Source: Chloranthus sessilifolius (taxonomy: Eukaryota > Streptophyta > Magnoliopsida > Chloranthales > Chloranthaceae). Taken from it: a DNA stretch of 64,000 nt. Positions within the stretch are counted from its first letter, which is position 1. The number at the start of each line of letters is the position of its first letter. The translations under genes and the position numbers were made by a program. The DNA is taken from assembly GCA_021018995.1 (NCBI GenBank), contig CM037593.1, positions 13,420,088 to 13,484,087 of the forward strand. Direction: 5' to 3'. Below are positions 1 to 64,000 of this stretch, piece by piece. Below the pieces are notes generated by a model. It was not told the DNA's origin. It saw only the letters and a list, made by a program, of their open reading frames with translations, and ran no database searches.

Positions 1-203
1 TTTTCATTTTTTTTGCATGAAAAAAAACATATGATTTTCTACTTTTGTTAATATAATATTTATTGCCCTAGTGGCCAAGCCGTCCAACTCGAGGACCTTT
101 AGAAATTTTCCCTAAAAGCTTTTATATCATGACCTCAAATTAAACAGAACACTTGGCAATTCCAGCAGCATACGAGAAAAAGTGGCGAACCGGTTTTCTA
201 GAT
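1..203. other. No recognised feature
   Basis: AT-rich sequence running up to the minisatellite. I see no convincing reading frame, RNA gene or transposon end. A short tRNA-like A-box string occurs near 66-80, but no B box follows it. Confidence 0.5.
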
Positions 204-913
204 TGACTTCACTCTTCCGTTTCCAAATAGAAGCTCGCGAGGTTCGTAGCTCATTGTTCAGTGCATGGTGGCGAGGTTCATCTTGAACCACGTGTGAGTG
301 ACTTCACTCTTCCGCTTCCAAATAGAAGCTCGAGGTTCGTGAGGCTCATTGTTTGAAATTGCATGGTCGCGAGGTTCATCGAACCCACTTGACAGTGACT
401 TCACGAGGTGGAATTTAAGCATTAACACCTCGCGAGGTTCCAACGACCCATTGCATGGTCGCGAGGTTCCTCGAACCACGCAGCGAGTGACTTCATGAGG
501 TGGAATTTAAGCATTAACACCTCGCGAGGTTCCAATCGACCCAGATTGCATGGTCGCGAGGTTCCCATCAACCACGCGACAGAGTGACTTCACGAGGTGG
601 AATTTAAGCATTAACACCTCGCGAGGTTCCAATCGACCCAGATTGCATATGGTCGCGAGGTTCCCTCTTGAACCACGCGCGACAGAAAGTGACTTCACGA
701 GGTGGAATTTAAGCATTAACACCTCGCGAGGTTCCAACTGACCCCGAAATTGCATGGTCGCGAGGTTCCTCAACCATGCGTGAGTGACTTCGCTATTCAA
801 TTTAAGCATTAACACCTCGCGAGGTTCCCTCTTTGAACACGACGAGTAAGCTCATGAGCTTTACTCGAGACTTCAGTTGCATGCTCGCGAGGTTCCCTCG
901 AACCACGCGTGAG
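204..913. repeat. CpG-rich minisatellite, seven units of about 95 bp
   Basis: Seven imperfect head-to-tail units start with TGACTTC at 204, 299, 396, 488, 585, 690 and 785. The first six are 92-105 bp long; the last is degenerate and longer. Most units carry GCATTAACACCTCGCGAGG and a second CGCGAGGTTC block. Inside a unit CGAGGTG and CACCTCG face each other, so each unit can form a small stem. Just after the array (914-945) the GCATTAACACCTCGCGAG part recurs in inverted orientation. The short open frames that cross the array on both strands are by-products of the repeat and not genes. Confidence 0.9.
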
Positions 914-1003
914 AAGCTTCGCGAGGTGTTAATGCTTCAACACGATGTGATACTACACTCAAGAATATTATATATTTAGCGAACCGAAATGTGAGAATGG
1001 ACG

Positions 1004-1157
1004 GGTGCACATCTCGATCCGATGTAGCACCAAATATCTGGTAGTTGTGCACAGATAATACCTGCTTTTTTACCTACGTGTTGATGCTTGTGACGTCCCA
1101 TTAATCTCTTTAAAAGGAAAGTCAAGGTGCACATGATCCGATGTAGCACCAAATATA
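1004..1157. repeat. Pair of about 33-bp direct repeats
   Basis: Two near-identical blocks, 1004-1038 and 1126-1157, share GGTGCACAT followed by GATCCGATGTAGCACC and an AAATAT tail. They lie about 120 bp apart. No role is evident. Confidence 0.7.
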
Positions 1158-1240
1158 TGATGGTGTTAGTCAAAGATTTATTTTACTTCTTTTGGAAAGA
1201 ATCTGAGTTGCTTTTAATTCCTTAATTTAATTAAGTTCTA

Positions 1241-1333
1241 CCACATCTCTAGACCTTGGTCTGGATTTCAAGTTCAACCACATCTCTAGACCTTGGTCTG
1301 GATTTCAAGTTCAACCACATCTCTAGACTTTGG
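1241..1333. repeat. 37-bp tandem repeat, 2.5 copies
   Basis: Exact 37-bp units lie at 1241-1277 and 1278-1314, with a partial third from 1315. The unit starts CCACATCTCTAGACCTTGG and ends TTCAAGTTCAA. The repeat is an expansion of part of the left arm of the hairpin described at 1303-1434. Confidence 0.85.
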
Positions 1334-1434
1334 ATGTGGGAGAATCTTGACTTTCATGTTATTAATTTTCATTGGAAGAAGTGCAGTCAAGATTCTCCTA
1401 TTTCCACAGGCTGTAGATGTGGTTGAACATGAAA
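1303..1434. other. Long imperfect hairpin, precursor-miRNA-like in shape
   Basis: Arms 1303-1352 and 1385-1434 are imperfect reverse complements around a loop of about 32 nt. The innermost 13 bp (GAGAATCTTGACT at 1340-1352 against AGTCAAGATTCTC at 1385-1397) pair perfectly. The outer parts pair through AGTTCAACCACATCT and AGATGTGGTTGAAC with small bulges. Size and geometry suit a plant MIRNA foldback or a young inverted duplication. Ten bases, AGAATCTTGA, also occur at the start of plant miR172, but the rest does not match, so I do not call it MIR172. No terminal motif or target duplication was found that would make it a MITE. Confidence 0.5.
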
Positions 1435-3262
1435 AGTCAAAGCAAGATGTCAACTATATGTCCACTGTGGATTAATTTTTTATTTTTTTTAGGAAACCCA
1501 TAATGCATTAGGGTATTGAAACATATTGCAATATAGAACCATCCAAAATTACCTCCGGGGAGTGTGCATATATTATTGTTAAGGACCTGACAGTACTCCT
1601 AAGTCATGATCATCATTTAAACACAAAAATGGTGTTTAGATGATCTTATATCATGAATGGTGTAAGATCATCAAAGTGATCAATCATAGCTTGAAGTGCT
1701 ATAGGACCAAAAACGGTGTTTTAGGGAGATTTAAGCCATCTTTTGTATCGATTATAGTATCAACCGTTGTTTTCAGTATTAATGGTTGATATTAAAATTC
1801 ATCAACCGGATGGTTCACATCTACTTAGAAGCATGTTTCTTTGGGCTCAAACATGTTCTAATTATAGATCCCTACCAAAGATCAAAATATTGGGTTCGAT
1901 TTGGTTTGACCATGATCGGGAACCGAAAATTTGAACCAAATTTTGGTTGATAATATGAATTTCGTGAAATTTCCCCATCATCTGATTCCTACCAAATTTT
2001 GGTTCTCGGTTTCGTTTGTGCATGCCTAAAACCGATGCGTTTGGTGAAATCTTGATTTCGACCAAAATTTCCATCCATATTCCTACTTTAAAATAGCGGT
2101 GATCACGGATGTGCAACATGGCATATGATAAATGACACTTCAATGGGGTGAGATAGAAAGTCTAATTTGAATGGTGTGAGATCATTGACACACTATTTTG
2201 GTGTTTAAATGTTGGTCATGAACCATTGCCATTATAGCTAAAGACCAAATTAGTAAGAGGTCAAATTGTACTTCCTCCTATTGGCATGCTTCTTTTGGAA
2301 AAAATTGGGCATGCACTTGCTAAGGATTGACCTGAGTGCTATAACGTACAAGAGAGACTCAAAATCAGAGCAAGAGAGACTCAAAATGCCGAGATGGGTA
2401 GTGGAAACCAGAGCAAGAGAGACTCAAAATCAGAGCAATTCCACAAAAAAAAAAAAGAAATTTAAGCAAAGAAATTCACCTTGGCCTTAAATCAAGCACC
2501 TTCTGTTGCCTTCGAATGCAAATGCCGAGATGGGTTCAAGGGAGGCAAGGGGGAGCATTTTATAGCCTTCAATGCCCCCCCAAGGAGCTCCATTCAATTC
2601 TCTGCACTCAACCTTCTCGTTGAAGCTATGGGACACGTGTCTCACCATGAGCAGCTGGCCCCTACCAGATTTTCCAACGCTCAAGAACCAGGCTGGCCCC
2701 TTCCAGATTCAAATGAAGTACATTTGAATCTCTGCAAATGGTTGAGCAGGCTGGCCCCTACTGGATTGAGCAGATGGTTTAAATGGCTCTCCAACTGTAG
2801 CCATGTGAATGCACTGCAAAGTGAATCGGAGCAGAGATGTAGGAGGCAGGTGTTTTTAATCCTGGCCCCTACCTATCGCCATGGATGGTTGGGGAAGACG
2901 AAGCTCTAGCTTCAAAGAAGCTAATGCGTAGCTGCTACAAATGAGTTTTGATCAGCTGCATAGATGGAATGACGAGTATACTTCACCAACCCAGATTCTG
3001 AGCTCAGAATCTGAGCTAATCCGAGCGGTTTGGTCGGACGACCAAACGTCGCTTTCGCTCGGAAAATACTCAGAATCCCGCTTAGCAAAAAACGCTGTCG
3101 AACGTGGGCTTTGCTCAGATTTTGGAAAAAAACCCAGAATCTGCCCAGATTCTGAGTATTTGAGGCTACCGAACGAGGCCTACGTGAAAAGGCCAAAAAA
3201 ATCACTGCCTTAAATAGTACATAGATGAGACTGTTTGATTACAATACATGAGTACAAAAAAA
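1435..3262. other. Intergenic, dispersed repeat scraps, no gene
   Basis: No frame here resembles a known protein. The longest, on the plus strand at 2481-2909, is low in structure and overlaps local repeats around GGCCCCTACC and CCAGATT, so I leave it uncalled. A run of GAGAGACTCAAAA repeats lies at 2350-2440. At 2990-3020 a CAGATTCTGAG/CTCAGAATCTG palindrome occurs, and similar strings recur at 3140-3165. AT-rich scraps at 1600-1720 and 2150-2210 recur near 11280, so they belong to a dispersed repeat. Confidence 0.5.
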
Positions 3263-3399
3263 CACTACAAAAAATTAGACAAATAGCGGTAGCCAAAAAC
3301 TGCCGCTATTAACAAAAAACTGCCGTCAATAGTCTTTAATAGTTTTTTGTTAATAGCGAGTAAAAAACTACCGCTAATAATGTACATTTTTTTGTAGTG
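3263..3399. mobile_element. CACTA-type MITE, 137 bp
   Basis: Starts CACTACAAAAAATTAG and ends TTTTTTGTAGTG, giving a 12-bp inverted terminal repeat of CACTA (En/Spm) type. Inside are inverted blocks around AAACTGCCGCTAATA. Flanking bases are AAA on both sides, consistent with the 3-bp duplication of this superfamily, though A-richness weakens that point. Related copies lie at 10379, 14505, 16688 and, degraded, at 20747. Confidence 0.85.
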
Positions 3400-3608
3400 A
3401 AACCACTCTAAAATGAATGGTTGTTCATGATCTTTTAATAGTCAAAATTGAACTGCATCAATGGAGTGATTCAAATCTTCTTATAGGCATAAATTTTTTG
3501 TTAAGAATTGTGACAATGATGGGCTGCTAGTTGTACTACGTGGATTGATCAAAGATGGGAGCCACATGGCCTAAAAGTAGAAAGTCATAGCTCAATCTGT
3601 GTACATGA
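3400..3608. other. Spacer, nothing recognised
   Basis: AT-rich bases between a MITE and an LTR element. The last five, CATGA (3604-3608), are the left target duplication of the LTR element that follows. Confidence 0.6.
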
Positions 3609-4033
3609 TGTTAGAGAAATCAACATTTTAGGCAAATTAATCTTCAATCAAGAATTTAGGCATATCTTATTTAAGAGAATATTCGCCAATAAAGTTAGAG
3701 AAGCCACCTCCGTGGAATTCCTTGAGGACAATTCTATCTCGCTTCTATCTCCCTCTATATGATGGGCACGATTGCATTGAGTGGAGATGAAAAGGGGACG
3801 TTGCCCTCTTTTATAGCATGCCCTTGAATCTTAACCCATCAAGGATTCAAGAGAGAGGTGTATCACTAGAAGATAGAGATTGACTTACCACAAACCAATC
3901 AAGTTGAAACCAACTCCTTAAGTTGCGTGGAGTGGAATCACGTTACAAGAAAAACTCAAAGTCTTTAGTCAATCATATTTTAATTAAAATAGGTAAAGGG
4001 TAAAGTTATTGTGTGGGTCACAAATACCGAACA
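3609..4033 (-). repeat. 3' LTR of the copia-like element
   Basis: 425-bp terminal repeat, TG...CA, nearly collinear with 7420-7836. It is followed inward by a pyrimidine stretch that would be the polypurine tract on the minus strand. Confidence 0.9.
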
Positions 4034-5109
4034 ATCTCTCACTTGAACCACACAATAATTTTAATAATAATATATATTTTGATAAAACAGAAGAAAACAA
4101 AAGAAACGTCATGATTGACTTAGTTAAAAAACGGATGGCCATTCTTTAAAGTTTTGTAAAAAATATTGACTTTCAAGATTTCGATGTAACGCACATTCTC
4201 TCAAGTTCAATAACAATCTTAATGTCGGATCATGAATGACAATAATGTATCATTTCTTCAAATCTCATTATGACAGTTTTATGGTCAAGACACTAATATC
4301 ATCAATAAACTGGAGAGCTCATTGTGGTTTTAGTGATACCAGAAAATATACACTTTAATGCAACTTCTTGTGTATATCCCCTCTTTCGTCCTGCTTCATA
4401 CCTTAAGGTATGTTGTCCTGATATATTACGGCATACGCCATGTGAAAGCCATCACCCACCTATCAGGACAAAAGCTATACAAACCGTGGTGCCTAATCAC
4501 GATAGCTCAGACAACCTTATTTGAGCACTTATGCTCCCATACAATAACATTACATATGCACAAATCATGATAATAATGATGATGATATCAAAATAATGCA
4601 TCAATTAAATAAAATATAATATATGCAATAAATGTATTATAAAAGAAGATAAGACATTGTGGAAATAGAAGCTCCCACTCAAATAAAGTCCTCAAAAGAC
4701 TCTAATATTTTCAATCTGGTCACCTCAATTTAAATGAATATATTGATCATTAGTGAATTTGATATTGTCCTTTATTCCTAACTCCCATTGAATGTCTCAT
4801 TTTCAAGAAAGTTGATATAATTAGTTTCAACGGTTGTAATTAAAATAAATTATTTACTAGAGAACCATATCCAACACTAATAGAATATAAAGTAATAGTC
4901 AAACTATCACTTAGAGGAGTTAAACTATCACTTAGAGGAGTAAAACTATAAATCACTCTAATAAGTCTAACATTAATAATAAAATATGTCCTCAATAAAT
5001 AAAATTTGTCCACAATTTCTCCTCATTGTCAAATAATAGCTTTTCATTTAACCTGGGGCTCCTCCTGCTGATTAGCCCCTCCTTGCTGTTTCTTCTTCAT
5101 AATATTTTT

Positions 5110-5926
5110 TCATAAATAACAATATTTCTTGATATGACCTTTCTTCTTACAAAAGTGGCAACCATCATCATTGTCAGTCTTTATAACATTCATATTGGAG
5201 TCTTCATTTGTTCTCTTACCATTGTGGTAGTTTTGCTTCTGACCTTTCTTCTTATGAGCTGGCTTATAAGCCGGATCATAGCCAAAATTAGCAGACTCTA
5301 CTTGGTTTTCTCGAAGCCTCTCTTCTTCAATCACACACATCGAGATTAATTGATTCAAGTCCCATTTATCCTTCTGAGCATTGCAATTCACTTTAAAGGT
5401 ATCAAATTATTTAGGAAGAAAAGCAATAACTAGATGCACTACGACATCTTCTTCGATTGTAATTCCTTGTTCTTTAAGTTTTATAGCCAATATGGACATT
5501 TTAAGAATAAATTCTCGCACTCTCGTTTCCATCATATCGCATATTGACCAATTGCACTAAGTAGCCGTACTGTAAGGACTTTACTGTTCCAACGAACTGG
5601 TCTTGGATGATCTTCAATAATTCTTTGGCTGTTTCAGTAATTTTAATACCACCTCTAATGGGTTCAGTAATAGAAGCGCGTATGATTATCATCGTCATAC
5701 GATTTGCCTTATCCCAACGAGCATATTGGGCCTTTTAAATTTTAGTGGCGTTGGACAATAAAGTTGGCTTGTCCTCCGAGAGAACAAAGTCATAGTCCAT
5801 ATATCTAAGGGTCAAATCAAGACCCAACCACCAAGAGTTATAGTTAGTGCCATTAAGTTTTTCAATATTGGTCATCTGTTGGTGTAAGACTAATCCGTCC
5901 ATAGCTGATATGAAAAATAATGACAA
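5110..5926 (-). pseudogene. Ty1/copia gag remnant
   Basis: The N-terminal part (about 5926-5735) shows KLNGTNYNSW, typical of the start of copia gag (UBN2/DUF4219-like). The C-terminal part (about 5391-5110) ends in a CCHC zinc knuckle, CHFCKKKGHIKKYC, preceded by lysine-rich sequence. The capsid region lies between them. This is the only coding part seen in the element and it looks broken, with roughly two to four breaks. Confidence 0.8.
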
Positions 5927-7250
5927 TCAACACATTGTTCAATTAGAACTTTATAAAATAAAAATTCATACTCGGAGTCAAGGTTGAATTAATTAGAGTG
6001 TAAACAAGCATGTGCAAAGGAATATTCACTCAGAGGGACAGACTTCACTCATTGTCTTAGCATCACTTTTAGGCAGAAGCTTGACTTATCGTAAGTCTCC
6101 CTAAGTTGTGTTTAGGAGCACACATAGACCTAGTCAGATGTATTTTCAGTTTGATTGAAGCTATCCATCAGCTTAGGCCAGAAGTGTCGCTCATCTCTCA
6201 CCTAGACACATATGACTATTCTACTCATTCTATCTACATGAATTTTTTAAATCAGCTTTGGCCAGAAATAGTAGTTCACATAGACGAATGTACATGCAAT
6301 CTTAATGAAATAGGATTTCAAAATTTGAGCAGACTATAAACCTACTTTGGCTACGCATTCCGAAACGATTGCTTTACCGTTCTATCTAAATCCCTTTATA
6401 GATAGAACTAAAGTTTTTAGGCATTCTACAATGTTATTAGTTCAATGTTTCATACCCTAAATACAATCATATACAGAGTTTAAGAAAAAACAGAGTCATA
6501 AGGTGAAGATGCACATGCAATAATTACAAACAATGACATGATAGTGTAAGAGTATTCACACAAAATATTTAAAAGGTTTAACTATGTATTTAGAATAAAA
6601 AATAAATTTATTAATCTTTGACTAGGATTTTCATATATAAAATAGTGTTAAACAGTCCCATAAACTAGTCCAAAGTGTAGATCTCGTCGAGTAGACCAAA
6701 ATCGATAGGTCATATGCACGAAACAGAGTTGTATATCTCAAGATATCGCGTTTTAAAGTTTGAGTCGAAAATGGTTCAATCTGGTGGCAGAAACAAGTTC
6801 TGAGTTTTAAAGCTTTATTTGCAGTCGACGAAAGCAGTGCAGTATAGGGGATGCAAACAAAAAAATTGAATAGAAGTGGTTTGGGTTGTGGATCAGTACA
6901 TGGGTCATGGGCTGGGTCAGTGGGTCGGGTCATGGGCAGGGTTAGTGGGTCGACACGGACCCGACCCGGTCCGAGAACCCAAACCCTAAGCACTGTTCAT
7001 CTTCCCAATTTTTTTTTTTGTTTTTGTTTTTGTTACTGAGGTAACAAGTGGGCTCCCATGGGGCTTAACCCCCTCACCGGTCGGTTTGGCCAGTCAGTCT
7101 GCAACGCCGTCCGTCGGCCCGGTCGGACGCGTCGGCCGGTGGCGATCTGGCGACGGCAGGGCCGTCGGCCAAAAGGATTGCAAAAGCTTTTTTTTTTTTT
7201 TTTTTTGAAATTGCTGCCTAAGCTACAGTTCAACTTCCGCCCCTTCTGGT

Positions 7251-7272
7251 CACCGGACCTGACGGTCCGGTG
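7251..7272. other. Perfect 9-bp hairpin in a GC-rich leader
   Basis: CACCGGACC (7251-7259) and GGTCCGGTG (7264-7272) pair perfectly around a 4-nt loop. The hairpin sits in a GC-rich island (about 7050-7330) about 135 bp downstream of the primer site in the element's own orientation, where leader or packaging structures would be expected. That role is inferred. Confidence 0.6.
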
Positions 7273-7405
7273 TGCCTTGATCGACCTTGGACCATCGGCG
7301 GTAGTGCTAATCCGATGGCGGAATATCTTTGGGCCAACAAAGGCCCAAAAAAAAATAAAAAATTTATTTATTTATTTTGATTGAAAATAAATATGCCCAA
7401 ACCGA

Positions 7406-7417
7406 TCTCTGATACCA
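7406..7417 (-). promoter_or_regulatory. Primer binding site, initiator Met tRNA
   Basis: Reads TGGTATCAGAGA on the minus strand, two bases inside the right LTR. This is the classical plant copia primer site complementary to the 3' end of tRNA-iMet, and it sets the element's orientation. Confidence 0.9.
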
Positions 7418-7419
7418 CT

Positions 7420-7836
7420 TGTTAGAGAAATCAACATCTTAGGCAAATTAATATTCAATCAAGAATTTAGGCATACCTTATTTAAGAGAATATTCGCCAA
7501 TAAAGTTAGAGAAGCCGCCTCTGTGGAATTCTTTGAGGACAATTTTACCTCGCTTCTATCTCCCTCTATATGATGGACACGATTGCATTGAGTGGAGATG
7601 AAGAGGGGACGTTGTCCTCTTTTATAGCATGCCCTTAAATCCTAACTCATCAAGGATTCAAGGGAGAGATGTATCACTAGAAGATAGAGATTGGCTTACC
7701 ACAAACTAATCAAGTTGAAACCAACTCCTTAAATTGCGTGGAGTGGAATCAGGAAAACTCAAAGTCTTTAGTCAATCATATTTTAATTAAAATAAGTAAA
7801 GGGTAAAGTTATTGTGTGGGTCACAAATACCCAACA
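7420..7836 (-). repeat. 5' LTR of the copia-like element
   Basis: 417-bp terminal repeat, TG...CA, with CATGA immediately outside. It has one small indel and scattered substitutions against 3609-4033. Confidence 0.9.
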
Positions 7837-8320
7837 CATGAGAGTTGCTCTTTTTTATTCTTTTATTTACAAATTAAACTATTTGGAGTTGACCAGCAAA
7901 AATTGCTTACCTCTTTATGTTCTTCTCACTCTTTCCGCTCCTTTTCATAGGCTTCTCTTCTTATCTTTCTTTTTGCCTCAGGAAGGAACCAGTTGTGGTG
8001 GACTTGAACTGCTTGATCCTTTTAAGCATTCCTTGTAAGATCCTATTATATTTGTTATTTTGTTCCTCTTATTATCGTTTATCAAGATTTAGTATTTGTG
8101 ACTTCTTTCATATTCTCTTATGTTTAATGTAACATAGATACTTTCTTATTTCAGGAGATAGAGATGTTTTTATTTAATTAGGGATAATTAGAAAAATATG
8201 CCTCAAAAATAAACTTTTTAGCAAAAAAGAATTAACTTCAAACGTTATAGAAAAATTGTGCTTTCACGATTTTCTAAAGTTCCAAAATCCGCAAAAGTAC
8301 CGTTTTTCTAAAACGTTTGA

Positions 8321-10094
8321 TAATGTGCAGTGAAATATGATAATATTTCACCCCTAAAGACCTACATTTAGCTATCCGATGAAAGCCATTTAACATGTTT
8401 TATATAGTTTTAGTGATTTACAGGCCTGGAGATGTGTTGAGCATGAAATAACCCAAAAGTTCAGAATATAACGTCAAATTCGTGCTACATTGGATCATTC
8501 GAAACTTATCCCGACTTGGAGCTCAATTTGAACCTTCAAGACATTAGATTCAGAAAATTGTCAAAATACAAAAGTTGGAGAACTCGTCGTCAGCTTTCTA
8601 ATGCCGTAAGAATCGCCTCAATCTGACTTCGGGATAAAACGTTATGGCCAAAATACCGAGGCAGTATCTGAATACAAAGTGTAGCGGGAATTCACGAAAA
8701 TCTGGGAGGTCGATTGATCGACCAAATTTGAATTTGAGTTTGGAATTTTGTTTGGCCGCGAGAATCTCGGTACTCTTTTCAAGGAATAAAATCTTGGAGG
8801 AAAAAGCGGCTTTTTTTTTGGCAATTAAGGAAAAAAATATTCTTGGAGATATATTCATTCGGGGAGTCCTTCGGAGATTATTCTGATTCTTATTATTTTT
8901 CTGCATTCTTCTTTTTAGAGAGTTCTATTTTTTAGAGAGTTTTCATTTTTTCTGTATTCTTCTGTTTTAGTTTCTCTGCGTTTTAAAGTGTAAGGGCATT
9001 GAGTCTCATTTTCTTGAACTATCTTTATTATTCATTTTGAGAAGGAAGATAAGTCTTAGTTTTCTGACTTGGATCCACTTTCAAGAAGGAGGTGTACGTA
9101 CTTGGATTAAAGCTTTTTGTGGATAATATTAAAGCTCTTTACGGTATTTTAAATATTGATGTTAATGTTTATTTATATTTTAATCATGTTATTTACTTTT
9201 ACTATGTGTGGCTAGTTTCATTAAGGATGGGGATCTAATGAACCCCATCCGAGGTATACATTTATATTAATATAAATTTGTGATTGAGATGTCAGATGCT
9301 GTTAAAGACCCTAATATTCATTGAAAATGGTGAAATCATCATTTCAGTCCGAGATCTAGGAGCTAATCATGCCCTATGATTTCAGATCTGCAATAATGAT
9401 TTTATCCTAATTATCACCCATCTCGGGGTGAAGTTTTACCATCATCTGAGGTGTGAGTGTTAATCATACACTCATGGGGTGTTAATCATACATCTCATTG
9501 ATCTCGGATTGATAGTATGACTTTATCTCAGTGGTGAGTTCCAATCACGATCTGAGGTGTGGGTGTTAATCATACACCCATGGGGTGTTAATCATACATC
9601 TCCTTGATCTTAAATCGTACTTTAAAAATTACCCTAGAGATTGAGTTCTAAATATTGTCCGAGGTGTGAGTGTTAATCATACACTCATGGGATGTTAATC
9701 ATACATCTCCGTGATCTCAGATCTATATTTTAGAACTCACGTGTGTATAGGGCAGTTCTTCTTTTGAGATATCTGTTAAAGATCTCACATCTCAATCCAC
9801 AGATTAACATTTTGTAAATGATAAACCTACGATGGGAAGATTTAGCATCCCAATCCTTATCTTTCATTAATTGTTTAAATCTCTTAGATTTTGTTAGTAT
9901 TTATCTGTTTTATCAAAAGTTACCAGAACCCTAGATTGTTGGTTACTGTAAAGATCTGTGGAAATTCTTTTAGTTAATTGATATTTCTGTTTTTACATTT
10001 TCTAACCAATCTTCGTGGGAACGATCTCGTACTTTGCATCCACTGACTACATCACGATTCGTGCACTTGCGAGTACAAATTTTAGGACACATCA
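8321..10094 (+). mobile_element. Solo LTR, 1.77 kb, TGAT...ATCA family
   Basis: Flanked by the exact 5-bp duplication TTTGA (8316-8320 and 10095-10099) inside a MITE. It starts TAATGTGCAG and ends GACACATCA. The block around 8371 (CATTTAGCTATCCGATGA) is shared with the solo LTRs at 14697 and 35981, and the ending motif GTGCACTTGCGAGTACAA matches theirs in part. No internal region or partner LTR is present, as expected after recombination between the two LTRs. It carries the palindrome GGTCGATTGATCGACC near 8708, in the U3-like part. Confidence 0.8.
9446..9712. repeat. About 106-bp tandem repeat inside the solo LTR, three units
   Basis: Units start near 9446, 9552 and 9659. Each carries GAGGTGTGAGTGTTAATCAT followed by two further TTAATCATACA motifs. 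The motif GTGTTAATCATACA thus occurs about six times in 260 bp. Confidence 0.85.
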
Positions 10095-10225
10095 TTTGAA
10101 GTCGGGTCTTTTTTGCTAAAAAGTTTGTTTTTGAGACATTGGTTTCTAAAGTGCCCTTATAATTATACTACAATTTCTATTCATATCTAGTTTTAATAAT
10201 AATAAGAGTAATATATGTATATAAG

Positions 10226-10562
10226 AACCTCAAGGAGTTAGGTGAGCTGGCCAGGTACCTGCTTCCAAAAGCAGGAGACCTGAGTTTGAATCTCCTCCCC
10301 TCCCCCCCCCCCCTCTGAGGCCACCCTAGGGATTTATATCCTGTGTTGACCCGGCATGTGCTAAATTTGAAGTGTGCACACTACAAAAAATAAGACTATT
10401 AGGGTCAATTTTTTACTGTACAAAACTGTCGCTATTTAAAAAACAACTATTAACGGCAATTTTTTTGTTAGTAGCGGTAGTTTTGAGCTGCCGCTAATAG
10501 TCATATATTTTGTAGTGGCATGTGCCCCTGAGATTAAGCGGGTGCCCTAAGACGCCCAGATA
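10226..10562 (+). mobile_element. tRNA-derived SINE, interrupted by a CACTA MITE
   Basis: The head resembles a tRNA: an A-box-like TAGGTGAGCTGGCCAGG near 10238 and a B-box-like GAGTTTGAATCTCC near 10282, the spacing of a pol III internal promoter. A C-rich run and a body with GACCCGGCATGTG follow, then a MITE (10379-10517), then the SINE body resumes to an A/T-rich tail. Confidence 0.65.
10379..10517. mobile_element. CACTA-type MITE, 139 bp, TSD GCA
   Basis: CACTACAAAAAATAAG at the left and TTTTGTAGTG at the right, with GCA on both sides (10376-10378 and 10518-10520). It is inserted in the SINE at 10226. Confidence 0.9.
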
Positions 10563-10589
10563 CCCAAGTTATCAAAAAATTATATATAT

Positions 10590-12610
10590 ATACTAATATA
10601 TAAAAGCACGAATGACAGTTCTTATTTCTGTCAATTTTGGTGTTTTCATATTTTAGGAACAAAATACCCTTATGCTACTCTATTTGCCCTCATGTTCTTC
10701 CTTATGTATCCTTATATTTTCTAATCTCCTACTTTTATATAATTAGGATTCTTCCAGCTAATTAATCGGGTAAGTCTCGCTAATTAATGAGATAAGTCTC
10801 GCCATGATTTTGGAAAATGCCCCGCTTTTTTTGATGAATTTACAATTAGTGTCATTGATCGTACCTTATGCCCAAACTCGTCATTTAATATCCCGCTACT
10901 TTTAATGAATTTACCAATAGTGCCCTTGATCGTACCTTATGCCCAAACTCATCATTAAATGACGAGTATGTTGTGCCGGTCTCCAATGCGGGTAGCCTAC
11001 TGGGTATGTAAATGTTATATGATAGTTATCAGCGCTATGAAAGATAGCGGTTCCTCCCTATTTTGGCTCATGTTTCTCTCAATCTGAACCGTCAAATTGT
11101 TGAGTAATCACTTGCATAGTCATGGAACCATAGTTTTAAACCTTGGTCATATCTTATATACATTAGATTAAACCCCATCCAATACGATATATACCTCGGT
11201 AAGAGGTCAGATATCGAGTCATATGTTATATTTACTTATATGAATAAAAAAGGGACCAACTCTTCTGACCTTGATTTAAACACTAAAATGGCGGTTAAAT
11301 GATCATATATCATTAATAGTGTAAAATATGGGTAATTACTATAAAAGACAGTTGACTGCCTTGAATCAGACGATGGAGATCATTTTTCTTCCCAACCTTC
11401 CAGATCTTGATATCATGGCGCCCCTATCAGACGGCCAGATCGTGATTCTACATGGCACACTTCCCCAAAATTGATCGTGACTGTGGGCATACCTATTACA
11501 CCGTCACTTTTGGATGTGTGTCACGTGAAATCAACATATGTGACTGTCAGATAGGGGCGCCATGATATCAAGATCTATTGCATGAAAAATAGGGACGAAA
11601 AACAAACTCTATCGTCTAATTCAAAGCAATCAATGATTTTTTCACTCATACAATATTGGCCGATACGTATCGGTTCAAGATGGACCGATACCTAATACCG
11701 ATATCAAGTTTGATACAAAATGATCTAAACCGATATAATATCAAAAATGCTCTTTGGGTACATTTTTATTATTTTAAAATCATATATAAATTTAAAATTT
11801 TAAAATAAAAAAATTAGTTAAATACTATTTATAAAAGCGCGAAACCCTCCATCATGAGTACACCTACGAATCTTTGGGATAACTCATGTAAAATCTCATT
11901 GACTGATTTGAATTGGATGATGAGGAATGTTTTTCATTCTAATCTTTCATACACTTGACCTAGAGATTATAGTTCAACCATCAAGTGGTCAGACATTGAT
12001 TTGATTTGACATAGGTACCAAAAATGTCATTTTTCAATAAACTTTTCCTTGCTTTATTTTCTCCTAAAATATCTCTAGATAAAAATAGAACTTTGTTTGA
12101 AAATAAAATTTTAATTATCCTTATCTTTTATTAAAAAAAACTTATGTAAAAATTCTCTCTAAATAAGGGTCTAAGACCTAATACTCACAAACATAGTAAC
12201 ACTATAGGTACGGGAATAAATGGCTTCAGAAATATATGAAAAACAGTGATAAATTTTGGTAATTTCAGTGAATAAAAACTGTTGAAAAAGAGTGGATACC
12301 TACGGTCCAAAATGTTGTCAACTGATAAAAAATTCAATGCACTATGATGTGTGAGATAGTACCCAAATTTTGGTTGAAGTTTAGACCACAAAAAAAATTA
12401 TTATTTTTTAATAGATGACATGTGACATTGCACACAATCCCAAAAAAGGCACTATCTTGAAATAAGGTGCCATGTTACATATGATCTAAGGTTTGAATGC
12501 TTTAGTTCATCCATACATTAGAACTCATAAACCTTTTTCATTTTATAAAATTATTATTATTTTTATGAATTTATAGAGCAACACGTGCAAAGAACGTGTA
12601 TGTTTACTAG
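10590..12610 (+). mobile_element. Helitron, about 2.0 kb, non-autonomous
   Basis: The 3' end is textbook: a 6-bp hairpin ACACGT/ACGTGT (12581-12586 with 12594-12599) about 11 nt before CTAG (12607-12610), followed by T. The 5' end has TACTAATATATAAAAGCACG, close to the usual plant Helitron start, but the initial TC is not evident, so the exact start is uncertain. No Rep/helicase is encoded. A 71-bp tandem pair lies at about 10821-10963 and a MITE at about 11340-11645. Confidence 0.7.
11340..11645. mobile_element. Long-TIR Mutator-like MITE inside the Helitron
   Basis: The two halves are inverted copies: ATGGCGCCCCTATCAGAC near 11414 faces GTCAGATAGGGGCGCCAT near 11546, and GACTGCCTTGAATCAGACGA near 11356 faces a matching block near 11620. 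It belongs to the widespread family containing GACGATGGAGATC seen at 14350, 16237, 44165, 52794, 54083 and 55145. Confidence 0.6.
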
Positions 12611-12712
12611 TATATATAAAAGAGAGCCATTACTTGCATAAAGCAATCTTTCTTTACTATGCAATCACGAAATTCCTGTGCAATGACAAAAAATTTATAA
12701 TTAGGTGCAAGG

Positions 12713-12798
12713 ACACAAAAACCAAATACAGGTAATGTTTTCGTTTTCAAAATTAACACAAAAACCAAATACAGGTAATGTTTTCGTTTTCAAAATTA
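12713..12798. repeat. 43-bp tandem duplication
   Basis: Two identical copies, 12713-12755 and 12756-12798, containing CCAAATACAGGTAATG and TTTTCGTTTTC. The flanking AGGTGCAAGGACACAAAAAC also occurs on both sides. Confidence 0.9.
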
Positions 12799-12832
12799 GG
12801 TGCAAGGACACAAAAACGTGTGCAAATAATGG

Positions 12833-12835
<3 letters not shown>

Positions 12836-12902
<67 letters not shown>
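12836..12902. repeat. TA then GA microsatellite
   Basis: (AT)n at 12836-12872 is followed directly by (GA)n to 12902. Confidence 0.95.
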
Positions 12903-12905
<3 letters not shown>

Positions 12906-14504
12906 TTGTAGGTAAGTTGGGATTCAGCCTACAACCTAAAGGTTGCGATATCTAATTGATATATAAGTACGGGAATTCCATTAACACTTCAATATATAAT
13001 CAGCTCGGTTTGAGAGATCGCATTGTCCGTGCACCAGTACATATGTATGTTGTAGTTCATGATTTATAACTTTTGAGGATCTTTCTAAGCATAAAGAAAT
13101 TTATCTTAGCAGGTTATCTTCATAAGAAGCAAGTTTAATCTAGTAAATTTATAGATTTCCTCGCATTTTTCTACTATCAAGCAAATCTATTCCCAAGGAG
13201 TAGGATGAGTTCAAAAAAATTATAAAACATATAAATTGTAAAAAATAGAAAAGGTGGATGCATGAGGTGAAAAATCGAAATTGATTCCAAATCGATTTGA
13301 TTACAATTTTTTAATATATATATATAGTCAACTTGAGTCAAGCAGACGATTGGGCCTTAAATTTTCGGTCCAAAATTTAGTCTAAATTTTGCGTTTCACA
13401 ACTTCTGATTAATTAGAGTGAATGTGATGCATTTATTTTTATTATCTGTTTTGAGAAGCGTGAATCGATTAAAAAAGTAAATTGACTCCTGGTAAAATGA
13501 AAATAATAAGTGTTAAGCAGATTGAGAAATTGAAATTTTTTTGATGTGCAAATAGAACATATAAGAAAACCGAAACCGACCGAACCAAACCAAAACCGAA
13601 ACTAATCAGGTTGGCTTGGTTTAACAGTTGGACGGTTTGCTTGAGTTTGAACATTAGAAAGCAATTAGAATTGGTTTGGTTTGTGATTTTAGTCCAAAAC
13701 CGGCCAAACCTAACCAAATACACCCCTAAATTTGTTGGTTAGTTTGATTTCAAGTTTTTCAAATTTTGATTAACAGAACACCGATCTGTTTTAGTTCAGT
13801 TTCAGCTCAGGCGGTACCGAATTGAAAACCAAAAAAAAGGGTTTCGGTTCAGTTTGGTTAATCGAACTTGAACCATAGCTCTCTCTAGATTTCGGTTAAT
13901 CGAACTTGAACCATAGCTCTCTCTTGATTTCACTCTCTCTCTCTCTCTATGAGAGCTCACTTGCTCATCACCTACGTTATTTTTATGTTGCGAAAACTCA
14001 TTAATAGGGGCCATTACTTTCACACACAAAGTTGGCCCAAACACAATTTAGTAAAAAAAAATGGTATTTTGGGGAAGTGTGCAATGTAAAAAAATCATCT
14101 AAGTCAACCAGAAATCACGATCATCTTATTTGAGGACCATGATTTAAAGATCTTTGATGTAAAAGACATAACAAGAAACAAGATCTCTAGCAGGTAATTT
14201 ATGACAATCAACTACTAAATCATAGCCCTCAAACCAATCTACTTAAATGGTGTTTTCACATGTCAAAGTTCCCCAAAATATCAAGTCCTTTATAATTATG
14301 TGCAAGGTCCAACTTCTCATGGGCAAGTAACTGCTCCCTATAATTTATTGGGTGCATCTATTAGCGCCCACGTAATCTTTGAAAGCACCCACATATACAA
14401 TCCCTTCAAAGCCATTGATTGCTTCGGATGAGATGGAGTTTGTGTTTCATCCTGATCTTCCATACAATGGATCTTGAGTTCATGTCACACCTATCAAACG
14501 GTTA

Positions 14505-14633
14505 CACTACAAAAAACAAGACTATTAGCAGCAGCAAAAAACTGCCACTAATACCCTTGCCGCTAATAGTCTTTACTAATTTTTTATTAATAGCGCTAAA
14601 AAACTGCCTCTAATAATTTATTTTTTTGTAGTG
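14505..14633. mobile_element. CACTA-type MITE, 129 bp, TSD TTA
   Basis: CACTACAAAAAACAAG on the left, TTTTTTTGTAGTG on the right, with TTA on both sides (14502-14504 and 14634-14636). Internal AAACTGCCACTAATA-type blocks match the other copies. Confidence 0.9.
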
Positions 14634-14696
14634 TTAGTTTTTTATTCCAAATGTCACAGATTTCCAAAAAATGCCCCTTGTATCATGTGAGACACA

Positions 14697-16014
14697 TGAT
14701 CGGTGCCGAAATGTGACTATATTTCGCACATTGAATCTTACATTTAGTTATCCGATGAGAGCATCTGACGGCTGTTATATAATTTTAGTGATTGCAGGTA
14801 TTTCTGACCATTGGATCGTCAAAGAGCATAAATTGAGGACAACTAAAGGTTACACAAAAACAGTGGATCAAGAGGTCAAAAGAAGTATCGAAATTCGTGA
14901 ATTGGCCCAGCATCCACCAAGAGAATGAAAATCTTGCCTCTATATGTCAATCGATTTGAGAATCAAATCTCAATCGATTGAAAAGAAAGACAGTTTTGCC
15001 CTCCTTATTTCAAATTTGAATTCAATCGATTGAGATTTAAAGTTCAATCGATTGAGCCTATTATGGAAAATGACTTACCCGCTCTCTATAAAAATAAAGC
15101 TACGGCTTAGGGTTAGGGAGCTCTTTCTCTTTTGTTTTTAGGTTCTTCTTCTCTAAGTAGATTGTACTTATGTTTTGATAGTTCTTCTTTTTTGCAATTT
15201 TTGAAGCGTAGTTTGTACCTAAGAAAAAAAATATTGTAAGGAAAAATTTTGTGATAAATAAAAGTGCATATTTAAGATGATGGCTTCTGGTTTACAACGA
15301 GTTTGTACACCGAGGATGAGCGGCTAAAATCACTTGTTCAGAGAGGAAGCGACCCCTAGATAAGTAATTGATTTATTATTAATTTTACAATTTCATAATG
15401 TTGTCATTGAATCATTGTGCTTAATTGAATATCATTGAGTGCTTATTTACAATCGTTGATCGTGGTTATCAACGACCGTAAAAGAGTTATTCTATCTAGA
15501 TTTATTCCTGCAGGCCGATCTAGGCTGTAGAATGATTACTTCATCACTGTCGTTATTTAGAGTTTTGAGATACGTTATACTTTTTACATGATTTATACCG
15601 CAATGATAGGTTGAATAATAGTTTTTAGATAGGGTATGCCGGATCAATAGTCACGTTCTTTTTGATTCATTTTTCTTCTTGATAAATGATAGTATTTTAA
15701 CGTGTTATGAAATTATGAGTTTAATTGTGGAAAAATTACGAATCTAAGGATGGCAAACTCCTTGATCATTTATTAAATTGTCATTTTCTTTATCATAATT
15801 TGTTCTTGCTTAGATTAATTTACTCTTATTACATCTAGAATCGTGTGGTAATTGTTTAGCAAACCGACTTTCTGTCTCTTGGTACTTTCTTGGGCGTCTT
15901 TTTCTCTTTAAGAATTAATTTAATTTCGCATTTCCTTGTCGGTACGATACCCTTGATTTAACCGTGCTACAGTTGACTTTGTACACTTGTAAGGGTACAA
16001 TTTAAAACCAACCA
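14697..16014 (+). mobile_element. Solo LTR, 1.32 kb, TGAT...ATCA family
   Basis: Begins TGATCGGTGCCGAAATGTG and ends AAAACCAACCA. Flanks ACACA and ATACA form a 5-bp duplication with one mismatch. It is collinear with the solo LTR at 35981. A TATA box (CTATAAAAATAAAG at about 15084) lies just downstream of four TCAATCGATTGA-type palindromes (14945-15056), consistent with a U3 promoter. No coding sequence is present, as expected for a solo LTR. Confidence 0.8.
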
Positions 16015-16236
16015 ATACATCACCTTCAAACATGATTTTAGGGCCATATTTTAGAGATCTGTGACATGTGGAATAAAAAATTGATCGCCAGCATTTGCAC
16101 CACATGATCTCAAGATCCATCATGTGGAAGATCGAGGTGAAACACGATCTCGCTCATCTGATCGGAAGCAATCAAATGGTTTTGAAGAGCTTTCCGCATG
16201 GGCACTTTGAGAGATTGCATGGGCGCTAATTTATTA

Positions 16237-16674
16237 GGGTACCTCTATTTGCGCCAACGCAATTTCTAAAAGCACGAACATTCTCAAAACCCATGAAACC
16301 CATTGACTGCTTTGAATTAGACGATGGAGATCATTTTTTGCCTTGATCTTCAATGCAATGGATCTTGAGAACATAAGCATATCATTATATGGTCAATTTT
16401 TTAGTTCACGTATGGCACGGAGACCCAAAAGTAGCCCTAAAATCATATGCCACACATCACCCTCAAATGTGATTTTAGGTCCATTGTTTTGGGATATGTG
16501 ACACGTGGAATAAAAAACTTATTGTTTGATGGTAGGATCATGTTCAAGATTTATTGTGTGGAAGATCGGGGTGTAGAACGATCTCCATCGTTTGATTTTA
16601 AGCAGTCAATGGGTTAGAGGGGGTTGCACTTGTTGGGGCTTTCATAAATTGTATTGGCGCGAATAGAGGCACCC
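16237..16674. mobile_element. Mutator-like element with long TIRs, perfect 9-bp TSD
   Basis: Starts GGGTACCTCTATTTGCGCC and ends GGCGCGAATAGAGGCACCC, flanked by AATTTATTA on both sides (16228-16236 and 16675-16683). The inverted arms extend about 200 bp each (CCATTGACTGCTTTGAAT at about 16308 faces AAGCAGTCAATGGGTT at about 16599), so nearly the whole element is a foldback. It has no coding capacity. The paralog is 44165-44599. Confidence 0.9.
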
Positions 16675-16687
16675 AATTTATTATTGG

Positions 16688-16881
16688 CACTACTAAAAAA
16701 CAAGTCTATTAGTGGCAGCCAAAAACTGCCATTATTAATAAAAAAACTGCCATTAATACCCTTGCTGCTAATAGTCTTTAATAGTTTTTAGTTAATAGTG
16801 GCATTTTTTTCCTTAAAAAAAAACTGCCATTAATACCCTTGCTTCAAAAAAATGCCACTAATAATCTATTCTTTTGTAGTG
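16688..16881. mobile_element. CACTA-type MITE, 194 bp, TSD TGG
   Basis: CACTACTAAAAAACAAG at the left, CTTTTGTAGTG at the right, TGG on both sides (16685-16687 and 16882-16884). The corresponding place in the paralogous block (about 44609) lacks it, so it inserted after the duplication. Confidence 0.85.
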
Positions 16882-16884
16882 TGG

Positions 16885-17175
16885 GTATTTTTGTTTACAT
16901 CGTGGCCATAGGTTTACTACAGGTGCGTACATTTGAAACCCCTTGAAGCCTAATGATTGCTTGGAATCAAATGATGGAGATTGTTTTCCACCCCATTCTT
17001 CTACACAACGGATCTTCATACCATGATCTTTTTAATCAAAACGGCATATTTTGATTTGACATGGTACATATCCCAAAAAAATGCCACTAAAATCATGTTT
17101 GAATGTGATGTGTGCTATGTGATTTTAAGGTCACTTTTTGAGGATTTGTGTCACATAGAATAAAAAATTGACCGA
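16885..17175. mobile_element. Truncated Mutator-like MITE
   Basis: Carries one arm of the same family (GATTGCTTGGAATCAAATGATGG-like text near 16954) and an ATCATGTTTGAATGTGATG palindromic middle, but the matching right end is missing. It corresponds to 44625-44770 in the paralogous block. Confidence 0.55.
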
Positions 17176-17546
17176 CTCATAATACGCGCATGGATGGGAA
17201 ATTTTTTGCCGAATTTTCAGTTTCGGTCATGTCTGAAATTGAAAACGAAACCGTTATTTTGATCCTTGCTATACCGTATGACATCCTCCGAAAAATAAGA
17301 AAAAAGATTTATACAAGTAAGCTTGCTACATATATTAAAATTAAAAATAAATATTAGGGCTTATGAAACTTAAGGATGGTTTTAAGGACTCATGAATTTG
17401 TTAAGCAAGATCAAGCCTAGGATTTTAGGTGAGAGGCTGAGAGCCCTCTCCCTCGATCAAAGATCTCTAATATCGACAAGTAAAGAAAATGTCCATAATC
17501 GAGTGCATAGATCGGACAGCTCTACCCCGAGCGCATTTTCTCCTTT

Positions 17547-17550
<4 letters not shown>

Positions 17551-17589
<39 letters not shown>
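17551..17589. repeat. TA microsatellite between inverted CTTTTCTC arms
   Basis: (AT)n with CCTTTTCTC immediately left and GAGAAAAGG immediately right, so the microsatellite sits at the centre of an inverted repeat. The same arrangement recurs near 50490 and 51139. Confidence 0.9.
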
Positions 17590-17593
<4 letters not shown>

Positions 17594-17663
17594 AAAGGAT
17601 GGTGAGCATCATCCAAGATCTTTTTTGGGGTAGCTCTAACCTCACCCGCATGTTACATAATTT

Positions 17664-17975
17664 GTAAGTAGGGGTGGCAATGGACTAGGTTTGGGGCAGG
17701 CTTGAGAATACCCAAGCCCACCGGCCTAGCGGCGAATTTGAATGTAGCCCAAGCACGGCTCAAGCTTATGGTAGGCTTATGAATCCAAGCCCAAGCCTAA
17801 GCACGGCTTGGTCAAACCTATTTATTCATAATCCTTTGCTCTTTTAAAATCTCTCTTTTATGAATATAGGATATCTTGGAAATCTCTTTTTTGTTATATA
17901 AGATCTTCAAAATGTTTTTTTATTAAAAATATAATTTCTTATTGAGAAATTGACATTTTAATTATTAGACTAGGC

Positions 17976-18022
<47 letters not shown>

Positions 18023-18230
18023 CATGATCTCCTCTTTAATTGGATGGTGTGAGATTAATGATGGAAAGCTATCAAATATGAGAGCCCGACGTGCATAGGG
18101 GGTTAAGCCCGAGCTTGGCCCATTTAATTTTCGGATTTTAAAGTGTTAGCCCATGCCTGGCCTGTGGGCTGTATAATCAATCCCAAGCCGCTTTAAAAGG
18201 GGCTAGCCTATTTAATTGGTGCAAATGGAA
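17664..18230. repeat. Possible hAT-type MITE with CCCAAGC repeats and a GA microsatellite
   Basis: Starts with AGGGGTGGCAATGG, the kind of end seen on plant hAT MITEs, and carries many CCCAAGC/GCTTGGG blocks in both orientations. (GA)n lies at 17979-18022. No clear 8-bp duplication was found, so the class is tentative. Confidence 0.35.
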
Positions 18231-18419
18231 GTGCTTTTTATGGACAAATTATGAATAAGGGTCTAAATCACAAAAATTACTGAATTTTTGTAAAATTTGC
18301 GAATTTAAGGTCCCCCGAATTATTTGCAAATTTTTCAAAAATTTGCCAAATCATTGAACTTCGCAAATTATTCTCGAATAATTCCCGAATTTTTCAAAGA
18401 ATGCGTAAGCACGTCTAAA

Positions 18420-19080
18420 GGTACCCTATTTCTTACTATCTTTTGTTTTCCATTGTATTTTAATTTATCTATATTTAAATAATTATATATTCTTCTAATT
18501 AAAACTATCTAATCAAAGTATTCCATTTCCTAGTAAATTAGCATGACGAAAGCCATGAAGGAGGAGATGAGAGTTAGCGATTAGAATTTGAGTGGAAAAA
18601 TTAAATATCTATAGGTCGGTTAGAATTTTTATTTGTTAGTTTATTAAAATACTCAAAACCTTACATCGTTAAAAGCTTCTAATGAATTAATGATTAATTT
18701 TAAAGATATTTTAGTAATTTAAGTCGTACATAATCTTAAAATATAAATATTACATATCAAAGTTGAGCAGAGCCAAGCTACAAACTACCTAGCTCATGGT
18801 CGATCGGTTTGGTCGGTTTTGGACTAAAGCCACAAACCAAACCGATTCTAATCAGTTTCTAAATGTTCAAACCAAGCCAAACGGTCCAACTGTTGAACCA
18901 AACCAACCCTATTTGATTCAGTTTTGGTTTGGTTCAATCGGATTCAGTTTTCCTATACATTCTACTTGCACATCAAAAATTTCTCAATTTCTCAACCAAT
19001 TTTACACTTTTACTATTTTATTTTTCCCAGAGTCATTGTACTTTTATAATCTATTCACCCAATCGCCTGCTTGACTGGAG

Positions 19081-19130
<50 letters not shown>

Positions 19131-19500
19131 TTACAAACGGTTCAGTTCGGTCGATTTCAGCTTGGAAAGGCCCAGAACCGAAACCAAACCGAACTTTTCG
19201 ATTTTTCTTTTTGTCAAACCAACCCAAACTAGTACCCATCCAAACTGGACCAAAACCGGCAATTCGGTCCGATTTGGTCGATTTTGCCCAAAAAATGCAC
19301 AGCCCTACTGGTCGACTTGTTTGCAAACGAGCTCTTAACTCAAAGCTTGGCTCGACTCATGAGTAGAGATCAAGGTACTAGCGAGCTCTTTTTTTCGAGT
19401 CGACCCGTGCGAGCAAGCTGACTCTTTGTTGAGAGCCCTACGAATAAGTCATATATAATTTATGGGTGGCATTATTTGCACCCGTTTTTCCTGTGAAGAA
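18420..19500. other. Segment duplicated in inverted orientation at 52040-55150
   Basis: 18425-18740 matches the reverse complement of 54980-55145 plus 52320-52470, and 19300-19500 matches the reverse complement of 52070-52290 (AACGAGCTCTTAACTCAAAG, GGGTGGCATTATTTGCACCC). The middle (18796-19070) holds CCAAACCGATT-type repeats shared, inverted, with 13500-13720. A TA microsatellite is at 19082-19129. No gene is present. Confidence 0.75.
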
Positions 19501-19835
19501 CACACACTCTTCCACCATAACAAATTGTTGACTGACTTGAATGGGACAATGGATCTTGAGATCCCAGCATACCTATCAAACGGTCATAGGTTGATTCCAC
19601 CTGGCACACATCCCAAATGTGTCAGTGATCATGGTCATACCTCTCATATGGTCATTTTTGGGGATGTGTGCCATGTGGAATCAACATGTGACCATCAGAT
19701 AGGTGCGTCATGACCTCAAGAACTATCGTATGGAAGATTGGGACAAAAAACGATCTCAATCCTCTACTTCGAGGCAGTCAATGATTTTTTATGGTAGAAG
19801 AGCGTGTGCTCTTTACGCCCAAATTATTTTTATTG
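19463..19835. mobile_element. Long-TIR MITE
   Basis: The left arm GGGTGGCATTATTTGCACCC and the block around ACACTCTTCCACCATAA are mirrored by GGTAGAAGAGCGTGTGCTC and GCCCAAATTATTTTTATTG at the right. The middle holds opposed GGCACACATCCCAAA/TTTTTGGGGATGTGTGCC. Half of it is paralogous to 51985-52130. Confidence 0.65.
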
Positions 19836-19880
19836 TGGGCATTTTTTTAATAACTAATAAATGTAGTGTGCATGTATATA

Positions 19881-19915
19881 CTAGTGGTGGTGCACGTGCG
19901 GTGCATGTGGTGACA
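19881..19915 (-). mobile_element. Helitron 3' end
   Basis: On the minus strand a TGCAC/GTGCA hairpin with a 5-nt loop lies about 10 nt before CTAG, followed by T and a TATATA stretch. The matching 5' end was not identified. Confidence 0.55.
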
Positions 19916-19984
19916 TATAAAATTTGATTCCCTATTACACATCTCGGAAAGTAGTCGAAGAATCATGTAGATGTATGCTCATAA

Positions 19985-20480
19985 TTATGTTAGCTTTTTG
20001 GGATAGTGCCATCTTGAATAAAAATCTGATCGTTTGATGGTAGGTTCATAATCTAAAGATCAATTGTGTGGAAGATTGGGGAGAAAAATCTTGCGTTGTA
20101 AATAAAGTTACAAATATCAGATTGGATAACATAGGACTATTTCGTCTTCTGTCAATGGTTGTCCTAAGAGGTCCCTTTATTTGGATCTACCAAATCTTAG
20201 AGTGCACCTACACTTAAAATCATTGGCTTTTCTGAATCAGACGTTCGAAATGGTTTTCACTCCAAACTTAGACACATATGATCTTGACATCACGGGTATA
20301 AGACAACCCATTGTTAATACATATGGCACAAATCGCACTCAAACGTGAGTATCCAATCACTTTTTAGGATGCGTGTCACATGGAGTAAAAACTAACCGTT
20401 TGATGTCCATCTTATGAAATAAGAAAGATTGGGACGAAAAACGCTCTCGATTTTCTGATATAAAGGAGCCTAATTTTCAG
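19985..20480. repeat. Degraded MITE pieces of the Mutator-like family
   Basis: Arms with ACGTTCGAAATGG, TCAAACGTGAGTATCC and AACGCTCTCGATTTTCTGA resemble the family at 16237, but no complete pair of ends or duplication can be defined. Confidence 0.4.
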
Positions 20481-20746
20481 CGTAGGTTCCCTAAGATCTT
20501 GTTAGTAAATAAACGTTCTCTTATGAATAAATGGATTATTTTACCTTTACTTACAACCAAAGATTCCTCTACTAATTTGGAATTGCAAATAAAGGTTCCA
20601 ATGACATCTTTATGTACTTTTATTTACAATCAAAGATTGTTTCTTTTTAACTTGAGCTTCATGTACTTTAAGCCTTTGACTGATTTTAAATCAGACGATG
20701 GAGAGAGTTTTTGTACTTGAGGTTATAGGCCTACCATCAAATAGCA

Positions 20747-20956
20747 GTACTACAAAAATAAGGTGTTTCGGCGATACTTCTTGTTAAGGTATTTTTTTGT
20801 AATGACAGGACTAACAGTGGCAGTTTTTGGCTGAAACCGAAATTCGAATTGGAATCGGAACTTTTCGGCTGAAATTTTGATCCATGGCGACAAGACTAAT
20901 AGCAGCAAATTTTTGTTAAAAAAACTGCCACTAATAGTCTTATTTTTTGTAATGCG
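20747..20956. mobile_element. Degraded CACTA-type MITE with an inner insertion
   Basis: The left end TACTACAAAAATAAGG and right end CTTATTTTTTGTAATG are each one base from the canonical termini. Inside are AAACTGCCACTAATAG and a second TTTTTTTGTAATG-like end, with foreign CCGAAATTC-type sequence between. Confidence 0.5.
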
Positions 20957-21345
20957 AGATTTTGATTCCACATGACAAACATTTCAAAAAGTAATATGAT
21001 CATGACATACATGATGAATGATTCTCCGATCACTTTTCGTGATGTGTTAGTTGTGGACTCAAAATCTGGCCATCTGATGGTAATAACTTGATCACAATAT
21101 CTATTATGAAGAAATTTAGAATGAAAAATGATCTCCATCATCTGATTCAAAATAATCATAATTTAAGCATGTGAAACTTGGATTGAGGAGGAAGAAACTT
21201 TGGATTGAAAATAAAGGGACCTAGGTCATCTTCTTTTAGCAATAAAAGCATTCATACGTCATGTTGTCATTTAAAAAACTTTTGAAGGGTAAAATCGAAA
21301 GGAATATTGGACTAGCCATCAAATGAAACAGGAGAATTTATATTC

Positions 21346-21349
<4 letters not shown>

Positions 21350-21426
<77 letters not shown>

Positions 21427-21428
21427 TA
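21350..21428. repeat. TA microsatellite abutting a Helitron 3' end
   Basis: About 78 bp of nearly pure TA directly outside CTAG of the Helitron that follows. Confidence 0.95.
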
Positions 21429-23568
21429 CTAGTGGACCCTGTACGTGAGAGCCGTCTATTCGGAGAATGAATCGTTACAATGTAAATTTTGAAAATATTT
21501 CTTGCATTAAAAAAAAAAATTATTGGGCAACAAAATTTCGGTTTGGTTGTAATTGAAATCGAATACGGTATGTTCACTGAAATTTCGGGATTTCAATTGA
21601 ACAACTCGGACGAAATTTCAGCCGAAATGTGGTGGGCCAGGCCGAAGCTTTGGTGCTCATACTTTTTTTTTTAAAAATAAAAAATTATCGGCGTTCAAAA
21701 TATTGGCCAATATTTTGGCCAACAAACTGAATCCGGTATGTTCACCGAAATTTTGGGATTTCGGCTAAACTTCCCGGACAAAATTTCGGCTGAAATGTGG
21801 TGGGCTAGGCCGAAGTTTCGGTGCTCATACTTTTTTTTTTTTTTTAAACAAAAAATTATTGGCCTTCAAAATATTGACCAATAATTTGGTGATTAGCAAA
21901 TTATCGACCGATAACTTCAAATTATAGACGAGGATTTGAAAGCCGCGATTTTTGATAAAAAATTTCGGGATTTTGTTTCGGTGGGGTCCAAAACTGATGT
22001 GTTCCGAAATTTTGATCCTTGACCCCAACTAAAGTGAAGTCTTTATCTTTTGAGATGAAGGTGACAAACTCGATATCGGTTCATGGAGGACCGATATGAG
22101 TCGGCTGATACGTATTGGCCCTTTAAAAAAAAAAAAAAAAACGCAAAGTTTCGGCGCAAACCGATATGTATCGGTCGATGCGCGATGCGTGACGGCCGAT
22201 ACGGACAGGTATTAGCCGATACGGACCAGTATCAGCTGATACCGATACTGATTGATAATTTGAAGTTATCGGCCAATGATTTGGTAATCATCAAATTATT
22301 GGCCGATATTAAATCATTATATTATAGGCCGATAACTTCAAATTATCAGCTGATAATTGTGGGTTTAAACAAAAAAAATTGGGCATCGAAATTTCGGCTT
22401 GGACCATAAGATTTCGGCTGAAATATTGTCCGGGATTTTCGGCCAAAATCCGGACATTTCGGTGGGGTTGGAAACTGATTCGTTTCGGCCGAAATTTTGA
22501 TCCATGTTGTAAGGTTTGACATCCTGAGCGATACCGATACATAACGGCAATACATATCGATTTTTCAACAAACCAATACGTATCAGTTCTGATATTTCTC
22601 GGTCTTCCAACTCGGTAACAGTATCGGCTGATATAAGCCTGTATCGCCCGATATGTATCGGTTTGCGCCGAGACCTTGGTTGTTTTATTCACATGGGCCG
22701 ACACCTATCGGCTGATTCGTATCGGTCCTCCATGGACCGATGCCCGATATCGAGTTTGGCACCTCGATCCCAAATGATAAACACTTCATTTTAGTTGGGG
22801 TCACAGATAAAAATTTCGGCTGATAACTTTAAATTAGGGGCTGATAATTTTGGATTTAAAAATAAAATAAAATTTGGGCACCAAAATTTCGGCTTGGACC
22901 ACAAGATTTCGGCCAATAATTTGATGATTAGCAAATTATCGGCCGATAATATCAAATTATCGACTGAGAATTTGATGATTAGCAAATTTCGACCGATAAG
23001 TTCAAATTATCGGCCGATAATTTTGGGTTTAAAAAAAAAAAATCATAGGGCACCAAAATTTCAATGAAAATTTCTGTGAGACACCCAAAAAAGTGACCTT
23101 AAAATCAATTTTGAGCGTACACATGATGTTAAGGTCACTTTTTCTGAGATGTGTGTTATGTGAAATAAAACACTGATCGTCTGATAATACTCTCATGATC
23201 TCAAGATCCATCATGCGAAAGATTAGGAGGATAAACGCTGTCCATCGTCTGATTCAACGCTGCCATGTGTTTCAGCGTGGGTGAACTGAACGATTCAATG
23301 GGTGGATTTAAAAAAACCAAAACAATCAAAACGCAAAACGGGAGAATTTTGTCATAGAACCCAAAAGTAGAAGGGGAGATTTAGTCTCTTTGCTTTCCTC
23401 TTTGACGGTTTGCTACCATAAACCAAAAACCCAATAATAAATTGCTTTGATTTTTTAGATTTGCTAACATAAAGGATAAACCATTGGTTTTGTCTTGTAA
23501 CAATAGAACCCAAAGACCAATAGAACCGAAATTTGTCCTCTAGCTTTCCTTTTTTTATATGGTATAGA
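21429..23568 (-). mobile_element. Minus-strand Helitron, 2.14 kb
   Basis: On the minus strand it starts TCTATACCATATAAAAAAAG (from 23568) and ends CCACTAG (21429), with A before the start and T after the end, exactly the A/T insertion rule. The hairpin near the 3' end is weak. The interior is made of repeated blocks (AAATTTCGGCTTGGACC, CGGCCGATAATTT, ATACGTATCGG palindromes) and a partial Mutator-like MITE at 23075-23310. No Rep/helicase. Confidence 0.7.
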
Positions 23569-23582
23569 TATATATATATATA

Positions 23583-23604
23583 CTAGTGGCACTGGACGTG
23601 TGTT
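23583..23604 (-). mobile_element. Helitron 3' end, cut by the CACTA element
   Basis: CTAG on the minus strand at 23583-23586, with hairpin-like sequence running to 23604, where the CACTA element begins. Sequence resuming at 30087 (GTTGCACATACATG) is presumably the rest of this Helitron. Its other end was not found. Confidence 0.45.
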
Positions 23605-25285
23605 CACTACCAAAAAAATGACTTTTGGAGACGGTTATTAGAGACGGCTTTTCGAAGCCGTCTATAATAACCAGTTATTAAAGACGATCATTCAAAAGCT
23701 GTCTTGAATGCTTTAATTAGAGACGGCTAAAGCCGTCTTTCTAAATAAAATAATATATAGACACGGACATGACCATCTCCATAAGTTCACTTCATATATA
23801 GGTAAGTGAAAAACTTCAGACACCATATTAAAAATAGTCTCTACAAGTCCCATTAACACCTATAGAGATGACTTGGAGCCGCCGTCTCCGTCAATATTTT
23901 TGTGTATGTACTTCTAAGTTTAGGGCCAAAGCCACCTACCCAATGCCTATATAACACTTTCGCACAACTATTCCATCGTGGCACGCAATTTTTTATTTTT
24001 TCCTCTCGTTCTCCCCGACTCGGAGAGCGATTATTTTATTTCTCTCGTTTTCCCTCCCTCGCCAACAACCCTAACCTAGGTTGAGATCAAATCACCGACC
24101 ATCAATTGCAGATCGGCGAACTAATTCCCAATCTCAGATTAGTGAGCTTGGAGCTCAAATCTCCAAATTTCTCAATCACGGATCGTGAATTGGTTCCCAA
24201 TCTCCAGATTTCTCAGTTGGAGTTATGATTTAGGCATTTTCGGAGTCAAAATTGCGTATTAAAAAGGTAGATCTATGATTTTTTTATTCGAAGTATTATT
24301 GAAGCTGTTTTTAAAGATCTTTGTTAGTTTTATGTGTATTTTTGGGTATTTTCTAGTGTTTTTTATAGTGAGAAGTTTGGGATTTAAGTGCATTTGTAGT
24401 TTTGGAGCCCTCGTTTCACCATTTGGCAGATGGAAGTCGAGTTTTGGAGCCCTAGTTCTACCCTCTGGCAGATTGAAATCGTGGTTTTAGCGATCAAATC
24501 AATTGATGGCGCCGAAATCCGACAATATCAAGGTCATCTCACCATCTTCTCTCCCTATTAGATCTAATTTTTTACTTCTTAGCCTGATTTATCTTAATTT
24601 TTTGGCAATTTTCTTTTTAATTTGGCTTAAATATTAGTGAACTGGATCAGATGGTTTGTTGATTGGGTAGGGATCTCAGGCCGAAGCTGTCCCAGTCAAC
24701 AAACCAGTTCATAACTTTTAGGTGTTTTAGATTTATAGTGTAACTTGTTGTCAATCGGATCCCTTGGCAATCGACGGGGAAGTGATAGATGGGAACTCTG
24801 TGAACCTCTGTAAACGGGGAGTCGATAAATGGGAATTTTGTGTAGCTGAGGCAGGGAGGAATGTTGTGTTTCTTCTTCTCTTCCTCATCTTCAATAATCG
24901 GCATTGGGACGGCAGTTCGATCTAATCGATTAATGATTCAAGAATTTGGATGCATTATATTTTTGGATATTATAATATACGCATTATACTTTTGGATATT
25001 ATAATAATAATTTTCTTTATTTTAGTTCTACTCAGGCATCTAATTAATGGCTGCACTTTGATTGCCTAGGAGGTTGATTCTGGATGATCTTTCTTTTTTT
25101 TAGGAGATTGACCCTCTTCACTGACATTATAAGATTATCAAGTTTATGAATATCCTATCAGCTCTCAAATCCTCTAGGAAACTGACTTTTACAGATTTTA
25201 GGGCTCTGACATTTGTCAAAATGTAAAACTCAACTTTCCATGGCATGGGTAGAGGGGATCTGTATGAGCTTGATAATAGTTTTTG

Positions 25286-25363
25286 TATATTAAGGTGGGT
25301 TATAGAAAGTACTTGGAGGTTGCCTATCACTTGTTCGAGGAAATGCCAAACCGAACCTACATC
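25286..25363 (+). pseudogene. PPR-like gene fragment
   Basis: A 26-codon stretch ending VAYHLFEEMPNRTYI resembles a pentatricopeptide repeat helix pair of the common plant type (A..LFDEMP.R). A GT follows directly at 25364, like a donor site. It is too short to be a gene and is probably a captured fragment inside the CACTA element. Confidence 0.45.
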
Positions 25364-26153
25364 GTAAGTTTAAATTATGTGCCGGTAAATCTGATTTTCT
25401 AATATTGCGATCAAGATTTTGATGTCATTAATTGCCTTTTTGATCACTTTGTAGTGAAGGAGCTACTAACCCCAATCATCATGTTACCCGCTTGTAAGAT
25501 TGTGTAAGATAAGTCATTAGAATGCTAGCATTAGTGATCCTTTAAAAACACCTCTCATCTAATAAAATGTGTAAATCAATTTGTTGGAGTAATGAAACTT
25601 CACGTTAACGTGTGTTTGCTATTCAAACCCCTAACCCAAATTAAAGCTTCCTAACTAATCTATTCCTTTCCTTTAAATAAAGGAAGTCAACATAAAAAAT
25701 TATTTCAGATTACATTTCAAGCATTCTCTCAGATCTCAGTTATTTCAGACTGCTTTATTTTTATGTCTGTTCATATTCTTCTTCTTGTTGAACTTGGTTG
25801 GTAAAGGTGTGTTGGCACATCTATACTGATTGCCAATTTATCTTTATCTGAATTCTTTTGTATCCATTGTGATTTATTTTAAGGTTAATGGGAGCTCACC
25901 TAGGTGTAAGATAAAGCCCACTGTCACAATTTTTGGGCCATGTGGTGGACTTTTTAGCCAATCCAAACTGTCTAGGTGGCTAAACTTTTTATTGGTGATC
26001 CTAGAATGATAAAAGAAGGTTAACTCTTAGAATATGTAACTAATGATAGGAGTGTGGTGTGTACTTGTATATTGGGTGTTTGTCTAGTACGCCAGCTACT
26101 TAAGCAGTTTTGCTTATGTTGTGCTTCTCAATATATGTGAGATTGTAATTACA

Positions 26154-26156
<3 letters not shown>

Positions 26157-26207
<51 letters not shown>
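26157..26207. repeat. TA microsatellite
   Basis: About 50 bp of TA inside the CACTA element. Confidence 0.95.
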
Positions 26208-26211
<4 letters not shown>

Positions 26212-26673
26212 AACTCATGTTAGAGTTACACCAACTCAACCCTAAATCTCTTGTATCTCTTCTCCTTCTTCTTTCCTCCTTCAAACCGTATCTTAGCTAA
26301 CTTCTATCTAATTAATGCTAGTCCAAGAACAGTAAACATTTCCGGTATGCGTCAGTTACATGGACATTTCTTTCATCTGATGGTTTGGGTAACAAATTTC
26401 AAGTGCAGGTTGTTTCTATCCTTTAGTCTACACAAGAGAAAGGAAATTTCAAGTGCAGGTTGCTTCATCTAATGGTTTTGCAATTTCGTCGCTTCGGCGA
26501 CCGAGCACGGTGAGATCGACTTGGCCAAGGACTACATTTAGTGTTTTTGTTACAATTCAATAATTCTTATGTTTTTTTTAGTCCAATTAGTGCTTTGAGT
26601 TAATATATCTGATTCCGTATGTTTTTTTTTTTTGACCGGTCTTTCTTGCTCTTATTTTGGCAGCTAAATGCTG

Positions 26674-26709
26674 ATAAAAGCCCTTTCCAAGAAACATTTG
26701 TTAATCAGG
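26674..26709 (+). other. Exon-like segment bounded by AG and GT
   Basis: A short open stretch reading NADKSPFQETFVNQ is preceded by a T-rich tract ending GGCAG (26660-26664) and followed by GTATGC (26710). It looks like a small captured exon, but I do not recognise the protein and the stretch is short enough to be chance. Confidence 0.25.
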
Positions 26710-27976
26710 TATGCACTGTCCATATGTTTTGACCTGTTTTAAGGTTGACTTCATAATACTCATTGCATTGATAATATAACGGAACCTATTGTGGTATCTG
26801 AGGTAAAACAGTTAATAATATCTAAGTTTTTAAATTTCTCTAATGCTGTCGTTTCTTAGTCTTCATATTATGTGATCTTCAGCAATTTCAAGTTCACTAA
26901 TTCTTGCTGAGTCTCCTACCGAACTATTGGTGAAACCAAGATTTGTTTTACCTTTTGTGGTGATAGAAATGCCGGTGAATCTCATGGATATGATTGTTGG
27001 ATTTTCCGGTTGGTGTAGATAATGATTATTGGATGTTCTGGTTGGTGATTTAATTATGGTCTTACCTCTATATTACTATTAAGAAGTGGGGTCATACATG
27101 ATAATAAACTTGCACATCTTAGTTATATCCACATTTTTTTTTCCTGATCAATAAAGATGTAATTTTATTAAGAAAATAAAATTACATTAGTGATCAAAGG
27201 ACTCAAGGGTGTAAATACAACCTGTTAGTGACTTAGCACCAACCTATTCGTGTACATATTTTTTGAACAACATCTTGAGGATTTGTGAATTGTGATACTA
27301 TTGTTCTTGAAATTGAGGCCTTAGAAGGGAATTTACCAGAATTTTCTATTATACACAGACATATAGTAGTGTATGGGCTTAGCAAAACACATTTTTTTTT
27401 CAACATAGTCATGAAGAGTTGGTATTAGGTAAGAGACTTGGGCGCCAGGTGACTTAGTTCACGGGTCACTTTTGGGACACGTGCCATGTGGTTTCATCAT
27501 ATGTGTCGTGTGATTTGATGACTAACATCTAAGCGATCAAAGTGTTGATTTATCAGAAAAAAGGCGAGGCGGGAAAAGTTGATTTACCAGAGAAAAGACC
27601 CGACCTGGTTCAAGCGGTGTTGTTATGGTCTCTAGCTCAAAAGATCAAAGTGTTACTAGGGCATCTGCAAATGGATTTTCAGATAAATATCTAAAAATAT
27701 TGCTTCCTGTTTGATTTTCAGATGGATATCTAACAATCAATATGTTGTTTATGTCTAGTTAAAGGCTTCGAACATCTTCAAAAACTAGGTATAGAAGCCC
27801 CAAATCTTAGCAGATCTACCCTAATAACACATGCCAAATTATCACAGATAGCACCAGGAACCAACAGTAGGTCAAATATGATCAAGAGACACCAACAACA
27901 CCAACATGCAGCAATAATTTACTGGGCTTAAAAATCTCAGGCGTGTGGGGCACTCTTTTCCAGTCTCTTCCTTATC

Positions 27977-27979
<3 letters not shown>

Positions 27980-28024
<45 letters not shown>
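27980..28024. repeat. CT then AT microsatellite
   Basis: (CT)n at 27980-28009 runs into (AT)n to 28024. Confidence 0.95.
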
Positions 28025-28025
<1 letters not shown>

Positions 28026-28732
28026 CCTTCGTATGAAAGAAGAAGAAAAAATAACAGAACTAAGAAATGAAAAAAATAAATAAAAGAACCATCGTTGTTT
28101 TCTCTGCGAGCATCCTCTCCAGGTTACCTTTGATTTTTTAAGTTTGCAAACTCCTCTGTTTTTTTTTTTAACTTTCCACAAGAACACAGCAATAGCAAAC
28201 TCCATGGTTAGCAAAATAGCCATCTCAAATCTCCATAGATTGCTATCTATGTCCAGGCTTTTTTTTACTTTTGCAAGCTCTTGTGCTAAGAAACTCCTCT
28301 GTTTTCTAATCTTTTTTTTACTTTTGGTAAGTTCTCTCTCATAATGCAGCATCTAAACAAGATAGCACTCAAATTGCGTAGGCATGTTTCCAAGAAAAAA
28401 ATCCCACTATCCATCTTGGTAATAATATGCCTAAAAAATCTCCTTCAAGTTAAAGGTACCAAAGAATGATATAAAGCAATTCGAGTCCTAACAAGAAGAA
28501 CATGAATCTCCACCGTAGTTGCCACAAAAAAGTTATGGATGCAGATGAATAGACCAATGCCATACAGATATTTTAGATTAATGCATTTGGGCACCATGTT
28601 TAATGCATTAGCAGATTGATTAACCAACTGGCTCTTTTGTTTTTCTATCAGACATGGTTCTTGGTCTTCTCGTGTTTTATTCTTGGTAATGGAATCTATC
28701 TTGTATCTGATATGCCTATTTATTTGTTGCAG

Positions 28733-28948
28733 AGAGGTGAAGCCAAACTTTTGACAGAAGATTGGGAGGGAGCTGTGGAAAACCTGAAAATAGCTGCTCA
28801 AAAACAGGACAACTTTAAAGAGTTTTATTTGAGTACACAAGGAAATTGGGATTCTTCCAAAGTTTGGGATAAGGTTCTGCGAGATATTGATGCACATATA
28901 GCTTCAGTCCGTGCAGAGAAACTGTCTGAACTTACTACACTACATGAG
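28733..28948 (+). pseudogene. Chimeric exon: P58IPK-like fragment joined to RHD3-like fragment
   Basis: One open frame contains QRGEAKLLTEDWEGAVENLK, which matches the last TPR region of plant P58IPK/DNAJC3 co-chaperones (family text RGEAKLLTEDWEGAV.DLK.AAQKS), ending about 28807. The same frame continues with NWDSSKVWDKVLRDIDAH and IASVRAEKLSELTTLHE, which matches the helical part of plant RHD3/SEY1 dynamin-like GTPases (NWDSSK..DKLRRDIDAHV, KLSELTTLYE). A pyrimidine-rich stretch with AG at 28731-28732 precedes it, and GTATGA at 28949 follows where RHD3 has an exon end. The flanking J domain and GTPase domain are absent, so neither protein function can remain. It lies in the CACTA element and could be expressed from a captured or nearby promoter. 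Family matches are from memory. Confidence 0.75.
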
Positions 28949-30089
28949 GTATGAGGGTCTAAATAACAGATCACATTTTCTCAGAGTAAAATGTTCAATT
29001 GCTAGCTATTTATAGTTCATATTAGGGGCGTCAATGGGCAGGGCCTGACTTTTAACAAAGTTCACTCACTAGCAAGCAATGGCCTGCTTTAATTAAGTCA
29101 ATCTGCGCTTCTTTGAAAGTGCACCGACCTGGAAAAATTTGGGGATACCCGAAAAATTCGGGGATACATTTTATTTCTCAGCTTTGCATTTTTGTAAAGC
29201 TAAAAATCGGGGATACCCGAAAATCTCCTAAAACTGTGATACCTGAACCGGGGAATAATTCTTTTTTTGTAAAACTAAGCCTTCTATCTGTTAGACCCCT
29301 GATACTATTTCAGGCCAGCCACTGGCTTAATATTTTAGGTTCAACTAATTAATGAGCATGTTGGGGGCTAGGCCTTTTAGGCTCAGAGCCAACACTTGGC
29401 AGCTCTAGGTGAAAACAGGTATCGGGTTTAAAACTTAAAATTTGTTGTGCCTATACCTGTGCCAATTGGAAAAATCATATGATATTTTCTATCGTCCGAA
29501 AGACAATTTTTAGTCTTACTATAGATGACAAAGTCTTTCCGATACTTTGTATTCCTTTGTTTTTATGCCCAGTGAGATGATGACTTTTTTAAAATTTATA
29601 GTATATATTGGCATACTTATAAGAACAATTCCCATTTGCCTTGTCATGGGCCAAAATAGTGGCTCTTTGTTGAGACCTGGCCATGTGTTCAATGGGGGGC
29701 CATGGTACTGATACCCAACTAATAGTGGTCGGGTAAATCTAGCAACCTCTTTTCAGTTTCCATGTTTTGATTTACAGTGCCAATAATAGTTAATATCCCC
29801 AACTAACATTAGATCACTTATTGGAGACGGCCAAAATTCATCTCCAATAACAAGAGATGACTTATTAGAGACGGCTTTAATGTGTCTCCAACATATCTTT
29901 GGAAACGGCTTATGGCCGTCTCCAATAACCTTGACTACTAGAGACGGCTCCCATTTGGTCTCCAAAGACAATGGAGACGGGATTATTTGAGACTACATGG
30001 AAGCCATCTCCAATACTATTGGAGACGGCTTAAACACCTTTGGAGACGGCTTTTAGCCGTCTCCAATAAACACATTTTTTGTAGTGGTT

Positions 30090-33000
30090 GCACATACATG
30101 TTATTTATTTTCAGCAAACTAATTTATCATAATTATATTCAATAATATAAATATGGCTACATATATCGAATATAAATATGTAGCCATATTTATAGTATTG
30201 TGTGCAAAGTTCTTTTATAGTCATCACACAAAACCAGGTTTTATCAGTCCCTATTTTGGTTCTTTATTCTTGTAATACATCAATCTTTTTAGGAACAACT
30301 ATCAATGGTTAATATAAGAGGAACCAAGATTTTAATTCCACTTATTTATTTATTAAACAATGCATAAACGGTTTTTGTAAATAAGAATGAAACAGGGGTT
30401 CAATAGATAGAGCAATGATTTACAAAAGTGTCTAATGTGATTCTATAAGTATATTTTTCTTACTAAATAACGCACAATTTATTTTTTATTTAAATAATAT
30501 GTCTTATATAGCCATAACAGTAATTTACCAAAAAAATTGGGTAAAATGAATATCGGCTCTTGATCAGTTGAAAGAAACCTATGGTTGGGACAGAGATTTA
30601 CTTGGATGATTTGAAAATATGGAAGAATCTTTCACTATATACCATATCAGTTGCTCCCCTGAGCTCTATTACTAAGATTCAAATCATACAAAAGCATAAT
30701 CAATTGATGCAACAAAAAATAAAATTATAACTCTATTTTCTTCAAAATGAAGAGAATAAGGAAGAAAATAAAGGGATGAGTAGAAACATAAACCAAAAAA
30801 ATTCATTTTGTTGGTGCATAATATCAAACAATATATAAAAAAAAAATACACAAATGAAAATCATTTCAATAGAACTTTTCTACTACTGCCCTTCTAAAAA
30901 AGAATAAGATTATTCAACAAGATATCTTGGAGATTCTAGAACCCAGAGTATAACAAAAAGCCCAATTGCCCAACTAAGAAACATGTTCATATATAACACG
31001 AATATGCTGCAACAATTTGTTGAAGAACATATAAAAATAGTTAGGGAAGAAATATAGCCTAATGTAGTTTGAAAAATCTAGTGTTCTTATCTATAATGAA
31101 GAGCTTATCAATCAAATGTTTCACCCAAAATGCTAACCTAATAGATTATAATAGATTAGTTCCAAATCAGCAGTTAGCATGTACTGAATATTCTCGAACG
31201 CATCTAAGCTACAAAAATCACTAAAAAAGAGCCAAAATAGCAAAGAAGCATGAAATAAAATAATAAGGAGGTGAACTCCAACACCTATAGTTTCATTACA
31301 CAGAGGCAACCAACATTCAATTATAAGGAGATTTAGCAATTCCCATGTATATTAGAATGTACAGAACATTAAAGCTAAAACAACAAAAACATAACTTTAC
31401 ATGTACAAAACAAAAAGCTAAAATGATAATAAAATAAAAGGAACGATAATAGCACTTGAATTATATAGGTAGAAGCGACAGAAACCTCACATAAAAAAAT
31501 GAATTAGCTTTCACATCTAAAAATTGACTCACTGCTTCCCAAAAAAATTAAGAAAATTCTTTGTCAGTCCTAACCTTGCATGGTTGTTAGGAAAGAAATT
31601 TGCATAACACAAAGAAAACTCTATTGCACGCTGAAAACTCCAAACATAAACCAGTTGCATGATTGTTTTTAGGAGGATTTCATAGATATAAGTTGCACGA
31701 ACTTCTTATCTTCAAATAGAAATATATTGCATGTTGAGAATGGAGAATAGTAATGCTATTGGAGAGATTTAGATGAAGATGCAGTATGAAGATGGAGTGA
31801 GATACGATCCCAAGAGATAAGGCTGGTCAAAATCGCATAAACACATACATAAAAATAAACATCAAATCTCTGGTCACTTACACAGATTTCATAGATCCAC
31901 TCGATGTTGAGCTAAAACTTAAAAATTATCCCTGTTTTAACAAATCATGGTAAAGCACCCCAAGCCCAATTTGTAAAACAGAAGAAATCCTGTTTGATCT
32001 TATATATTTCCATGATGATTTTTTTTAGGTCAGAACATTTTAACAACTACCAGCCAACACAAAAGTTACATACAATATTACAGAATTGACTAGCACAAAT
32101 GTTGTAAGTCCAATATACCAATGTAAACATTCTTATGAATGTCAACAAGGGAAACACTGGTTATAAAATGGAAAAACTACAGATTGATAAAGATTCTGAA
32201 GGATCAAATATAGCAAAACCTTATCTACGATATAATTATTTGGAAAAAAAACCATCCATAGAACATTGAATCTATTTTGGACAAAAAATTTCAATGCTAA
32301 AATCCTTTCAAGCATGTCTAACCATTTGAACCATCTACAAGATTCTTCACTATTGTAGTTCCAAACTAAAAAACGTAGCCATTCTTTCAATTTTTAAGAT
32401 TAACAAACCTACGATTAAATAAAAATAAACCAAGTAATAATATTATATAACACTAACAAAACATCATCTTCTTCCTCTCCTTACAAGAAATTTTTTTGTA
32501 AAACCTTGATAATTATATGGAGAAAATTTCCTGAAAAAATGTAACAAAAATATTAAAAATAGGAAATTTAATCAGACATTCCTAATAACCATAAAGAACA
32601 AATACCATGGGATTAAATAAATAGATAAAAAAAACTAACCTGATAAGCTGAAGAGACTGTTCCAAAAACAAACCCATTTGGGAAATCTGCCCAGCTAATC
32701 CCTGAAACACCTGAAAAATAGCTCTGAATCTCAATAACAACAAGACACAAAACAAAAACACCTCCTCTGGCCCTAAAAATCATTTATTTTCCTCTTTTAT
32801 AGTTTGGAAAACAAAAAAAGAATAAATATTTTAGAAGTAGAACCCAAAAAGTCTTAGATAGAGTTGAATCCTCCTCTTTAAATGTTTATATAGCACAAGT
32901 CTTAGAGAGAGAGAATGTGAAATGGGTCATTGGGGAAGCAATGTTGATGGAATTGCTTACTCCCACTTTCAAAAAAGTAAAATTTTCATATGTAAAAAAC

Positions 33001-33090
33001 CCAAAAAAAAAAAAAATTCCAGATGCAAAACCCAAAAAACAAAAATAAAATAAAATATTCAGATGCAAAAAAAAAAAAAAAAAACTTAAA
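30090..33090. other. Unassigned AT-rich region
   Basis: No coding frame of note and no complete transposon. The start probably continues a Helitron interrupted at 23605. Poly-A and poly-T runs are frequent, with A-rich tracts near 33005 and 33065. A GAGAGAGA run is near 32907. I see no gene, RNA or clear repeat ends. Confidence 0.5.
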
Positions 33091-33096
33091 ACTAAG

Positions 33097-34977
33097 TCCA
33101 CGAGAAGAACTATCTCACTCATGATCTGGAGTTAGCGGTGATAATTTTTGCTTTGAAGATCTGGAGGTACTAATTGTACGGTGAGACTTTTGATATCTTC
33201 CCCGACCACAAGAGCCTTAAGTATCTATTCACCTAGAAGGACCTGAACATGCGACAACGACGATGGATGGAGTTTTTAAAGGATTATAATTGTTCCATCC
33301 AGTATCATCCTGGGAAGGCTAATATAGTGGCTGATGCATTGAGTCAGAAATCTTCAGTTCAGTTAGTGCATCTCATTTCGAGAGTGCATTGGTGGCGCTT
33401 ACTTGAAGACATGGCCTTGCATGATACGAGGTTCGATGTGAAAGGTTCAAGTGCTTTGATGGCCACCCTTGTTATCAGGCCGACATTATTTGAGAATATT
33501 TGCAAACTCTAAATTGTCGATGATGAGCTTATGACCATTAGACAAGGTGTGATTAGCGGGATCAGAGCAGATTTCTCCATCAGGGAGGATGGTACTTTGT
33601 TATTTCAGGATAGAGTGTGCATTCCTACCAATGTTAAGCTTTAGGACACTATTTTAGAGGAAGCTCATAAATCCATATACGCTCACATCCTGGGAGTACC
33701 AAGATGTATCAGGACTTGAAGAAAAGCTTATGGTGGAGAGGCTTGAAGAAGGATGTAGCAGAGTACGTGTCCAGATGCTTGGTCTGCCAACAAGTAAAGG
33801 TAGGTCATCAAAATCTAGCGAGATTATTGTAACCTTCATCTATACCTAAGTGGAAATGGAAAGCTATTTCTATGGATTTCATATTGGGGTTGCCGAAAAT
33901 GATGAGGAAATATAACGCCATCTGGGTCATTGTGGACAGGCTAACCAAGTCTGCACACTTTCTGTCGTACTGTACTACATATATTGCTAGCAAGCTTACA
34001 GAGGTGTATCTAAAAGAGATAGTCAGACTTTATGGTATACCGGTCAGTATTGTATGTGATCGCGATCCGCTATATACATCACAGTTCTGATAGAGATTTA
34101 AGAAGGCATGGGATCTAGACTTGACTTCAGCTCAGCATTTCATCACAGATGGGCAGACTGAAAGAGTGAACCAAATCATAGAGGATATGTTGCGTGCATG
34201 CATGTTAGACTTTCACAGGTCATGGGATCAATATTCACCTCTAATTGAGTTCGCGTATAATAACAACTATCAGTCTAGTATTGGCATGGCTCCTTACGAA
34301 GTTTTATACGGACGACGATACATATCTCTGTTGAATTGGGAGGAAGTCAGTGAGAAGCTTATTTTGGGACCTGATATCGTAGACAGTACAACCAAGACGG
34401 TTCGGTTGATCCACGAGAGATTGAGAGTTGCTCGAAGTCACCGAAAGAGTTATGCCGATCTTCATAGGATGCAAGTTGAGTTTCAGGTGAGCTTGATTGC
34501 ATTAAATACAATAAATCTCATTCTTAGTTCATTGGTATAGAATCAATACCTGTTTTCAGGTTGGAGGCAAGGTCTTTGTCAAAATCTCGCCAACCAAGGG
34601 CATGATACGTTTTGGAAAATGTGGAAAGCTAAGTCCACGTTATATTGGACCTTTTGAAGTACCTGAAGGGGTTGGAGAAGTCGCGTATAGGATTACTTTG
34701 CCACTACAGTTGGCAAGCATGCATAATGTATTTCACGTTTCAATGTTGAAGAGATACGTGAAAGACCCAACACACGTCTTAGATATACAGTCGATTGAAC
34801 TTCAGGAGGATCTGACCCTGGTAGAAGAGCCTATGCAGATTCTAGACCGTAAGGAGCAGGTGTTACGGACTAAGATAATCCCACTCGTGTTAGTAAAGTG
34901 GCGAAATCATTCTTCTGCAAAGGCTACTTGGGAGCGCGAAGCCGAAATTCGCGAGCAATACCCCCATCTGTTTAACT
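33097..34977 (+). pseudogene. pol remnant: RNase H, integrase, chromodomain
   Basis: Recognisable blocks are the RNase H end ([20 protein letters not shown], then ADALSQK), the integrase core (MDFILGLP, VDRLTKSAHFL, the DGQTERVNQ region, SSIGMAPYEVLYGR) and a chromodomain at the C-terminus (VLVKWRNHSSAKATWE). The order and motifs are those of Ty3/gypsy chromoviruses. The region is broken with a few breaks and is described here only as a fossil. Confidence 0.9.
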
Positions 34978-35149
34978 GATATGAGAGGTAACTTTGATTA
35001 TTGGATTTAATTTTATAGTGTACTATACGTTTGCTAAATATTCTGAGCATGCTTTAAGGATATCTATATTGCTTGTCATGTGGGTATGACATTGAAGGAT
35101 AATCGTTCGACTATGACAATGGCCACAGGTCATTTAAACCTGTGAATTG

Positions 35150-35480
35150 GAAAATAGTTTTACTGTTCAATTTGATAGATCAAGTGCTAGTCCGACTGAT
35201 CAAATTGAGACATTGATAGATCAACCATGTGTTTTATTTTTTACCTATTCGATCGATCAAAGTGAGTATTTGATTGATCAAATGTGAATTCAATTGATCA
35301 AACTGAAGAGTTGATCGATCAACCAACTTTGAACTTTGTGCAATTTTTAAACAATCTGATCGATCAATTGGACAAATTGATTGATCAAATTTGAAATTCG
35401 ATCGATCAACCTATCGGGTTAGGGCTTTTTTAGTTTCAAATCCGATCGATCAATTGAGCATTAATCGATCGATATTTATC
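35150..35480. repeat. Cluster of TTGATCGATCAA-type palindromes
   Basis: About a dozen GATCGATCAA, GATTGATCAA or GATAGATCAA motifs are spaced irregularly at about 15-40 bp. The same motif fills part of the 3' LTR (39590-40300). Confidence 0.85.
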
Positions 35481-35710
35481 GATTTAAGTGGTGCTGGGTT
35501 TTAAAAATGTACATTTGAACGATCAAAAGAAACCCATCATGCGAAGGCTCTTTTCTTCCATTGCGTTGAAACCTGATTTCTGGCTATTTTCGGCTACTAG
35601 AGCTCTGTACTTTTGCTTCCTCTGATTACGGATTTAGCTCTTCATTCGATAAACCCTAAACTTCTCGATTCCTTTGGGGTTTTCTTATGTATTTTCTCAT
35701 TTTTTAAGCC

Positions 35711-38481
35711 ATGGGACTGCGAACGAAGAACGCATCGCGTAAAGTCCCTACCTCGCAGGCTAGTGTGCCCGTGCCCCACATTGAACCAGTTGTACAACCT
35801 ATTATACCGCCCGTGGCACCACCCGTGCCACCTGTTCAACAGCCCCAACCACCACTCATCGACTGTGAATTACCAAAAGAGTGGTGGAATGCCAAGACCT
35901 TTTTACAAGAGCATGAGTTCACCCCGACTCTCTTCGATGATCGACCCGAAATGACATGGGCGATCAAGTACATCACCAACTAATCGGTCCCGAAATGTGA
36001 CTATATTTTGCACCTTAATTTCTACATTTAGCTTTCCGATGAAAGCATCTGATGGCTGTTATATAGTTTTAGTAATTGCAGGTGTTTTCGACCATTGGAT
36101 CTTCAAAGAGCATAAAAGGGAATAATTAAAGGTTACACAAGAACAATGGACCATGAGTGATTGGCCTAGCATCCATTAGAAGAAGGAAGATTTTACACCT
36201 ATGTGTCAGTCGATTGAGAACTAATCTCTCAATCGATTGATAAGAAGGACAACTTTTTCCCTCCACGTCAAATTCGAATTTAGTCAATTTAGACTCAATC
36301 GATTGAGAATGGACTCTCAATCGATTGAGACTATTATGGAAATTGTCTTGTCGGCTCCTATAAAATCAAAGCTACGACTTTGAGTTAAGGGTTGAATTTT
36401 TGGCTCTGGTTATGTTCCCTCTTTTTCTTTAGTTTTCTTCTTCTCTTAGTAGATTGTAGTTAAGTTTTTATATTTATTTTCCTGACAATTTTTGGAGTTT
36501 AGTTTGTACCTAAGAACCAAAGCATTATAAAGAGATTTTTGTGATAAATAAAAAGTGCATGTTCAAGAGAATGACTTCGAGTTTACAACGAGGTTACACA
36601 TCAAGGATGAGCAGCTAAAACATTTGTTCAAAGAGGATGCGATCCCCAGATAAGTAAGATTTATATTATTAACTCCACAAGTTCTTAAGTTTCATCATGG
36701 AATCATTTTGCTAAAAAGTATGTTTAATTGAATATCTTTTGAAGGCTCAATTATGGCCGTTGACCTAGGTTATCAATGATCATAAACGGGTCATTCTATC
36801 TAGATCTGTACTTGTAGGCCGATCTAGGCTGCAGAGTGATTATGTGCTCATTATCGTGATTTGAAATTTTGAGATACACTATGCTTTTTACATGATTCAT
36901 ACCGCAATGATAGGCTGAGTCATAGTTTTTCGATAGGGTATGTCAGATCAATAATCACGTTTTCTTATGATTTATTTTTCTTTTAGATAAATGATGATGT
37001 GATTGATGTGTTATGAGATTGTGAGTTTAATGATAGAACAGTTATAAATCTGGGGTAGCAAATTCCTTGATCATTCCTCAAGTTGTCCTTTTATTTATCA
37101 GAATTTATTTTTGCATAGATTATTTTTCTCTTATTACATTTAGAATAGTGTGATAATTGTTTGGCAAATTGAACTCTCTCCCTTGGTACTTCCTTGGGTG
37201 TCTTTTTCTCTTTAAGAATTAATTAAATTTCACGCTTCCCTTTGGGTTCAACACCATTGATTTCACTGTGCTACAACCGATCTTGTGCACTTGCAAGGGT
37301 ACAATTTAAAACCGATCACTAACCTAGGGCTCAAACCCATGCACAAGCCCTTTCATGACTACTATTGCCTGAGAATAGTTCGTCTATTCTACCAAAATCT
37401 CCGACGGGGCTGTAACCGTCATCTAATGGTTACAAAAATAGATGGGTTGGAGTATAAATTCAACCAATTTCACGTCTCTGCCGCCTTGCAATGCCCATCC
37501 GAGTATGTGGAGACGTGTGGATTGGATGCACCATATGTGAAGGAGATGCCTTTTGAAGACATCGTCGAAAAGATGACGCACGAGTTTCATGGATCGGGCT
37601 AATCCATTAAGAGGGCCCAACTACCCGACAACTTATGGATGCTTGATACCTACATCAAGTGTACCATCTACCCGTTCTTACACAAATCGGACCATACAAG
37701 TATGGTACAACAGTTTCTCTTCTCGGCATTCGAGAACCGTTGGTTCTCCGTCATCGGTGTTGTCATTGATGGCATGCTCGATGCTGTCGATAGGATGTCG
37801 GAGAAGAAGGCCATCTCAAAGAAAGAGATGCCTTATGCATGATTGATCACACACATGGTGGAGCAGTACAACTCCGTGCGTGAGGCCTATAGCATGGCTC
37901 CTGCAGAACCAAGACGGAACAACAACATCAAGGTTTTTCAATTAAAGGATTGGACCAAAAGCTACAATCTTTTGGTGAAGAAACTACCTGAGGAGGAGGA
38001 GGTCCCACCAGTTGAGGCCAAAGCCAAGGCTGTTGAGGTATCTACTCGACCGACACCCGTTCCTCCACACCGGCCTACACATTCTACTACCTTGCACCGT
38101 CCCGAGCCCTCCTCCACCTCACTAGAAAGTGTACTCGCCGTGATGAATGAAAACAATAAGCGGGTGCACGAGCGATTGGACGAGATGCAAGAGTTCCATC
38201 GTTAGGTGCATCGACGATTGGACTATCATGAGGGAATGCTCACGTTATTGCAGCACCCTTATGCGACCACTACTACCCCCATGCTCGGTCATGCCCACTT
38301 GCATACAGTGGATCCTCATGGCTATAGTGTCGAGTCATCCAGACCCAAAGCACGACCACGTATCTCTGCCAAGCCAGTTCATCATTATACCTTTTATGTT
38401 ATTTTTATAATTATATATGTATATAAAATTTTGTTTTCCATATTAAACCTCTGCTTTGCATGCACAATTACTCTTGCATGA
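35711..38481 (+). pseudogene. Extra ORF between pol and 3' LTR, retroelement-associated
   Basis: It begins with a leader containing TAAACCCTAAAC just before a start (ATGGGACTGCGAACG at 35711). The first part is proline-rich and ends in a WWNAKTFLQEHEF-type block. The later part has IVRLFYQNLRR and DGLEYKFNQFHVSAALQCP, resembling the plant-transposon protein domain found in ORFs of plant gypsy elements, then a coiled, charged C-terminus. A solo LTR (35981-37318) lies inside. It looks broken, with about three or four breaks. It is oddly placed for a gag gene, downstream of pol. Confidence 0.6.
35981..37318 (+). mobile_element. Solo LTR, 1.34 kb, TGAT...ATCA family
   Basis: Starts TAATCGGTCCCGAAATGTG and ends AAAACCGATCA. 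Flanks CCAAC (35976-35980) and CTAAC (37319-37323) are a 5-bp duplication with one mismatch. It is collinear with 14697-16014 throughout. A TATA-like CCTATAAAATCAAAGC lies at about 36355, directly after four TCAATCGATTGA-type palindromes (36208-36330). Confidence 0.85.
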
Positions 38482-38880
38482 TTTTTGTTTTGACTATTTC
38501 TGCCTGTTTTATCTGATATCTGTTTGCATGCTTTGTACTCTGCTCTGTCTGACAGCTCTAATGTAAATTAGTTAAATACCGCATGTATGTTCTGTGTCTG
38601 TGTTTGAGTCACTGTGGAGTGTTCTTCCGAGCACGTGACGTTTGGGACGGATGCATCCATGTACAGATGCAATCCTTTATGACATTTTCGAATGTCACAC
38701 GCAGTACATTCAGGTTACTACGGATTCCGACCCTTCATAAGCGTGCTTCGCGAAGCCTATTGCACTGTGACCCACTCTTACAGTTAGGACTGTTTATTCT
38801 GTTTCATTCTGAGAGTTAGAACTAGGAGACACCGTAGACCTGTCTGAGTCTGTCTAATATTTTTGAGGACAAAAATTCCT

Positions 38881-38893
38881 AGGAGGGGGAGAA
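38881..38893 (+). promoter_or_regulatory. Polypurine tract
   Basis: AGGAGGGGGAGAA lies directly before the LTR start TGTAACC, the expected primer for plus-strand synthesis. Confidence 0.85.
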
Positions 38894-41597
38894 TGTAACC
38901 ATCCTAAAATTCTGAGACTTTATGACTGCTTTGGTATACGTGCCTGGCACAGAAATCGAGATGAATGTAAAATTTTGGGATAATAATATTATCAATCTGT
39001 AAGCACATGAAACCGTAGGTCACGTGTGACACGAATCTGAGATCCGATTGTACCTTTGGTAGAATATGATACGCATGAGTGTGGTGTATGCGCTCAACAC
39101 CGGAGCGAATGAATAAAATGGAAATATCTTGGATATTTCCATTAGTTAGCTTATAAGGAAAGGAAGGTTAGAGAAGACATATCTCTCTTCCTTCTCCCAA
39201 ACGGTACTTGCAAGCTAAATGCTAGGAATCCCTCTATGAAACTTGTGTAAGAGAAGCCCTAGATTCGGATCCTTTGATTTAGAGCGTAAAGGAATCAACG
39301 TGTAGACGTCAAATCGGTTAGAGATGGTAATACACGTCTATGTGTTAGCGTGGATTCTATCTCCGATTCTTCGGAGAGCTCACCTTGACAAACTCGCGAG
39401 TTTTAGATCCGAAGAACCGCCTTAAGCCGAAGGATTTCCTTTGACCAAGGAATCAACTTAAAGGAGGTGAGTGACTATGTTTCTTAGAAGTTTAAATGTC
39501 ATAAATGTGCATTTATGTATGTGTAAATGATTCGGGAAGAATTATAAGTTTTGGAAAAAAATTAGGTTATGATTCATCGATCTGTATTAATGGCAATTAC
39601 TGTCATTTCTGATCGATCAAATTGGATTTTTGATCAATCAAATTATAATCCGATCGATCAAATTTGGGATTTGATCGATCGAATTTTATAAACCCTTATA
39701 TAGCAGAAGGGTGATTTAAAGAAGTTTAGGCTCGATGATATTGATCGATCAAATTGGTGATTTGATCGATCAAATTTAAAACTGATCGATCAAAATATGA
39801 AGTGATCGATCAAGTATGAATTGTTCGATCAATTGAGAATTGATTGATCAAACTGTGAGATTGATCGATCAAATTAGAGATTTGATCAATCGAATTTTAT
39901 AAATACCTTATATAACAAGAGGTATATTTTTTTGAATTTTTGACTTGAAATATCCAATCGATCAAACTTGAGGATTGATCGATCAACTTGAGGATCCGAT
40001 CGATCAAATAGGAAATTGATCGATCAAATTTCCTATGTTCTAATTTGTGTAAAAGGTTGGTTTTGATCAATCAAATAAGAGAATTGATCGATCAACTTGT
40101 GAATTCGATCGATCAAATAAGGAATTGTTTGATCAGATTTCCTCTGTTCTATTTGAATAAGATGAGTTGATTGATCAGATGTGAATCTGATTGATCAAAT
40201 AGGGAGTTGATTGATCAGATTTCCCAATTGATCAAATGATGAGTTGATTGATCAGATGTGAATCTGATTGATCAAATGAGGAGATTGATCGATCGAATTC
40301 CCTATTCTGTCTTGTTTTAGTTTTTTGAAAAAAATACTGTTGGGTAGTGTACCAATTATTGTTTTGACACCTTTGACACTTAGGATATTGTACGTATGGT
40401 CTAGGTCAAGACTAGGGCATATTAAAAAGCTTTGGATTTGCTTAAAAAAACCTGATCTGAGGTAGGAGAAATTTAACTTAACTTATGTTCGATATTGACT
40501 GCATGGTTTCCTAGCATATGTATCTAATTTCTTCTGTTTTGAAAGCATGTCTTGGATATGATAAAAACCTTGTTATCTGATTCTGCTATTTGATTATGAG
40601 GTCTTTATGTGTATTAATTCAAAGTTCATGTGACAGGATACGCACGATCGGCACTGCAAGATATTTGTGTATCTGATTTGTAAACCTTTAGCACAAGTTA
40701 CTCTCCTTTGAAGATGCTTGATACAATTATCTACAATTGTTCATTGAACGATGATGGTCGAGGTTACCCATCGGCACACATCTGGCTACTACGTGCTATA
40801 TTCACGGGAGTTACTTAAGTATAGAATTTAAGTCATTAAACACTGTATGCATACATCTGAAAACTTTGAGATTATAGTTCATTTCTGTGATTCTACATCT
40901 GTTCTGTTCTGTTATTCTGTTTCTGCTCTGTTTACTAAAAGTTTTGCATTCTATATCAGTTCATTCTGTCTGTATTCTCTGATTCAAATATCTGTTCTGA
41001 GTTATGTTCTGCAACCATGGTTTATATTTTAGATGCAATTTACTTGAGTTTCTTCTATTGAGCTTAGATGGATAGCTCACCCTATTTTTATATAATAGGT
41101 TCTGAGGCTAGGGTTCCTGGTACTGAGAGCGATCCTAACTATCAGCCAGAGTCGGAGGCTAAGGAGGATGACACTGATACCTCTGCTGACGAGTTCTATT
41201 AGTAGCTAGGGTATTAGTTTATGTTTTGAGTTATGTACTTATATTTTTGAATTATCTGTGTGCCTGGTGCCCACTTTTCTGTATTTATTTACTGTAGTTG
41301 TTTATTTATAGCATTATACATTTTATAGGAACCATTATTTTGGGTAATGGATGTCCATCACCAGTGGTTCTTGTTGGTTCATTTTTGAGGATGTATATTC
41401 TTTTAATTTATATATATGTATTGTTTTATTTATTTCTTTCTTTTAGAGCCTTATATTATGACTCGATCTGTCACGTTAGAAAGTGTCTGCTCTGATTTCT
41501 ACTAGACCAATAGACACTCTTTGATTTGTTCCGGGGATCATCCACGCTATGATCTTGATGGCACGAGTTTTCGGGTGCAGAAATCTGGGCTGTCACT
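38894..41597 (+). repeat. 3' LTR of the chromovirus, about 2.7 kb
   Basis: Starts TGTAACCATCCTAAAATTC and ends near GGGCTGTCAC, forming the short terminal inverted repeat of TGTNACAGCCC-type gypsy LTRs. It shares overall layout and the string GATGGATAGCTCACCCTAT with the solo LTR at 58051. It contains a large palindrome cluster. Confidence 0.8.
39590..40300. repeat. Cluster of TTGATCGATCAA-type palindromes in the LTR
   Basis: More than twenty GATCGATCAAA or close variants in about 700 bp, mostly 15-25 bp apart, giving regions such as GATTGATCGATCAA. The density is far above the surrounding sequence. Confidence 0.9.
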
Positions 41598-42639
41598 ATA
41601 AGCATGGGATCTAAATTTCTGATCCCACCTGTGCATTGGGTAGGACCTTTATTGGGTGTACCAAGCTCATTCGAGGTTAGTAATTCAACTCCCAACATTT
41701 TACTTTTCCAATGCATTTTATATAGATTGAGACCAAAGTCTTGCTCAATGGATGGATCTCTCTCATTGTAAAGCTAGCGCATAATACTAAACTAGTGCAT
41801 AATACTAAGCTAGTGCATAATACTAAGCTTCACTAGTGATTAATGGTTGATACCAAAGTTACTTACTTTGCTTGTTTGAATTTGGGTTCGCAACTCGCAT
41901 TTTGCTACTATCAAGCAAATCTATTCCCTAGGAGTAGGATGAGTTCCAAAAAAATTATAAAACATGTAAATCGGAAAGCATAGATATGGTAAAATATTAA
42001 AATCGATTCATATAGAAATTATGGCAATAAAAAACACACACAACAAGTAAAATGTAAACACAAGATTTACGTGATTCGGCGATTTGCCTATGTCCACGGG
42101 TGATGTTGAGTTCTTTGCCTAATATATGAAAATTAGGATTACAAATCTCTCAAATCTCACCTTTCTCAATACAGAAAATCGAGTTTCCTTCATGATCTCT
42201 CTCATATAAATCATAATCTCTAATTAGGTTTATATGATACAAGTATAAATGCCTAAATAACATATGATAAAAATACCCTTCAGTAACCCCATACAAAATA
42301 GAAACCTTGAAGTTCGAGCCAAACTCGGGGCTCATGGCCACAAGATTGCACCCAAAAGTTTTAGATGATGCACTTGTGGCCACGAGATTCAAGGCACAAT
42401 CCCAACAATTCCAAATCGATTTTATTTCAATTTTGAGTGGTTGAAACCGAAAACAATTAGATAAGGTAAGGAAACCTACTTAGACGGGAAAAAAAATCGA
42501 AAAAACAAAAGTGACAAAATAAATCCAAACAGAACCGAAAAATTATGTTGGTTTGGTTTCATCTTTTTGAAATTTCGATTAACATAAAACCAATATGTTG
42601 CAGCAGTTCGATTTCTGCTCAAGCGTGATGGAATTACAC

Positions 42640-43680
42640 GACCCTAACTCAATCTCGCAAAATTGACTTGTAAGGTAAGGTTTGCCCAAGGTATAAATAG
42701 CCCAATGTGATGGGGGTATGCAGCGTGGCCATCCGGGCCAGTCGTAGGGTCACTTTTTTCTCTACGTCAGGGGCATCATTGGTGCATCGGAAGCCATGAG
42801 GTTGCAGCAAATGTGTTGGTCGTAGGCTATGAGGGCGTCGCGGCACATTGAGATGAAGGGTTACGACATGGGCGCGACACAGTTTCGACATGGTTGTGTG
42901 GGGGTCGATGCATGACGCTATGACGTATTGGTGCAGAGGATATGGGCCATGGTGGCAGTATGTCAAACCAATGTGTTTGAGGTTCTTCCGTCATTTCGCT
43001 TATATTTGTATTTAACCCTTATATAGGGGGGACATGAGTTGGGGTCCCCCGACCCAACACTTACATTAGCCTTGTGGGCTTAAGTGCATGCATCCGGGCT
43101 TTCCTTGGTGTTTGGTCGTTTTAGTTACGTTTTGTATTAGGGCCATTGTGTTTGGGGTGGTTTCCAATCACCCCCGCGGCGCGAGTCTACCCTCAAAGGG
43201 GGCTTGCTATATGCTCGTTGCTGCTTATCGCATTCTTCGTCGTTGTTGCCGGCTCTAACATATTCCGTTGCTTCGCAGGGCAAAGTCCGAGCGCAAAGGT
43301 CGAGGTAAAGCTTGAGTAGGACAAACGTTCCACCCTTCGTAGCATCTGAGAATCCGCATAGCGTGACTCAATTGGGGCTTAGTAGGCTGACAAATCCACC
43401 CCTCCCCCTCTTCCCCCAAATTGTGTTGGTGGGATTGAGCCAAACCAAATCACATGGATAAGAACAAGTGACGTGGAGCAGAGAAATGTCGGCTCTGATA
43501 CCATGATAAATTTGTGCATCCAACTCAAAATCAATTGACAATGAGTGGAGGGGCCCATGATATTATAATTGGAGAGGCAAGGCTATGATTTACCCGACGT
43601 GGGACTATACTTCAACACCTAGGATATTATAAGGAGACAGATAAGGCTATAATTTGTCCGATGTGGGACTAAACTTCAAT
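42640..43680 (-). mobile_element. Possible TRIM/LTR remnant with initiator-Met primer site
   Basis: On the minus strand, TGTTGAAGTATAGTCCCACG (from 43617) starts an LTR-like stretch of about 110 bp. A TGGTATCAGAGCC primer site (about 43491-43503) follows. A second, partial LTR start (TTGAAGTTTAGTCCCACATC) lies upstream at about 43678. The internal part, down to a block with CAAGTCAATTTTGCGAGATT near 42645, is non-coding. The other LTR was not clearly found. Confidence 0.45.
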
Positions 43681-44164
43681 AGGGCATGACCAAATCGAAA
43701 ACTCAAAAAAAGGTATCGGCTGAGTTTGGTTAATCGAACTTGAAACATAGCTCTCCCCCTCTCTCTCCCTCTCCCTCTCTCAATGAGCTCACTTGCTCGT
43801 CATCTACGTTATTCCACGCATTTGAAATTTATCATCAAAAGAGATTTATGATTTATAAAAATTACTCAAAATCTGTGCTTTTATATTTTAAAATTTTATT
43901 AATACGGGCCATTACTTTCACAGACAAAGTTGGCCTAAACACTATTTAGTGAAAAAACATGGTGTTTTGGGGAAGTGTGCAAATGTACATAAACCATCTG
44001 TGTCATCCGAACTGAGGGCTATGATTTAAAGATATTTGAGGTGAAAGATAACGTAAAACTCTCCATCATCTGACCGGAACCAATCAATGATATTCAAGGG
44101 GTTTCTGGGTGGGGGCTTTTAGCTAGAGATTGCCTGGGCGCCAATAGAGGTACCTTTATTAAGA

Positions 44165-44599
44165 ACACCTCTATTTGCGCCAACACAATTTCTGAAAGCG
44201 CCAATATTTCAAAAACCCAAGAAACCCATTGACTTCTTCGAATCAGACGATGGAGATTGTTTTTTGCCATGATCTTTAACACAACGGATCTTTAGAATAT
44301 AAGTGTACTATCAGACGGTCAGTTTTTTATTCCACATGGCACGGAGACCTAAAAAGTGGCCCTGACATCGTCTTCCACATATCATACTCAAACGTGATTT
44401 TAGGTCCATTGTTTTGGGATCTGTGACACGTAAAATAAAAAATTTACCGTCTGATGGTAAGATCATGGTCAAGATTTATTATATAAAAGATCGGGGTTGA
44501 AAACGATCTCCATCGTCTGATTTCAAACAATCAATGTGTTAGAGGGGGTTGCACACTTTGGGGCTTTCAGAAATAGTGTTGATGCAAATAGAGGTACCC
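44165..44599. mobile_element. Mutator-like MITE, paralog of 16237-16674
   Basis: AACACCTCTATTTGCGCC at the left and CAAATAGAGGTACCC at the right with long inverted arms (CCATTGACTTCTTCGAATC faces a block with AACAATCAATGTGTT). The right flank AATTTATTA matches that of block A; the left flank has diverged. The right end of an older copy (GGGCGCCAATAGAGGTACC) abuts it on the left. Confidence 0.65.
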
Positions 44600-45889
44600 A
44601 ATTTATTATGGATCATGGGGTACCTCTGATCGCATCGTGGCTGTAGGTTTACTGAGAGTGCCTACATTTGAAACCTCTTGAAGCTTATGGACTGCTTGGA
44701 AGCAAAAGATGGAGATCATTTTCCACCCCAATCTTTCTTACACAATGGATTTTCAGACCATGATCATGCAATACTTTGGCATCAACCATCAATCATTAGT
44801 GAAGCTTAGTTTTATGCACTAGCTAGTATGCACTAGCATTACATGATTAGCATACATAAGAAATGAGAAAGATCCATCCATTGAGCAAGACTCGTTAAGA
44901 AAAATTAGGAACAAAAATTTGAAAGTGATAAATTGGGTAAGAGAAATTACACTCGAGGCACGTTGTCGCTATTTTTAAATGCTATATGCTTCCTACTCGA
45001 GTAAATTCTCAAGTTTGCAAAAGAGTTCCAACGAGACGTTTTCAGGATACAATGAGCCCAATATCTTAGATGAGATCCGTTACTTTGTAACAATAGAGGA
45101 TCACCTCAGAAAACTAAATCCGATAAAATACCAACTAAAAGGAGAAAGTAAGAGATTTCTAAAATTTCTATGCAAGGAATTCGATGGATTTTAGAGTATC
45201 TGAAATTGTGTCTAGAGATCTCCTTATATAGATCTCAAGTGTATTTTCAATATAACTGTTGGACCAACAGTCATATTTTGGACGGCTCAAATCTTTCAGG
45301 GATTTCAACCGCTTCATCCAACGGCTGTATTAAGGTTGCACATTTTCGAATTTAAATTTGAAAATTGCACACCTTTATAAACGATTATAAAACGGTGAGG
45401 TCCAACAGTCAATATTTGATCAAACCGTTTGACCCAATAGAGCCGAATTAGCTTACTGATTTGTGGCCCATTAGGCTCGACCCGACTCATGAATAATCTG
45501 ATCGTTGAATCTATCTGGTCAAAAAGTCAAACATCTCCTTGCAAAAAATTAACTCACAAAACTAAGAAAGTGTGTGCACCTAAATGCCAATCGCCACGCA
45601 CACACTTCCGCGTACACTAATACACTCTTCTCTTTTTATTGTCAAACAATAATAAAGATGAAAGATTCTATATATAGGATAGACACTTTTGACATTTATC
45701 AATATGAGACTATTTATTTACATGCAAAAATTGAGAATATCTATTGCCTAAAAAACTAACCCATAAAACTAAGAAAAATATCAAAAAAAAGTTTTATTTT
45801 CTTTAAAATTATTTAATATATTTATTATATTCTAAAGTAATAAATACAAAACGTTAGAAGTTGAATTACTAACCTCGAACGAGCTTGCT

Positions 45890-46090
45890 ACTTCTAATAA
45901 AGGTCCTACCCAATGCACAAGCGGCGTCTGTAGTTCAAATAAGAAAAATGCACAATGCTCCTGCATTTAGCAGCCTCGGATGGTAGGCAGCGGTACCCCC
46001 ATTTTGGAGAGGCTGATTTCAGGACTCGAACCCGTGATGTTTGAGCAGACAACACTTGCCATCGCAACGAGATCTGACCTCTGGGCTTGA
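45890..46090 (-). mobile_element. Au-like SINE next to the resistance gene
   Basis: On the minus strand it carries a tRNA-like head with ACGGGTTCGAGTCCTG as B box (about 46019-46034), followed by AAATCAGCCTCT, AATGGGGGTACCGCTGCC and the tail GTGCATTGGGTAGGACC. This is the layout of the Au SINE family of plants. Its head lies about 15 bp past the stop codon of the resistance gene, on the same strand, so it probably sits in that gene's 3' UTR. Confidence 0.7.
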
Positions 46091-46102
46091 TACTTCCGAT
46101 AT

Positions 46103-48949
46103 CTAACTAAAATCTTGGAAATGAGGAACCAAAGCGGCCTTGATGCTTTTGTCATCCCACTGTAACCCATCCCACCATTCTTTCGATCCTTGAATTTCTT
46201 CTATAGCATGGTTCGCGGCCCTGTTCGACCCAAATGGGAGCTTCTTCAATTGTGGGCAGGTAATGACACGTAGATATTGTAAGGAAGGGAAAGCAATTGT
46301 TTCCCTACATATAGTCTTTAATTTGGGTAGGTCCCAAAGATTCAACATTTTAAGACTTGGCAAGGCGATAGTGTCCTTTTCTATTCTTTCAACTTCATCC
46401 CCAATCACTTCTTCGATTTCACTGCAATGTTGGAGTATAATATCTTGGAGGTTCGGAAGATGTAGAACCCAAGTGATGTTCTTTAACACTTCGCAATAAC
46501 AGATGTTTATGCCAACAAGGTTTTGTAGGCACCCACTATGCACCAAAATGGTCTTCAATTTGCGAAGATCGAAGAGTTCAAGTTGCTTTAGGCCTGGAAG
46601 CGCCCGATTCCCCCTCTCGAACTCCATGCCAATTATCAGCTCCTCCAACTGATGACAATCAGAAACATGAAGTTTTTGTAGTCCCCGCATGTTTCCGAAT
46701 GTTGATGACAGCCGGAAATGAGTCAATGCGTTGCATTCCTTGATGGATAAATATCGGGTGCATTTGTTAAATAACGGAGACGTAGCGAATCTGCTGAGAG
46801 CATCAACGTTACCGATGGAAATTCCGAGTTCATTCAGTTGTTTCAAGCCTTCCAATTCAGCCAAATCAAGTCCATTTTTGTTATCATCATCATCGTTACC
46901 TCCCACTTTCCAACACAAATAATTACTTCCATATAGGTTTAACACTTGCAAATTTGAGAGCCCTCTAATCACCTCACATGGAATTGTTTCAAGAGTACAG
47001 GTATATCTCAAGTCTAAATGATTCAGTTTCACCAAATTAGCCATCTCACTAGGCACTGTGCCTATTTTCGCACGGCATAAATTCAGATGCCTTAACTCAA
47101 CCAATGTACAAATCTCTGTCGGAATCCCTTTGAGTTCCGTAAATGATAAATCGAGGTGTTGCAACTCAACCAACTGATCGATCCCTCTAGGAAGGTCTTC
47201 GAGTTTAGTACCTGATAAATTAAGATACTTCAACTTACGCAATTCATCAATCCCTGCAGGAAGCTCTTCGATTTCAGTATTGGAAAGATCTAAAACTCTA
47301 AGGAGAGGCATGTATTGGAAAAAGCTATCGGAAATCTTCTCCAACAGGGTGTTTTCTTGTAGCATCAAGGTAAAAAGATTGGGGCATGTCGGTGTTTCCG
47401 TTAGTGCTTCCAATTGATTATTCATCAGCGATATCCTCGTCGCCTCTTTCCACTTCTCCATTATCGGTGCCTTCATCAAACCAACATCAGCCGCCACCAA
47501 AAACTTCTTCTCGTTCATAGATTCCGAAGTTATCCATATAGCTAAGTCGTGGATAACATCATGTATTTTCACATGTCTTTCATCGCGACCATCCTCCAAC
47601 AAGCACGCGCTCTTCAATTCTCCAATGAGATTATGCCCCTTATAGCGAGCTTCTTCAACGTCGTCACACTCATCTAAAAATCCTTCCCCAATCCAGTACT
47701 CGATAAGTTTCTCGATTTTGATCGAGTAGTCTTGGGGATACAAAGAACAATACAAGAAGCATGATCTCAATGTATCATTAGGCAAATTGTCAAAACTGAA
47801 TTTTAAAAGCGGGAGAACTTTCTTTTCCATGCTTTCTAAACCATGTCCCGACTTGCGCAAAGCTTGTATTGCATACTTCCACTCCTCTGGTGTCTTCTTA
47901 CTAGCCATGGCCCGTCCAATGGTGACGAGTGCAAGCGGGAGACCACCACACTGTTTGACAACTTCCTCCGCAAGCTCCGGTACTTCGGGATGATTCATGA
48001 CATCTTCACCCACCTTCTCTCGAAATAGATCCCATGCTTCCTTCCATGGCAAACATTCTACTTTAATATTCTTCTTAGCTTCCATTTCTCCACATATGGC
48101 CTCGGATCGGGTGGTGAATATTAATTTGCATTTGTTTTGGTTGTTGGGATAAGGAATCCCCAATTCCTTAAGATCAAGTCTTCCCCAAACATCATCCAAG
48201 AACAACAAGAACTTTTTCCTCTTTAGAACACGAAATATGTCTTCAGTTCCGAAACCTTGATCATCAGGCAAACCCAACTTCTTTAAAATATCCTTCTGAA
48301 TATTTATGACATTTGGTTTTGTAGACACAACAGCCCAAATTACCACATCAAAATCATGCACTCTTTTGGTGAAATCGTTGTAGATTTTTTCCATGAGAGT
48401 CGTCTTCCCGGCACCCCCCATACCAAACAATCCAATAACTCCGACTTCATCTTGATCAAGACAACTTAGAACCTTTTTCATCACTGACTCCATGCCCATG
48501 GTCGACGTGCTAGGTATCTCCGTTACGGGATCCGGAAGTGATTTCTTAGCCACATTGCTAAAATCAGCTTGAGACCATAATTTTTCCAAATATACAAGCT
48601 TCGCCCCCACTCTTTTTCCGACTTTGTAGCTCGACCAACAATTCGGACAACAATCTCCAAGGTACCTTCTCCTTTTAATAAAAGAATCTACGATTTCGTT
48701 CACTTCGATTTCAGCAGTTTCTACCCTACCAAGCCATGTGATCACTTCGGGTAACGGAGTTAATCCCCGTCTCTCAGCAAGTTCAACCTCACTTCTGACG
48801 CTGACGCTTCTATCTATCAAGTCTTGCTTCTTCATTGTTAGAGATTGAACTCTTTCTTCGAGTCCAGTGATAATTTTTACACGTCGTGAAACGCGATCCC
48901 ATAAGTGAATGATGATATTGGCGACAGGAGTCACGAAATCTATGGCCAT
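46103..48949 (-). CDS. CC-NB-LRR immune receptor (RPS2/RPS5 type)
   Basis: An intracellular receptor that detects pathogen effectors and switches on defence through an ATP/ADP-driven NB-ARC domain. The frame is uninterrupted for 948 codons from ATG at 48949, chosen because MAIDFVTPVANIIIHLWDRV is the usual start of this class; the frame stays open 31 codons further upstream. A coiled-coil domain occupies about residues 1-150 (WLGRVETAEIEVNEI near 72). NB-ARC motifs follow: P-loop GMGGAGKTT (176), kinase-2 KFLLFLDDVW (246), RNBS-B KLIFTTR (275), GLPLA (336), RNBS-D CFLYCSLYPQDY (398). The MHD site reads IHD (462-464). About 450 residues of LRRs follow, including many LxxLxxLxLS-type repeats. 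The gene has no intron, like most of its class, and the length is normal for a full receptor. All key motifs are present, so it is probably functional. It is isolated among repeats, with a SINE at its 3' side. Confidence 0.95.
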   Translation of the reverse strand: MAIDFVTPVANIIIHLWDRVSRRVKIITGLEERVQSLTMKKQDLIDRSVSVRSEVELAERRGLTPLPEVITWLGRVETAEIEVNEIVDSFIKRRRYLGDCCPNCWSSYKVGKRVGAKLVYLEKLWSQADFSNVAKKSLPDPVTEIPSTSTMGMESVMKKVLSCLDQDEVGVIGLFGMGGAGKTTLMEKIYNDFTKRVHDFDVVIWAVVSTKPNVINIQKDILKKLGLPDDQGFGTEDIFRVLKRKKFLLFLDDVWGRLDLKELGIPYPNNQNKCKLIFTTRSEAICGEMEAKKNIKVECLPWKEAWDLFREKVGEDVMNHPEVPELAEEVVKQCGGLPLALVTIGRAMASKKTPEEWKYAIQALRKSGHGLESMEKKVLPLLKFSFDNLPNDTLRSCFLYCSLYPQDYSIKIEKLIEYWIGEGFLDECDDVEEARYKGHNLIGELKSACLLEDGRDERHVKIHDVIHDLAIWITSESMNEKKFLVAADVGLMKAPIMEKWKEATRISLMNNQLEALTETPTCPNLFTLMLQENTLLEKISDSFFQYMPLLRVLDLSNTEIEELPAGIDELRKLKYLNLSGTKLEDLPRGIDQLVELQHLDLSFTELKGIPTEICTLVELRHLNLCRAKIGTVPSEMANLVKLNHLDLRYTCTLETIPCEVIRGLSNLQVLNLYGSNYLCWKVGGNDDDDNKNGLDLAELEGLKQLNELGISIGNVDALSRFATSPLFNKCTRYLSIKECNALTHFRLSSTFGNMRGLQKLHVSDCHQLEELIIGMEFERGNRALPGLKQLELFDLRKLKTILVHSGCLQNLVGINICYCEVLKNITWVLHLPNLQDIILQHCSEIEEVIGDEVERIEKDTIALPSLKMLNLWDLPKLKTICRETIAFPSLQYLRVITCPQLKKLPFGSNRAANHAIEEIQGSKEWWDGLQWDDKSIKAALVPHFQDFS

Positions 48950-49049
48950 AGGGAAGCGATTCCAAAAGCCCGCGCGAAAGTAAGAAGATACAGAACTAGT
49001 GAGAGCAAAAGCCTGAAATGGAGCGAGAGAATAGATAAGCATAGATCGA

Positions 49050-49448
49050 ATTTTACATAATTTACTCTAAATAACATGGATTAATGGATATGATTAACTT
49101 TAAGGGGATAAAATCTGTTCATTTGATGTGATCGTATTGATCTACCATCTGATAAAAACCTTAAAGGTGAACAACTACCATGCATAGTGACCAGGTTTGG
49201 GTTCGGCAATTATTTGATGGGGGTGTCAATTCAATTTAATTAGAAAAATAAAATTTATTTTTTAATTTTTTGGCCCTTTGTAGTCAAAGTTTGGCCTCCA
49301 CCCCCCATTAATTTAGTCCATTGAATTTTTTTCCCAAATTTAACCACACTTGTAATATATTTTTTATTTTCTCTTTTTCGTGATGGACCTCTATTGCATG
49401 TTGCCTTGGCATCCAATCTTGACTGCGTGGCACCCAAATGTAAGTTAG

Positions 49449-49449
<1 letters not shown>
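49050..49449. other. Upstream region of the resistance gene
   Basis: AT-rich non-coding DNA that should include the promoter and 5' UTR of the minus-strand receptor. I see no unambiguous TATA box or known cis element. Confidence 0.4.
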
Positions 49450-49507
<58 letters not shown>

Positions 49508-49547
49508 GAAATCAAAAAATGTGCTCGGATATAAAGATATGTCTACG

Positions 49548-49596
<49 letters not shown>

Positions 49597-49611
49597 GAAA
49601 TAAAAAAATAT
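49450..49611. repeat. Two TA microsatellites alternating with a duplicated MITE end
   Basis: (TA)n at 49450-49505 and 49551-49594. After each comes GGGAAAT(C/A)AAAAAATNTG followed by CGGATATAAAGATAT and TCTACGCC, so the unit of microsatellite plus MITE tip is duplicated in tandem. Confidence 0.85.
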
Positions 49612-50462
49612 GTTCGGATATAAAGATATTTCTACGCCAATTGATATGGGCACGACACGTAGCTCTTTTTTTGTGAAGTGATGGTGACATTGAAACCACA
49701 TTACTAACTAGAGTTATACTTTTAAAATATTTAAAAAGTTAAATACCCTTCCACCTGTCATTCTTGACTTTTTTAAAAGTCTTTTTAAAGTCTCTTCCTT
49801 GTCTCTCTCGTTTATCTTTTTTTGACATACTTTTTCAAATATATTTTACTCAAAAATTATGAGCTCCCGGTAGCGAAGCGTTAATACCTTGATAAAAAAA
49901 TTTAGCAGTGTCGACACTTCGATAAATTTTTTATTTATTTTATTTAATTTTTATTTTTATTTTTATCGAAACATTGACGCCCAGAAAACTAGGCGCTTGC
50001 GCTTTGATAACAAAGCGTCGGCGCTTCGATATATATATATTTTTAGGGGCGTTGGCGCCTCTAAAGTGAAGCGCTAACGCCCCTAAAATGAGGCGTCGGT
50101 GCTTGCACCCTGGCGCCTGGGTATCAACGCTTCGCCACCAAGGTGCCAACGCATCGTATCGAGGTGCCGACACATAGTTTTTGGGGTGTCGGCGCTTCGC
50201 TGCCGAGGTGCCAGCACCTCGCTTTGGAGCGCCACATTTTTTGAGTAAAATATGCTTGAAAAGTAAGTCTTACACTTTCTTTAAATGGAGAGTTGAAAGA
50301 GACTTTAAAAAAAGTCAAGAATGACGACTGAAATGGTATTTACCTTTTAAAATATTTTAAAAGTGTAACCTTAGTTAATAAAGTGGGCCCCCATCACATC
50401 ACAAAAGGGGGGCTATGTGTCTCGCTGATATCAATTGGTGTAGAGATATCTCTATGCCCAGG
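49612..50462. mobile_element. Long-TIR MITE with CG-rich palindromic core
   Basis: The left arm (49612-49870) and right arm (50235-50462) are inverted copies: ATATTTCTACGCCAATTGAT against ATCAATTGGTGTAGAGATAT, and ATTCTTGACTTTTTT against AAAAAAAGTCAAGAAT. The core holds many opposed GAAGCG/CGCTTC and GGCGTCGG/CCGACGCC blocks. No coding sequence. Relatives lie at 50575-51130 and from 63355 to the window end. Confidence 0.75.
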
Positions 50463-50477
50463 CGCGTACCCCCGGCC

Positions 50478-50478
<1 letters not shown>

Positions 50479-50512
<34 letters not shown>
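50479..50512. repeat. TC/TA microsatellite between inverted CTCTCTC arms
   Basis: (TC)n then (TA)n flanked on the right by GAGAGAGAAAGAG. Confidence 0.9.
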
Positions 50513-50574
50513 GAGAGAGAAAGAGAATAGAGAGATCTCTTCCTTTTCTCTTTCATCTTTCTATTTTTTTAAGA

Positions 50575-51130
50575 AAGAATGTGGCCCCCCCAACACTCCA
50601 AAAACTAGGCGTTCGCGCTTTAATTTTAAATATATATTTTTTATTTTTATTTTTACCGAAGCGCCGACGCCTCATTTTAGAGGTAGCAGTGCTTTATTTA
50701 TTACAGCCGACGCTTTGATAAAAAAAAAATATATATATTTTATCGAAGCGCCGGCGCCGCTAGAACGAGACGCCATTGCTCCATATTTTGTTTAGCAAAA
50801 CATCGGCTCCTCGGCGTCGGGGTGCCAGTGCTTCGTTGCCAAGGTGCTAGCGCTTCGCTACTAAGTACTCATATTTTTTAAGTAAAATATATTTGAAAAA
50901 TTAAGTCTGACACTTTCTTAGACAGAGAGAAAAAAGAAAGAGATTTAAATTTAAAAAAAAAAAAAATCAAGAACGAAGGTTGAAAAGGAGTATAACTTTT
51001 AAAATATTTTATAAGCTTAATTCTAGTTAGTAAAGTGGGTCTCATAGCACTCATCACTTCACAAAAAGGACACTACATGTCATGCCCATATCAATTGGTG
51101 TAGAAATATTTCTACGCTCGACACATTTTC
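50575..51130. mobile_element. Second copy of the CG-core MITE, left end truncated
   Basis: A core with GAAGCGCCGACGCC and GAAGCGCCGGCGCC, then a right arm (50870-51120) with AAGTGGGTCTCATAG and ATCAATTGGTGTAGAAATAT matching the first copy. It ends at a TA microsatellite (51139-51191). Confidence 0.7.
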
Positions 51131-51135
51131 TCTTT

Positions 51136-51138
<3 letters not shown>

Positions 51139-51191
<53 letters not shown>
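51139..51191. repeat. TA microsatellite
   Basis: Directly outside a MITE end with CTCTTTTTC, mirroring the layout at 49450 and 17551. Confidence 0.95.
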
Positions 51192-51193
<2 letters not shown>

Positions 51194-51925
51194 ACCTATA
51201 AAAAGGCTAAATAAAAGGACAAAATTCAGATAACTTATAAAAAAGCTAAATAAAAAGATAAAATTCGTTTCTATTTGTTTCTCGGTTCTATCTAATACAC
51301 CAAGAAAAGTTATGAAGAGGTAAAATAAGAGGATGGGAGAAGGTAGAAGAGACAAATAATAATGGGTTTGGAACAGTAGAAAATTTGAAGAAATAAATAA
51401 TACGAGGGCTTTCTAAGTGAATGATCTAATAAATGAATGATATAATCGTGTTCCATTGTCTCCCCTATCGCCCTATTGCATAGGCAGATAGACGGTCAAT
51501 GATCAGAACCGTCCAATAGACAAATCATCTTAAAACACAATTAACTTTGGTATTAGTTTCAGATGTTGAGAATCAAAAAAAGATTTAGTAAGAAGAGAAA
51601 ACCGATAAAAATGAAAATCCCTTAAAAAAAAATTGAAAATCGAACAGACCGAAATCAATATTGGATCGGTTCGGTACTGGTTTTGGTTTTTTGCTTATCC
51701 GTTTGGTTTACCGTTTTTGCAGTTCAAGTTAGCAAATACTCTTTCTTATATCTATAATCGATGTCAACTGAAACAAAAAATTTCACCGAAATTTCGATGC
51801 TCAATGAATTTTTTTTTTAAAATCCAAAATTATCGGCCAAGAATTTGAAGTAATCAGCCGATCATTTGTTAATCATCAAATTATAGCAAATTATCGGCTG
51901 ATATTTTGAAGGTCGATAAGTTTGG

Positions 51926-51931
<6 letters not shown>
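51192..51931. other. Unassigned, with CCGAT-rich repeat scraps
   Basis: Non-coding. 51640-51720 holds GGTTCGGTACTGGTTTTGG-type sequence like that at 13560 and 18850. 51780-51910 repeats the TTATCGGCCAAGAATTTG family seen in the Helitron at 22260-23040. Confidence 0.5.

Positions 51932-51982
<51 letters not shown>
51932..51982. repeat. TA microsatellite
   Basis: About 50 bp of TA, with GGATCTTTT left and GGAAAAGG right. Confidence 0.95.
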
Positions 51983-51984
<2 letters not shown>

Positions 51985-52793
51985 AAAAGGTGTCCGTCCC
52001 CCATCGGAAGACGGTCACTGTCCTCCAAGCTTTCACGTGGAACTCTATGTGCATGGCACCAAAATTTTTATGATGGAAGAGCATGTGCTCTTCACAGGAA
52101 AAACGGGTGCAAATAATGCCACCCATAAATTGTATATGACTTAGTCCTAGGGCTCTCAAGGAGCCATGTAAGCTTGGTTGCTTGCTCAGGTCAACTCTAA
52201 AAAAATAGCTCGCAAGTACCTTGAGCTCTACTCGCGAGTTGAGTCATGCTTTGAGTTAAGAGCTCGTTTGCAAATAAGTCGACCACGAGCTGGGTAGTCT
52301 ATAGCTTGGCTACTTTAATATATAATATTTATATTATAAGATTATGTATAACTTAAATTACTAAATATCTTAAAAAATAATCATTAATTCATTAGAAGCT
52401 TTCAACGATGAAGGGTTTTGAGTATTTTAATAAATTGACAAATAAAAATTCTAACCTACCTATATATACTTAACTTAGGGTTTTTTGCATATACCCTCCC
52501 TTGTTATGCTAATATTATAAGAAACCCCTTGAGTTATGAGTATTTATTCTGCAGCCCTATTTTTGTGTTTCTGTTTCATATAACTCCTGGCGTTAACTAG
52601 TCGTGAGTTTATGGACGGAAAGTCTATTTTGCCCTTAATGAAACCAATATTTTAAAAATACCACAATTCTAAAAGGCTTTTCATTCATCGATATTTACAA
52701 GTCATGCCATTAAAGTTTATCACCATTCTAAAAGACCCTTCATTCACCTTTATTTACAAGTTATGCCATTATAATTTACCACTATTCTAACAG

Positions 52794-53200
52794 GAGTACT
52801 TTTAAATCCACCCACAAAATCTTTTTGTTCACCCACGCTGAAACACATCGACTGCATTGAGTTAAACGATGGAGATTGCTTATTGTCCCAATCTTTCATG
52901 AGATCGATCTTTAGATCATGGGTGTACCATCAGATGGTCTATTTCTTATTTAATGTGCTACACACCCCTAAAAGTGACCTTAATATTAATTTTAAGCATG
53001 CACGTGATGTTAAGGTCACTTTTCTGAGATGTGTGCCACGTGAAATAAAACACTAACCGTCTGATGGTATGATAATGATCTCAAGATCCATTGTGTGAAA
53101 GATTGGGAGGATAAATGATCTCCATCGTTCGATTCAATTCAATCAACGTGTTTCAGCGTGGGTGAACTTAGAGATTCAGTGGGTGGATTTAAAGGTACTC
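52794..53200. mobile_element. Long-TIR Mutator-like MITE nested in the 2.5-kb element
   Basis: Starts GAGTACTTTTAAATCCACCC and ends GGGTGGATTTAAAGGTACTC, with arms of about 190 bp. Flanks TTCTAACAG and TTCTAAAAA are a 9-bp duplication with two mismatches. The centre is a TGACCTTAATATTAA/GTTAAGGTCA palindrome. Confidence 0.8.
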
Positions 53201-54082
53201 TTCTAAAAAGCCTTTCATTCACCCATCAGATTCAAGACTCATTAGATGGGTGATTCCCTATTAAAGTATGCCAACGTTTGGACGAATACTCAACCAATGG
53301 AGGATTCGTGGCAAACGATGCAATTATTCTTTAAAAGAAAACCTTCAAGTTACATGTTCCACTCAAAATACCTGTCCCTCCAATTTCCTATATGATTCAA
53401 GACCATCAAATGGAAGACCAATTGGTATTTGCCGATACTTACCGATACAATTTTTTTTCTTGGTATTGGCCTATCCTTAGAGCCTAGGTTGCCAAGCAAG
53501 ACCGATTTTATCGGTTTATCCTCCAGCTTTGTTGTATCCAAGTGGAGTTTACTAAAAGTGACGTCATAACTCATAATGCAGATTGAGTATTTTCATTGTT
53601 GGGCCATCATCAGTGCCATCGACATTAAGAGAATATCAAGCATATGAAGAGCTTATGGTGTCGAAAACTTGGTCCTTCAACTATCCAGACCCTAAAAATC
53701 AGTGTGAAGAGTAAGTTGTCAATGGGTTGGGGCAGGCCAAAATTTTGACAGCCGACCGGACTCGAGCCCCTACTTCATTTGACCCGATCGAGTTCAAAAC
53801 CCCCTTATTTCCTAGATTATATATAAAATATCGTGTTCATCCAACCTTTTAGTCTACCCCACAGAACCCGAGCTTTGACGCCCAGTTATGGATTAGAAAA
53901 ATTTCAAATTCCATTGATTGCTACCATTTAATGAATAACTGGTTATACAATTGATCGGATTCACTACCATATCATCGTTGGTATAATGGTAACCATTATA
54001 TAATAATAGTGTAGTGCTTCATATTATCATTCTGTACAAAAAATTTATCTTTTTATTTTATTTTAGGAATTGGATTGCCTAA

Positions 54083-54715
54083 CCATGTCTACTTCCATCC
54101 ACCGAATCTTTGAGTTCACCCACACTAAAACACATTGATTGCATTGAATCAGACGATGTAGATCGTTTAGGCATACCATTAGGCGATCACTATTTTATTT
54201 CGTGGCACACATCTCAGAAAAGTGACCTTAACATCACGTACACGGTTAAAATTAAGTTTAAGGTCATTTTTTTGGGTGTGTACCACATGAAATAAAAACC
54301 CGACCGTCTGATGGTGCCACCAAGATCTCAAGATCCATCATGTGAAAGGTTAGGACGATAAACGATCTCCATCGTCCGATTTAATGCAGTCAACCGTCTG
54401 ATGGTGCCACCATGATCTCAAGATCCATCGTGTGAAAGGTTGGGATGATAAACGACCTCCATCGTCCAAGTCAATGCAGTCAACTGTCTGATGGTGCCAC
54501 CATAATCTCAAGATACATCGTGTGAAAGGTTGGGACGATAAATGATCTTCATCGTCCGATTCAATGCTGTCAATCGTCTAATGGTACCTCCGTGATCTCA
54601 AGATCCATCGTGTGAAAGGTTGGGATGGTAAACGATCTCCATCGTCTAATTCAACGCAGTCAATGTTTTTCAGTGTCGGTGAACTCAAAGATTTGGTGGG
54701 TGGATTTAAAACTAC
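54083..54715. mobile_element. MITE with its right arm expanded in tandem
   Basis: The left arm (CTTTGAGTTCACCCACACT, GATTGCATTGAATCAGACGA) and far right arm (GTGAACTCAAAGATTTGG) are inverted copies as in 52794-53200. Between them the right arm is repeated four times in 90-bp units. Confidence 0.7.
54303..54662. repeat. Exact 90-bp tandem repeat, four units
   Basis: Units begin at 54303, 54393, 54483 and 54573, each exactly 90 bp, with CGTCTGATGGTGCCACC, ATCTCAAGATCCATC, GTGAAAGGTTGGGA and GATCTCCATCGTCC. A few substitutions separate units. The unit is part of a MITE terminal arm. Confidence 0.95.
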
Positions 54716-55144
54716 TCTTTTTTGCAAGTAGAGGGTCGCCAACTCTAACCACGTGTAGAGGGTGGCAATTTAGTAATTTAATTTAAAAAATGATAATTAT
54801 GGTATTTAGTCTATTCTTTAACGGCTGGTTAACCATTTAAAGTTGCATCCGTTAAAGAGGGTGTTTTATGAACACAAAAATGCTAACTAAAGGGTTTAAA
54901 GCAAATAGCTATAATTAGGGGGGTTATTTGTAATATCAGTATAACGCAAGAGGATATTTGCCAAAAACCCCTTAACTTATCCCCTAATCGCCAACTCTCA
55001 TCTCCTCTATATGACTCTCGTCGTACTAATTTACTAGGAAATAAAATACTTTGATTAGATATATTGTTTGAATAAGGAGAATATATAATTATTTAAATAT
55101 AGATAAATTAAAATGTAATTAAAAACGGAAGATAGTAAGAAATA

Positions 55145-55588
55145 GGGTACCTCTCAAGGCGCCTATGCGATCTCTGAAAGTGCTCACGCTCCAAACTCTT
55201 AGAATTCGTTGAGTCTTTCGAATAAGATGATCGTGATCATTTTTCACCCCGATCTTCCACACAATAAATCTTGAGATCATAGCACACCTATCAGAAGGTC
55301 AGATTTAGATCCCATATGTAATCAATCCCTAAAAAATGGTCCTTGAATCATATGGCACATATCACGCTCAAACGCCATTTTAGTGCCATATTTTTTGGAT
55401 CTGTGATATGTGAAATCACAAACTGACTCTTTAATAAGTGCGCCATGATCACAAGATCTATTAGGTCGAATGTTTGGGTTAAAATTGATCTCCATCATTT
55501 GATTCTAACGAACCAATGGTTTTCTAGGGGTCTAGGACGACATGGGCACTTTCAGAGAACGTGTGGGCGTTTTTAATTAGAGGTACCC
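55145..55588. mobile_element. Mutator-like MITE, 444 bp
   Basis: Starts GGGTACCTCTCAAGGCGCC and ends AATTAGAGGTACCC with long inverted arms (GATCTCTGAAAGTGCTCAC faces GGGCACTTTCAGAGAACG). Flanks TAAGAAATA and TAAGAGATA are a 9-bp duplication with one mismatch. A similar end (GGTACCCTATTTCTTACTA) occurs at 18424 in the paralogous segment, so it may predate that duplication. Confidence 0.85.
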
Positions 55589-55589
55589 T

Positions 55590-56930
55590 AAGAGATAAAT
55601 TCAAATAAAAAAATAATATAACATATTACTAGGCTTGAAACTGGCTCGATCTCAACTCGAACTTGATGAAGTCGATCACGAGCTGCCTAGTTTTAGGCTC
55701 GAATATAAAAAAGCTCAACTTGAACTCGGCTCGATTTAATATTGAAGAGCCGGACCTCAAGCTGACCCTGCCTCGGCTCATTGAGTTGCCCATTGGCGAA
55801 TCTGAACTTGGTTACTATGGTAAGAAGAGAATACTAAAAGGCCCTAATAATACACAAATTTGCCTAAACCATAATAAAAAGTGACAAAATAAAAGAATGA
55901 TAAGAAGATCTTACAAGGACTGCTTAAATGGGTTCAAGCTGGTCAAGTAGGCACAACGGTTCTGCCCGATGCCGATCGTTTCCAGGTGTCTGAGAGCACA
56001 GTTTCTCGCACGATGAAGATGGCCGCCGCAGCGATAGTGAAAAGATGATTTGAGGAGGGTCTTCTTTAAGGGAAGGAAGGGGAAGAGTAGAGGAGATGAG
56101 AATGATAGGAGAGAGAGAGGGAGAAGATTACACTAATAAACAAGTTTTGAATGGAAATTAGTGTTATTTTGAGAGTCAAAGTAGATTGCGATTGCTACTT
56201 TAACGTTTGTATTCTTTTCCACAAGAACAATAAAGCAACGGGAGAAGTCAAGAATCCAACAACTCATTAAAAAAATAAACAGAGAGAAGAAGATAGGAAT
56301 CCACAGTAGGTCAACGGAGGAGAACCAGTTGTTTCCTAGCTCCACCCGGCATACATTGACCGCATTTGAATCTTACTACGGTCATTTATTACAATCACAA
56401 CAAGTACTCAAAAAGATGACTATTACCCTTCCCTGGATGGGTGCATCCAATAGAAGATGTAGAAGGGGTGGTTTTAGGAAGATGGAGGAGGTGGTGGTAG
56501 GGTATGGATTTATAGGGAAGGGGCTAAAGCTTTGAATCCTCATTTCGAGTTAAATGTCGGAAGTGGAGGCATTAAAGTTTGGGTAGTTGGCAAGTGAAAA
56601 AATTGAATGCAATGCGTGTCTGCTTCTTCTAAAAATTAAATGGTTCCGAATTCCAATGTAACCGACAAGACAGGTCACTGGAATTACCTACACTCTAGGA
56701 TTGTACTTGCAATTCTAGAGAATAGCACTCCGTTTGAACAGATCTCTGAGACATTGAATCGTAATCACCACGATTCTAAATACAACAATAAGGATTGATC
56801 GTTAATCCATACGCTCAAAAGTGATTATAATCCCAAAAGAGAGGTTCTTACGATTGAACATGTTTTGACACACTTTAGATCATAGGGTGCCCTCTAACAA
56901 AATTTTCTAATAGTGTACATATGTTACAGG
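55590..56930. other. Mostly unassigned; one GC-rich exon-like patch
   Basis: 55620-55830 is rich in GGCTCGA/TCGAGC repeats, probably a MITE. 55923-56048 is GC-richer and open on the plus strand (ADRFQVSESTVSRTMKMAAA), faintly like a helix-turn-helix segment, but it is too short to assign and is surrounded by AT-rich DNA. 56329-56535 is open but unrecognised. Nothing else is supported. Confidence 0.35.
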
Positions 56931-57020
56931 GGTTTACTACGGATGAGTCGGTAGCGCGATAGGTCCATGAGAAACTCAATTATGATAAAGGGGAGTTGAT
57001 GTGCCTCCCGTAGAAATATG

Positions 57021-57998
57021 TCATCCAGGGGTGCCAACTGGCCTTGAGGAAGTGTAGCTACTATCTCTCCTATTCAAATAAAGAGTTAGTTGCCCAATTT
57101 GAGCTTCTAATTGTGAAATGGATTGCCTGAGAGCGTGAAGTAACTGTGTTTGTATTCTACCATGCTGCAGCCAACTTTCAGCTATCTGCGACAAGGCTTC
57201 CTCTGCAATAGTATGGTATTGGGCTTCTGTGGGATAAAAATAAACAGTAGGATACTGAGGAGCTGCTTGAGTTGGGCCATGGTCAGGACCACGAGCCTCT
57301 CCTTGTAGAGATGTTGGGTGTGATTTTATACCCAACAAGAACTGAAACTTTGTTTTCCAAAACTTCAGCTTTGGGAAATAATTCATCATAAGCTTTAATT
57401 TATCTAATCCTCCTCGGCTAGGAGCGCTATTCCTTGAAATTTCTGAATCAATTCCACACAATGCATGGTGTTGCACCGGTTCTTTGCTAAGAGTCTCAAA
57501 GAGTTCCCGAGCATCCTTTGCGGTCAATGCATGGACCATTCCTCCACAGGCAACATCAACCATGTGTCGGGTTCTCTCATTAAGGCCTTCATAGAGAGTG
57601 AGTACTATTTGCCAGCTCGTGACCCCGTGGTCAGGACACTGGTGCAGAAGGTCGTTAAGGCGATTTCAGCCCTCTTGAAGAGATTCATCCGGAAATTGGT
57701 GGAACTGCTTCGCCTCATCTTTAAGGGAATATGAAAATAACCTCAAGCTAGTGGACGCTTCCGTTAAATTCTTGATTCGAACAATGGTGCACACTTCTAC
57801 AAACTTATTTAAATGCAAATAGGGGTCTTCATCCATTCGCCTGTGAAAGATAAGAAGTACTTGAAGCACATTGAGCGTAATTTCAAAAGTCCTATTACCG
57901 GCTATAGGGGGTAATTGAATACATGAAGGAGGTGTAAGAGGTGTTAATGTGTAGTATTCCCCCAACGTTTTAGCCATAAACTGGTCTTTTCCTGCCAT
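57021..57998 (-). pseudogene. Athila-type gag remnant
   Basis: It starts near 57998. The capsid signature DEDPYLHLNKFVEVCTIVRI, followed by LRLFSYSLKDEAKQF, is that of the retrotransposon gag domain in Athila/Tat elements. A glutamine-rich, partly coiled C-terminal part follows (LLHALRQSISQLEAQIGQL). It is broken and no longer a full gag. Confidence 0.75.
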
Positions 57999-58050
57999 AG
58001 TGAATGATATTAAGAATGGGCAGGGCGACTAAAGCGTTTTATATTTTTAT

Positions 58051-60645
58051 TGTAATAGCCCGAAAAATCACGCTAAACTATGACCTTGGGATCCGTGCCC
58101 GATTGGTCACAAGTTGGACCAATCAGGAGATCATGAGTTAGCATAGAATGTGATGAACGGACGAGATGTGATAGTTTGAGTGATTATGTAGTGTGTGATG
58201 TAAATGAGAAGTCACTTACACCTACTGCGGTGTATGTGCTCAACACACAAAGAGGGAGATAGATAAAAGGGTTTAATAACCCTAGATGTGTATTTTGGTT
58301 GTTGAAGGAGAGTAAAGAAGAGAGAGAAAGAGAGAGAAGTAAGAGAGGAGTTATTGCAACTAATTGGAGGGGGGATTCAAGAGATAAAAGCCGGATTCAA
58401 CGCGATTTGGATCTGTTAGAGCTAAAGCTGGAAACCCTAGCCTTCCAACTAATTGATTGAAATCAACTTGAGATCTATTCAAGGTAAAATTTTTGTAAAT
58501 AAAATGCATAGATTATAGGGGTTAAGTTGTGATTGAATGTGGGTTAAATCATAGGATAATGGCTTAGAAAAAATAGAGGAAAAAGTATGGAAGAAGATTG
58601 GGAAGAACAGCTCGAAAGGGGCTGAATCTGACAATTTCGATTAATCGAAATTGGGTTTCGATTAATCGAAATTGGCCAGGAAGTTGAAAGGTCAGAGGAC
58701 CCCGATTTCGATTAATCGAATTTGATTTCGATTAATCGACTTTGGATTTCGATTAATTGATTTGGGGATCGATTAATCGACTGAGAACCTCCAGTGGACC
58801 CCAGGGGTTGGAGGAAATGACTTAAGGAAAAATCGACTAATCGAAATGGGATTTCGATTAATCGATTTTAGTTTTCGATTAATCGATTTGGGATCGATTA
58901 ATCAACTTGTGAAACTCATCGTTGACCGAGGGTCGACTTTGCGAAAAGAAGAATTTCGATTAATCGAAATTGGATTCGATTAATTGAATGAAAACTCGAC
59001 TGTTCGAACTGAGGATCGACTTTGCGAAAAGGAGAATTTCGATTAATCGAAATTGGATTCGATTAATCGAATGAAAACTCGACTGTTCGAACTGAGAATC
59101 AACTTTGCGAAAAGGAGAATTTCGATTAATCGAAATTACTTCGATTAATCGATATTGACCTTCGATTAATCGATTTTGGAAATCGATTAATTGAATCAGA
59201 TTCGATTAATCGATTTTGGAATTCGATTAATCGGCTGAGATAGATTATGTTGACTTTTGGGTTTGACTTTAAGATTCTTGGAGGGTCTTATACCTTCTTT
59301 ATTGCATCCTTTGTGATGTGTTTCACCCGTTATGTGGTACCATAGGTGGTACGTGTGGACTAGTGCACAAGGAGCCACGTGGGACCTTGATGCATTGATC
59401 AAATGAAGACTTGAGGTAGGGAACACCTTGAACATGTACCTTATTTTACATGAGCATGTATGTAGTGATATAGAATTCAATTCAAATGTTTATTTCTTAA
59501 GAATTTGTGAAAAGTGTGTGTGTGTGACATCCATAAGAGTAATCATAAGGAGCCATCCCCAGGGATGTATCCAAGGATTGAATCATGTTTGATAGGGCCT
59601 AACTGATATAAGATAGCACATTTACACGGTGAATAACTATATGTAAGGCACCGATATTTTTGTTATTTGAGGTTTGATAGGGTACCCCACCGACGTGGCG
59701 GGATATCCACGTCGACACGGCAGGATATCCGTGATCGTCTGGCGGCAAAGTAGGCCGGTCGGAGGCTTATCCAGTACATAGTAAGCACACCCAGGGTGTT
59801 GATTGAGACAAGTGAAACTCCTCGCCACCAATCCCGTGAAAGGGGCTTGGTACTATTTGTATTCCTGTGAATATCTTAAAACCGCTTATAGATGACGATG
59901 AAGGGTATCTCATCGGGGCTCGATGCTATATTGCTCGGGGATTACTTAAGTTGAAAGTTTAAGTTTTGCTTTAGGCCTTTTCAGCATCATTCATGAGTAA
60001 ATGAAAATATAAGTAATCAACAGTAAAACGAAATGCTTTTTAATTGTTTCATTAACAACTGCATAGATACTTCATGCATGGCATATCATGGAATATATGT
60101 GAGTTATAATTTATATGTTCAACCGTGTTTGTTCTCTATTGAGCTAGGATGTAGCTCACCCTATAGACTATACGTCGCAGGTCCACTACTAGCAGCTGCC
60201 GAGGCTTCAGGAGACGCTGATCCCGGCGAGTCGGACCTTGCGGCCGGTGAAGAGTTGGAGCCACCTCTAGAGGACTTCTTCTAGAGGACTCCGTTGTGCC
60301 ACTTTGAGGGATTTTGGAGAGAGTTTTTGTACGGCTTGGTATGTCAAGCCTTGATTCTGTTTAAACCATGTATATATATATATAGATGGGATTATTCTTT
60401 TGGGGCGAACCATCCGTGATGATTGCTATCATCGATGGTTCGGATCGGTTCTCCATTCATGTAGAGGCATGAGGGTAGAACTGTCTTTTGGAGAGTTAAT
60501 TAATATAGATTCAAATTCTGCAATTTCGTTTATTATTTTATTGCAATGCTTGATATACCAGTGTTCCGTGCTTAGCTAAGGGGCACGGTCAAGATGATCG
60601 TGCTGATGGCACGGGTTTCGGGGTGCCGAAATCCGGGCTGTCACA
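58051..60645 (+). mobile_element. Solo LTR, 2.6 kb, gypsy TGTNANAGCCC family, TSD TTTAT
   Basis: Starts TGTAATAGCCCGAAAAATC and ends AATCCGGGCTGTCACA, with TTTAT on both sides (58046-58050 and 60646-60650). It matches the layout of the chromovirus LTR at 38894-41597, including GAGCTAGGATGTAGCTCACC near 60141. The perfect duplication suggests a fairly recent insertion into the Athila-like element. A small open frame at its end (60033-60284) is incidental. Confidence 0.9.
58630..59240. repeat. Cluster of TTCGATTAATCGAA palindromes in the solo LTR
   Basis: More than twenty CGATTAATCG motifs in about 600 bp, many as full 14-bp palindromes. It includes an approximately 93-bp tandem duplication (58944-59130, with AACTCGACTGTTCGAACTGA repeated). 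Confidence 0.9.
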
Positions 60646-60930
60646 TTTATACTTTTAATCATATATGATTTTTATTTTAGAAAACAGGGAGAGAAATAAA
60701 TCTAAGCCTCTAACTTCTTTGATCAGGGAAAGTGTGAAACTTTGATTCGCTGCTCCGAATAAATCTGCAAAAGATTAAGAAGTGATAAAAGAAAAGAAAC
60801 TATAAATAAAATTTAAAAAGAGAAAGATAAATGTTAGTTTCAGAAAAAAAGAAAATACTAAAGAAATATAAATAGTAGGAAATTGCTGCTTCCCCAGCAG
60901 CGGCGCTAAAAACTTGTTCGCAACTTCTAT
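60646..60930 (-). promoter_or_regulatory. Leader and primer-site region of the Athila-like element
   Basis: On the minus strand, CAAGTTTTTAGCGCCGCTGC then TGGGGAAGCAGC (60915 down to 60884) is the conserved start of the internal region in Athila/Ogre/Tat elements. AT-rich leader follows. Confidence 0.75.
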
Positions 60931-62265
60931 GTGTATATCTAATTCAGCCTTAACCTATTGCAAGCACACAATGAAAATTATAGCATAGTGATAAAATTGT
61001 TCTCACGAGGAAGTTTGAATCTATGCTATTTATATTTCTTTTCTCTTCTCTTCTTTTCCTAACTTTTACTTATCTTTAAAGGTTGCAAAATATGAATTAA
61101 AGAATGGTTGTTTAAACTAATTTTAAAAATTAAATTTAAATCCTCCTCCTTCCAGATTATGGTTGTCAATCACAATCTTTCAGTTTCCGGATGCTTACAA
61201 ATTTAAAATACCGTTATACTATATCTTAGTCCTCTAGAGTTTGAGTGTCAATCAAAAACTAGTTTTCCTCAATATAGATCTATACTAAGCTGCAACTTCC
61301 CTAAAATTTGGGCGTCAATCAAACTCAAGAAAATTGAAGATGGAAAATAAAAATTGTTACACTAATTTACAAATTCTCAATCTGAGTCGTCAATTCAAAT
61401 AAAAAATTTCAAGATGTTTACAAAGCAAGAAATATGCAATAAAATAAAACTAAACTAGAAAGCAAAGTAGAACCATCCAAAGGGTTGATCTTTCATGAGA
61501 GTCTTCAGCCTTGGTTGTCAGGCAAAACCTCAGAGAACCGTGGATAATTTTACTTGATAAACCTAACTACTTTGATCGGAAGAAAACTCAACCTCAGTTG
61601 TTAATTGATGCTGAGAATTTCTTCGATAAAGATAATCCTATGCCGAGCCCTCTTATTTATAGATCATAAGGGGTCGATTTATTAAACTTTAAATTCTAAT
61701 AAAAGAAACTACTAAAAATAAAAGTATCCTAATATAACTCTAACTTCTAATCATATTTTTTCTCGCTTTCAATGGTTGATGCGCTTTTGGATTATTCTTT
61801 TTTTAGCAGCAGTAGAGATCTTTTAGGAGTCTTTCTTCTCAATCTTCTTAGATCCGTGAATTGCCAAACTTCTAATTTGAATAGGCTTCTAATTTTGTGC
61901 ATGACGGTGTTGCTCTCACGTGATCAGCAGCACAAGAATCTTTCAATCTGTAAAATCGTAAAGTACGATTTTATCTTTTCACCTCATTCCTTCAGGAACG
62001 ATTTTTTAATACGAACGATTGCTTTTCTTCTTTGTATCGCACTCTGTCTGAAGTATCATTTGAAGAATCGTAAAGTACAATTTCTTTTCATCTTGTCTCT
62101 TCTTCAGTTATGTGCAATTGTGAAGTACGATTTCTGGACTTCTAAGTGTGATTTGCATTATCTTTATGCTTGATAGTTTTTCTTACTGCTTTATGAGTTC
62201 ATTTTGACGAAGATTACCACTTTGACTCTATTCTACTGTTTATTCTTAATATCTTCATATCATCA
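60930..62265 (-). repeat. Probable 5' LTR of the Athila-like element
   Basis: Bounded on the inside by the primer-site region and on the outside by a TGATGATATGAAG start read on the minus strand. Boundaries are approximate, as the other LTR is not in the window. Confidence 0.5.
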
Positions 62266-62369
62266 ACTCGTTAGTAGCAAATTGGGGTCTAGCATCACTA
62301 AATAAAGGGTGATAAAATGGTAAATTATATAACCAATCAGTTTTTCCTTTGTAGGAGGTTGAATTGGGC

Positions 62370-62620
62370 CTAGGGCTATGGTTGGGGCTTGGTCTGGGGC
62401 TTGGGATGGGGCTTGGGCTTAGGCTGGGGCTTGGACTTGGGCTTCGGCTGGGGTTGTGGGTGGGGTTGGGAATGAGGCTGTGATTTGGGCTTAGGCTTGG
62501 GCTGGGGCTTGGGCTTGGTCTTGGGCATGGGTTGGGGCTTGGGCTAGGGCTTGGGCTTGGATTGGGGCTGTGGGTGGGATTGTGATTGTGGCTGTGTGTG
62601 GGGTTGGGCTTGGGTTCGGG
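62370..62620. repeat. G-rich minisatellite (GGGCTT/GGGGCT type)
   Basis: About 40 runs of three or four G separated by CTT, CT, TT or AT. Strongly strand-asymmetric, with high G-quadruplex potential. The proline/serine-rich frame on the other strand is a by-product. Confidence 0.9.
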
Positions 62621-62749
62621 CGTAGGCAGAACTATGGCATTGGGAAACATATGTCTGATTATCCCCAGTCAGGCTCAACAGACTTTTTGCCACACTGCGG
62701 GCATGCAATATGATAAAAATATCATGCCATTTTAAAAAAATAATTAACA

Positions 62750-62880
62750 TGTATAAGCGTTTGCGCTTCATATCCGAAGCGTCGACGCTTCATAAAGAAA
62801 CATCGTCTTCTCCTATAGAAGCGTTAGTGCTAGATATGGAGGAGTCGACATTAGATTTCCGCAAGCTCAAACATAGTTTA
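62750..62880. repeat. Fragment of the CG-core MITE family
   Basis: GAAGCGTCGACGCTTC at about 62777 and neighbouring AGCGTTTGCGCTTC match the core of the element at 49612. Confidence 0.5.
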
Positions 62881-62884
62881 GAAG

Positions 62885-63330
62885 CATGCCTCGGATAGAC
62901 ATGGTTGTTGATTCCGGAAGAGGGCAAATTGATCCTTAATATAGCCCTGATCCTTACAGATAAGGGCGTTCTGACCCTTCAGTTTATGGTTATTCTTTTT
63001 TAGTTGAAGAACCTTTACCTTTAATTGTTGGTTCTCCTCTTTGAGCTGAAGAACCTTTACATGAAGGTCGTCGAAGGCTTTGCTCCACTCTTTTATTGAC
63101 CTCTCATTACATGGAGGTCGTCATAGGCTTTGCTCCACTCTTTATTGACCTCTCACAGTCTGCAATTCTTGACTCGACAGACTGCTTCTATTTTTCATCA
63201 ATATGCAGTTCGTGGATTTACGGGATTTGAGTTCTTCTTCCTCCACTGCTTCTTCTTCTTCTTCCTCCTCAGCCTCTTCCTCGTTTGACGAGCTAATAAC
63301 GTCAATGTCCATTTTCTTCCTTCGCACAGT
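62885..63330 (-). pseudogene. Remnant coding for a coiled coil and an acidic stretch
   Basis: On the minus strand, part reads MDIDVISSSNEEEAEEEEEE and another part reads VKVLQLKEENQQLKVKVLQL, a leucine-zipper-like heptad pattern. A block with KEWSKAFDDLHVK is duplicated. It sits between MITE sequence on both sides. I do not recognise the source protein; it may be a captured host fragment. Confidence 0.4.
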
Positions 63331-63354
63331 AATGAGAGAGACCGATTGTCCTTC

Positions 63355-64000
63355 ACCCAATTGATATGGGCACAACACGTAACTCTTTTTTTGTGAAGTG
63401 ATGGTGACATTGAGACTACATTACTAACTAGAGTTATACTTTTAAAATATTTGAAAAGTTAAATACCCTTCAACCCGTTATTCTTGACTCTTTTAGAAGT
63501 TTCTTTCTTGTCTCTCTTGTTTCTCTTTTTTGGACTTAATTTTTCAAGTATATCTTACTAAAAAATTATGAGCGTCCGGTAGCGAAGCGTTAACACCTTG
63601 ATAAAAAAATCTAGGCGTATCGGCGCTTCGATAAAATTTTTATTTTATTTTTATTTTTATCGAAACATCGACACACAGAAAATTAGGCGCCATCGCTTTG
63701 ATAACAAGGTGTCGGCGCTCCGATATAAATAAATAAAATTTAGAAATTGACGCCTCTAAAACAAAAGCGCCCTAAAGCAGCGTCGATGTGTTAAGTGGCG
63801 CTGGGTGTCGAGCTTATACGCCAGGTGCCAAGGCATCGTATTAGGGGTCTTAGATGCATAGTTTTGAGTGCTTAAACATCGCAGGGTCGCTCTTGACAGC
63901 GTCGGTCCGTGCGGCACCTAACGCATTTCACTAAGTCGACTTACTTTTGATACCAAGCATCACGGGGAGTCCTTCGCTTTCAAAGCCGTCACGGTGCCGC
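63355..64000. mobile_element. Third CG-core MITE, running off the window
   Basis: CAATTGATATGGGCACAAC through ACTAGAGTTATACTTTTAAA matches the left arm at 49630-49735 closely. The core with AGCGAAGCGTTAACACC and CGGCGCTTCGATA follows. The last 200 bp are degraded and the right arm is outside the window. Confidence 0.75.

Follow-up and report, generated by a model that had tools for sequence, protein, structure and literature searches.

The exon-like stretch at positions 28733..28948 of the 64,000-nucleotide window of DNA analysed here (G000:C10:13420088-13484087; genome size 2.17 Gb) is very probably, at odds that we put near 0.85, a passenger exon carried by a non-autonomous Pack-CACTA element similar to Tgm-Express. 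It joins pieces of three host genes, P58IPK, CUL4 and RHD3, in one reading frame. We infer the further step, from such a stretch to a spliced exon, from the splice sites that it has inherited and from the behavior of soybean Tgm-Express1.

The stretch lies on the + strand, comprises 216 nt or 72 codons, and belongs to a stop-to-stop frame (28604-28954) whose translation shows no internal stop before its end. It is preceded by TTTGTTGCAG, the splice acceptor of P58IPK, and followed by GTATGA, the splice donor of RHD3, so that both edges of the exon fall between codons (phase 0/0). An earlier, sequence-only reading had described a single frame running from P58IPK into RHD3 between an AG and a GT, and this description holds. 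The P58IPK part (28733..28804, +, 24 codons, RGEAKLLTEDWEGAVENLKIAAQK) lacks the last 9 nt of the parental exon as well as its donor. It is continued by 31 nt of CUL4 (28805..28835, +), made up of the CAG that ends an intron (an acceptor) and of the start of the following exon, which in the CUL4 frame gives ten codons, QDNFKEFYLS, the first of them derived from the acceptor CAG; the peptide is DNFKEFYLS in the window copy of the element (hereafter W) and DIFKEFYLS in the copy on C8. The RHD3 part (28836..28948, +, about 37-38 codons) covers the three-helix-bundle region and stops where the RHD3 exon ends, at GAG followed by GTATGA.

Intron sequence of two of the parents borders the exon. Upstream lies a piece of P58IPK intron (28525..28732, +), which has undergone an internal deletion of ~0.9 kb and ends in the acceptor TTTGTTGCAG; downstream lies a piece of RHD3 intron (28949..29143, +) that carries the donor GTATGA. 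All of the cargo, namely the P58IPK intron and exon, the start of the CUL4 exon, and the RHD3 exon and intron, is in the sense orientation. The P58IPK acceptor and the RHD3 donor are kept and the P58IPK donor and the RHD3 acceptor are lost, while the final bases of the CUL4 acceptor survive within the exon, where they could act as a candidate second, weaker acceptor. The reading frames of the three genes agree across the exon; by our reckoning this would happen by chance about once in 9 cases if the joints were random, and frame agreement is thus by itself unremarkable.

As a PDB search with the whole chimera as the query was weak, giving three chains at an E of at most 10 with cyclophilin 40 (0.0061) as the top match, the genome itself was used to identify the parents. 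With a P58IPK-like protein as the query, a single colinear run of exons appeared at C2:128.689-128.715 Mb; with an RHD3-like protein there were two, at C10:23.997-24.039 Mb and at C1:132.05-132.15 Mb. CUL4, represented in the query by its C-terminal part, has a colinear exon run at C6:7.970 Mb. Several exon matches of these genes contain stops, perhaps where the alignments run into introns; one following P58IPK exon that was checked is open. P58IPK and RHD3 are, as claimed, separate genes. At the DNA level, 28704-28804 is 97% identical over 101 bp to the P58IPK exon and its acceptor, 28525-28706 is 93% identical over 189 bp to the intron preceding that exon, and 28837-29143 is 90% identical over 311 bp to the RHD3 exon and the following intron; each half of the exon therefore has the similarity expected of it. 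The 72-residue peptide also matches the Pfam family Sey1_3HB at an E of 1.3e-5; its 24.7 bits exceed the cut-off of 24, a threshold that is missed when longer frames are used (23.2 bits for a 116-residue frame and 17.8 for another).

The proposal that shuffling had made a two-gene exon stands insofar as the pieces are fused inside a CACTA element and the outer splice sites come from the parents, but it had missed the third parent, CUL4, which supplies the ten middle codons. A genome-wide search with the C7 form of the 31-nt CUL4 stretch, tolerating three mismatches, gave 18 matches, compared with 0 for the reversed pattern. They consist of four CACTA copies, the relative on C7, the CUL4 gene and 12 sites elsewhere. 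At L036, one of these 12, it forms the start of a reading frame that matches Pfam Cullin with an E of 3.6e-15 and, as its best PDB chain, Cullin-4B with an E of 4e-18. Random filler, considered as an origin of the 31 nt, is ruled out by the 18 matches against none for the reversed pattern and by the cullin exon that the stretch opens.

The exon resides in a CACTA element of 6,482 bp (23605..30086, +), apparently non-autonomous, whose terminal inverted repeats are CACTACCAAAAAA, starting at 23605, and TTTTTTGTAGTG, ending at 30086. The element is flanked by a target-site duplication GTT, the left copy of which (23602..23604), read directly, equals the right one (30087..30089). Subterminal repeats of the GGAGACGGC type, counted with one mismatch allowed, have 16 matches in the window where 3.54 are expected, and 14 of these lie close to the termini of the element. 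By its ends, its duplication and its subterminal repeats, the CACTA context named in the sequence-only reading was correctly identified.

A Pfam search in six frames of the element and of the extra block of the copy on C2 detected no transposase domain, and the element is filed as non-autonomous for this reason. At an E of 0.1, the same sequences gave two weak matches in minus frames, Amastin (0.017) and DACNG (0.091), both far under their cut-offs and the latter located in the extra block. This block of ~2.25 kb (L009:6010-8250), which W lacks near its 3′ end at 29799..29806 (+), is found in both the C2 and the C8 copy; the C9 copy has it too, together with an additional insertion. It contains coding-like stretches, parts of it recur at many other genomic sites, and it has no convincing Pfam family, the weak DACNG match being the most that it displays. 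Of the 39 other family members that were scored, the one tried as an autonomous partner (L053, 6.5 kb), whose left end was not found, had no Pfam match at an E of 0.01. A six-frame search of the flanks of W, 10 kb to the left and 10 kb to the right, returned six Pfam families at an E of 0.01, five of retrotransposon type plus Transposase_32, so no host gene is evident there, although exons devoid of a domain would escape such a search.

Elsewhere in the window, there are four miniature elements of CACTA type (3263-3399, 10379-10517, 14505-14633 and 16688-16881; 129-194 bp) with CACTAC...GTAGTG ends, each of which has an identical triplet on both sides (AAA, GCA, TTA and TGG), and two minisatellites (39608-40307 and 58635-59233) composed of ~20-bp units on palindromes (TTGATCGATCAA-like and TCGATTAATCGA-like). 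A bacterial promoter scan, which has no bearing on a plant gene, found promoter-like sites no more often than in shuffled sequences.

The fusion is found in four copies of the element: W on C10 and those at C2:7.6 Mb, C8:97.5 Mb and C9:69.4 Mb, the latter three also having CACTA ends and occupying unrelated sites. With host-gene pieces between its ends and a cargo multiplied into four copies at unrelated sites, the element qualifies as a Pack-CACTA. The flanking triplets are GTT/GTT in W, TTT/TTT in C8, ATT/ATT in C9 and TCA/CCA, one base off, in C2; a fifth element, located at C2:106.55 Mb, has ATT/ATT, which makes the 3-bp duplication exact in four of five elements and in three of the four fusion copies. 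The C2 copy is 8,826 bp long. The C9 copy retains residues 1-58 of the fusion and has a TAG stop and a 20-nt deletion. Identity, counted over aligned columns free of gaps, is 99.07% between W and C2 and 98.75% between C8 and C9, and the two pairs are 4.1-4.5% apart. The family is large, as the last 297 bp of the element matched at 91-100% in 40 scored candidates (W included) out of 1,056 first-look ones.

The element at C2:106.55 Mb has the same CACTA ends but no fusion block. In place of the fusion it contains ~1.48 kb of other sequence (L048:127-1607, C2:106.556 Mb) whose beginning (CACTACGTGAAAAAGCC) resembles the terminus of another CACTA element, and it is ruled out as an empty CACTA site.

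Two further loci look like candidate stages in the assembly of the fusion, although, instead of being ancestors, they may represent side branches. The sequence upstream of the P58IPK piece (27655..28524, +) is common to W and a relative at C7:9.997 Mb (L018), and 28324-28524 within it is also shared with a locus at C10:94.58 Mb (L044). L044 contains this upstream sequence, the P58IPK intron with the ~0.9-kb internal deletion and the P58IPK exon, which has one extra base, reaches its own end (with the last base changed) and is followed by its intron; neither CUL4 nor RHD3 sequence lies next to it. In L018, the P58IPK piece recurs and is followed by 38 nt of CUL4 and then by ~815 bp of RHD3, including the end of the RHD3 intron, and the frame encounters a TAG ahead of the RHD3 exon. 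The four CACTA copies lack 52 nt that are present in L018 at the CUL4/RHD3 joint, and this loss removes both the stop and the RHD3 acceptor, bringing the frames together. For the shuffling envisaged earlier, these relatives suggest a series of distinct joining steps, with the single frame produced by a later 52-nt deletion.

Each of the four joints that were scored displays 2-3 bp of microhomology: TAT at the intron deletion, AAA at the P58IPK/CUL4 joint, ACA at the CUL4/RHD3 joint and AA at the 52-nt deletion. Two or more shared bases are expected by chance at 16% of joints in a simple model, and for four of four joints our multiplication, which assumes independence, gives ~0.0006. The TAT at the intron deletion was obtained with a close anchor in L044; an initial scoring that used anchors farther away had, owing to substitutions in the vicinity, shown no overlap in the two sequences to which it was applied. 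The ACA overlap is present with four of five RHD3 sequences, all dispersed copies (L014, L016, L019 and L020), but not with the RHD3 gene itself (L012), so the immediate donor of the RHD3 piece may be a dispersed copy. From these relatives and joints we infer an order of events in which the pieces would have been joined in turn via microhomology-guided end joining or template switching. The 52-nt deletion would then have removed the RHD3 acceptor and the in-frame stop, leaving one symmetric exon, and the composite would have multiplied as CACTA copies transposed with the help of a transposase from another source. Given transcription, either on its own or as part of a host intron, the stretch of 216 nt could be included by splicing as a cassette that keeps the frame.

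Single exons of P58IPK, CUL4 and RHD3 are each dispersed at several to many sites in the genome, as if these genes were favored donors of transposon cargo in this plant. The 22 matches to the fusion comprise the four element copies and two at L018. Ten more are on the RHD3 side, namely the gene, its seven close copies and a pair of more distant loci that includes the second RHD3 gene, and six are on the P58IPK side (the gene and five copies). CUL4-exon loci are many; all of these counts of dispersed fragments are lower bounds. CUL4 and RHD3 pieces occur together at another locus too (L020, C1:138.18 Mb), where they lie ~1 kb apart on the same strand (L020:3682-3826 and ~L020:4769-5090, respectively).

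W and C8 differ in the exon at 9 of 216 positions (4.2%), about as much as in the 5′ part of the element (213 of 4,825, 4.4%) and in the 3′ part (34 of 943). The differences are unevenly distributed, with 2 in 208 positions of the P58IPK intron piece and 28 in 194 positions of the RHD3 intron piece. The latter piece also separates W from C2, at 18 of 194 positions compared with ~0.7% in the 5′ part; in W these differences are clustered at ~29055-29120, as if this segment had been patched by error-prone repair or conversion.

That the chimeric exon is part of a working new gene or encodes a microprotein, and has come under selection after its assembly, is a reading to which we assign very little probability. 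It would account for a frame that stays open over three parents and is symmetric in phase, for the presence of the acceptor and the donor in all four aligned copies, and for the identity of the 72 residues of W and C2, which differ by one silent change. The pattern of substitutions speaks against it. By the Nei-Gojobori method, W and C8 are separated by 2 synonymous changes in 45.5 sites and 7 nonsynonymous ones in 170.5 sites (dN 0.041, dS 0.044), and C2 and C8 by 1 and 7, respectively (dN 0.041, dS 0.022), placing dN/dS near or above 1 in both comparisons. Measured against the parents, a check proposed together with the original claim, all six changes in W (two in the P58IPK part and four in the RHD3 part) and nine of ten in C8 (three and six, with one synonymous) are nonsynonymous, which gives no sign of selection, albeit with low power. 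Furthermore, the divergence of the exon is like that of most of the element, one of the four copies is broken, and the element has no other Pfam coding domain at an E of 0.1 except the weak Amastin and DACNG matches. Purifying selection on the frame was not found in these comparisons, in which nine exon differences afford little power to exclude weak selection. On present evidence, the exon appears to drift neutrally with no selected product, and a functional product is not supported by changes that look neutral or by a copy that carries a stop and a 20-nt deletion.

That the element supplies small RNAs acting on P58IPK, CUL4 and RHD3, either to silence or to tune them, is likewise improbable. 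Between 31 and ~110 nt of exon, and more with the introns, are close to each parent and are present in repeated copies, a length sufficient for siRNAs; but all three pieces run in the sense direction, and fragments of the parents are dispersed at other sites too, so an effect could not be credited to the chimeric exon alone. The readings that would dissolve the chimera altogether, by chance resemblance of its halves or by their derivation from one ordinary gene, are both refuted and retain practically no weight, since the 97% and 90% DNA matches extend into parental introns and the parents are on different contigs (C2, C10 and C6). There is, by comparison, a real if lesser chance that the three-gene block was built elsewhere, at a locus like that at C7:9.997 Mb, and was taken up whole, a variant that is compatible with a passenger exon in a Pack-CACTA element. 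L018 shares only 27655-29143 with the element and has no CACTA end (at most one mismatch, 10 kb examined), and at C2:106.55 Mb an element with the CACTA ends of the fusion copies lacks the block; both observations speak for uptake as a whole. On the other hand, L018 may itself be a decayed element, and the middle of the C2:106.55 Mb element has been replaced by other sequence, of which the beginning resembles another CACTA end, so that it is not a clean empty site.

As a passenger exon in a Pack-CACTA element, the fusion is a known kind of gene shuffling that is unusually well documented within one genome. Tgm-Express1, a CACTA element in the soybean F3H gene, is reported to carry pieces of five host genes and to give rise to many chimeric spliced transcripts (PMC1947982). 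The element described here is similar in that it carries unrelated host-gene pieces with their intron splice sites kept; it differs in that three genes are fused in one uninterrupted exon-like stretch, recognized in the sequence, and in that stage-like relatives occur in the same genome. Pack-CACTA and other Pack-TYPE elements are described as non-autonomous DNA transposons that capture and multiply coding DNA, as this one does, and can supply exons, and a tandem-insertion model has been put forward for them (PMC8903248), whereas the four joints scored here have the appearance of joining at microhomology. Breakpoint microhomology (median 2 bp) is a feature shared with animal Pack-TIR elements, for which a gap-filling model is presented, mainly for single-copy elements (PMC8277862), while the present case is a multicopy plant CACTA. 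Captured fragments have been reported in CACTA elements of Chenopodium as well (PMC8978399). The maize retroelement Bs1 similarly combines pieces of three host genes into a chimera, reported in a review to be transcribed and translated (PMC13317346), whereas the present element is a DNA transposon whose chimera is recognized at the level of sequence. Literature searches with exact words, in a limited collection, gave among the papers listed none that names both P58IPK and RHD3, and found none on cullin gene fragments captured by CACTA elements.

The stitching together of host genes by transposons has mostly been inferred from end products. Here, the three parents, the one-gene and the unfused three-gene relatives, and the four fused copies are all contained in one genome, so the order and the microhomology of the joints can be proposed base by base. 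It is highly doubtful that the fusion already works as a mobile in-frame cassette exon, with at least one copy used in a real protein, or that its small RNAs jointly tune three housekeeping genes. If it did, a sense landing in a phase-0 intron would add a 72-residue P58IPK/CUL4/RHD3 peptide to the product of the host gene without breaking its frame. The four copies indicate that an apparently unselected deletion of 52 nt can make one symmetric exon, ready for splicing, out of three fragments, and they provide a ready case for asking whether such exons are ever used.
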